A stretch of DNA of 32,118 bases from a virus. A program made the position numbers and the translations under genes. Below, piece by piece: positions 1 through 32,118 of the stretch (its first letter is position 1; each line of letters starts with the position of its first letter). The stretch spans positions 1-32,118 of the IMG/VR virus record IMGVR_UViG_3300046476_000251; one strand, given 5' to 3'. The notes beneath the pieces were generated by a model, which worked only from the letters and a program-made list of their open reading frames with translations, searched no databases and was not told where the DNA came from.

Positions 1-293
1 CGCTCGAAGCGCATCACCTCGGCGTCGAACGCTCTTTCGCTGAAGGCGCGATCGAGTGGGAGCGCGTGAAGGAGGATTACCCGCACTTCGATTGGTCGAC
101 ATTTGACCCGGCCGACCCTTACGCGTTCGTCGACAACATGGACGCGCAAGGTCTGCTGTTGTGCAAGCCGCATCACACCGGCAAGGGAACGGGCATTCAC
201 ACGTTGCCGTGGCCCCTGTTTGTGTTGCAGCGCTATCTCAAAGACGGCGCGCAGTTCACGCCGACGCAAACCATCCATCACGACCATGTTTAA
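1..293 (+). CDS. C-terminal part of an HNH-like phage protein (5' truncated)
   Basis: The reading frame is open from base 3 to the stop at 291-293, so the gene begins before the window; a GTG at 66 lies inside it and is unlikely to be the start. The visible ~97 residues contain LEAHH, then a VDNMDAQGLLL stretch, then LCKPHHTGKGTGIH. That spacing of paired histidines, an asparagine and a final histidine pair resembles the beta-beta-alpha-metal core of HNH nucleases, but only the tail of the protein is visible and the match is from memory. It overlaps the next gene by 8 bases and sits before the holin-like gene, so it belongs to the late or lysis block. An unrelated late-region protein is the main alternative. 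Confidence 0.5.
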   Translation, partial: LEAHHLGVERSFAEGAIEWERVKEDYPHFDWSTFDPADPYAFVDNMDAQGLLLCKPHHTGKGTGIHTLPWPLFVLQRYLKDGAQFTPTQTIHHDHV

Positions 294-495
294 GAAACTG
301 CTCGAAGCCGTGACGGGAGAGGACAACGTGACGATTGAGCCGGCGTACCTCTGGCCGGCCGCGGCGTTCGTCGTTGGCCTCGCGCTCGAAGTCTATTCCG
401 TCGTCACCGGCAAGCCCTTCGATATGCAGGCGTACGGCATCGGCGCCGGCGCGCTGCTGACCGGCCTCGGCATGTCGGCCAAGTTCGGCAAGTAA
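286..495 (+). CDS. Holin-like small membrane protein
   Basis: A 69-residue protein with two hydrophobic segments, roughly residues 21-41 (PAAAFVVGLALEVYSVV) and 50-65 (YGIGAGALLTGLG), separated by a short polar turn, with a charged N-terminus (MFKKLLEAVTGED) and a short basic tail. Size and topology fit a class II-type holin or another phage inner-membrane lysis protein. The ATG at 286 was chosen because it overlaps the stop of the upstream gene; the frame stays open further upstream, but that part overlaps the previous gene heavily. A lipoprotein gene follows, consistent with a lysis cassette. No endolysin is visible in the window, so the holin role is inferred from topology and position. 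Confidence 0.7.
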   Translation: MFKKLLEAVTGEDNVTIEPAYLWPAAAFVVGLALEVYSVVTGKPFDMQAYGIGAGALLTGLGMSAKFGK

Positions 496-519
496 CCCCT
501 CCCCTCTCAGGAAAACCCC

Positions 520-951
520 ATGAAACGCACTCTCACGCTGCTCGCGGCGGGCTTCGTCGCGCTCGCTCTCTCCGCCTGCGCCGTCCAACTGAAGCCGGTT
601 TCGATTCCCGTCATTCCGCCCGCGCAGCTCGCGCAGCAGGTTTGCCCGATCGTGCAAGCGGACCTCGATATTCTGTCGAGCGCTTCCGGCGTCGCGTTGC
701 TCACCGCCGCGCAGCAAAGCGTCGTCGCCGATTCGATCAAGCCGAAGGTGAGCGCCGCGTGCGCCGCCGCTGCAACCGTCGACCTGACCGCGCTTCAGTC
801 GTTCAATGCCGACGCCTTCCCCGCCCTGATCGCGATCGTTGCGGCAGTCCCGGCGATCCCGAATCAGCCGGCTGTTCTGCTCGCGCTGCAACTTGCGCAG
901 CCGATCGTCTCGCAGATTGTGAGCGACGCCGCAGCGAAGGCGGCGCAATGA
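520..951 (+). CDS. Phage lipoprotein
   Basis: A 143-residue protein with a clear lipoprotein signal: basic MKR start, hydrophobic core TLLAAGFVALAL and lipobox LSAC, putting the lipidated cysteine at residue 20. The mature part is rich in alanine, valine and glutamine and has two further cysteines (in QVCPI and SAACA). An outer-membrane or periplasmic location is expected. Its position after a holin-like gene would suit an outer-membrane spanin, but it is longer than typical Rz1 proteins and lacks their proline-rich character, so spanin is only one possibility. Its stop overlaps the next start as ATGA at 948-951. Confidence 0.75.
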   Translation: MKRTLTLLAAGFVALALSACAVQLKPVSIPVIPPAQLAQQVCPIVQADLDILSSASGVALLTAAQQSVVADSIKPKVSAACAAAATVDLTALQSFNADAFPALIAIVAAVPAIPNQPAVLLALQLAQPIVSQIVSDAAAKAAQ

Positions 952-1340
952 GCGCATTCCTGACCGATTTGCGGGTCGAACTCGTCAGCGATGCGACAAA
1001 CAGCGGGCGCGGAACGTGGCGCCTGACTGCTCCGCTCGTCTATGACTCCGACGTTGCGGGGCGAGTGTTCGTCGTGCCGACCGGCTTCGAGACTGACTTC
1101 AGTTCGGTTCCCCGGGTCGCGCTCGCGTTCATGCTGTGCGGCGATTCTGCGCACGCCGCGAGCGCGGTGCATGACTGGCTCTACACCTTCCACCCTGTAA
1201 CCCGCGATGTGGCTGACGCCGTGCTCCGCGAGGCGGCTATCGCGTCGGGCGTTCCGGCGTGGCGCGCTGCGCTTCTCTGGGCCGGGGTTCGCGTGGGCGG
1301 CGGCGGCTCCCACTGGTCCGGCGCGTCGGCGTCCGCGTAG
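948..1340 (+). CDS. DUF1353 family phage protein
   Basis: A 130-residue protein with the features of DUF1353 phage proteins: a beta-rich start (LTDLRVELVSD...TWRLTAPLVYDS), the VPTGFETDFSSVPR motif near residue 46 and the following AVHDWLY segment. The ATG at 948 overlaps the lipoprotein stop, so the two are probably translationally coupled. DUF1353 genes often sit near lysis or tail-end genes in phages, which fits here; the biochemical role is not established. The C-terminus is glycine- and serine-rich. It is the last gene before the plasmid partition module. Confidence 0.85.
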   Translation: MSAFLTDLRVELVSDATNSGRGTWRLTAPLVYDSDVAGRVFVVPTGFETDFSSVPRVALAFMLCGDSAHAASAVHDWLYTFHPVTRDVADAVLREAAIASGVPAWRAALLWAGVRVGGGGSHWSGASASA

Positions 1341-1346
1341 CAACCG

Positions 1347-1411
1347 ATACGGCTGTATGGACGTAAATACGGCTGGGCGTATGGCGGGCCATCACGCTAC
1401 CCATACGCCCA
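1347..1411. repeat. Partition-site-like repeats upstream of parA
   Basis: Two direct copies of ATACGGCTG start exactly 20 bases apart (1347-1355 and 1367-1375). Next to them is a perfect 11-base inverted repeat, TGGGCGTATGG at 1374-1384 and CCATACGCCCA at 1401-1411, with a 16-base spacer. The cluster lies between the DUF1353 gene and the parA promoter, the usual place for a centromere and/or autoregulatory operator bound by a small ribbon-helix-helix partner. The function is inferred. Confidence 0.55.
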
Positions 1412-1429
1412 TACCGCCTCACGTATCAC

Positions 1430-1458
1430 TTGAAGTTCGCGCGCCTCTTCGCTACTCT
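1430..1458 (+). promoter_or_regulatory. Putative sigma70 promoter of the parA operon
   Basis: TTGAAG at 1430-1435 and TACTCT at 1453-1458 are separated by 17 bases. They sit just downstream of the inverted repeat and 27 bases before the parA ATG. Confidence 0.5.
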
Positions 1459-1484
1459 GCCGGGAAACATAACCGGGAGTGCGT

Positions 1485-2138
1485 ATGTCCATCATTGCAG
1501 TTGCCATGCAGAAGGGCGGGGCGGGTAAGACCATGACCGCCACCAATGTCGCCGGCACGCTCGCCATGCAGGGCGACTCTGTGCGCCTGTACGATGCGAA
1601 CCCGCATCAAAGCAGTTCGTATCAATGGGGGCAGGTGCGCGTCGATGCGAACGTGGCGCAGAACCTGAGCGTCGTGCGCGTCGAGCAGAATTACCGGAAA
1701 GCGGTCATGGACGATGTGCCGAATTTCGATCACATCGTTATCGACTGCCCGCCCAATCTCGACACTGAAACGCGCGTCGCGATGGCGCTCGCCGATGTCA
1801 TCTTGGTTCCGTGCCGCATCGGGCAATTCGACACGTGGAGCCTCGCGCAGACTGCTCAGGTGATTCGGCTGAGAAGGGAGACGGTAGCGACGCCAGTGCG
1901 CGCGATCGCATTCATAAACGCCGTCCCGCATTACATAAAGGCGGAACTAGATGAGGCGATCGACGTCATCAAAGACATGAGCGACGATTTCGAACTCGGT
2001 CCGACGATCATTGACCGCGCCGCATATCGGAAGGGCGCGAAACTCGGTCTTTCGGTGATGGAGTTGCCGCCCGAATACCGTGACGGCAAAGCGATGTACG
2101 AATTTGGCATGCTGATGGAGGGCGCATTCAATGGCTAA
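1485..2138 (+). CDS. parA: ParA-family partition ATPase
   Basis: A 217-residue ATPase that would segregate the low-copy phage-plasmid. The deviant Walker A motif KGGAGKT (signature Lys10, P-loop Lys15) is at the N-terminus, the Asp of the A' motif is in LYDANPH, and Walker B is HIVIDCPP. There is no N-terminal DNA-binding extension, so it resembles the short type Ib ParA/ParF group that works with a small ribbon-helix-helix partner, which is exactly what follows. The ATG at 1485 was chosen over a GTG at 1479 because GGGAG at 1475-1479 is a well-placed ribosome binding site for it. The stop overlaps the next start by eight bases. Upstream repeats probably mediate autoregulation and partition. 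Confidence 0.93.
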   Translation: MSIIAVAMQKGGAGKTMTATNVAGTLAMQGDSVRLYDANPHQSSSYQWGQVRVDANVAQNLSVVRVEQNYRKAVMDDVPNFDHIVIDCPPNLDTETRVAMALADVILVPCRIGQFDTWSLAQTAQVIRLRRETVATPVRAIAFINAVPHYIKAELDEAIDVIKDMSDDFELGPTIIDRAAYRKGAKLGLSVMELPPEYRDGKAMYEFGMLMEGAFNG

Positions 2139-2400
2139 TCCTCCGCTCAATCGCAGCGCGGTCGACGCCTTTATCGGCGACGTGGCGCAGAAGCCCGCCA
2201 ACATCGCGCCGGCACAGGAAGCCCGGCCGGTATTCCGCGAGCGCGAGGCGTTTCAGAAAATGACCGTCAACATGCCGAAATCGCTCTACGAAGAACTGCG
2301 CGCTTATATGAAACTTACCGATGTGCCGATGTCCGATGTGCTGGTCGAAGGCGCTCGGCGCGAGCTTGCGCGGCTCAGGAAGCAGGGCGGGGGCGATTAA
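2131..2400 (+). CDS. Small ribbon-helix-helix partner of ParA (ParB/ParG-like)
   Basis: An 89-residue protein with a flexible N-terminal half (about residues 1-40) and a C-terminal ribbon-helix-helix segment: the strand QKMTVNMP, a helix SLYEELRAYMKLT, the turn VPMSD and a second helix VLVEGARRELARLRK. This matches centromere-binding partners of type Ib ParA proteins, whose disordered N-terminus stimulates the ATPase. Its start overlaps the parA stop, so the pair is coupled. It would bind the repeats at 1347-1411 or those downstream at 2643-2682; which of the two cannot be told from sequence. Confidence 0.82.
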   Translation: MANPPLNRSAVDAFIGDVAQKPANIAPAQEARPVFREREAFQKMTVNMPKSLYEELRAYMKLTDVPMSDVLVEGARRELARLRKQGGGD

Positions 2401-2419
2401 AGGCGTCGATCATCCCCGT

Positions 2420-2487
2420 ATGGATAACTGCCCCGCCCACACCGCAAGGGCGTGGACGGCCGCTACGCGGTCCGGCAGTTACCCACA
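2420..2487. other. Origin-like region with two opposed DnaA-box-like sites
   Basis: GGATAACTGCC (2422-2432) and GGCAGTTACCC (2474-2484) form an inverted pair with one mismatch. Each carries a near match to the DnaA box TTATCCACA: TTATCCATA on the minus strand (2420-2428) and TTACCCACA on the plus strand (2479-2487). A small CCCC-TTC-GGGG hairpin follows near 2503-2513. The 377-base gap before the replication initiator has no convincing ORF and is the best candidate for the plasmid origin. Confidence 0.4.
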
Positions 2488-2642
2488 CTTGAGCCTGACG
2501 CGCCCCTTCGGGGCTTGCCCCAATAAGATAGAAAGGCGAACGTCAAAACCGAGCGGCGAGTGACGCAAACCAACACAAAGAAAGAGCGTCCGCTGTTCAT
2601 CCTGCAAACCATTGTAAACGCTCGACTTTTGCGACTGGATAC

Positions 2643-2682
2643 CCCGACACCAAAGTCGGGATGACCCGACACCGAAGTCGGG
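2643..2682. repeat. Iteron-like tandem repeat upstream of the rep gene
   Basis: Two 18-base copies (2643-2660 and 2665-2682) with a 22-base period differ at one position. Each starts with CCCGAC and ends with GTCGGG, so each is also a dyad. A further CTCGAC (2621-2626) and GTCGAG (2694-2699) bracket the pair symmetrically. The block lies just upstream of the rep promoter, the expected place for initiator binding sites or an autoregulatory operator. Confidence 0.55.
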
Positions 2683-2724
2683 TTGTGCCGACTGTCGAGA
2701 CGCGCGAAGGCCGCCCTTCTCCGC

Positions 2725-2753
2725 TTGCTGTTCGCGAATTGCGACCGTAGAAT
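2725..2753 (+). promoter_or_regulatory. Putative sigma70 promoter of the rep gene
   Basis: TTGCTG at 2725-2730 and TAGAAT at 2748-2753 have a 17-base spacer. An AGGAGG ribosome binding site precedes the ATG at 2778. Confidence 0.5.
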
Positions 2754-2777
2754 CGCATAAAACGCACAGGAGGCGCA

Positions 2778-3305
2778 ATGAGCGACACGCCGAAACTTCC
2801 GAAGCACATCGCAACCGAAGCGGCCGGGTTGCGCGACATGGGGGGCTGGCTTCAGGTCGAGAAAAAGACGCTCCGTTCGATCACGCAATTGTCGGTTAAA
2901 TATCCGGTTGCGGCCGGGATGCTGCATTTGCTCGCGAGCAAGATGAATCGCACAAACGCCGTCGTTATCAGCAAGCGGGCGATCGCTGAAGAGTTAGGTG
3001 TCGTCGAGCGAAGCGTTGAGCGCGCCGTGAACGTGCTCCGCGATGGCCGATGGGTTCAGGTTGTCAAGATCGGCACTCAGAACGCCTACGTCATCAATTC
3101 GCGGGTCTATTGGCAGGGCGAGCGCGGCAAGCGGTTCGCGAACTTCTATGCGGCGGTTTCCGTCACCGAGAGCGAGCAGGAGAAGGGCGCCGTCGACGAT
3201 CAGACGCCTCTGCATCAAATCCCGGTCGCCGGCCCTGATGAGCGCATATTGGTCGGCAACGAAGAGACTGATCCGCCAGATCAGCAAGAGCTATTTCTGG
3301 CGTGA
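2778..3305 (+). CDS. RepL-like plasmid replication initiator
   Basis: A 175-residue protein with a winged-helix core. Residues ~63-95 (ISKRAIAEELGVVERSV then a second helix and RWVQVVK) form the helix-turn-helix and wing, followed by the NAYVINSRVYWQGER segment, which resembles the 'NP..FWKG' region of RepL-type initiators. The C-terminus is acidic and probably disordered. It has a strong AGGAGG ribosome binding site and its own promoter, downstream of iteron-like repeats and adjacent to parA, so an initiator acting at the 2401-2777 origin is the natural reading. A copy-control transcription factor is the main alternative. It converges with the leftward early operon. Confidence 0.72.
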   Translation: MSDTPKLPKHIATEAAGLRDMGGWLQVEKKTLRSITQLSVKYPVAAGMLHLLASKMNRTNAVVISKRAIAEELGVVERSVERAVNVLRDGRWVQVVKIGTQNAYVINSRVYWQGERGKRFANFYAAVSVTESEQEKGAVDDQTPLHQIPVAGPDERILVGNEETDPPDQQELFLA

Positions 3306-3314
3306 TCGCTGACA

Positions 3315-3623
3315 TCAAGGCTTGTACTGATGATCCTTTCTCCCGTCTCGAAGCCCTTCGTTGTATGCGTCCTGCCTTGCTTCTTTGAGTTCCTCGTCGT
3401 GCTTGCGCCGCAATGACGTCTCGGCCTGGTGCATTTCTTCGATCTGCGATTGCAGTCGCAAAATCTCGTTGTGCTTTTCTTTCAGTTCGTCGAGCGCGAC
3501 AAGCCATGTCGCGTCAATCGCGGCGCGGTAGAAGGCGTAAATTGCATCGGTTTGCTTGATGCCGGCTTGTGGTCGCGCCGTCCTGTACAAATCAATTACT
3601 GTGGCTTTCGGCAGGTAGCGCAT
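3315..3623 (-). CDS. Coiled-coil hypothetical protein
   Basis: A 102-residue protein, unrecognised. The N-terminal half (RYLPKATVIDLYRTARPQ) looks globular and helical; residues ~45-95 are a highly charged, coiled-coil-prone helix (LKEKHNEILRLQSQIEEM and so on). It is the last gene of the leftward transcription, converges with the rep gene (9-base gap), and is preceded by a GGAGAG ribosome binding site. A terminator-like hairpin lies upstream at 3681-3704, so it may have its own promoter. Confidence 0.65.
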   Translation of the reverse strand: MRYLPKATVIDLYRTARPQAGIKQTDAIYAFYRAAIDATWLVALDELKEKHNEILRLQSQIEEMHQAETSLRRKHDEELKEARQDAYNEGLRDGRKDHQYKP

Positions 3624-3680
3624 TGTTGTATCTCTCCGTTCTCGCCATTATCTCAAACCATCTGCTACTTTCGATTGTTG

Positions 3681-3704
3681 AAAACGCGCGCCGGATAAGC
3701 GCGC
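3681..3704 (-). terminator. Possible leftward terminator
   Basis: GCGCGC at 3686-3691 pairs with GCGCGC at 3699-3704 around a 7-base loop. On the minus strand the stem is followed after one G by a short TTTT run. It would end the micro-ORF operon that stops at 3749. Confidence 0.4.
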
Positions 3705-3748
3705 TCTGAAAGATTGATCATTGGCCTTATGTAAACTGACGCAAGTCG

Positions 3749-3889
3749 TCATCGGCGCGGCAGTTTCCTAACGAGGATCGAACGGCCGTCGCTCGCCCAC
3801 ATAACGCTCTGGATCACGAAAATCTCACCATGCCGGCGAACGATCCGCTCGTACAAAAACGCCGGAAGAATCTTCAGCCAAGTTCTCAC
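3749..3889 (-). CDS. Small basic hypothetical protein (46 aa)
   Basis: A GTG-started ORF of 46 codons (begins VRTWLKILPAFLYERIVRR, ends RKLPRR). It is supported by a GGGGGAAGG ribosome binding site and by the GTGA overlap with the stop of the upstream gene. It is basic and partly hydrophobic. No family is recognised. It ends a chain of genes with 4-base overlaps. Confidence 0.5.
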   Translation of the reverse strand: MRTWLKILPAFLYERIVRRHGEIFVIQSVMWASDGRSILVRKLPRR

Positions 3890-4080
3890 GCCTTCCCCCG
3901 TTGATTGAGCCATAGTTGCCGCGCGCGCTCCGCGAGCCGGAACGCGTTGCTAACCTGCTTCGCCGTCGGCCTGCCGCCGCCCGGAAAGCGAAACGCCGGG
4001 TCTTTCATTGCGCCGGCCTCGCCGACTGCGCGCGCCGCGTAGTGCTTGAGCGCGTCGGCGATGATTTCTGCGTCTGTCAC
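3886..4080 (-). CDS. Small hypothetical phage protein (64 aa)
   Basis: A GTG start at 4080 overlaps the stop of the 23-aa micro-ORF (GTGA), giving a 64-residue protein (starts TDAEIIADALKHYAARA, ends with a basic helix, ARQLWLNQRGKA). Longer upstream frames run through the previous genes and are unlikely. No known domain; predicted mostly helical. It is part of the coupled micro-gene chain after the Ref-like nuclease. Confidence 0.55.
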   Translation of the reverse strand: MTDAEIIADALKHYAARAVGEAGAMKDPAFRFPGGGRPTAKQVSNAFRLAERARQLWLNQRGKA

Positions 4081-4148
4081 TTGTTCGCGCCTCGATTGAA
4101 GATGAGAACCAGGGCGGAAAAACACGCCCAAATCACGGCGGCGATCAT
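4077..4148 (-). CDS. Single-span membrane micro-protein (23 aa)
   Basis: The ATG at 4146-4148 overlaps the upstream stop (ATGA) and the TGA overlaps the next GTG start. The peptide has one hydrophobic span (IAAVIWACFSALVLIF) and a short polar tail (NRGANK). Being locked on both sides by 4-base overlaps is the main reason to regard it as real. The role is unknown. Confidence 0.45.
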   Translation of the reverse strand: MIAAVIWACFSALVLIFNRGANK

Positions 4149-4546
4149 TGCAAACCCCGAATCGCTTCGGCGCGATGCTGAAAGCTCTCGCGGTGCTTGC
4201 CCGACAGCACATTTCCGGCGTATTCCGGCGCCTTGTAGCCTTCGCCGCGCGTCGCCTCGGCCGCACGACGGAACCCGCGCAGGGTGTCGTCGTATCCGCT
4301 CAGATCGGCCCAGGTGTGCGACGGGCAGATGATCGGCTCTTCGCCCTTTCCCTCGACCTTCGGCGCGAACTTGACGTAAGTCGTCATGTTCCCGTTCCAC
4401 ACCTCGCCGCGCTGCGTGAGCAGCAGCAGAGCATCATTGATCATGCGTTGCTCGACGTCGGGAAACGCGCTGTAGAACGATGCGCGCGAGTATCCCCGCC
4501 CCTCTTGCATGAACTGCAATATCTCTTCGGTGCTTATCGACTTCAT
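4145..4546 (-). CDS. Hypothetical early phage protein (133 aa)
   Basis: A 133-residue protein. The N-terminal ~65 residues (STEEILQFMQEGRGYSRASF ... VEQRMINDALLLLTQRGEV) look like a small winged-helix or helical DNA-binding fold. The remainder includes ICPSHTWADLSGYDDTLRGF and a charged C-terminal helix. The ATG at 4546 overlaps the stop of the Ref-like nuclease (ATGA), fixing the start. No named family is recognised; transcriptional regulation is only a possibility. Confidence 0.6.
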   Translation of the reverse strand: MKSISTEEILQFMQEGRGYSRASFYSAFPDVEQRMINDALLLLTQRGEVWNGNMTTYVKFAPKVEGKGEEPIICPSHTWADLSGYDDTLRGFRRAAEATRGEGYKAPEYAGNVLSGKHRESFQHRAEAIRGLQ

Positions 4547-4875
4547 TGAAAGACTCGCTCGTTTGGTGGAACGTGATCGATAGGGGCGCGCTGCGTCTCT
4601 TCGATCAACTCTTGTTCTGTGAATCCGTACATCGCTTCGAATGCTTCGGCGTTCAGGCCGTGAACGCCTTGATGCGGGTCTGCGTGATGCATATGGCATA
4701 AAGGCAGCGTTTGATAGTTCGACGCTTTGCCCCATCCGCCGCGACCATGTATGCGGTGATGAACTAGCGCCTGCATGCCGTCGACGTCGTATCCGAGCCG
4801 ACGGCACACGATGCAACCGCGCGCCGCGACGTGACCCATGTAGCGGCGCTCTGCTGCCGGTGTCGCTTTGCTCAA
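4543..4875 (-). CDS. Ref-like HNH nuclease (RecA-dependent nuclease family)
   Basis: A 110-residue protein with the layout of phage P1 Ref-type nucleases: AAERRYMGHVAARGCIVC, then VHHRIHGRGGWGKASNY, LPLCHMHH and GVHGLNAEAFEAMYG. The CxxC pair, the HH and the CHMHH cluster would form the HNH/zinc core. P1 Ref cuts DNA at RecA-bound D-loops and stimulates recombination; the same role is inferred here beside NinB, ERF and VRR-NUC. Translation starts at TTG (4873-4875), supported by GAGGT seven bases upstream. A 13-codon ORF starting at 4913 ends in a TTGA overlap with this start and may couple its translation to the methyltransferase. Confidence 0.8.
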   Translation of the reverse strand: MSKATPAAERRYMGHVAARGCIVCRRLGYDVDGMQALVHHRIHGRGGWGKASNYQTLPLCHMHHADPHQGVHGLNAEAFEAMYGFTEQELIEETQRAPIDHVPPNERVFQ

Positions 4876-4915
4876 TCTGCTACCTCAGTGGGATTGATAA
4901 TACCGTGTTTCATCG

Positions 4916-5539
4916 CTAAAAGGTAGTACTGACGGACAAATTTTTTGCGTCGATCCGCTGTCCCAACCAACGCATCACGTTGACGCACATGCTATTGCCG
5001 AGCGCCTTGTAACGCGGCCCGTCGGCGGCTGGCTTGCCGCGAACCGGAACCTGCGTGTACTGGTCCGGGAACGCTTGCAATCTCTCGCACTCGACGGGCA
5101 TCAGGCGGCGCACGGCCATCGGCGGCGCTGAGACGGCAGGCATTACGCCGCCGTTCGCATGGCTCCCTGTGAAGCCGCCTGCGCGCAGTGTCGGCGACAG
5201 GTCGTTTGTAGCGTCCGCGCCGTAGTCCTTTGCGCTGAAGCAGATCGGCGTAAGTACGTGCGGCTTATCGCCGCCGCCCGACGACGCGCGCAGGCATCCG
5301 GCAATCTCTTCGCCAAGCTCGGCCGTAGCGCCACCTTCGCGACCGCGCAGCGCGACGGATACGATCGGCTGACCGCGCCCCGTTCCATCCTCGCTCGCGT
5401 CAAACCCTTCGGCCTTGAGCGTGTGCGTGATGTCGCCGGTCACGCAGACGGCGAATGTCTCGGTGTCAAAATCAAGGCGCTGACTTTTGGCCGTCAGGCA
5501 GGTTCCGACGTCAATGCTTCCGCTAGTGTTGCCCCCCCC
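4916..5539 (-). CDS. C5-cytosine methyltransferase, C-terminal part after the frame break
   Basis: This frame holds the second half of the methyltransferase: the variable target-recognition part, then motif IX-like RRLMPVECERLQAFP and motif X, ALGNSMCVNVMRWLG, needed for folding and cofactor binding. It has no convincing start of its own. Removing one G from the 9-G tract at 5532-5540 joins it in frame to the upstream half (…AFGGGNTSGS…), giving a protein of about 458 residues, a normal size for a phage Dcm-like enzyme. As sequenced the fragment is probably not translated unless ribosomes or polymerase slip on the G run. Sequencing error is the main alternative. Confidence 0.75.
   Translation of the reverse strand, partial: GGGNTSGSIDVGTCLTAKSQRLDFDTETFAVCVTGDITHTLKAEGFDASEDGTGRGQPIVSVALRGREGGATAELGEEIAGCLRASSGGGDKPHVLTPICFSAKDYGADATNDLSPTLRAGGFTGSHANGGVMPAVSAPPMAVRRLMPVECERLQAFPDQYTQVPVRGKPAADGPRYKALGNSMCVNVMRWLGQRIDAKNLSVSTTF
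4917..4948. repeat. Left copy of imperfect direct repeat flanking the methyltransferase gene
   Basis: The segment AAAAGGTAGTACTG...ACAAATTTTTT closely resembles 6339-6368 (GAAAGGTAGTATTG...GCTAATTTTT). The two copies lie at the 3' end and just before the 5' end of the methyltransferase gene, so that gene looks like an inserted cassette. Confidence 0.45.
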
Positions 5540-6293
5540 CGAATGCTTGCAGGTATCCGCTGCATGCCTCGTCGGTTCCGGGAAAGCCGCCTGCACCAGT
5601 GCGCGATGCAAGGGTTCCGGCAGCTTCTTGCCCCGCTTCTCTGCGCGGCGCAAAATCCCGGCGCACGCCGTCGAACTCAAAAAGTACGTCGGCGGGATTG
5701 AAGTCTTTTCGAGCACTTGCGATAACGAACACACGGCGGCGGCGTTGGGCCACTCCGAAATATTGGGCGTCAAGGACTCTCCACGCGATTGTTCGCGCGG
5801 GTCCAAACACACAACCAGCGTTCGCCCATTTTTTCCCTGGCGGCTGAAGTTCTTCATCTTCGCCGGAAAGCGCTCCAAGAAAGCATCCGAAGGCGTTGTC
5901 TTTGGACGAGAGGACGCCCGGCACGTTTTCCCATACGGCAACGGCGGGGCGCTCTCCTGCGCGTCCGCGAACATAGTCAATTGCATCGAGCAGCCTCACG
6001 TAGCTAAGTGTTAGTTGTCCGCGCTCATCGGAAAGCCCTTCGCGCAAGCCCGCGACGCTAAACGCTTGACATGGCGTGCCGCCGACCAAAACGCCGGGTG
6101 CCGCGACTTCGCCGATCAAGACCTTTCGCGCGATCTTCGTCATATCGCCGAGATTCGGAACGTCCGGGTAGTGATGCGCAAGCAATGCGGAAGGGAACGC
6201 CTCGATTTCTGACAGCCACGCAGCGCGCCACCCAAGCCCGTGCCACGCGACCGTCGCCGCTTCTATCCCGCTGCACACACTGCCGTATTCCAT
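5523..6293 (-). CDS. C5-cytosine DNA methyltransferase, N-terminal part (frameshifted)
   Basis: 256 codons contain the catalytic half of a C5 methyltransferase: motif I YGSVCSGIEAATVAW (AdoMet binding), motif IV GGTPCQAFSVAG with the catalytic Cys, motif VI WENVPG and motif VIII QRRRRVFVIA. The frame ends at a TAG just after the 9-G tract, before the recognition and C-terminal motifs, so this product alone should be inactive. In a phage such an enzyme usually protects DNA from host restriction. The gene is flanked by imperfect direct repeats (4917-4948, 6339-6368), and an inverted repeat lies upstream of its start at 6316-6352, suggesting a self-regulated cassette. Confidence 0.88.
   Translation of the reverse strand: MEYGSVCSGIEAATVAWHGLGWRAAWLSEIEAFPSALLAHHYPDVPNLGDMTKIARKVLIGEVAAPGVLVGGTPCQAFSVAGLREGLSDERGQLTLSYVRLLDAIDYVRGRAGERPAVAVWENVPGVLSSKDNAFGCFLGALSGEDEELQPPGKKWANAGCVFGPARTIAWRVLDAQYFGVAQRRRRVFVIASARKDFNPADVLFEFDGVRRDFAPRREAGQEAAGTLASRTGAGGFPGTDEACSGYLQAFGGGQH
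5532..5540. repeat. Nine-base homopolymer (poly-C on +, poly-G on coding strand)
   Basis: Nine C in a row on the plus strand lie inside the methyltransferase gene at exactly the point where its reading frame breaks. Eight would restore the frame. Tracts of this length slip readily during replication and are classical phase-variation sites, and also classical sequencing-error sites. Confidence 0.9.
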
Positions 6294-6315
6294 TTGCGCC
6301 CCCCGTTCAATGGCT

Positions 6316-6352
6316 CAATACTACCTCAAAACATCTCTGAAAGGTAGTATTG
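6316..6352. promoter_or_regulatory. Perfect 11-bp inverted repeat upstream of the methyltransferase
   Basis: CAATACTACCT (6316-6326) and AGGTAGTATTG (6342-6352) are perfect inverted copies with a 15-base spacer, between the methyltransferase start and the previous gene's stop. A related but weaker pair (CTACCT 4880-4885, AGGTAG 4921-4926) lies past the other end of the gene. It is a likely operator for a dimeric regulator or an RNA hairpin. Confidence 0.5.
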
Positions 6353-6368
6353 GAGCGCTAATTTTTAG
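6339..6368. repeat. Right copy of imperfect direct repeat flanking the methyltransferase gene
   Basis: Matches 4917-4948 at most positions; see the left copy. It overlaps the right arm of the inverted repeat and the stop of the next upstream gene. Confidence 0.45.
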
Positions 6369-6772
6369 ACCTGCATCATCAGCGAAGCGAACGGATTGAA
6401 CTCGCGGCTGGCGATCGATCGAGCGCGCTGCAACGTCTCTTCGGCCAGAGCTTTGGCGCGCGCGACTTCCGTCTCTTCCTCGCGCTGTTCGCTGCACTTC
6501 GGGAGTCGGCCGTGTGCGTTCCATTTCGGCATTGCCGGCGTCTCGCCTTGACCGAACGAATACAGTTTCGCCGGATGGCCGCGCATCGGCACGATCCAGT
6601 CGGAGGCGTAGATTCGCCCGTCGCGCGCAGCGAGGTTCATGGCCGTGCGCGCTGTCGTTTCTCCGATGCCGAGCGCTTCGGCAATCTGCGCCTTCGTTTT
6701 CGGACCGTGCTCGACGAGCAGCGCGAGGATTCGGCGGTAGGTGGTGCTGCGATCTTTGATTGCGACGGTCAT
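6365..6772 (-). CDS. Winged-helix DNA-binding protein
   Basis: A 135-residue protein. Residues ~10-65 form a typical winged helix: TTYRRILALLVEHGPKTKAQ, then IAEALGIGETTARTAMNLA with the recognition helix, then a wing (DGRIYASDWIVPMRGHPAKL). The C-terminal third is a long charged helix (EEETEVARAKALAEETLQRA). Likely a phage transcriptional regulator or a replication accessory. Its start overlaps the NinB stop (ATGA-type), so it lies in the recombination operon. Confidence 0.75.
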   Translation of the reverse strand: MTVAIKDRSTTYRRILALLVEHGPKTKAQIAEALGIGETTARTAMNLAARDGRIYASDWIVPMRGHPAKLYSFGQGETPAMPKWNAHGRLPKCSEQREEETEVARAKALAEETLQRARSIASREFNPFASLMMQV

Positions 6773-7182
6773 GATTGATATTCCTCGTATCCCTTGCCTG
6801 CGGGCAGGCGAATGTTGTTTGTCGCGCAGTACGCAACAACGTATTCCAAAAGGCTCGTCATGCGCCGGATCGACATTTGAGACGACGCCTCGCGCAGATT
6901 CACGAATTCGTTCTCAATGCCAGGCACGATGTCAGCGCCGCCGCCAGTCGCGACCGTATGCCCGCTGATCATGAGCACCTTCCATTGCGCCGCGCTCAGC
7001 GTGCGGCCGTGAAACTTGGCTTGCTTCGCCAGGTCGGAGAACAGCGCGTGCAGAAGCGCGTTTTGCTGCAATGAGCGGGTCGCGGGCTTGATAACGGCGC
7101 TCCACCCGTCGGGCGCGGTGACGACGGCGCGGGCGGCTTGTGCGCGCGTGCGATCGTTGATGATGACGGCGCATTCATCCAT
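6769..7182 (-). CDS. ninB: NinB-family recombination protein
   Basis: A 137-residue protein matching lambda NinB (Orf): SLQQNALLHALFSDLAKQAKF, GRTLSAAQWKVLMISGHTVA, and REASSQMSIRRMTSLLEYVV near the C-terminus. NinB proteins bind single-stranded DNA and SSB and can replace the RecFOR mediator functions during phage recombination. Neighbours encode a VRR-NUC nuclease (overlapping by 8 bases), and ERF and SSB lie further upstream, forming a coherent recombination set. Length and motifs are normal for the family. Confidence 0.9.
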   Translation of the reverse strand: MDECAVIINDRTRAQAARAVVTAPDGWSAVIKPATRSLQQNALLHALFSDLAKQAKFHGRTLSAAQWKVLMISGHTVATGGGADIVPGIENEFVNLREASSQMSIRRMTSLLEYVVAYCATNNIRLPAGKGYEEYQS

Positions 7183-7570
7183 ACGTGCGGTGCTCCCCGA
7201 GGTTCAGGTAGCCGATCAATTCCTCGCGCGCTTCGTCAAAGCCGCGGCACACGGCGACGTAATACCCTTCGGCGCGCAGCTCGCGGATCATGTCTTTTTG
7301 CGACTCGCTCAGTGCGCCGCCTTTGGTGCGCTTCAGTTCGATATACATGCCGCAGTAGATGCCGCATGCCTTGCCGATGATGATGTCGGGAATGCCAGCG
7401 GCGACGCCTTCCTTTTTCAGCCGAACCGCGGTGCGCAACGATCGCTTCCCGCCATTCGGCACATGGAAGGCGATCAACTTCGGGAATGCGGCGCGAACCC
7501 ACTTGAAGAACATCATCTGTTCCGTCGATTCGCTCGGAACGTGCTCGACGCCGTTTTTCGGTTCCTTCAC
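7175..7570 (-). CDS. VRR-NUC domain nuclease
   Basis: A 131-residue protein with the VRR-NUC/PD-(D/E)XK layout: FHVPNGGKRS, a GVAAGIPDIII segment with the catalytic Asp, then MYIELKRTKGGALSESQKD with the E-x-K pair, followed by VAVCRGFDEAREELIGYL. Stand-alone phage VRR-NUC proteins are predicted structure-specific DNA nucleases, probably resolving branched replication or recombination intermediates before packaging. The start overlaps the previous gene's stop, and the gene overlaps ninB. Confidence 0.88.
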   Translation of the reverse strand: MKEPKNGVEHVPSESTEQMMFFKWVRAAFPKLIAFHVPNGGKRSLRTAVRLKKEGVAAGIPDIIIGKACGIYCGMYIELKRTKGGALSESQKDMIRELRAEGYYVAVCRGFDEAREELIGYLNLGEHRTYG

Positions 7571-7752
7571 AGTTTCCTGTCACTCCTGATATACGCGTTC
7601 AGTTCCTTTCGGGCTATCTGCGCGGCCTTCTCGCCGTGCTCTTGCCTCACCTTCTCGACGAGCGCGCCGGCCTTTGCGTAATAGCCTTGGCGCCCGTCTT
7701 TTGCGGCGTCGCGGAAGCGTTGCCATGCCTCCGCGCGGTGTTGCTCGGTCAT
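7567..7752 (-). CDS. Small charged hypothetical protein (61 aa)
   Basis: A 61-residue, almost wholly helical protein (AEAWQRFRDAAKDGRQGYYA, then VEKVRQEHGEKAAQIARKEL). It overlaps both neighbours by four bases, so it is part of the same translationally coupled operon. No family assigned. It could be an accessory to the VRR-NUC protein encoded immediately after it, based only on position. Confidence 0.7.
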   Translation of the reverse strand: MTEQHRAEAWQRFRDAAKDGRQGYYAKAGALVEKVRQEHGEKAAQIARKELNAYIRSDRKL

Positions 7753-8135
7753 GCGTTCGCGAACGTCCGGACCGTCACCATCTTTTGCTCTTCCGTCACG
7801 GTGACGCTATAAGCGTCGTCCATCCAGTCCATCTCCATCGGCTCGCCGTGCTTGCCGCCGCCGTAGAAGTAGGTCCAGCCGACCCACGAGCCATCAGGCG
7901 CTTTCGCTGCGACCGCATCCGATTCGTAGTGCCGCGAGTACTCGCAGCGCAGCCCGGTTTCCTCGCCGCTGCCGCGAACTTCCTCTTTCGCGTCCTGAAA
8001 GTTGCCGTCGTCGTTCTCTTCGGCTTCGTCGTAGAGCTCGTCTACGTTTTCAGCCGTCACGTCCGGCGCGGGCTGCTTCTGGAATTGGGCGAGGCGCACC
8101 AAAATCATGTGCTTGATTTTTTGTACGGGTGTCAT
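7749..8135 (-). CDS. Acidic hypothetical protein (128 aa)
   Basis: The ATG at 8135 is chosen because AGGA lies well placed upstream; the longer frame reaching 8381 would run through the 37-aa ORF and part of the ACP gene. Residues ~25-60 are strongly acidic (ENVDELYDEAEENDDGNFQD). The C-terminal half looks beta-rich with aromatic residues (GSWVGWTYFYGGGKHGEP, DDAYSVTVTEEQKMVTVRTF). Unrecognised. Acidic phage early proteins can be DNA mimics, but nothing specific supports that here. Confidence 0.65.
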   Translation of the reverse strand: MTPVQKIKHMILVRLAQFQKQPAPDVTAENVDELYDEAEENDDGNFQDAKEEVRGSGEETGLRCEYSRHYESDAVAAKAPDGSWVGWTYFYGGGKHGEPMEMDWMDDAYSVTVTEEQKMVTVRTFANA

Positions 8136-8163
8136 GGCTGTTCCTGTTGTGATTGGGTTTGCG

Positions 8164-8277
8164 TCAGCACCAAATGACGCTAGAGAGCGAAACGCTTCTA
8201 CGGAAGAACCATGCGCCGCCATCGACGCGGGAATATTCCGAGTAGGCCGACAGGTGCGGAACGATGACGGTGTGCAT
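8164..8277 (-). CDS. Small hypothetical ORF (37 aa)
   Basis: A 37-codon ORF in the gap between the ACP gene and the acidic protein (starts MHTVIVPHLSAYSEYSR, continues VDGGAWFFRRSV). Its composition looks protein-like, but the ribosome binding site is weak, so it is tentative. Confidence 0.4.
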   Translation of the reverse strand: MHTVIVPHLSAYSEYSRVDGGAWFFRRSVSLSSVIWC

Positions 8278-8289
8278 GGTGGTTCTCGG

Positions 8290-8544
8290 TTATTTGATGC
8301 GGGTTTTGACGTAATCGACTGCCTGCTGAACCGTTCCGATCTTGTCGGCGTCCTCGTCGCTAATCTCGATGCCGAACTCATCTTCGATCGCCATCACCAT
8401 TTCGATGAGGTCGAGCGAGTCAAACCCTAGATCGTTGGCGAGGTGGTCGGTCGGCTTGAATTCAAAAACAATCCCGTCCGACGCGATCATCTGGCATTCG
8501 ACGATCTGGTTGACGCGCGCTTCGAGGTTGATTTGCGTAGTCAT
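8290..8544 (-). CDS. Acyl carrier protein
   Basis: An 84-residue acidic protein with the complete ACP signature: [20 protein letters not shown] with the phosphopantetheine-accepting Ser43 of the DSL motif, followed by [19 protein letters not shown] and helix IV (AVDYVKTRI). These features are diagnostic for acyl carrier proteins of the AcpP type. Apo-ACP would be modified by host holo-ACP synthase. No fatty-acid or polyketide gene is nearby; the gene sits between Gp157 and small early genes in a replication/recombination operon. Possible roles are diversion of host lipid synthesis, or a structural/regulatory adaptor; neither can be decided from sequence. Confidence 0.93.
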
Positions 8545-8551
8545 TTCACCC

Positions 8552-9046
8552 TCACTTGATGTCGATTCGCTTGCCGCGAACCAGCGAGCATCCCGGCACT
8601 TCGAAGCCGTCTTTGAGCGCTGCGGCGATCAGCTTCTTGTCCGGAGCCGGCGCGGGCGGCAGCGGCTCGGTCTTGTAGCTCGCGGGAATCAGCGATTCGT
8701 CTGCGATTTGCACGCTCGGCGGGTTGAGCGCGATCTTGATCTTGAAAAATGGCGTCTCGATCTTGTCGCGGCCCGCCAGTTCCAGACCGTCGAGCAGGTA
8801 TTTGCGGATGCGCGACGCGCGGTTTTCCATCGCCTTCGCGCGCTCGACCATCGCTTTCGCGTGCTCTTTGATCTGCTCGGCAGTCGCTTCGAGGTTGCGC
8901 GCGACGAATGCCGTGTTCATGCACTTCGTTTCGAGGTCGCCGCTGATCGATTCGAGCGTGTCTGCGAACGTCTGTTCGTCGAGTTCTAGGTCGATCAACT
9001 TTTCGGCTGATTCCCGATATTCGCGGGAGATTTCAAACAGGTTCAT
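8552..9046 (-). CDS. Gp157-family phage protein
   Basis: A 164-residue protein resembling siphophage Gp157 proteins: a long N-terminal coiled-coil ([20 protein letters not shown] ... [20 protein letters not shown]) and a beta-rich C-terminal half ([28 protein letters not shown]). Gp157 homologues occur in phage early replication regions, and one was reported to give Streptococcus thermophilus phage resistance; the molecular role is unsettled. It starts after a strong GGAGAG site, 7 bases before the ACP gene, so the two are probably co-translated. A promoter- and terminator-like leader lies upstream (9076-9149). Confidence 0.82.
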
Positions 9047-9075
9047 TACTCTCTCCAGGGTAGTAGTGTAGGGCC

Positions 9076-9100
9076 AAAAAACGGCGCCTCTAAAGACGCC
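9076..9100 (-). terminator. Terminator or attenuator hairpin upstream of the Gp157 gene
   Basis: GGCGCCTC (9083-9090) pairs with GACGCC (9095-9100) with one mismatch and a small loop. On the minus strand the stem is followed by a run of six T (9081-9076). It lies between a promoter-like sequence (9121-9149) and the Gp157 start, so it could be an attenuator. Confidence 0.45.
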
Positions 9101-9120
9101 TTCGTTCTGACCACGTTGAT

Positions 9121-9149
9121 AGAATACCCGCGAGGTGCGGAACCGTCAA
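9121..9149 (-). promoter_or_regulatory. Putative leftward promoter of the Gp157-ACP segment
   Basis: On the minus strand TTGACG (9149-9144) and TATTCT (9126-9121) are 17 bases apart. The spacer resembles that of the promoter at 16819-16848 (GTTnCGC...TCGCGGG), suggesting a shared operator. Confidence 0.5.
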
Positions 9150-9364
9150 GCGGCTTCGCGCAGTTTTTTCGCGATCAGTTCCTGTCCGACGTTCACCGCG
9201 CGCTCGTCGACGACGGTGCATAGCAGTTCGCTTGCGCGGCGGGCCACATCGAGCGCCAGGTTCACGCTTTGCGCGTTTACGCCGCTCTGCATCGTCTGTT
9301 CGAGCTTATGCACCGCGGCGCGCAAGTGGATCAGGGCTTCGGCTGAGTTCGTTTGTTCGGTCAT
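9146..9364 (-). CDS. Small helical hypothetical protein (72 aa)
   Basis: A 72-residue predicted all-helical protein (NSAEALIHLRAAVHKLEQTM, then LALDVARRASELLCTVVDER). No family recognised. It follows SSB in the operon, and its last codons overlap the -35 region of the downstream promoter. Probably a small early accessory protein. Confidence 0.65.
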   Translation of the reverse strand: MTEQTNSAEALIHLRAAVHKLEQTMQSGVNAQSVNLALDVARRASELLCTVVDERAVNVGQELIAKKLREAA

Positions 9365-9380
9365 TGTTGGTTTGGGTGAT

Positions 9381-9399
9381 GCCCGGCGCGGGGCCGGGC
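9381..9399. repeat. Intergenic GC-rich hairpin, copy 1
   Basis: GCCCGGC (9381-9387) and GCCGGGC (9393-9399) form a perfect 7-bp stem in the gap between SSB and the 72-aa gene. It resembles the hairpins at 10335-10354 and 10754-10773. Confidence 0.5.
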
Positions 9400-9414
9400 G
9401 ATTGAATGTCAGTT

Positions 9415-9870
9415 CTAGAATGGAATTTCGTCGTCCATGTCGTCGAAGCCGCCGCCGCTCGGCTGCTGCGGCTTCTGATTCGTGCGCTGCTGGCGCGGCG
9501 CTCCGGTCGACGGGTTGCGCGGGGCGTTCTCGTTGTCCGCTCGCGATCCGAGCATCTTGAACGTGTCGACGCGCAGCTCGGTCACGTACTTTTGCGTGCC
9601 GTCTTTCGCCTCATACGAGCGCGTCTGCATCTTGCCTTCGACGAGCACTTGCGCGCCCTTCTTCAGATATTCGCCTGCGATTTCGGCTTGGCGCTTGAAG
9701 CACGCGCAACGGAACCATTCGGTTTTCTCTTTTCGCTCGCCGCTCGTGTCTTTCCACGTCTCGGTGACGGCGACGCTGAAGCTCGCGACCGCATCGCCGT
9801 TGCTCAAGTAGCGCACTTCCGGGTCTTGCCCCAGGTTGCCCGCGATAATTACTTTCTGGTAACTAGCCAT
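9415..9870 (-). CDS. ssb: Single-stranded DNA-binding protein
   Basis: A 151-residue SSB: the OB-fold starts [20 protein letters not shown], continues [35 protein letters not shown] and [20 protein letters not shown], then a glutamine/proline-rich linker and the acidic tip DDEIPF that recruits partner proteins. The tip shows this is a fully functional bacterial-type SSB. It would coat ssDNA during phage replication and cooperate with ERF and NinB. The start is well defined by the conserved N-terminus. Confidence 0.95.
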
Positions 9871-9888
9871 ATCATTCCTCTCTTCTGC

Positions 9889-10086
9889 TTAGGCGCGCGC
9901 TTGGCGCGGGTTACGTGCGATCGGCACATTGTCGATCCAGACCGTCACTTTCTGCCCGGTCATATGCGCGAGCATTTCCGCGAATGATGAGCAGGCGTTT
10001 TGCACAAGTGCGGGCGTCGATTCTTTTGCCAGTGCCAGCGCGTCGAGGTCGCGCCGCGCGGCTTGGCGGATTGGGTGGTTAAGCAT
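9889..10086 (-). CDS. Small hypothetical protein upstream of SSB (65 aa)
   Basis: The ATG at 10086 overlaps the previous gene's stop by eight bases and is preferred over the GTG/ATG starts inside that gene. The 65-residue product is helical with a beta end (VQNACSSFAEMLAHMTGQKV, then TVWIDNVPIA). No known family. Position between a conserved phage protein and SSB suggests an early accessory function. Confidence 0.6.
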   Translation of the reverse strand: MLNHPIRQAARRDLDALALAKESTPALVQNACSSFAEMLAHMTGQKVTVWIDNVPIARNPRQARA

Positions 10087-10315
10087 CGCGGGCGCGGAGC
10101 ATTTCATCTGCGATGAAGTACGCGCCTTCGGTCGCTGATCCGACGGCTCGCGCTGTCATGCTCCCATCGCTTTCTACCGTTGCCGCTACGATGGCCTGCA
10201 TCGCCTTCGCCGCAAAGTAGTCGCGGAGCGTCATGCCTTCGCCGACTTCCATTGAGTTGTCCCACTGCTTGATTGCAGCCGGGAATGCCGGCCCGCCGTT
10301 GTTCTTTGTGCTCAT
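10079..10315 (-). CDS. Conserved phage protein of the GGPAFP...GMTLRDYFA type (78 aa)
   Basis: A 78-residue protein with the recurrent phage pattern NGGPAFPAA ... GEGMTLRDYFAAKAMQA and a C-terminal AYFIADEMLRAR helix. This architecture is common among small early proteins of temperate phages of Proteobacteria, but no function is known to me. It overlaps the following gene. Confidence 0.75.
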   Translation of the reverse strand: MSTKNNGGPAFPAAIKQWDNSMEVGEGMTLRDYFAAKAMQAIVAATVESDGSMTARAVGSATEGAYFIADEMLRARDA

Positions 10316-10334
10316 TCATCCCTCTCTTCGCTAT

Positions 10335-10354
10335 CCGGCGCGCGAGGGCGCCGG
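10335..10354. repeat. Intergenic GC-rich hairpin, copy 2
   Basis: CCGGCGC (10335-10341) and GCGCCGG (10348-10354) form a perfect 7-bp stem with a 6-base loop, followed by GTGTGATT. The same stem and flank recur at 10754-10773. Confidence 0.55.
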
Positions 10355-10363
10355 GTGTGATTG

Positions 10364-10735
10364 TTAGAACGGCGAGTCAACGTCGATGATGTCGTCGCCA
10401 GACGGCCCTGCGATTGCAGCAACGCGCGACTCGTCTACCAAGCGCGCTTCGCCGTCGATTTCGGTCGGGCGCGGCTTGCACTTTTCGCGGTACTCGCTAT
10501 TCGTCATGTGAAGCGCGAACTTGCTTGCGTCAACACGCTTGAGCTCGATTTCTGTGTTGCCCGCCTCGCGAACCCAATCGATGCTTTTCATCGACTCGGG
10601 CGGCGTATGCGGGTAGCACGATGCAGACGTGATCGGCGTCGAGTCCATCAGCATCGCGTATGCGCGCATCGCGATTTCGCGGTCATCAAACGCAAGTTTC
10701 GTGTAACCGATGGTGATGATGTATTTTTGGTTCAT
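10364..10735 (-). CDS. Hypothetical early protein (123 aa)
   Basis: The second ATG (10735) is chosen because GGAGAAG lies about 6-8 bases upstream of it, too close to the first ATG (10741). The protein begins MNQKYIITIGYTKLAFDDRE, with an alternating strand/helix pattern, and ends with an acidic tail (DDIIDVDSPF) resembling SSB-type or partner-binding tips. The tail, and the position between ERF and SSB, suggest a role in the recombination complex, but this is inference. Confidence 0.6.
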   Translation of the reverse strand: MNQKYIITIGYTKLAFDDREIAMRAYAMLMDSTPITSASCYPHTPPESMKSIDWVREAGNTEIELKRVDASKFALHMTNSEYREKCKPRPTEIDGEARLVDESRVAAIAGPSGDDIIDVDSPF

Positions 10736-10753
10736 GGTCATCTTCTCCGTATG

Positions 10754-10773
10754 CCGGCGCGCTCTGGCGCCGG
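10754..10773. repeat. Intergenic GC-rich hairpin, copy 3
   Basis: CCGGCGC (10754-10760) and GCGCCGG (10767-10773), with a 6-base loop, are followed by GTGTGTGATT. It is nearly identical to the copy at 10335-10354 and likewise directly follows an upstream stop codon. Confidence 0.55.
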
Positions 10774-10781
10774 GTGTGTGA

Positions 10782-11438
10782 TTACGCTGCGGCTTCGGCC
10801 GGCTCTTGCTTCGTGTGCGCGTCGATGACTTCCTGCTTTGCGAGCTTGAATTGCTCGTAAGCGTCGGCGTCGTTCAGTTCGCTCGCATGCTTGCGCGCGG
10901 CATCGAACGCGGCTTTGAGCGCTTCGCCAGTCTTTGCGCCCCTGATCGCGGCGACGTGGCGCTTGACGTCGGCGGGCTTCATGGCTTGCGCGGCGACTTG
11001 GTGCGTGTGCGCATCGGCGTCATTGTCGCCTTCGGTCGGGATGCAGAAGGCTTGCATCGCGGCGTATTTGAACGCGGCGCTCGCGGCCTTGTTCGTCGCC
11101 TTGTCGCCCGAATCCATCGCCTCGCCGTACATCACGCACTTGTGCGAGCTGCCGTCGTCGGCGCATACGAACGTGAATTCGACCTTCACCGTCACCGAGA
11201 ACAGGACGCCGCCGTTATTGCTCTTGCGCTCGGTCACGACGCGCTCAAGCTGGTTCGGCAACATCATCAGGCGGTGCTCCGCGAGGATCGACGAAAGCGC
11301 GTTGTAAACGTCGTCAATCCCACGAAAAGCATACTTCTGCTGCACGTTCTGGCGATCCTTGGCGATGCCTTCCTTCGACATTACGGACATCACAGCGGCT
11401 ATTGCGGCGTACACCTTCGGGGCTTGATTCGTTTCCAT
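10782..11438 (-). CDS. erf: ERF-family single-strand annealing recombinase
   Basis: A 218-residue protein with ERF hallmarks: VYAAIAAVMSVMSKEGIAKD, YAFRGIDDVYNALSSILAEH, and the signature MDSGDKATNKAASAAFKYAA followed by MQAFCIPTEGD. ERF proteins form rings on ssDNA and anneal complementary strands; in phages they circularise or repair genomes and promote mosaic exchange. The C-terminal ~60 residues are a variable helical tail. A CGGAGAG site precedes the ATG. SSB follows in the operon. Confidence 0.93.
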   Translation of the reverse strand: METNQAPKVYAAIAAVMSVMSKEGIAKDRQNVQQKYAFRGIDDVYNALSSILAEHRLMMLPNQLERVVTERKSNNGGVLFSVTVKVEFTFVCADDGSSHKCVMYGEAMDSGDKATNKAASAAFKYAAMQAFCIPTEGDNDADAHTHQVAAQAMKPADVKRHVAAIRGAKTGEALKAAFDAARKHASELNDADAYEQFKLAKQEVIDAHTKQEPAEAAA

Positions 11439-11523
11439 TTTCGTTCTCTCCGTGGATTTTTAGATACTGCTGTTCCTGCTCTTCAAGGTATTGCTGCGCT
11501 TCGCGGTCGTCGTCGTCGCTCAT
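11314..11523 (-). CDS. Possible small ORF overlapping the ERF start (69 aa)
   Basis: The ATG at 11523 overlaps the stop of the 29-aa micro-ORF (ATGA). The first ~35 residues (MSDDDDREAQQYLEEQEQQY and on) look like a real acidic helical peptide; the rest is read out of frame over the ERF start. The coupling supports translation initiation; the long overlap makes the full-length product doubtful. It may act mainly to couple translation into ERF. Confidence 0.4.
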   Translation of the reverse strand: MSDDDDREAQQYLEEQEQQYLKIHGENENGNESSPEGVRRNSRCDVRNVEGRHRQGSPERAAEVCFSWD

Positions 11524-11609
11524 ATCGGGTTTAGTCCGTAGGCGGCACAGTAGGCGAGGAACATTCCAAAGACGATCGCGATCGTCCAATCGAACATTCG
11601 CGTGCTCAT
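11520..11609 (-). CDS. Single-span membrane micro-protein (29 aa)
   Basis: A 29-codon ORF (DWTIAIVFGMFLAYCAAYG is the hydrophobic core) is tied to both neighbours by ATGA overlaps. One transmembrane helix is predicted. It resembles in design the 23-aa protein at 4077-4148. Function unknown. Confidence 0.45.
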   Translation of the reverse strand: MSTRMFDWTIAIVFGMFLAYCAAYGLNPI

Positions 11610-11833
11610 GACAGCACCTTGGTCAGAAGCGTCGACATGCGTTCGAGGATGAGGATTTGGCGCTCAATTTCGATTGCGCGGGCTTGCTGCTGCGCGAGAT
11701 AGACTCGGCTTGAGCGGGCGTCTCCGCCGTCCTGCTTTATCAGCATTTCGGCGACTTCGACGCCGCTGCGGGCGCTGAATCGAGCTGCTTCGATGAGTTC
11801 TTTGAACTGCGCGGGAGATTTGGTCTGGCTCAT
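11606..11833 (-). CDS. Small helical hypothetical protein (75 aa)
   Basis: The ATG at 11833 is supported by AAGGA upstream, rather than the longer frame to 11890. The protein is helical throughout (AQFKELIEAARFSARSGVEV, then a coiled-coil-like RAIEIERQILILERMSTLL). It is the first gene downstream of the promoter at 11879-11906 and heads the ERF-SSB segment. Unrecognised. Confidence 0.65.
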   Translation of the reverse strand: MSQTKSPAQFKELIEAARFSARSGVEVAEMLIKQDGGDARSSRVYLAQQQARAIEIERQILILERMSTLLTKVLS

Positions 11834-11878
11834 GATCGTGTTTCCTTTCGCTGGTGGTTGTGTGCTGCGTTGGTGTGA

Positions 11879-11906
11879 ATCATATCTCATCGGTGGGTAG
11901 TGTCAA
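11879..11906 (-). promoter_or_regulatory. Strong leftward sigma70 promoter of the ERF-SSB segment
   Basis: On the minus strand TTGACA (11906-11901) and TATGAT (11884-11879) are 16 bases apart, directly before the 75-aa gene. Confidence 0.6.
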
Positions 11907-11932
11907 GCGTTTTCTCTCCCAAAGAGATGAAA

Positions 11933-12430
11933 TTAGCTCGGCACAAACCCTAGCTCGGCGAAACGAGCCTGAAGCGCTTGGTGTGCGCGAACTTCGAGAG
12001 CGTGAACGGCGCGCGCGACTTTCGTTCCTAGGCGCGATGCGCTCGCTTGCGAGACGCCGCAATCCTTCGCTATCTGCACGGTCGTCGGCATGTACGCTTC
12101 GCCGAACGTGAATTCGCGTTCGATGATGGCCTCTAGGAGCGCCGAATTCGCGTGCAGGTGGCTCAGGTGGAACTTGAGCAGCGCGAGGGCTTGAGCGTGC
12201 TTCTGATCGGCGTCGTCGGCCTTCTGCGCGCTCCAGCGGCGCCCCTCGTACTTGCGCAGCGTGCCAGGGTCGCGGTGATAGCGCGCGATGACTGCGGCGC
12301 GCTCGACGGCGCTCAGCGTCGAGTCGATGGCTTGCATCGCCCATGCTGCGTCTGTGATGCGGTCCGTCCAGTCTTTCTTTTCGGTGACCGTGCTGCGCGC
12401 GACGGACTCGGAGTAACCCGGAACCTTCAC
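11933..12430 (-). CDS. Helix-turn-helix regulator, sigma-region-4-like
   Basis: The C-terminal part TTVQIAKDCGVSQASASRLG followed by a basic amphipathic helix is a clear helix-turn-helix of the sigma-factor region 4 type; the preceding AIDSTLSAVERAAVIARYHR resembles the helical body of phage antitermination/late-activator proteins. GTG at 12430 is chosen because it starts 8 bases after the upstream stop; an ATG at 12538 in the same frame would overlap the upstream gene by 100 bases. As the last gene before the ERF promoter it could be the late-gene activator or antiterminator, but that is inferred from fold and place only. Confidence 0.65.
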   Translation of the reverse strand: MKVPGYSESVARSTVTEKKDWTDRITDAAWAMQAIDSTLSAVERAAVIARYHRDPGTLRKYEGRRWSAQKADDADQKHAQALALLKFHLSHLHANSALLEAIIEREFTFGEAYMPTTVQIAKDCGVSQASASRLGTKVARAVHALEVRAHQALQARFAELGFVPS

Positions 12431-12438
12431 CGCGGAGG

Positions 12439-12666
12439 CTAGCGCGAGCGTTTCGAAAACGCTTTCGAGCGCTCGATGTACGCTTGTAAAGACCGCCACT
12501 CGCTGCACCGCTCCCGCATTGGTCTGTTCCGCGCGCATATGTCGTCACCAAGAAAATTGTATTTGCCGATCGACCATGCGCATTGTTTGCAGGTCGGGTT
12601 GCGCTGTTCGCGCTCAATCAAAATCTCGACTGGATCACGCGTTTCTCCGCGCCGCTGCCACGTCAT
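12439..12666 (-). CDS. Cysteine-rich small protein (75 aa)
   Basis: A 75-residue protein containing a CKQC pair and two further cysteines (DDICARNRP, RERCSEW) that could bind a metal ion, with a basic C-terminus (SKAFSKRSR). The ATG at 12666 overlaps the upstream stop (ATGA). It resembles small zinc-ribbon-like proteins found beside phage replication genes; no precise family. Confidence 0.65.
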   Translation of the reverse strand: MTWQRRGETRDPVEILIEREQRNPTCKQCAWSIGKYNFLGDDICARNRPMRERCSEWRSLQAYIERSKAFSKRSR

Positions 12667-12947
12667 GCGAACAAATCCGGCGCGCTCGCAACGAGCTTGC
12701 ATGTGCGCCGCGTAATCGGGTCTTTGATCCGTGCGCCCGGCTCGATCACGGTGCCAGTCGCGAGCAGTTCATTCACGCGCCCCGTCACCGACTGGATCGG
12801 CAGACGCAGCGCGCGGGATATGGCGTTGCGCGTGACGCCGGCCGGGTAGATCGTCCGCAAGAAGCGCTCGACGGCGATGCGCTGGCGGTCGGCTTTTCCT
12901 TCGGCGCGGTGCTCGTCGAGTGCTTCTATGCTGGTCGATGCGGTCAT
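12663..12947 (-). CDS. Small winged-helix DNA-binding protein (94 aa)
   Basis: Residues ~25-75 form a winged-helix: VERFLRTIYPAGVTRNAISR, ALRLPIQSVTGRVNELLATG (recognition helix) and TVIEPGARIKDPITRR (wing). Such mini-winged-helix proteins in phage replication regions may help load or regulate. It follows the DUF6475 gene by 7 bases. Confidence 0.7.
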   Translation of the reverse strand: MTASTSIEALDEHRAEGKADRQRIAVERFLRTIYPAGVTRNAISRALRLPIQSVTGRVNELLATGTVIEPGARIKDPITRRTCKLVASAPDLFA

Positions 12948-12954
12948 TTCTGGC

Positions 12955-13632
12955 CTATGCGGTTGGAATATCCTCAGGTGATTTTAACGCAAATGCTCTC
13001 GTCGGGGTAGCATTTGCGGGCAAAAATTTGGTCGCCTCGGTGAATGCGATGCGCGGCGTGTTCGAGCCGTTTTGCAGCACGAGTTGCGCCTTCTTCGGGT
13101 CGCCGATCAGCAAAGGGGGCTGAACCGGGTAGCCCTGGCGCGCGTTGTAATCCTCCGGCGTGCCGATGAGTTTCGACGGGTACGGCGGCACTTCCCCGCG
13201 CATCTTGTAGCCGCGGTAACGGTTCACGAACTCGTTTTGCGTGAACGGGTACTGCTCGGAGTCGGTGCGGCACAGTTTGATCCAGCCCCCCATATCCTCG
13301 ACGACGCGGTGAATCAGCGGATCGTCGAACACGACCGAATACTGATCGCCACGCGTGCGGATCGCGTAATCGACCGACGACCATGCGCTGTTGGCGGAAT
13401 CCTTCGTCGAGCCTTGCAGCATTTTCACGACGTCGGCGGGCTTCGGGCACCACTGCCCGGAATCGGGGTTCATGGCGTGCTGTCCGAGCGCGCGCTCGAC
13501 CGCGGCAATGTCGAACGGTTCCATCGCCATCGTCCAGACCGTCAGCGCGAACTCGGAGAAGTCCTGGCGATAGAACGCATGGACGTCGGCGAGCACTGCG
13601 GCGAGGCGAAGCTGATCATTCTTCGTTTTCAT
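12955..13632 (-). CDS. DUF6475-type phage replication protein (P-like)
   Basis: A 225-residue protein with LAAVLADVHAFYRQDFSEFA, WTMAMEPFDIAAVERALGQH, and GQWCPKPADVVKMLQGS, the pattern of proteins that follow phage replication initiators. By position it is the counterpart of lambda P, which delivers the host helicase. No ATPase motif is visible, so an adaptor or loader role is more likely than a helicase. ATG at 13632 is chosen; it overlaps the DUF1376 gene by 17 bases. Confidence 0.72.
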   Translation of the reverse strand: MKTKNDQLRLAAVLADVHAFYRQDFSEFALTVWTMAMEPFDIAAVERALGQHAMNPDSGQWCPKPADVVKMLQGSTKDSANSAWSSVDYAIRTRGDQYSVVFDDPLIHRVVEDMGGWIKLCRTDSEQYPFTQNEFVNRYRGYKMRGEVPPYPSKLIGTPEDYNARQGYPVQPPLLIGDPKKAQLVLQNGSNTPRIAFTEATKFLPANATPTRAFALKSPEDIPTA

Positions 13633-14524
13633 GGTCGTTCCCCTTTGCGGCTTCTTCAGCCTGTAGGCGCGCTGCGAATCGCTCGACAACCGCGCGGTTA
13701 TTGCGTTCAAGTTGTTCCTGCTTGCTCACGTACCCGCCGGGATTGCGCGGCCCTGCGTTTCGCTGAACCTGTACGGCAAGGTCAAACGAGCTTTGATTCC
13801 TGCTTTGGGCGCCTTGGATCATGTCGGCATTGAAGCCAGCAAATCCGCGCGCAGCGCAGTGTTCGATGGCCTCGTTGAGCGAAACGCCGGCCTTTTCCGC
13901 CTCGCTCTGCGTGCGCTGAAACGCAGTCAGCGTGTTCGGCATGCGCTTTTTCGCTCTTGCTGCGAACCAGTCGGTGATGTGCTGACCATCGACACCTCGA
14001 TCGGAAAGCCATTTGCGAGCATCGAAGCGCGCAGCGCTAGCGCTCGTAGAGCGCGCAGTGTCTTTGTCTTTGGTTACTGGTTCTTGGTTATTGGTTCTTG
14101 GTTCTTGGTTTGCTTGCAGAGAGCTTTTTTCAGCTTTGCTTTTGCTATCCTCTAGGTTAGCTGTAGTAAAGCTATAGGTTTCCTGTAGCTTTGCATCAGC
14201 TTTGCGTGGCCTACCTCCAAGTTTCCCGCGGACGCTTGCTGAGTCTGCCTTTGCGCGATATTTCTCGATCTCGCTATCGCATCGCTCGTGGTGATAGCCG
14301 TCGTCCTGCAATTTGAACTTCAGCGCCAGCACGATTTTGACCGCGGTACGCTGCTCTTCCCCGACTGCGCCGATGCTCATGCACAGAACTTCGAAATCGG
14401 TCGGCAGCGGCTTCTCGGTGTCGTAGTAGACCTCGATCATGTCCCGGTAAAGCCAGCGGGCAAGCTGAGGCATGCGGACGGTTCCTGAGTTGAAATCGCC
14501 GATGTGGTGTTGGTAGTAGTTCAC
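13616..14524 (-). CDS. DUF1376 (YdaU-like) phage replication initiator
   Basis: The 302-residue protein starts at GTG 14524, overlapping the upstream stop (GTGA). Residues 1-~105 are the DUF1376 domain: YYQHHIGDFNSGTVRMPQLA, RWLYRDMIEVYYDTEKPLP, then a KLGGRPRKA basic turn. A low-complexity linker with repeated NQEP units (coded by heptamers at 14069-14110) joins it to a helical C-terminal domain (DITDWF-like helices, LNEAIEHCAARGF). The DUF1376 family sits where lambda O does and is taken as the origin-binding initiator; the linker repeats may themselves be the origin. Confidence 0.85.
   Translation of the reverse strand: MNYYQHHIGDFNSGTVRMPQLARWLYRDMIEVYYDTEKPLPTDFEVLCMSIGAVGEEQRTAVKIVLALKFKLQDDGYHHERCDSEIEKYRAKADSASVRGKLGGRPRKADAKLQETYSFTTANLEDSKSKAEKSSLQANQEPRTNNQEPVTKDKDTARSTSASAARFDARKWLSDRGVDGQHITDWFAARAKKRMPNTLTAFQRTQSEAEKAGVSLNEAIEHCAARGFAGFNADMIQGAQSRNQSSFDLAVQVQRNAGPRNPGGYVSKQEQLERNNRAVVERFAARLQAEEAAKGNDHENEE
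14069..14110 (-). repeat. Six tandem heptamers inside the DUF1376 gene (candidate lytic origin)
   Basis: GGTT recurs at 14072, 14079, 14086, 14093, 14100 and 14107, an exact 7-base period. On the coding strand the unit is AACCAAG with small variations. Lambda carries its origin iterons inside the O gene, so these may be initiator-binding sites. Confidence 0.65.
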
Positions 14525-14862
14525 GCCGGCACCGCCTTTGCCGCCTCGAACTCTTCGCGCTCGACGCTTTCTTGGTGCTCGCGATAGTTGATCGCGTTGC
14601 ACAGCGTGTCGAGATCGACGGCGACGCCGAGCGACATAAAAATTCCGTACTGGAGCACTCTCGCACTTGCATACGAGAGGTTCTTTTGCCCGATCCGCAC
14701 CATTTCGAAGCCCCTGTAGCTAACGCCAGCGGCTTCGCAGATCGCAGCCATCACACGGGTTCCAGCCTGCTTCCATACCCGGTGAGCGGTAAGAGGCGGC
14801 AGCGCGCGAATCTGAATGTCAATCTCCGCTGGAACGCCGTACATGTTCTTTTGGCCCTGCAT
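14521..14862 (-). CDS. First gene of the leftward early operon; Cro/CII-like regulator candidate
   Basis: A 113-residue protein read divergently from the repressor, directly downstream of the early promoter at 14894-14922 and with a strong GGAGAGAGGTGAG leader. Its middle part (RVMAAICEAAGVSYRGFEMV, then RIGQKNLSYASARVLQYG) can be read as a helix-turn-helix. Place and possible fold suggest a Cro- or CII-like regulator, but no confident family match was made. It overlaps the DUF1376 start. Confidence 0.6.
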   Translation of the reverse strand: MQGQKNMYGVPAEIDIQIRALPPLTAHRVWKQAGTRVMAAICEAAGVSYRGFEMVRIGQKNLSYASARVLQYGIFMSLGVAVDLDTLCNAINYREHQESVEREEFEAAKAVPA

Positions 14863-14889
14863 GTCTCACCTCTCTCCGGTAGTCAGTAA

Positions 14890-14940
14890 GGAGAGTATAG
14901 CCACCTCAAAGAGAGTATGCAAGCGCAAAAAGAGATGTCA
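14890..14940. promoter_or_regulatory. Candidate repressor operators in the divergent control region
   Basis: GAGAGTAT occurs at 14891-14898 and 14911-14918, 20 bases apart, with a variant GAGATGTC about 20 bases further on (14932-14939). The first two overlap the -10 and spacer/-35 edge of the leftward early promoter, as expected for repressor operators. Confidence 0.5.
14894..14922 (-). promoter_or_regulatory. Main leftward early promoter (PR-like)
   Basis: On the minus strand TTGCAT (14922-14917) and TATACT (14899-14894) have a 17-base spacer containing CTCTCTTT. It drives the early replication operon and is divergent from the repressor gene. Confidence 0.6.
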
Positions 14941-15069
14941 TATCATAAGATTCAGACAAAACGCGTCTATTTAGTGTGGGGTTTCTATTGCAGCGCTTCG
15001 TATCACCGTGGTATGGTTCCGTATCAAAGCGGCACAGAACCCAAAATTACACTGCCTACCGGACCAAAA

Positions 15070-15492
15070 ATGGACATTTCAGAGATTCGTTACCGCAACT
15101 TCAAACACCTTTTTGAGCAATTCAAAGAGGTAGTTCGGAGAGACGATCCAGGTGCGCCAGAGAAAGGTATGTTGAAGCTCTTCGGCGAGAGGGTCGGAGT
15201 GCGCGAGGCGTACATGTCGCACATCAATACCAAGTACAAAGGCATTGGCCGAACGACCGCGCGCAAGATCGAGCAGGCGTTCAAGCTGTCCGACGGCTGG
15301 ATGGATCGAGAGCACGAGAAGAACGAGCGCGCTGAGCAGGCGCAGCCCGCGCATGTCGCCGAAGAGACGCCAGAGCCGACCGACGCCGACGAACTGGCGT
15401 TCTTAGAGACGGCGATTCAGCTCTACCGAAATGACCCGATCCGAGCGCAGACGGCTCTGCTAAAGGCCATGTCGAGCAAATTTAAGACGTAA
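15070..15492 (+). CDS. XRE-family phage repressor without peptidase domain
   Basis: A 140-residue protein. Residues ~30-80 carry an XRE-like helix-turn-helix: KGMLKLFGERVGVREAYMSH, then NTKYKGIGRTTARKIEQAF and KLSDGWMD, a pattern common at the end of such domains. The rest is a charged linker and a short helical tail (LAFLETAIQLYRNDPIRAQT). There is no S24 self-cleavage domain, so induction would not follow simple LexA-like cleavage. ATG at 15070 is taken because the upstream in-frame region contains the early promoter and operators; TTGCAG (14988) and TATGGT (15012), 18 bases apart, are a possible promoter. Confidence 0.8.
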   Translation: MDISEIRYRNFKHLFEQFKEVVRRDDPGAPEKGMLKLFGERVGVREAYMSHINTKYKGIGRTTARKIEQAFKLSDGWMDREHEKNERAEQAQPAHVAEETPEPTDADELAFLETAIQLYRNDPIRAQTALLKAMSSKFKT

Positions 15493-15501
15493 CAGAACTC
15501 C

Positions 15502-15527
15502 GGTAGTTGTTACCAGTTACAACTACC
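15502..15527. other. Perfect 9-bp inverted repeat after the repressor gene
   Basis: GGTAGTTGT (15502-15510) and ACAACTACC (15519-15527) flank an 8-base loop. No T-run follows, so an operator or RNA hairpin is more likely than a terminator. Confidence 0.45.
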
Positions 15528-15675
15528 ATAAAGCGATCGGAAATTGTTTCGTGTTGTTGAATTGAGATGTAATAAATTGCTGAAGAATGCTCTTGTCCAA
15601 CGTTTGCCGTGGGCGTAAGATCGGTCCCTGTCGGTGCTGTGACTGCCGATCTGACACCCCTAGGATCAAAAGAAA

Positions 15676-15837
15676 ATGTTGAGCGAACAAAGCATTGCAG
15701 TCCCTACTCTGGCAAACGAAGGCGGGCAGGTCGTCGCGCCCTCGGTGATGAGCGAAGATGAGTTTTTGATAGCCCTCTCGATGTTGAACCACGGCGAGCG
15801 GATGGAGTTTTTGCGTTGTATGAACGCAACACACTAA
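15676..15837 (+). CDS. Small acidic hypothetical protein in the immunity region (53 aa)
   Basis: A 53-codon ORF (MLSEQSIAVPTLANEGGQVV ... EDEFLIALSMLNHGERMEFL) with AGGA ten bases upstream. It lies on the same strand as the repressor after a 180-base leader containing a 7-bp dyad (15618-15624 with 15646-15652). The C-terminal half could be one or two amphipathic helices. Function unknown; an anti-repressor or modulator is only a positional guess. Confidence 0.5.
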   Translation: MLSEQSIAVPTLANEGGQVVAPSVMSEDEFLIALSMLNHGERMEFLRCMNATH

Positions 15838-15866
15838 ATTTCGAGATGTTTCGTCTCTTTAGGGTA

Positions 15867-15895
15867 TTGACAGGTGTGAATAGCTAAACTACAAT
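15867..15895 (+). promoter_or_regulatory. Strong rightward promoter of the small RNA
   Basis: TTGACA (15867-15872) and TACAAT (15890-15895) have a 17-base spacer, near consensus. The sequence just upstream (CGTCTCTTTAGGGTAT, 15851-15866) resembles the CTCT-rich boxes in the leftward promoters. Confidence 0.65.
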
Positions 15896-15901
15896 TCTGT
15901 C

Positions 15902-15980
15902 ATGTTGAAGTAATCCGCAAGAACTCTCCGTAGCAGTGCTTCAAGGGCGCCTGGGTCAAACCTCGGCGCCCTTTCTTTTT
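15902..15980 (+). ncRNA. Predicted small regulatory RNA in the immunity region
   Basis: A near-consensus promoter is followed about 50 bases later by a strong intrinsic terminator (GGGCGCC 15945-15951 with GGCGCCC 15965-15971, then TTTCTTTTT). The ~78-base product has a second stem, TTGAAG (15905-15910) with CTTCAA (15939-15944), closing a 28-base loop that contains CTCTCCG (15924-15930), complementary to the CGGAGAG ribosome binding sites used by this phage. It contains no ORF beyond three codons. The layout recalls c4/CI-type immunity RNAs of P1 and P4, but no sequence relationship is claimed. Confidence 0.6.
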
Positions 15981-15995
15981 CCTGCTCGAAAACAC

Positions 15996-16023
15996 AAGTC
16001 CCGAGTTCAAATCGGGCCGACTA
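15996..16023 (+). other. tRNA T-arm-like hairpin
   Basis: CCCGA (16000-16004), a 7-base loop GTTCAAA and TCGGG (16012-16016) match a tRNA T-arm including the conserved TTCAA loop. No matching acceptor strand or anticodon arm was found at the right distance upstream. It may be a tRNA 3' fragment (old attachment site) or a tRNA-mimic element. Confidence 0.35.
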
Positions 16024-16032
16024 GCCGGCGTA

Positions 16033-16148
16033 ACTGGCTCCTTCGGGTTTCGCGCCTTGTCTGATGCGCAACGCATCGAAGCCGCTTATCCAGCGCCCTT
16101 CCCCGCCGCTACGGGCGGTGAGGCGCGAAACCCGAAGGTAAGGCCAGT
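16033..16148. other. Large inverted-repeat element with internal hairpins
   Basis: A perfect 18-bp inverted repeat, CCTTCGGGTTTCGCGCCT at 16040-16057 and its complement at 16121-16138, is extended by ACTGGC (16033-16038) with GCCAGT (16143-16148). The 63-base interior holds two more stems, GATGCG/CGCATC (16063-16077) and CCGCC/GGCGG (16103-16118), so the whole can fold as a three-way junction in RNA or a branched cruciform in DNA. The gap 15838-16316 has no convincing gene. Confidence 0.65.
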
Positions 16149-16205
16149 GCCGCAACCATTCCCCGATGGCCGGTGCGATACATGCGCGACCGCGCGAATC
16201 TCTGA

Positions 16206-16237
16206 CGTAAAAACGAAAAGCCGCTCAACGGAGCGGC
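16206..16237 (-). terminator. Leftward intrinsic terminator
   Basis: GCCGCT (16220-16225) pairs with AGCGGC (16232-16237) around a 6-base loop. On the minus strand it is followed by TTTTCGTTTTT. It ends the two-gene unit 16787-16317. Confidence 0.7.
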
Positions 16238-16316
16238 GCGGCGGATCGGGTTGCCACCCATGATCCAATGCCAATCAGTCGGAAGCCCGGAACCTCGCAA
16301 CCGGGCACGCCGAACC

Positions 16317-16655
16317 TCATTCCAGTGCTACACGCGCGCGCGCCTGAAGCTTGCGCAGTGCTTCGCGATTGTCCGCAAGGTCATCGCCCCAATCGACGAG
16401 CGCTTTACAGATTGCGCGAAACTCTTTCGCATTCTCTAGTGCGTTCCGCTTCTCGATCGTCCGCCGCTGAATCTTTCGCGGCTTGCGCTCGATGGTCGCG
16501 AGTATGTTGGCAAGTTCGGTTCCCTCCCTGGCGTCGAGCGCCTTGAGGTAGAACGATTTCGGGTTCCGGGCATAGTCACCCGGTGCGCCGATCGCCCTGC
16601 GGTAGAGCTCGACGAGCACGTGCTTGGGCAGTGCTGCGAGTTGCGGTCTGTTCAT
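16317..16655 (-). CDS. Hypothetical basic protein (112 aa)
   Basis: A 112-residue, strongly helical and basic protein: RPQLAALPKHVLVELYRRAI, then IERKPRKIQRRTIEKRNALE and a C-terminal ALRKLQARARVALE helix. Basic character suggests nucleic-acid or nucleoprotein contact. It is the second gene after the promoter at 16819-16848 and is followed by a terminator. No family recognised. Confidence 0.65.
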   Translation of the reverse strand: MNRPQLAALPKHVLVELYRRAIGAPGDYARNPKSFYLKALDAREGTELANILATIERKPRKIQRRTIEKRNALENAKEFRAICKALVDWGDDLADNREALRKLQARARVALE

Positions 16656-16658
16656 TCG

Positions 16659-16787
16659 TCAATCGTCCATTCGGGCAAAGTATCGATCGGCGTCGCGCTC
16701 GTCCCGTGCGGCGCGGCGCTCTTCCTCGGTCATTTCCGGCTCATCGTAATTGTCGCAGTAATCGAATTCGTCGCGGTAGTGGATCAT
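16659..16787 (-). CDS. Small highly charged protein (42 aa)
   Basis: A 42-codon ORF starting MIHYRDEFDYCDNYDEPEM and ending in a charged helix (TEEERRAARDERDADRYFAR). A GAGG-type site precedes it and it is first behind the 16819-16848 promoter. Unrecognised. Confidence 0.6.
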   Translation of the reverse strand: MIHYRDEFDYCDNYDEPEMTEEERRAARDERDADRYFARMDD

Positions 16788-16818
16788 GTCGGGCCTCGTG
16801 GTGTTGGTGTATGTGTTA

Positions 16819-16848
16819 AGCATACCCGCGAGAGAGCGTAACAGTCAA
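16819..16848 (-). promoter_or_regulatory. Leftward promoter with CTCT-box spacer
   Basis: On the minus strand TTGACT (16848-16843) and TATGCT (16824-16819) lie 18 bases apart, with GTTACGCTCTCTCGCGGG between them. The spacer is shared in part with promoters at 9121, 19540 and 22679. Confidence 0.55.
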
Positions 16849-16884
16849 ACAATATCTAGCTGTTATCCGATTAGGGGAAATACG

Positions 16885-17025
16885 ATGCTTTTCGCTCTCT
16901 TTCTGGCATTTCAATCCCCCGAAGATATGATAAGATTTGTCATGCAGTTGGCGGGCTATCCGACGACGGGAAGCGTCCCGTTCGGCCACGCGCTGCATCT
17001 AACGACAACAAAGGGGCTACGGTGA
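16885..17025 (+). CDS. Small hypothetical protein (46 aa)
   Basis: A 46-codon ORF with an AGGGGAA site eight bases upstream; its TGA overlaps the GTG of the next gene (GTGA), supporting translation. The N-terminus is hydrophobic (LFALFLAFQ), followed by an amphipathic part (PEDMIRFVMQLAGYPTTGSV). Function unknown; first gene of the rightward island. Confidence 0.5.
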   Translation: MLFALFLAFQSPEDMIRFVMQLAGYPTTGSVPFGHALHLTTTKGLR

Positions 17026-17387
17026 AGAAAGAACGGATATACGCGCAGATCACGCACGAGGTCGTGCGCCAGTGGCAAGCAGATACGGGGCGTCAGGTTG
17101 CGCCGACGTGGATCGCGGAAAGCCCGCAATACCGCGTGGCGATGGAAGGTTTGATTGAGCGCGTCATCGCCGGCACGCTCGACCCGGAAGACATGGCTGA
17201 TTCGATGGGTTCCGCGGGCCGTATCGCCCTGCCGGTGCTCGTTGCTATCTGTCCTGGCGGCGCATACGAAGAGCCGGAAATCGACGATCCGGACCGCAAG
17301 CCGGGTTACTCGGAAAAGGATTTGGCGCGCGAGGCGCCGCATAAACGCGAGGCGAAAAAGCCCGGCGAAGTGACGGTGACGAAATGA
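17022..17387 (+). CDS. Hypothetical phage protein (121 aa)
   Basis: The GTG start at 17022 overlaps the preceding stop. The 121-residue protein has a helical N-terminal half (ERIYAQITHEVVRQWQADTG, YRVAMEGLIERVIAGTLDPE), a central neutral stretch (AGRIALPVLVAICPGGAYEE) and a charged, likely disordered C-terminus. No family recognised. Followed by a membrane micro-protein through an ATGA overlap. Confidence 0.65.
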   Translation: MKKERIYAQITHEVVRQWQADTGRQVAPTWIAESPQYRVAMEGLIERVIAGTLDPEDMADSMGSAGRIALPVLVAICPGGAYEEPEIDDPDRKPGYSEKDLAREAPHKREAKKPGEVTVTK

Positions 17388-17485
17388 GCGCCGCGAAAGA
17401 ATTCGTCGTCGGCATGGTGCTCGGAACGCTGTGGATCGGCCTTGCTGTCGGACTGGCGACGCCGATCGCGATGTTCCTTCAATGA
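17384..17485 (+). CDS. Single-span membrane micro-protein (33 aa)
   Basis: A 33-codon ORF with one long hydrophobic helix (FVVGMVLGTLWIGLAVGLAT). ATG overlaps the upstream stop. It is the third small membrane protein of this kind in the window. Role unknown. Confidence 0.55.
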   Translation: MSAAKEFVVGMVLGTLWIGLAVGLATPIAMFLQ

Positions 17486-17626
17486 TCATGGGGCGAGGCG
17501 TCGAGCGTGAATGCGCGGGTGACGTTCGCTAAAACGTTCCGCCGGAGACAGCGCACACAGCGATCCCCCGTGCCGGCGATAAGGTCGCGCACCGCTCGGC
17601 GCTTTGCCCCTACCTAGGGAGAGATG

Positions 17627-17833
17627 ATGGAAAAGACAGAGTGGTATCCGGTGAGTGAGAAGCCGGTGCGCGCCGGATGGTACGAGGCGAAGTACGACGA
17701 CGAGTGCGGAACCTCGATGCGCTGGTTTGATGGCGAGAAGTGGTTGCTTGGGCCGGAATTCGGGCTGGCAACTTTCGGGAATGTCCCGGAGTTCAAGGAC
17801 GAGTGGCGCGGCCTCACTGCTCCCGCCAAGTAA
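17627..17833 (+). CDS. DUF551-like small phage protein (68 aa)
   Basis: The second of two adjacent ATGs is preferred for spacing from AGGGAG; the first is at 17624. The product has the tryptophan-rich DUF551-like pattern EWYPVSEKPVRAGWYEAKYD followed by RWFDGEKWLLGP. Such proteins are common in phage accessory regions; their function is not known. It precedes the tRNA-like gene. Confidence 0.65.
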   Translation: MEKTEWYPVSEKPVRAGWYEAKYDDECGTSMRWFDGEKWLLGPEFGLATFGNVPEFKDEWRGLTAPAK

Positions 17834-17867
17834 GGCAATCAGCCGGTGAAAATCCGGCTCTCTCTGC

Positions 17868-17940
17868 AATCCGGTAAGAAAGCGGCTAATCGGCTGGTCC
17901 GCAAAACCATGCAGCCCCGGTTCGAATCCGGGCCGGATTT
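17868..17940 (+). tRNA. Degenerate tRNA-Cys(GCA)-like gene
   Basis: The 73-base segment fits tRNA numbering: acceptor AATCCGG (17868-17874) pairs with CCGGATT (17933-17939), discriminator T (17940), T-arm CCCGG-TTCGAAT-CCGGG (17916-17932), and an anticodon stem TGGT/ACCA with loop CCGCAAA, anticodon GCA (Cys). U73 is the usual Cys discriminator, and the D-arm (AGAAAGCGG...) resembles E. coli tRNA-Cys. Oddities: base 33 is C instead of the near-universal U, the outer anticodon pair is mismatched, the D-stem has only two good pairs, and CCA is not encoded. It could be a functional phage tRNA, a decaying one, or a tRNA mimic. Confidence 0.65.
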
Positions 17941-17990
17941 CAGAGGGTGCATACACGTGCAAAACGAGCGTGTGGTTGCGTTTCCGGTCA

Positions 17991-18014
17991 TGCGGGCAAA
18001 TCCTGCGGGCAAAT
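17991..18014. repeat. Short tandem repeat
   Basis: TGCGGGCAAAT occurs at 17991-18001 and 18004-18014, a 13-base period, in the gap between the tRNA-like gene and the 38-aa ORF. No other structure is evident in that gap. Confidence 0.4.
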
Positions 18015-18109
18015 GCGCCACTCTCTACCCTTCCGATCGTCTCGCTCCGCACAGGGTCAGCCGTGCAGAGCACACACAGGGCGAGGCGATCACCCCTACA
18101 GGAGCACCC

Positions 18110-18226
18110 ATGTTCGTAACTGACGCATTCGAATGCTTCGGAATGTGGGCGAATGCCTACGCTCGCGCGGCGTGGCTCTGGTCGATCGAGCTCGACCGGT
18201 GGGCTGCGATGTGCTCGGCAAGGTGA
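18110..18226 (+). CDS. Small hypothetical protein (38 aa)
   Basis: A 38-codon ORF with AGGAG six bases before its ATG (MFVTDAFECFGMWANAYARA then AWLWSIELDRW). It is rich in aromatic residues and Trp, possibly membrane-associating. The frame stays open upstream through the tRNA-like gene, which is not credible coding, so the ATG at 18110 is chosen. Confidence 0.5.
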   Translation: MFVTDAFECFGMWANAYARAAWLWSIELDRWAAMCSAR

Positions 18227-18277
18227 GCGAGTTCGGGATCAACAGCCAATAACGATTTTCACTGTTCGGGGAAAGAG

Positions 18278-18514
18278 ATGATGGACGAATCCGGAATGAT
18301 GCTCCTGGTCGAGCCTGTGCGCCCTGCCCATCAGCAACGAGTGATCGACGAGAAAGCCGAGCTCGACGCGAAAATCGTCAAGCTGTGCGACTTCCTGCGC
18401 AGCGCTGCATACCGCGCGCTGCCCGAAGCGGATCAGCGCCTGCTCGACCGGCAATTAAGCCACATGCGCGACTACGCGCACATTCTGTTCATGCGTGTTG
18501 CGAGGTTTGGATGA
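18278..18514 (+). CDS. Small coiled-coil phage protein (crAss001_48-like, 78 aa)
   Basis: A 78-residue helical protein: QQRVIDEKAELDAKIVKLCD, FLRSAAYRALPEADQRLLDR, QLSHMRDYAHILFMRV. This 'E...ELD.KI.KL..F...Q.LL..Q...M..Y...L..R' pattern is typical of a widespread small phage protein family of unknown function. GGGAAAGAG precedes two adjacent ATGs. Coupled to the next ORF by ATGA. Confidence 0.7.
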   Translation: MMDESGMMLLVEPVRPAHQQRVIDEKAELDAKIVKLCDFLRSAAYRALPEADQRLLDRQLSHMRDYAHILFMRVARFG

Positions 18515-18717
18515 CGCTGCGAATCCTTATGCTCGGTCAGGCTGGCGTCGGCGTTGCGCTCGCGCGGGAACTGATGCGCCGCGGCGAGGCTGTCGTGCTC
18601 GTGAGCGATGGCAGCCGCCGGTCGGTGTACGACACGCTCGCGCCGTGCGTGCGACGTGAGTCGGGCAAGCGCACTGCGCAATGGAAGCAAGAAACGAGGC
18701 GGTATGGACGTCGATAA
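18511..18717 (+). CDS. Small protein with a Rossmann-like beta-alpha-beta unit (68 aa)
   Basis: The start overlaps the upstream stop (ATGA). The first ~35 residues (RILMLGQAGVGVALARELMR, then GEAVVLVSD) look like the first beta-alpha-beta of a nucleotide-binding Rossmann fold with a glycine-rich turn; the rest is short and basic. Too small to be a complete enzyme domain, so it may be a fragment or a chance resemblance. Confidence 0.55.
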   Translation: MTLRILMLGQAGVGVALARELMRRGEAVVLVSDGSRRSVYDTLAPCVRRESGKRTAQWKQETRRYGRR

Positions 18718-18883
18718 CATTCTGCTGCGAGAACCCGTCACGATCGAAGACGTAATGCGCGAGGTAAAGGCGCTGCGGGAAGAGGTGAAGGCGATGCGCA
18801 ATTATCCGATCGTGATGCGATCGCATCCGCTCGACGCGCTAGGAAGTGTGGGCGGAAAGATCAGTTTCGGGAATGCGGGATGA
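18704..18883 (+). CDS. Small hypothetical protein (59 aa)
   Basis: The ATG at 18704 lies inside the end of the previous ORF (14-base overlap) after GAGGCGG. The product has a charged helix (IEDVMREVKALREEVKAMRN) and a glycine-rich tail. Overlaps the next ORF by ATGA. Unrecognised. Confidence 0.55.
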   Translation: MDVDNILLREPVTIEDVMREVKALREEVKAMRNYPIVMRSHPLDALGSVGGKISFGNAG

Positions 18884-19047
18884 ATGACGAGCTAAGGCAG
18901 GCGATTCGCTACCGAGTCACTAATTACCCGCGCGCGCACGAGGTTCAACCTCAAGACGCGCGCGAGTTGGTTCGTTGCTTCTGGTGCTCGCACTGGAAGG
19001 CGCTCGGCGCGGTGTGCTGCGATCCGGTCACGCTCGCCAATCTTTGA
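18880..19047 (+). CDS. Small cysteine-containing protein (55 aa)
   Basis: A 55-codon ORF coupled to the previous gene by ATGA. It has CFWCSHW and VCCD near the C-terminus, four cysteines that could bind a metal ion (RELVRCFWCSHWKALGAVCC). Last gene of the rightward island; it converges with a small leftward ORF. Confidence 0.5.
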   Translation: MNDELRQAIRYRVTNYPRAHEVQPQDARELVRCFWCSHWKALGAVCCDPVTLANL

Positions 19048-19117
19048 TGTATCGATACGCGTCAAGGGCCGCGAAGCCCTGCGCTCTCAGGTGGCGATAG
19101 TACGCGAGGCGGGTCAT
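19028..19117 (-). CDS. Possible small ORF (29 aa)
   Basis: 29 codons (TRLAYYRHLRAQGFAALDAY...) whose ATG overlaps the stop of a 12-codon leader ORF and whose end overlaps the convergent gene by 20 bases. Basic and helical. Tentative. Confidence 0.3.
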   Translation of the reverse strand: MTRLAYYRHLRAQGFAALDAYRYIKDWRA

Positions 19118-19153
19118 ATTATCGGAGGCTCCGGCTTGTTGAGGTAGCGCATA

Positions 19154-19321
19154 TCAGGCGGCTTCCGCGCTGGTTCGGGCGCGCAGAATTTCGAGCAGAG
19201 CGCCGGAGAAGCCAAGCGCGTATGCGTTGTCCAGCGTCACGCCGTCCTTGCGCGCGATCGCTTCGAGAAGCTCGATTGCCTTGATCGCGTCTTGCATGAG
19301 GGATTGTTCGTAGTTTTTCAT
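19154..19321 (-). CDS. Small helical hypothetical protein (55 aa)
   Basis: A 55-codon ORF (NYEQSLMQDAIKAIELLEAI, then DNAYALGFSGALLEILRA). It follows the 50-aa gene behind the promoter at 19540-19569. Unrecognised. Confidence 0.55.
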   Translation of the reverse strand: MKNYEQSLMQDAIKAIELLEAIARKDGVTLDNAYALGFSGALLEILRARTSAEAA

Positions 19322-19344
19322 GGTCTGCCTCGGCTGTTCGCTGG

Positions 19345-19497
19345 TTACGCGCGGCGGATGCGCACGATTTCCGTCGAGTAGCCCTGCACGCGCTCAGACT
19401 CTTCGATCGCCGCCTCTTGTGCGTCTTCGCGGTCGAAAGCGAACACGACGACTTCGATGTCCTTGAACGTGACGATGAATTCGATTGCGCTGCTCAT
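19345..19497 (-). CDS. Small hypothetical protein (50 aa)
   Basis: ATG at 19497 is chosen because CGGAGAG lies just upstream; the longer frame crosses the promoter. The product has a beta-beta-alpha-beta pattern (IEFIVTFKDIEVVVFAFDRE, DAQEAAIEESERVQGYSTEI). It is first behind the 19540-19569 promoter. Unrecognised. Confidence 0.6.
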   Translation of the reverse strand: MSSAIEFIVTFKDIEVVVFAFDREDAQEAAIEESERVQGYSTEIVRIRRA

Positions 19498-19539
19498 TTC
19501 TCTCTCCGGTTGGTGCGCGTCGTTCAGCGCATGAGATGA

Positions 19540-19569
19540 ATCATACCGCCCAGAGATTCGAACAGTCAA
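19540..19569 (-). promoter_or_regulatory. Leftward promoter with TCTC-box spacer
   Basis: On the minus strand TTGACT (19569-19564) and TATGAT (19545-19540) are 18 bases apart, with GTTCGAATCTCTGGGCGG between; similar to the 16819-16848 promoter. Confidence 0.55.
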
Positions 19570-19607
19570 CGACTATTTTCGCTGTTATTTGCTAAGGAGA
19601 AACCCGG

Positions 19608-19865
19608 ATGACCGACATCGCGCACACACTCGCCGAGCGCGGCGCTCGATATGGCGTGTTTGCCGACCATGCGGTGATCGCGCAAGGGATGAAGGAAGTG
19701 ATGTGGCAGGCGCCAGGATGGACGCGCCTGCAACCGGATCAGAAGCAGGCGCTAGAGGTCATTGGGGATAAGGTCGCGCGGATACTGAATGGCGACCCGG
19801 ACTATCACGACAACTGGCACGACATCGTCGGATACGCGAAGCTCGTCGCGGATCGGCTGGCTTAG
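19608..19865 (+). CDS. DUF6378-type phage protein (85 aa)
   Basis: An 85-residue protein with the pattern TLAERGARYGVFADHAVIAQ, GWTRLQPDQKQALEVIGDKV and RILNGDPDYHDNWHDIVGYA, typical of DUF6378 proteins of phages. The conserved H/D/N residues suggest a metal site related to the all-alpha NTP-pyrophosphohydrolase type, though that link is an inference. Isolated on the plus strand between leftward genes; its stop overlaps the convergent micro-ORF. Confidence 0.75.
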   Translation: MTDIAHTLAERGARYGVFADHAVIAQGMKEVMWQAPGWTRLQPDQKQALEVIGDKVARILNGDPDYHDNWHDIVGYAKLVADRLA

Positions 19866-19939
19866 AGCAGAAGGTAAGCGAGCGCGGCGATGACCGGAGC
19901 GGCAAGCAGCGCCCAATCGAGCGCGGTCAGTTTGCGCAT
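19862..19939 (-). CDS. Single-span membrane micro-protein (25 aa)
   Basis: 25 codons: a basic MRK start then a hydrophobic helix (ALDWALLAAPVIAALAYLLL). It overlaps the end of the preceding gene by 13 bases. Tentative. Confidence 0.4.
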   Translation of the reverse strand: MRKLTALDWALLAAPVIAALAYLLL

Positions 19940-20133
19940 CGCGCCTCCCGTGTCATAGCCGCGTCGATCGCCTCGCGCGCCGAATCGTAGAACTTGCCCG
20001 CGCCAGAAATGACGCCTGCGCTGCCGTGAAGCTGGCACGTCTCGCCGTACCACTGCACGACTGCGCCAGTGCGGACCATGAAGTCGAGGCGGGCGGTGTC
20101 GGATGCGAGCGCGATGGTTTGCTCGGCATTCAT
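19927..20133 (-). CDS. Hypothetical protein with DTARLD and REAIDAA motifs (68 aa)
   Basis: A 68-residue protein: ASDTARLDFMVRTGAVVQWY at the front, SAREAIDAAMTREA at the end. The same two motifs occur in the neighbouring 146-aa protein and, in degenerate form, in the 341-aa protein, so these genes appear related. The family is common among Burkholderia-type phages as hypothetical proteins. Start overlaps the upstream stop. Confidence 0.65.
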   Translation of the reverse strand: MNAEQTIALASDTARLDFMVRTGAVVQWYGETCQLHGSAGVISGAGKFYDSAREAIDAAMTREARCAN

Positions 20134-20570
20134 TTCCCTTCCTCCCCGGATTGCCTTGCTCGGTCGATTGCGGCGTCGATGGCTTCGCGGAGAGTCTTGC
20201 AGCCGTTGAAACCTTCGTTGATGTTCGCGGTGATGTGGTCGATGTTGTAGAAGAAGCCCATCTCGTCTTCCTGCTCAAGCCAGTCGAGCCGCGCAGTGTC
20301 GGCGCTTGCATCATCCGGCGTGGGGTGGGCGTACAAGATGCGCGTCTCGAATGCAGCGTACTTATTCATGTGATCGAAACCGTCTTTGCTTTGATCGGTC
20401 CATGACGTTGTTCCAATAGTTCGGCCCTGATAGATCGGCTTCCTCTCCGCCAATACGCGGGATTCGAGGGCGGCTTGCCATGCTTCCCATGCCCATTCCT
20501 CACCATCTTTCGGATGGTCGCCAGCAGGAAGCGAGTTGAACCATTTTTTGAAATGTTCTTTCATTTTCAA
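20130..20570 (-). CDS. Hypothetical protein with DTARLD and REAIDAA motifs (146 aa)
   Basis: A 146-residue protein. N-terminal helical part (EHFKKWFNSLPAGDHPKDGE, WAWEAWQAALESRVLAE), a central linker, then the module ADTARLDWLEQEDEMGFFYN ending in TLREAIDAAIDRARQ. The C-terminal module is shared with the 68-aa gene next to it. GAGG lies 8 bases upstream of the ATG. Function unknown. Confidence 0.65.
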   Translation of the reverse strand: MKMKEHFKKWFNSLPAGDHPKDGEEWAWEAWQAALESRVLAERKPIYQGRTIGTTSWTDQSKDGFDHMNKYAAFETRILYAHPTPDDASADTARLDWLEQEDEMGFFYNIDHITANINEGFNGCKTLREAIDAAIDRARQSGEEGK

Positions 20571-20573
20571 ACC

Positions 20574-20669
20574 TCATGAATCAAGCAGTTCCGTTGGGCA
20601 AAGGTTGATCGGATGCCACCGCGCATAGAACTTGCGCGGCCTCCAGTTGTGCATCCGACGCCATTTCAT
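20574..20669 (-). CDS. Small basic tryptophan-rich peptide (31 aa)
   Basis: 31 codons (MKWRRMHNWRPRKFYARWHP...) with ATGA overlap to the upstream stop. Strongly basic and aromatic, like a nucleic-acid- or membrane-binding peptide. Tentative. Confidence 0.4.
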   Translation of the reverse strand: MKWRRMHNWRPRKFYARWHPINLCPTELLDS

Positions 20670-20914
20670 TCTTTGCCTAGACTTTCGGCGGACTGGTCTT
20701 CGTCGCTCTCAGCGGACTTTTCGAGGGGGGCGGCGGGAATCATCTGCGGCTCAGAACGCTGCGGGAATCGACCTTCGCGCATGTCGCGCGCGATGTTCTC
20801 GCTGGTGGTTTCGATACGGCGAGCCGGCCTCTCGCACGGCCCCTCGCCCGGACGCTCGCAGGGCGATTTGTAGCAGCAGCCCTTCGCGTCAACGTATTTG
20901 TATTCGTCGGTCAT
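20666..20914 (-). CDS. Hypothetical protein with paired-cysteine N-terminus (82 aa)
   Basis: An 82-residue protein with four cysteines in its first 30 residues (VDAKGCCYKSPCERPGEGPC), possibly metal-binding, then a charged, probably disordered tail. Start is fixed by an AAGGAG site and an ATGA overlap. Unrecognised. Confidence 0.55.
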   Translation of the reverse strand: MTDEYKYVDAKGCCYKSPCERPGEGPCERPARRIETTSENIARDMREGRFPQRSEPQMIPAAPLEKSAESDEDQSAESLGKE

Positions 20915-20985
20915 TTGTTCGCTCCTTTGGAAATCGCGGCATCAATCTTGGCCCTCACGCTCGCTGCAGCATCATCTGGACTCAC
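20911..20985 (-). CDS. Micro-ORF with IDAA motif (24 aa)
   Basis: A GTG-started ORF locked by 4-base overlaps to both neighbours (VSPDDAAASVRAKIDAAISK). It looks like the detached C-terminal 'IDAA' tail of the modular family seen in this region, and may be a remnant or a translation-coupling element. Confidence 0.35.
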   Translation of the reverse strand: MSPDDAAASVRAKIDAAISKGANK

Positions 20986-21281
20986 TGAGCCTTGGGGCGC
21001 GCAGCCTGCCAGTGCAGCCGCGTTGAGTAAATAATGCTGTTGATGCTTCGAATGTCCTTGCCCCGGCAAGATTCCTCCGCTTCGAACCACGCCACCGGCT
21101 GCGCCTCACGCGGTGCGCGCGTATTCCAAAGTTCGAAGCATTCTTCGGGAAGCTCGCAGGTAATGGATGGGCGCACGAAGCAGCATTCGTTCGTGCATCG
21201 CACGATTTCTTCGTAAGCACACACGTGGACATGTTCCGCGTCTTCTCCGCAGAACGGGCACGGCTTCAGTTCTTCAGTCAT
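20982..21281 (-). CDS. Lar-like restriction-alleviation zinc protein
   Basis: A 99-residue protein. Residues 1-~55 match the Lar/Com zinc-ribbon type: ELKPCPFCGEDAEHVHVCAY, IVRCTNECCFVRPSI, then CFELWNTRAPRE, the diagnostic 'W(N)TR' ending. Lar of Rac relieves type I restriction; many phage homologues exist with unproven function. The C-terminal 40 residues are an added tail (VAWFEAEESCRGKDIR). Starts at an ATG 8 bases within the end of the next gene. Confidence 0.75.
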   Translation of the reverse strand: MTEELKPCPFCGEDAEHVHVCAYEEIVRCTNECCFVRPSITCELPEECFELWNTRAPREAQPVAWFEAEESCRGKDIRSINSIIYSTRLHWQAARPKAQ

Positions 21282-22299
21282 TTGCTCGCTCCATTGCTGC
21301 GTCGATGGTGCGGTCCACGCTGGCATCAAAGCGATCGCTGATCCAATCCTTATGCGTGTCATGCGTCGGCGCTTCGAGCGGAGCGTTCAGCGTCATGGTC
21401 GGAATATCGCCGGGAGGCGAGGAAAAGCGCATCTTGTCGCGGAGGAAGCGATACCGCTCTGCATCAATCCTGTCTTGCTCTGCGGACTGGGCGAGAGGGG
21501 CGGCGTAGAGCTTGTCTCCGCGCTTCAATGGCGAACCGTTCGGGCCATGCAGGATTTCGACGAACAGGCCGTCGTCACCTTCGTCAACTTGCGCCACCGC
21601 CTCTTGCTTGTCGCCATCGGCTACCGATCTCGCGGGAGTGGCGAGCAAACTTCTGATTGCGGCCCGCATTTCCGTTGCTGATAACTCGGCGGCGAGTGCA
21701 ACCTGCTTCTTGCCTACGCGCTCCATAAGTCCGGCTTTCACGCCGATTTCGTCAATCTGCGCATTTGTCAGCTTCGCCCCCGCTGTGTCGATAGCAGGCT
21801 CGCACGGATCGTTGCACGTCTCGGGATCGCCGCAGCAGTGCGCAACGTCGGTCGTGAATGGTGCGCCGTATGGCGCGGAGCGCGGTAGCTTCGACATAAC
21901 GAATTCCGCAACCGAGTTGGCTAGCTTGTAATCCGCCGGAATGGTGTATCGACCAAACAGGCCCATCACGATGTCTTGCAAATCGCCGTCGCTCATGACC
22001 TTGCGTCTTGCGGCTTGATGGTTGGCAAACGTCCTCAGAAGTTGAGCCGCGCGAGCACACACCGCGTCGCCTTCGTAATTGCTGAAGCGGGTTATCCGGT
22101 CGCTCATCTCGTCAAGCTGCTCGGCAATATCGAGCGCATCCCTCACATCGTCCTGCTTCGCCCCCGCTGTGTCGGCGATGCTCGCGGAGAGAAGGGCGCG
22201 GGCGAACTGCACGATCACCGGCGTATCGCGGTCTGCCCCGCGACGCATAAACGCGTTGTTCAACTCTTGCCACAGGATCAGGATTTCGTCGTCAGTCAT
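21274..22299 (-). CDS. Modular hypothetical protein with DTAGAK linkers (341 aa)
   Basis: A 341-residue mosaic. Three parts can be seen: an N-terminal helical module (TDDEILILWQELNNAFMRRG), a middle one (SDGDLQDIVMGLFGRYTIPA), and a C-terminal one (GLFVEILHGPNGSPLKRGDK ... DRIDAERYRFLRD ... RTIDAAMERAND). The segment DTAGAK occurs twice as a linker, coded by an exact 20-base repeat (21771-21790 and 22155-22174). It ends with the IDAA motif of its neighbours. GAGGT sits six bases before the ATG at 22299. The protein seems to have grown by fusing modules. Confidence 0.6.
   Translation of the reverse strand: MTDDEILILWQELNNAFMRRGADRDTPVIVQFARALLSASIADTAGAKQDDVRDALDIAEQLDEMSDRITRFSNYEGDAVCARAAQLLRTFANHQAARRKVMSDGDLQDIVMGLFGRYTIPADYKLANSVAEFVMSKLPRSAPYGAPFTTDVAHCCGDPETCNDPCEPAIDTAGAKLTNAQIDEIGVKAGLMERVGKKQVALAAELSATEMRAAIRSLLATPARSVADGDKQEAVAQVDEGDDGLFVEILHGPNGSPLKRGDKLYAAPLAQSAEQDRIDAERYRFLRDKMRFSSPPGDIPTMTLNAPLEAPTHDTHKDWISDRFDASVDRTIDAAMERAND
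21771..21790. repeat. 20-base direct repeat, copy 1 (DTAGAK linker)
   Basis: Identical to 22155-22174; both encode DTAGAK-type linkers on the minus strand. Confidence 0.8.
22155..22174. repeat. 20-base direct repeat, copy 2 (DTAGAK linker)
   Basis: Identical to 21771-21790, 384 bases away; the distance is a multiple of three, so recombination between copies would delete an in-frame module. Confidence 0.8.
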
Positions 22300-22301
22300 C
22301 G

Positions 22302-22643
22302 TCACACCTCAAAAGTAACCGGCACAGCAATTTTCAGCGCGCGAGCGTTCAATCCCGCGCGGGCTTCGGCTTCGGTGTCGAACCAGTACGCGACGCCATC
22401 GGGGAACAGGTTCACGTACATGGTGCGCGTGTCGGGCGCGATGAAAAGGTCGAGATCGTGCGGGTGGCCGTGGTAAAACTCGCCGCGCTCGGAGAAGTAG
22501 GCGATGAATTTGATGTCGTCAATAATTGCCTCGCACGGGTATTCACTCCCGTTTGAGGCGTCCTTGAACGAGATCACTGCGCGCCCGTCGCGCGTCACCA
22601 ACTTTGCGCCCGCTTTCGCGGCTTCCAAATCAAATGGCTTCAT
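22302..22643 (-). CDS. Conserved phage protein starting FDLEAAKAGA (113 aa)
   Basis: A 113-residue protein: MKPFDLEAAKAGAKLVTRDG, RAVISFKDASNGSEYP, then beta-rich segments (FIAYFSERGEFYHGHPHDLD, TRTMYVNLFPDGVAYWFDTE). The 'FDLEAAKAG..V.TRDGR' opening is common in phage accessory proteins of unknown function. It is first behind the promoter at 22679-22706 and overlaps the following gene. Confidence 0.75.
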   Translation of the reverse strand: MKPFDLEAAKAGAKLVTRDGRAVISFKDASNGSEYPCEAIIDDIKFIAYFSERGEFYHGHPHDLDLFIAPDTRTMYVNLFPDGVAYWFDTEAEARAGLNARALKIAVPVTFEV

Positions 22644-22678
22644 TTCGTGCTCTCTCTTTCGGGTTGTGCTGACCTGAA

Positions 22679-22706
22679 ATACTACCCGAAAGAGAGCGTA
22701 TGTCAA
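22679..22706 (-). promoter_or_regulatory. Leftward promoter with CTCT-box spacer
   Basis: On the minus strand TTGACA (22706-22701) and TAGTAT (22684-22679) are 16 bases apart, with TACGCTCTCTTTCGGG between. The site lies in the divergent gap before the terminase genes. Confidence 0.6.
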
Positions 22707-22718
22707 CAGGAGATTTCA

Positions 22719-23264
22719 ATGCAGCGCGTGCAATGCAAAGCGTTCGCGCGCTCCACTGGCGCGCAGTGCGCAGCAAAGGCGGTTCCGGGTAAGGAAGTCT
22801 GCCGCGTGCATGGCGGGCTGTCGGACGGAGCGCCGGAAGGCAACCAGAACGCGAAGAAACACGGCATCTACGGCCGGCACCTGACCGACGAGGAAAAGGC
22901 GGATTTCGACGACGTGAGCGCGCGGCTCGGATCGCTCGACGACGAAATCACCCTGCTCCGCTTCCGGATGCAGCGCGCGCTCGATGCTGAAGCTAAGGCG
23001 TGGAAAGACGACCCGAAACACGGCCTCGAAGTCATCCAGAAGCACGACCGCGAGGCGTCGGAGTTTGGGCCGGGCGACGAGACGGTGCGCAAACGCGTCG
23101 ACTACGGCGAGCACGTCGAACGCCTGGCGCGGCGCATTGAGTCGCTAGAAAAGACGCGCGCCGACATGCTGCGCGACTCTGGCGGCGGCGACGACAGCGA
23201 TATGACCGCGACGGACACGTTCATCTCTCCGGATGAGCCGATCCCCGAAAAGCCGATTCTCTGA
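22719..23264 (+). CDS. Terminase small subunit-like protein
   Basis: A 181-residue protein. Its N-terminus has the QCKAFARSTGAQCAAKAVPG then VCRVHGG motif and a GNQNAKKHGIYG segment found in 'HGG' proteins just upstream of large terminases. The middle is a coiled coil (DEITLLRFRMQRALDAEAKA, VERLARRIESLEKTRADML) suited to oligomerisation, and the C-terminus is acidic. The ATG at 22719 has an AGGAGA site. By position and architecture it should recognise phage DNA for packaging. The HTH usual for TerS is not evident, so the call is partly positional. Confidence 0.7.
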   Translation: MQRVQCKAFARSTGAQCAAKAVPGKEVCRVHGGLSDGAPEGNQNAKKHGIYGRHLTDEEKADFDDVSARLGSLDDEITLLRFRMQRALDAEAKAWKDDPKHGLEVIQKHDREASEFGPGDETVRKRVDYGEHVERLARRIESLEKTRADMLRDSGGGDDSDMTATDTFISPDEPIPEKPIL

Positions 23265-23265
23265 C

Positions 23266-24624
23266 ATGGCGAAACGACCAACGGGGCCGACGAGCGTATT
23301 CGAGTCGATCCAGCTTACGGCGAAGCAAGCGAATATTTACGCCTGGGGATGGCAACCGAAAGCCCGCTTCCGCGATGCTGTGTGCGGCCGACGCTTCGGC
23401 AAGACGTTCCTCGGCGCGAAAGAGATGCGGCGCGCGGCGCAACTGGCGGCACGCTGGAAGGTTAGCCCCGACGACGAGATATGGTACGCCGCGCCGACGT
23501 TCAAACAGGCCAAGCGCGTGTTCTGGCGCCGGCTGAAGCGAGCTATACCGCGCGCATGGATGGACAGCAAGCCGAACGAGTCGGAATGTTTCATCCTGCT
23601 CAAAACCGGCCACATCATCCGGATTGTCGGGCTGAACGAATACGACAACCTGCGCGGCTCCGGCCTGTTCTTCGCGCTCGTCGACGAATGGGCGGATTGC
23701 CCCTATGAGGCGTGGAAGGAAGTTCTGCGCCCGATGCTCTCGACGTGCAAATACGAAATCGACGGCGTGAAGTACGTCGGCGGTCATTGCCTGCGCATCG
23801 GCACGCCGAAGGGCTTCAATCATTGCTACGACTCGTATGTTGCCGGGCAGGATGGCGGCGAACCGGATCATAAGTCGTGGCTCTACACGTCAGTGCAAGG
23901 CGGCAACGTCCCGCCCGAAGAGGTCGAAGCCGCGCGCCGCACGCTCGACCCGCGCACGTTCCGCCAGGAATACGAAGGCTCGTTCGAGAACTACAGCGGG
24001 CGCGTCTATTACGACTTTCACCGGAAAGAATCGGTCAAGCCGTGCGCGTATAACCCGGCCCTCCCGCTTCACATCGGCATGGACTTTAACGTAAATCCGA
24101 TGTCGGCGGTCGTTCACCAGGAGCAAGCGAACGGCGAAATCTGGTGTATCGCCGAGCACGTAATCCCGACGTCGAATACCGACGAGATGGCGGGCGTTCT
24201 GCGCGACGCATACGGCTTGCCGTCGTTCGACCCGACCGCGCCGAAGCTCGATCACATCACGATCTACCCGGACCCGGCCGGCGCGCAACGCAAGACGAGC
24301 GCGCAGGGCAAAACGGACATTTCGATCCTTCGCTCGTATGGCTTCAAGGTCATCGCGATGGACGCTCACCCGCTGGTGCGCGACCGGATCAACTACGTCA
24401 ACGGGCGCATCAAGTCGGCAGACGGCAAACGTCACTACTTCGTCGACCCGTCGTGCAAAGAGACGGTCAAGTGCCTCGAACAGCTTGTCTACAAGGAAGG
24501 CACGAACGACCCGGACAAGGAACTCGGCTTCGATCACGTTCCAGACGCGATCGGCTATTACCTGTTCACGAAATTCGTGCATATCCCGGCCAAACGCATT
24601 CAGTCCGATCACCTTCACCGATGA
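23266..24624 (+). CDS. terL: Terminase large subunit
   Basis: A 452-residue packaging motor. ATPase domain: Walker A CGRRFGKT at residues 40-47, Walker B LFFALVDE ending at ~141 with the catalytic Glu. Nuclease domain from about residue 265: HIGMDFNVNPMSAVVHQ with the first metal-binding Asp, and DPAGAQRKTSAQGKTDISIL later. Length is normal for the family. It begins one base after the stop of the small subunit. It would translocate DNA into proheads and cut it at the end of packaging. Confidence 0.95.
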   Translation: MAKRPTGPTSVFESIQLTAKQANIYAWGWQPKARFRDAVCGRRFGKTFLGAKEMRRAAQLAARWKVSPDDEIWYAAPTFKQAKRVFWRRLKRAIPRAWMDSKPNESECFILLKTGHIIRIVGLNEYDNLRGSGLFFALVDEWADCPYEAWKEVLRPMLSTCKYEIDGVKYVGGHCLRIGTPKGFNHCYDSYVAGQDGGEPDHKSWLYTSVQGGNVPPEEVEAARRTLDPRTFRQEYEGSFENYSGRVYYDFHRKESVKPCAYNPALPLHIGMDFNVNPMSAVVHQEQANGEIWCIAEHVIPTSNTDEMAGVLRDAYGLPSFDPTAPKLDHITIYPDPAGAQRKTSAQGKTDISILRSYGFKVIAMDAHPLVRDRINYVNGRIKSADGKRHYFVDPSCKETVKCLEQLVYKEGTNDPDKELGFDHVPDAIGYYLFTKFVHIPAKRIQSDHLHR

Positions 24625-24631
24625 GGCGCGC

Positions 24632-24814
24632 ATGAAGGCCGCTCACTTCTCACCGCTTCACTCGATGCACGTTATCGCGCCCGATGGGGTCGGCGAAAAC
24701 ATCGAGCAGTTATTCGAATACGTGACGCTGAAAGGCGTCGTCGCAGTGCTTACGTGGACGGCTGACGGCGGAATGATCGGCTCGGCGCATCTCATTAAAA
24801 ACAGGATTCATTGA
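24632..24814 (+). CDS. Small hypothetical protein between terminase and portal (60 aa)
   Basis: The ATG at 24632 is preceded by GAGG at 24623-24626. The product has a beta/alpha/beta outline (FSPLHSMHVIAPDGVGENIE, GVVAVLTWTADGGMIGSAH). It ends directly before the portal ATG. Function unknown; a packaging or head accessory by position. Confidence 0.65.
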   Translation: MKAAHFSPLHSMHVIAPDGVGENIEQLFEYVTLKGVVAVLTWTADGGMIGSAHLIKNRIH

Positions 24815-26293
24815 ATGTGGAAGACGCTCCGCGACAAACACCCGAAGGATAACGACCTTCCCGATCGAGCGCACACAGTCGGCTGCTTAACGGCTGTTCT
24901 CGACGGCACGCAATACGAGGTGCTGCCTCACTCGTTCCACACCGAGAAATCGGAAGCCGACGAATACATACCGCTTCGCGAGCGCCGCCCGTCTGTGCGT
25001 TTCGCGCTGTGCTCCGAAGTCGTCGATGATTCCGTCGGCCTGCTGTTCTCCGAAGAACACTTCCCGACCGTCACGAGCGAGAACGCTGACGCCGCCGAAT
25101 CGCTCGAACGCATCGCGAAAGACTGCTATCTGAACGAGGTAATGATCGACGCCGCAACGCGCGGATCGGTCGGCTCGGCTGCGGTGCTGCTGCGCGTGCT
25201 GAAGAATCGCCTGTTCTTCTCGGTGATGAACACGCAGTTCTTGACTCCGGTATGGCAAGACGACGCGCCCGACACGCTGGCGAAGGTCGTCGAACTGTAC
25301 AAAACGAAGGGTCGCGCGCTGAAGGCGCTCGGCTATCCGATTGCGGACGACGACGCGGCGAAAGACTTCTGGTTCAGGCGCGAGTGGGATGCGGGCACCG
25401 AATCGTGGTTTGCCCCGATGCCGGTGTCGAAAGACAACGACCCGGAGAAGATGGCGGTCGATGCGTCGCGCTCGGTGTCGCACAAACTCGGATTCGTTCC
25501 GGTCGTCTGGATGAAAAACCTGCCGGGCGGCGACGACATCGACGGCAAGTGTACTTTCGCGAAGGCGATCGACACGAACATCGAAATCGATTACTTGCTC
25601 TCGCAAGGTGGGCGCGCGCTGAAGTACGCGAGCGATCCGACGCTGCTCATCAAAGAGCCGGCGACCGGTCAAGGCGGCGCACTCGTCAAGGGCGCGGGCA
25701 ACGCGATCACGGTCGGCGCTGATGGTGACGCGAAACTGCTCGAAATGAGCGGCGACGGCACGAACGCGCTGCTCGAATACGTGCGGCTCGCGCGGCAAGT
25801 GGCGCTCGAATCGATTCACGGCAACAAGGCGGACGCCGACAAGATCGCGGCGGCTCAGTCAGGGCGCGCAATGGAGTTGATGAACCAAGCGCTTATCTGG
25901 CTTGCCGACAAACTGCGCATCTCCTACGGCGAAAAGGGCTTGCTGCAACTCTATCGCATGATCGCGAAGGCGTCGCAGAAAGCGCAACTCGTCGACTCGG
26001 AAGGGCAAAAGATCGCTCCGATCGCGACCGACAAGCCGTTCGCGCTGAAATGGCCCGCCTGGTACTCGCCGACATGGAGCGACAAGCTCAACGAGGCGGA
26101 CGCGCTCACCGCGCTCACGCAAGGAAACATGCTCTCGAAAGAGACGGCGACCGCATCGCTCATCGAGCAATACGACGTCGAAGACCTGCCCGAAGAACTT
26201 GCGCGCATCGCGAAGGAATCCGCAGAGGCGGACGCCGCAGAAGTCGCGAAGGCGAAGCAACTCAAACCGGCACCGGATAACACCGGCGACTAA
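24815..26293 (+). CDS. Portal protein
   Basis: A 492-residue protein of portal size following terL. Features fit SPP1 gp6-type portals: SVRFALCSEVVDDSVGLLFS near residue 60, a central alpha/beta part (HKLGFVPVVWMKNLPGGDDI, AIDTNIEIDYLLSQGG), the VALESIHGNKADADKIAAAQ segment, and a C-terminal helical part with an alanine/glutamate-rich tail. It would form the dodecameric DNA gate and nucleate head assembly with the scaffold. The family call rests on order and these resemblances. Confidence 0.82.
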   Translation: MWKTLRDKHPKDNDLPDRAHTVGCLTAVLDGTQYEVLPHSFHTEKSEADEYIPLRERRPSVRFALCSEVVDDSVGLLFSEEHFPTVTSENADAAESLERIAKDCYLNEVMIDAATRGSVGSAAVLLRVLKNRLFFSVMNTQFLTPVWQDDAPDTLAKVVELYKTKGRALKALGYPIADDDAAKDFWFRREWDAGTESWFAPMPVSKDNDPEKMAVDASRSVSHKLGFVPVVWMKNLPGGDDIDGKCTFAKAIDTNIEIDYLLSQGGRALKYASDPTLLIKEPATGQGGALVKGAGNAITVGADGDAKLLEMSGDGTNALLEYVRLARQVALESIHGNKADADKIAAAQSGRAMELMNQALIWLADKLRISYGEKGLLQLYRMIAKASQKAQLVDSEGQKIAPIATDKPFALKWPAWYSPTWSDKLNEADALTALTQGNMLSKETATASLIEQYDVEDLPEELARIAKESAEADAAEVAKAKQLKPAPDNTGD

Positions 26294-26303
26294 CGGAGGC
26301 TGA

Positions 26304-27461
26304 TTGAGCGATAAACGTCTAACCGAGTGGGCCACGCCGCGGCAAATCGAGTTTATCGAAGCCATCGAGAAATGCGGCTCCGAACGCAAAGCGGCTGCTG
26401 CGCTCGGCATCAGTCGCGGCACCATCAGCAATTCAATGCTCGCGCTGAAGAAGCGCGCGGCGCGCTCGGGATACTCGCCGGATCATGCGATGACTCGCAC
26501 GGTCCCCGACGGGTATCTCGTCAAGGGCGTCTCGACGTACTTCGACGCGGAGGGCAAGCCGCGCGGTCAGTGGGTCAAAAGCGCAGTCGACAACGAGCGC
26601 CAGGCGGCGATTATCCGCGAGGCGTTCGAGGCGATGGCGCAAGAGTTGCCGCGACTGAAACCCGCGACGGCGCCCGCCGAGACGAAAGCCGACCTGTGCA
26701 ACGTCTACACGCTCACCGACTGTCATCTCGGCGCGCTTGCCTGGCATCGTGAGGGCGGCGCCGACTGGGACGTGAAAATCGCCGAGCGCATGCTCCTCGC
26801 CGCGTTCGAACAGATGGTGAACTCCGCGCCGGCCGCACAAACGGGATTGATCGCGCAGCTCGGCGACTTCCTGCACAGCGACGGCATGTTGCCAGTCACG
26901 CCGACGAATGGGCACATTCTCGACCAGGACGGGCGATTCTCGAAGATCGTCGGCGCGGCGCTGCGCGTGCTGCGTCGCATCGTCGACTTCGCGCTAGAGA
27001 AGCACGAGCGCGTCGTCGTGCTCATGGCGGAAGGCAATCACGACCTCGCATCGAGCATATGGCTCAGGGCGCTTTTCAAGGCGCTGTATGAGAACGAGCC
27101 GCGCGTGACCGTGATCGAGTCCGAGTTGCCGTATTACGTGCATCAGCACGGCGAAACGCTGATCGCCTTCCATCATGGACACATGAAGAAGAACGACGCG
27201 CTGCCGATTTTCTTCGCTGCCCAATTCCCGAAGGTATGGGGCGCGACGACGAAACGCTATGCACACACCGGGCATCGGCATCACGTCGAAGAGAAAGAGC
27301 ACAGCGGCATGACGGTCATTCAGCATCCGACGATCGCAGCCCGTGACGCATACGCGTCGCGCGGCGGCTGGCTGTCGGAGCGCGCGGCGGTCGCAATCAC
27401 GTATCACTCCCGATTCGGGCAAGTGGCGCGAACGATCGTCACGCCCGACATGTTTGAGTAG
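26304..27461 (+). CDS. Fusion of an N-terminal HTH and a calcineurin-like metallophosphoesterase
   Basis: A 385-residue protein starting at TTG 26304 behind GGAGG. Residues ~5-50 form a terminase-small-subunit-like helix-turn-helix (QIEFIEAIEKCGSERKAAAA, LGISRGTISNSMLALKKRA). From ~135 on, all metallophosphoesterase motifs are present: TDCHLG (Asp139, His141), GDFLHSD (Asp188), GNHD (Asn245, His246), HHGH (~290-293) and GHRHH (His324, His326). It should be a two-metal phosphodiesterase or nuclease targeted to DNA by the HTH. It lies between portal and scaffold and ends at a terminator. A packaging or DNA-processing role is inferred. Confidence 0.85.
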   Translation: MSDKRLTEWATPRQIEFIEAIEKCGSERKAAAALGISRGTISNSMLALKKRAARSGYSPDHAMTRTVPDGYLVKGVSTYFDAEGKPRGQWVKSAVDNERQAAIIREAFEAMAQELPRLKPATAPAETKADLCNVYTLTDCHLGALAWHREGGADWDVKIAERMLLAAFEQMVNSAPAAQTGLIAQLGDFLHSDGMLPVTPTNGHILDQDGRFSKIVGAALRVLRRIVDFALEKHERVVVLMAEGNHDLASSIWLRALFKALYENEPRVTVIESELPYYVHQHGETLIAFHHGHMKKNDALPIFFAAQFPKVWGATTKRYAHTGHRHHVEEKEHSGMTVIQHPTIAARDAYASRGGWLSERAAVAITYHSRFGQVARTIVTPDMFE

Positions 27462-27489
27462 TCCGCGCCTGATGCGCAAAACCGAACCG

Positions 27490-27512
27490 GCCCGCTCGAT
27501 GCGGGCTTTTTT
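27490..27512 (+). terminator. Intrinsic terminator after the phosphoesterase gene
   Basis: GCCCGC (27490-27495) and GCGGGC (27501-27506) form a stem with a 5-base loop, followed by TTTTTT. Confidence 0.8.
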
Positions 27513-27531
27513 CATTTCTAAGGGCGGGCTG

Positions 27532-27792
27532 ATGCCTCTGACTCAAAACCTTGACGAGATTCAATCTCTCGTCGAATCGCTGGTTTCTTCGATTGGCGCG
27601 CAAGCCGCGGCACTGGTGATCGTCACGAAAGACGGCCCGGTATCGCTGTTCCGCGCTGGATTCGATCGTCACCGCGACGTGAATGACGCGCTCGTGCTCG
27701 GGCTGCACATCAACATGAACGATCACGACTCGCAAGTTCTCGCGGGCGCGGCTGGCGCCGATGCGCAAGCCCTTGCTGAATCCCTCAACTAA
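27532..27792 (+). CDS. Small hypothetical head-region protein (86 aa)
   Basis: An 86-residue protein with a helix (LDEIQSLVESLVSSIGAQAA) and beta strands (ALVIVTKDGPVSLFRAGFDR), then an acidic helical end. ATG at 27532 has GGGCGGG upstream; the longer frame overlaps the phosphoesterase gene and the terminator. No family recognised; conserved position suggests a minor head protein or capsid accessory. Confidence 0.6.
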   Translation: MPLTQNLDEIQSLVESLVSSIGAQAAALVIVTKDGPVSLFRAGFDRHRDVNDALVLGLHINMNDHDSQVLAGAAGADAQALAESLN

Positions 27793-27806
27793 TCGGAGCA
27801 AATCAC

Positions 27807-28391
27807 ATGCGTATCTCGAACCTCCTTCGCGTCATTCTTGGCTTTTCTGGCCTCTTTCAGTTCCGCAACAACGACGGCGACACTGGCGGCAACTCGACGC
27901 CGCCCGCACCGCCAGCGCCGAAAGAATCGTTCTCCCGCGAGTACGTGAGCGAACTGCGCGATGAGGCGAAATCCTACCGCCTGAAGGCGGCAGAAAAAGA
28001 CACCGCACTTGCAACCGCGCAAGCGCGAATCGCCGAACTCGAAGCCGGCACGAAAGACGCGCTCACCGCCGCTGAAAAAGCCGCGAACGATCGCGTGCTG
28101 CGCGCCGAACTCAAAGCCGTCGCCGCGAAACACGGCGTTGTCGACGTGAACGACGCGCTCAAGGTGCTCGACCTCTCCGGCGTGAAGCTCGACGAGAACG
28201 GCGACGTGATCGGCGCTGATGAACTGTTCGAAGCCGCGAAGAAGGCAAAGCCCTATCTCTTCGGCACGACGAGCACATCGAGCACGCAAAAGCCGCCGCC
28301 CGCTGGCGACCCGAAGCCGGTCGACGTTCGCAAGGTCGAATCGAAGGATTACGAGGCAGCAAAGGCCGCTTTCCTGAAGGCAGCGCGCTAA
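27807..28391 (+). CDS. Scaffolding-like protein
   Basis: A 194-residue protein directly before the capsid gene. It has a hydrophobic N-terminus (NLLRVILGFSGLFQF), a proline-rich linker, a long coiled coil (REYVSELRDEAKSYRLKAAE ... RIAELEAGTKDALTAAEKAA), a DVNDALKVLDLSGVKLDENG segment typical of scaffold-type proteins, and a charged C-terminal helix (SKDYEAAKAAFLKAAR) that could bind the capsid. The order scaffold-capsid and the composition support the call; the unusual hydrophobic N-terminus is unexplained. Confidence 0.75.
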   Translation: MRISNLLRVILGFSGLFQFRNNDGDTGGNSTPPAPPAPKESFSREYVSELRDEAKSYRLKAAEKDTALATAQARIAELEAGTKDALTAAEKAANDRVLRAELKAVAAKHGVVDVNDALKVLDLSGVKLDENGDVIGADELFEAAKKAKPYLFGTTSTSSTQKPPPAGDPKPVDVRKVESKDYEAAKAAFLKAAR

Positions 28392-28429
28392 GTCCCGCCC
28401 GACACAGAGCAGTACACACCTAAACCGAA

Positions 28430-28452
28430 GCCCGCCATTGCGCGGGCTTTTT
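28430..28452 (+). terminator. Intrinsic terminator between scaffold and capsid genes
   Basis: GCCCGC (28430-28435) and GCGGGC (28442-28447) are followed by TTTTT. Its position suggests partial termination tuning the scaffold-to-capsid ratio. Confidence 0.75.
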
Positions 28453-28472
28453 GCTTTTAAGGAACGCATCAC

Positions 28473-29783
28473 ATGCCGATCAGCAATTTCCCCGCCGCTC
28501 TCCAACCGGCAATCCAACAAGGTTTCCTGGCGCGCGAGTTTCAAGGCGGCTTGGAATCGCAAATCACGTATCGCGCTGTCGCTGACCGCGAGAAGTTCGC
28601 GAATGCGGTCGGTGAAACGATCACGAAGACGCGCCGCGGCCTGAAGGCTCCGGTTACGGCTCCGCTCTCGCCGGCCGGCAACACGAACCTCGATAACGGC
28701 CTCACGCCGTCGGGCTGGACCGTCGAGCAGTACACGCTCGGCATCGATATGTACGGCGACACGATGGACTTGAACATGGTGACGACCCGCGTCGGCATCG
28801 CGTCGCAATTCCTTCAGAACGCGTATGTGAACGGCGTGCAAGCGCTGCAATCGCTCGACCGCCTCGCGCGTAACAAGCTGTTCGGCGCATACCTGTCGGG
28901 TAACACCCGCGTTCGCACGACCCTCGGCGCGCCGGCAACGACCGTCGCAGTCGACGACGTGCGCGGCTTCCAGTATGTGAGCGTGAACGGCGTTCTCGTC
29001 CCGGTTTCCGGCACGAACACGCTGAACGTCGTTTTCGCGAACGGCAACAGCTACACGCTGACCGGCGTCGCCGTCGACGGCTCGAACGTCTCGACCGCTC
29101 CGAACGGCGTTTCGGGTACGTTGACGTTCTCGGGCAACGTCTCGACCGCTGACGGCACGGCCGGCAATTCGGTCATCGCCGCGAATGCCGCTTCGGTTCT
29201 CCGTCCGAACGGCCGTCTCTCGACCTCGGCAATCGTCGCGGGCGACCTGCTCACGATGCAAGACCTGCTCGCGGGCGTGACCGTGCTGCGCAACAACCGC
29301 GTGCCGACCGTCGGCGGTCTGTACAACTTCTACGCGGACAACGCGCAGTTGAAGGGTCTGTTCAAGGATGCGGATTTCAAACTGCTCTATCAAGGTCAGT
29401 ACGGCTCGCAAGCGTATCAGACCGGCCAAGTGATGGAACTGATGGGCCTGCGCATCATCCCGACCGTCGAATCGCCGCAGCAAACGCTCGGCGCGGTCAA
29501 CGTGCATCGCGGCATCATGTGCGGCCAAGGCGCGCTGATTGAGGGCGATTACGAGGCGATTGCGCATAGCGACATCGGCATCGAGGAAGGTCTGATCGAG
29601 ATGATCGACGGCGTTGCAATGGTCACGCGTGAACCGCTCGACCGCCTGAAGCAAATCATCGCTCAATCGTGGTACTGGATCGGTGGCTTCGCTGTTCCGA
29701 CCGACATCACGGCGAACCAAAACATCATCCCGACCGCGACGAACAGCTACTTCAAGCGCGCTGTCGTGATCGAATCGGCCTAA
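28473..29783 (+). CDS. Major capsid protein
   Basis: A 436-residue protein of capsid size in the capsid position. It begins PISNFPAALQPAIQQGFLAR and has QYTLGIDMYGDTMDLNMVTT and QSLDRLARNKLFGAYLSGNT, resembling P22-like coat proteins. Residues ~155-245 are a Gly/Asn/Thr/Val-rich stretch (GVLVPVSGTNTLNVVFANGN ... TLFTSG-like strands) that looks like an inserted beta domain, similar in position to the P22 insertion domain. The rest (GLYNFYADNAQLKGLFKDAD, GIEEGLIEMIDGVAMVTREP) is consistent with the HK97 fold. Probably expressed at high level; GGAA precedes the ATG, between two terminators. Confidence 0.88.
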   Translation: MPISNFPAALQPAIQQGFLAREFQGGLESQITYRAVADREKFANAVGETITKTRRGLKAPVTAPLSPAGNTNLDNGLTPSGWTVEQYTLGIDMYGDTMDLNMVTTRVGIASQFLQNAYVNGVQALQSLDRLARNKLFGAYLSGNTRVRTTLGAPATTVAVDDVRGFQYVSVNGVLVPVSGTNTLNVVFANGNSYTLTGVAVDGSNVSTAPNGVSGTLTFSGNVSTADGTAGNSVIAANAASVLRPNGRLSTSAIVAGDLLTMQDLLAGVTVLRNNRVPTVGGLYNFYADNAQLKGLFKDADFKLLYQGQYGSQAYQTGQVMELMGLRIIPTVESPQQTLGAVNVHRGIMCGQGALIEGDYEAIAHSDIGIEEGLIEMIDGVAMVTREPLDRLKQIIAQSWYWIGGFAVPTDITANQNIIPTATNSYFKRAVVIESA

Positions 29784-29791
29784 TCGGGCAT

Positions 29792-29828
29792 GGGGCGCGT
29801 TTTCCGGCAAATCCGGCGCGCCCCTTTT
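29792..29828 (+). terminator. Intrinsic terminator after the capsid gene
   Basis: GGGGCGCG (29792-29799) pairs with CGCGCCCC (29817-29824), an 8-bp stem with an inner CCGG hairpin, followed by TTTT. Confidence 0.75.
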
Positions 29829-29840
29829 CACGAGGAAATC

Positions 29841-30113
29841 ATGAGTGACGCAACTGCGCCAGAAGGCGCGCAAGCGGCTCTCGTGACCTCGGATGCACCG
29901 ACAGACGCACCGAAGGTCACGAAGCCCGCCAAGGCTGCAAAAACCGCTCCGCTCCCCGACTCTGTGACGCTTGCCGCGCCGCATGGCTTCTATGACGAAG
30001 CCGGCGACCTTCAGGCATGGCTCGCGGGCGAGGTTGTGACGGCGAAGGCTGAAATCAAATTGCTTATCGAGCGCGGCGCGCGCTTGCTCGGCATCAACGG
30101 GGAACAGGGCTAA
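29841..30113 (+). CDS. Small head-region protein with Ala/Pro/Lys-rich N-terminus (90 aa)
   Basis: The ATG at 29841 follows a GAGGAAA site and the capsid terminator. The N-terminal 45 residues are low-complexity (Ala, Pro, Lys, Thr; likely disordered), and the remainder looks folded (VTLAAPHGFYDEAGDLQAWL, AEIKLLIERGARLLGI). It ends with a TAATG overlap to the next gene. Possibly a capsid decoration or connector-associated protein. Confidence 0.65.
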   Translation: MSDATAPEGAQAALVTSDAPTDAPKVTKPAKAAKTAPLPDSVTLAAPHGFYDEAGDLQAWLAGEVVTAKAEIKLLIERGARLLGINGEQG

Positions 30114-30499
30114 TGCTCACCGACGCTCAACGGGTCGATGTTCGACGCTTCTGCGGTTATCCGCTCTACGGCGGGCAACCCGTTCAGGCGTTCGGGTATC
30201 GATTCTTTCAGCAGTACGGCACGCTCGAATTCCGCATGTCGAACATGCAGGACGCGGAAGAGGCGGTTGTAACCAACTACCTCACGCAATTGAGCGCGCT
30301 GGAAACGGCCATCTACGGCACAAGCGACAACCTCGATACGGACGTCGCCGCCGTGTGGACGCACAACAAGAACGAGCAGCGCGACCGCGAAGCGCTGTTC
30401 GACTCGACGCGGCGCCGCTTGTGCGGATTCTTCGGCATCCCGGCCGGCCCGGCATTTGACGTATCGGGTAGCGGCGGCTCTATCGCGCTGGTGGTCTGA
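30113..30499 (+). CDS. Head-tail connector-type structural protein (128 aa)
   Basis: A 128-residue, mostly helical protein (LTDAQRVDVRRFCGYPLYGG, EEAVVTNYLTQLSALETAIY, RDREALFDSTRRRLCGFFGI). Place after the capsid and the helical-bundle outline are those of head-completion adaptor proteins (gp6/gp15-like). No specific family is claimed. It is coupled to both neighbours by overlap. Confidence 0.65.
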   Translation: MLTDAQRVDVRRFCGYPLYGGQPVQAFGYRFFQQYGTLEFRMSNMQDAEEAVVTNYLTQLSALETAIYGTSDNLDTDVAAVWTHNKNEQRDREALFDSTRRRLCGFFGIPAGPAFDVSGSGGSIALVV

Positions 30500-31143
30500 T
30501 GAACGGCGCGACAGCACAAGCGCAGGTCTACAAGGGCTATGCGCAGGTAGCGAAGCGCATCGGCAACGCATTCACCCTCTACCGGCCGACGTCGGCGGAT
30601 ATGACGGTCGCGCAGATCGTCGCAACGAACTTCCTCGCCAGCCTGAACGCGGAGGACATGACCTATCGGCGCCCGAACAAGTACGGCAAACCGACGTGGT
30701 TTGCGGTTATGGACGGTCGAGTTACGCAAGTTGGTGATTACCTCATCGGCGCGACCGGCAAGTTCTTCGTCGCGGCTCAACAACCGCTTCTCCCGATTCT
30801 CGTCGTCGAGTGCAATCGCACGATCAACATCACACGCCCGCAAGTGCAGACGCAATTCGGCGCGGTGACCGACTACGAAGGCACGACGGCGGCGAATGAG
30901 GCGCCGCTGATGACCGGATGGCCGGCGAGCGTGCTGCAAGGCACGAAGGGCGAAAAAGGCGGCGTCGCGCTGCCTGGCGATGTGCGTGACGCTTGGTGGG
31001 CGATCCTGCTGCCGTTCGTGCCGGGCGTCGTGCTGCGATCAGGCGACCTGATTGCCGACGAACTCGGGCGGCGCTACATCATTTCGAGCGCTGAGCTTAG
31101 CGATTTGGGCTGGCGGCTTACTGCGCAACAGGGGCAGACATGA
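30499..31143 (+). CDS. Structural protein, neck or head-completion type (214 aa)
   Basis: A 214-residue protein beginning NGATAQAQVYKGYAQVAKRI with a helical first third and a beta-rich rest (FAVMDGRVTQVGDYLIGATG, KFFVAAQQPLLPILVVECNR, RSGDLIADELGRRYIISSAE). Genes with this place and size often encode stoppers or neck proteins. Its end overlaps the next start by four bases. Confidence 0.6.
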   Translation: MNGATAQAQVYKGYAQVAKRIGNAFTLYRPTSADMTVAQIVATNFLASLNAEDMTYRRPNKYGKPTWFAVMDGRVTQVGDYLIGATGKFFVAAQQPLLPILVVECNRTINITRPQVQTQFGAVTDYEGTTAANEAPLMTGWPASVLQGTKGEKGGVALPGDVRDAWWAILLPFVPGVVLRSGDLIADELGRRYIISSAELSDLGWRLTAQQGQT

Positions 31144-31976
31144 GCGACGTTTCCGATGTGCAAAACGTGCTCGTCGGCCTAATCGCCGGCTGGCTCTATC
31201 CGAACGGCACGAATCAACCTTCGGCGGTCGGCTTCAATGTCCGCGTTGGCGCGGGATGGCCGACGCAAGCGAGCCTCGATGCGGACCTCGCGCAAGGCGT
31301 CGCGCAGGTTTCGGTCTATGCGACGGCGATCGAGCGTAAGACGACGCGCTATATGCAGGGCTGGCAACCGCGCGACTCGTTCGCACCGACGATCACGCTC
31401 GCGAAGGCGGGCAGCGTCGTCACGGTCGGCGGCGCACTGCCCTCGCCATTCTCCGCGCAAAACCTCGCGGTGTTCGTCGGCAATTCGCCCTACTCCTACT
31501 CGGTGCAGCCGACCGACACGCTCGCGAGCATCGCCGCGGCGCTCGCCGCAATCATCGCGCAGGACTATCCCGGCACGACAAGCGCAGGCGCAAATATCAC
31601 CCTGCCCGCGAACGCCGCTATCGGCGCGCTTCGAACGGGCGGCACCGGAACCGCGATCAAGGTCATAAAAAACCAGGACCGCGCATTCCAAATCACGCTT
31701 TGGTGCAGCACGCCGGCGCAACGCACGGCGCTCGCTAACGTGATCGATCCGAATCTCGCCGACCTTGTGTTTCTCGCGATGCCCGATGGCTTCAACGCGC
31801 GAATCGTCTACATGGATAGCCCGCAGCAGGACATCGGCGAGAAAGCGCGGCTGTTTCGTCGCGACTTCCGTTATCGCGTCGATTACGCGACGACGAAGGT
31901 CTCGGACGCTCCGCAAGTCATTGTCGGCGACCTGAACATCGTGACCGATGCCGGCGCCGTTCTCAAACCCGTCTAG
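31140..31976 (+). CDS. Structural protein, tail/neck type (278 aa)
   Basis: A 278-residue protein with a helical opening (VSDVQNVLVGLIAGWLYPNG), then a beta-rich middle (APTITLAKAGSVVTVGGALP, FSAQNLAVFVGNSPYSYSVQ, with a TDTLASIAAALAAIIAQDYP helix reminiscent of LysM/Ig-like spacer domains) and a C-terminal strand-rich part (VFLAMPDGFNARIVYMDS...). It probably belongs to the tail-attachment or tail-sheath region. Family unassigned. Confidence 0.6.
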   Translation: MSDVSDVQNVLVGLIAGWLYPNGTNQPSAVGFNVRVGAGWPTQASLDADLAQGVAQVSVYATAIERKTTRYMQGWQPRDSFAPTITLAKAGSVVTVGGALPSPFSAQNLAVFVGNSPYSYSVQPTDTLASIAAALAAIIAQDYPGTTSAGANITLPANAAIGALRTGGTGTAIKVIKNQDRAFQITLWCSTPAQRTALANVIDPNLADLVFLAMPDGFNARIVYMDSPQQDIGEKARLFRRDFRYRVDYATTKVSDAPQVIVGDLNIVTDAGAVLKPV

Positions 31977-31983
31977 GAACCCT

Positions 31984-32118
31984 ATGGCAAAGCAAGACGA
32001 CGCGGCGACGTTCGATTATGAACTCGTCGTGCTGCATCAATTCGGCTTCACCGAGCGCGGCACGCGCATCAGTGATGCGGCCGAAATTCAGAAGGTGATC
32101 GACGAAGGTCACGCCGAC
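31984..32118 (+). CDS. Start of a further structural gene (partial, 3' truncated)
   Basis: An ATG at 31984 opens a frame that runs off the window end after 45 codons (AKQDDAATFDYELVVLHQFG, FTERGTRISDAAEIQKVIDE). It lies 7 bases after the previous stop in the rightward structural operon. Product unknown. Confidence 0.6.
   Translation, partial: MAKQDDAATFDYELVVLHQFGFTERGTRISDAAEIQKVIDEGHAD

Follow-up and report, generated by a model that had tools for sequence, protein, structure and literature searches.

Phase-variable methyltransferases are well known as epigenetic switches and defences of bacteria, and the poly-G tracts of Campylobacter phages lie mainly in receptor-binding genes. Multispecific C5 methyltransferases with several recognition modules are known from the Bacillus phages SPR and phi3T, and to our knowledge switching at a G-run is not part of the descriptions of these enzymes. 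Hypermutable G-runs are described as diversifying Campylobacter phages (Sorensen et al. 2021, Cell Rep 35:109214, quoted in PMC10877375 and PMC9311878). Bacterial poly-G phase-variable methyltransferases include that of a Helicobacter pylori type III mod gene with a G9 tract (PMC12003011), and Dmt of phage P1 (NC_005856, YP_006537.1) is a bifunctional enzyme with an m5C and a Dam part, the annotated gene of which is a single open frame.

The locus examined here is a C5-cytosine methyltransferase gene on the minus strand, from 6293 to 4916, of a 32,118-nucleotide stretch of viral DNA (the window). As in the mod gene of H. pylori, a methyltransferase gene is split at a run of nine G and one frame change fuses the parts; however, that gene belongs to a bacterial m6A restriction-modification system, whereas the present enzyme is a phage m5C methyltransferase whose putative recognition region holds the tract. 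The likeness to the Campylobacter phages, as far as the citing articles describe them, would be that a phage genome holds hypermutable G-runs from which phage diversity arises. Their host is rich in poly-G contingency loci, whereas here the run sits in a DNA methyltransferase gene, and the phages and prophages carrying it have almost no other long G-runs. P1 Dmt has a homologous N-terminal C5-methyltransferase part (~61% amino acid identity over ~230 residues). The P1 dmt entry AF234173, labelled ‘incomplete’, was considered as a tract variant and rejected, as it is a recorded deletion mutant. The region that separates motifs VIII and IX, a mosaic of recognition-type modules, recalls the descriptions of SPR and phi3T. 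A literature search, with subscription papers mostly outside its reach, found no poly-G phase variation of phage cytosine methyltransferases. The new element here would be a poly-G switch in such an enzyme, with bacterial poly-G methyltransferases and the poly-G of Campylobacter phages being known already.

The reading frame of the gene was found to be broken exactly at the nine-G run (Table 1). ORF a carries motifs I (SVCSGIEAA), IV (GGTPCQAFS), VI (WENVPG) and VIII (QRRRRVFVI) and terminates with GYLQAFGGGQH. Past the tract, ORF b reads GGGNTSGSIDVGTCLTA and onwards, with RRLMPVECERLQAFPD as motif IX and YKALGNSMCVNVM as motif X at its C-terminal end; this second frame downstream of the run includes GGGNTSGSIDVGTCL and continues to motifs IX and X. 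Pfam model PF00145 was matched in two complementary, non-overlapping parts (ORF a covering profile positions 4-165 and ORF b positions 270-322), and ORF a alone aligned to positions 5-196 of TIGR00675 with a score under the cut-off. A single frame change at the tract gives an open frame of ~458 residues. The first-pass annotation had described a cytosine methyltransferase split exactly at a 9-G tract, with frame repair restoring a protein of ~458 residues. Its coordinates proved right. The ORFs, the motif placement and the complementary PF00145 parts bear out the first statement, and the joining of both halves by one frame change, together with intact 8-G relatives, agrees with the second. The run is the sole G/C run of at least seven within the window. 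As GGG makes up just 12% of the glycine codons in this phage and the break recurs at G-runs in many relatives, the split at a G-run is beyond what chance would give.

Table 1. Features of the split methyltransferase gene and its upstream region (window coordinates).
Feature	Position	Strand	Description
ORF a, catalytic N-terminal part	5523..6293	(-)	256 aa; motifs I, IV, VI, VIII; stop few codons past the tract
ORF b	5986..4916	(-)	Open frame covering the C-terminal half
C-terminal part, +1 frame	4916..5531	(-)	Remaining variable/target-recognition region and motifs IX, X; PF00145 profile 270-322
Nine-G tract, proposed frame-switching site	5532..5540	(-)	Nine C on the + strand; 8 G at the same place in in-frame L005, L006, L007
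Putative target-recognition modules	5130..5546 (ends approximate)	(-)	FGGGNTSGSIDVGTCLTAKSQRLDFDTETF / VCVTGDITHTLKAEGFDASEDGTGRGQPIV / SVALRGREGGATAEL... / ICFSAKDYGADATNDLSPTLRAGG; inferred from module shuffling among relatives; low-confidence model
Perfect 11-bp inverted repeat	6316..6352	.	CAATACTACCT/AGGTAGTATTG; directly upstream of the methyltransferase start

Motifs I, IV (PCQ), VI (ENV), VIII (QRR.R), IX and X occur in the canonical order of C5 methyltransferases, in the window across two frames. An intact relative, L005, matched the full profile with 126 bits against a cut-off of 100.65 (PF00145 / TIGR00675 test). In its AlphaFold model the catalytic core was mostly confident, residues 208-350 being without confident structure, and the best PDB matches of the model were M.HhaI and M.HaeIII, in keeping with the catalytic fold. 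Among relatives the interval between motifs VIII and IX is a mosaic of recurring modules, which are taken to be putative target-recognition modules. The family is large and phage-borne and includes the N-terminal part of P1 Dmt. No restriction partner was evident, the neighbouring gene (4543-4875) encoding an HNH protein that is weakly Ref-like. The enzyme is probably a phage-borne orphan DNA cytosine-5 methyltransferase of a P1 Dmt-like family.

The methyltransferase gene lies among those of a tailed phage of temperate type, namely TerL, portal, head protein, Erf, Gam, SSB, primosomal protein, NinB and repressor. Partition or plasmid replication genes were not found among the 30 ORFs compared with PHROGs, in a record that has many further small ORFs and may be a fragment; the earlier description of the element as a phage-plasmid is thus unsupported. 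At 20982-21362 on the minus strand, a weak match to Lar-family restriction alleviation proteins was identified (PHROG 599; TIGR03655 under cut-off), which may mark a second gene of anti-restriction function in this phage. The inverted repeat upstream of the methyltransferase is a possible operator or promoter element. The gene is also flanked by a 35-nt direct repeat (77% identical copies at 4911-4945 and 6332-6366), the core of which, AGGTAGTAY, is found only there, three times in the window against zero expected. Of the two copies, the downstream one is retained in L166 and L003, and possible roles for the repeat are a cassette boundary and a repeated promoter/operator.

Tract length in relatives, a comparison that had been proposed as a check in the first-pass annotation, was found to range from 7 to 15 G, with in-frame and out-of-frame states both present. 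L005, L006 and L007, whose N-terminal parts are ~85-92% identical to that of the window gene, have eight G and keep the frame, reading FGGGNT, and the close 8-G relatives are intact at 409-441 aa. Nine G were also present in L151, L156 and L158, which represent the window's own lineage; together with the window, these four contigs derive from different assemblies and are 99.8-99.99% identical, and as L158/L084 diverges outside the shared block, they are not all one clone. No change of tract length was seen among near-identical contigs, the length being shared within the window cluster, L152/L159 and L163/L164. In L163 (3300037171_000150) and L164 the methyltransferase is in frame and has G-runs in two adjacent modules (9 and 7 G), the lengths being the same in both near-identical contigs.

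The viral collection was scanned with a frame-agnostic DNA pattern for the tract module of the window with at least seven G. Three lineages were in frame (L149, L150 and L152/L159), all with 8 G, and five were out of frame: the window, L157 and L153 with 9 G, L154 with 10 G and L155 with 7 G. Applied to bacterial genomes, the same pattern identified an out-of-frame tract of 10 G in Sphingobium chungbukense DJ77, and the bacterial genome G077 was also broken, at a run of GGA+G6. A pattern match in L161 (a Phycisphaerales MAG) was rejected as not being a methyltransferase. Further cases were turned up by patterns for two other modules. Eighteen broken lineages, covering at least five modules, were identified; every frame change fell within an interval holding a G-run (6-15 G), and in each lineage one frame change at this interval joins both halves. 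The runs of two broken cases are short (L091, GGA+G6; L166, G6A3). L089, which starts inside the gene, was judged on separate comparisons, and the C-terminal matches of L093 and L154, both missed by the motif pattern, were obtained by tblastn. At least seven lineages hold 8-10 G in frame (L005, L006, L007, L253, L254, L252 and L163). Many relatives have no tract at all; L086, for example, encodes the same GGG as GGCGGCGGA, and the isolated phages BL94, DMCA, NV1.1.1 and D14E are intact, and their variable regions have no run of six or more.

For three modules, natural alleles were identified both in and out of frame, and a fourth has an only-out-of-frame pair. In the CLNGGGMGR module, L253 has 8 G in frame and L257 has 9 G out of frame; a 646-base stretch to one side of the tract has 95% nucleotide identity between the two, and the sole indel of the conserved surrounding stretch lies in the run. 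In the GAHMGGG module, L254 has 9 G in frame, compared with 10 G out of frame in L090 and L111. The breaks of L090, L092 and L111 had been considered as module-junction errors off the tract, which was rejected for L090 and L111 on the basis of L254 and of frame analysis; the break of L092 can likewise be explained by a frame change at the tract, and a sister allele was not found. The HGQGG module supplied the fourth pair, with 15 G in L249 and 7 G in L250; these are shifted out of frame in opposite directions and have 92.7% nucleotide identity over 1018 bases, with the gap inside the tract. L087/L249 (3300026518_000668) thus holds 15 consecutive G within phage coding sequence, in the module MAHGQGG-AEI.

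The search with ORF b as query includes the out-of-frame translation and favours +1-broken relatives, so that the number of 18 is not a rate. A frame-unbiased set was assembled from N-terminal queries only together with Sphingomonadaceae genomes, a run carrier being defined by at least 8 G or by the GGA+G6 of G077. Among carriers, three were broken and three intact, while among non-carriers none were broken and ~133 were intact (Fisher p ~5e-5). In this set, runs of at least eight numbered 4 in 88 kb of variable region against 9 in 1212 kb, a moderate, 6-fold enrichment (p 0.009) that comes from one clade. An earlier figure of 17-fold was dropped, as it came from the set biased by the ORF b query. 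Across 12 whole records (~419 kb), mostly chosen for carrying a tract, nine of the ten G/C runs of at least eight were the methyltransferase tract.

Sequence past the break was compared between pairs in which both genes are out of frame. For the window and L166, dS was 0.49, dN 0.032 and dN/dS 0.065 over 169 codons; for L249 and L250, dN/dS was 0.13 over 259 codons. The C-terminal half is not behaving as a pseudogene, because purifying selection between the out-of-frame lineages is strong (dN/dS 0.065), so that for a large part of its history it is translated and under selection. Such selection behind the break fits reversible switching or recoding and speaks against a pseudogene. L166 is very close to the window gene and has its frame broken at the corresponding place (5617-5630 of L166), with G6A3 instead of G9. 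Because the runs differ at this same place, the +1 states of L166 and the window probably arose separately.

These observations leave several explanations to be weighed against phase variation. Homopolymers are prone to sequencing and assembly errors, and the window differs from its intact relatives by one base, so that the true gene could have 8 G; an error of a systematic kind could even be common to near-identical contigs. This had been named in the first-pass annotation as the main competing explanation, but it is now very unlikely, given that the same nine G occur in three other assemblies and that the break recurs across the family in many independent lineages. Relatives without a run are not broken, intact 8-G relatives occur within the same collection, and length gaps go well over one base; the gap between L249 and L250 amounts to eight G and so is no base-calling slip. 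Permanent loss of function, with the gene en route to decay, would agree with the window allele being out of frame in all four known near-identical contigs. It is nonetheless the reading given the least credence, being highly improbable for genes with a single lesion each, frames that stay open as far as motifs IX and X, a dN/dS of 0.065-0.13 past the break and in-frame sister alleles.

The main rival is recoding, in which transcriptional slippage or ribosomal frameshifting at the G-run would yield some full-length enzyme, the tract tuning enzyme amount without a DNA switch. Long G-runs could promote slippage of polymerase or ribosome, the half past the break is under purifying selection in out-of-frame lineages, and the window and L166 are both +1 at a synonymous divergence of 0.49. 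A recoding signal should, however, hold one frame relation, while in-frame, +1 and -1 states are all natural here (7, 8, 9, 10 and 15 G), and tract length in the DNA differs between related alleles. Recoding as the sole explanation is therefore considered unlikely. It is not exclusive of DNA switching, but alleles in frame, at +1 and at -1 exist side by side, which favours switching at the DNA level.

Phase variation by homopolymer slippage, as originally proposed for this gene, is supported by the 8 versus 9 G and 9 versus 10 G alleles, by the location of 18 of 18 lesions at G-runs and by selection past the break. The run has at least seven G inside a reading frame and is unusual for the genome, its length varies among alleles, and the rest of the gene is intact and selected in the out-of-frame state. 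Against this reading stand the shared tract lengths of near-identical contigs, the many relatives without a tract, the moderate run enrichment in the frame-unbiased set and the short runs of two broken cases. From these comparisons, the tract is quite probably a contingency locus of the poly-G type that gives phase variation in a family of P1-Dmt-like phage methyltransferases, the window allele being in the OFF state. Slipped-strand mispairing in replication would alter the number of G at useful rates. Some tract lengths would keep the frame and give the full-length enzyme of ~458 aa (ON), and others would stop translation a few codons on, leaving a 256-aa catalytic fragment (OFF). This fragment would lack motifs IX and X together with the greater part of the recognition region, and is expected to be inactive. 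ON alleles would methylate the DNA of the phage, and of the lysogen. A phage stock could then be mixed, a form of bet-hedging in which methylated particles would be guarded against Type II restriction, while unmethylated particles would escape restriction that depends on methylation (McrBC-like) or be spared what methylation costs. More tentatively, and with rather less confidence than the switch itself, G-runs in several interchangeable recognition modules may allow shuffling to move switch and specificity together, so that phages could hedge both whether and how their DNA is methylated.

If phase variation is the correct explanation, one phage lineage would yield both methylated and unmethylated particles, with part of the progeny equipped to face either type of restriction. 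‘Split’ phage methyltransferase genes in databases should accordingly not be written off as pseudogenes or errors, and the natural in-frame and out-of-frame alleles of this family make the switching idea directly testable. The attacker, the phage, appears to own a kind of switch that is well known from epigenetic control and defence in bacteria.
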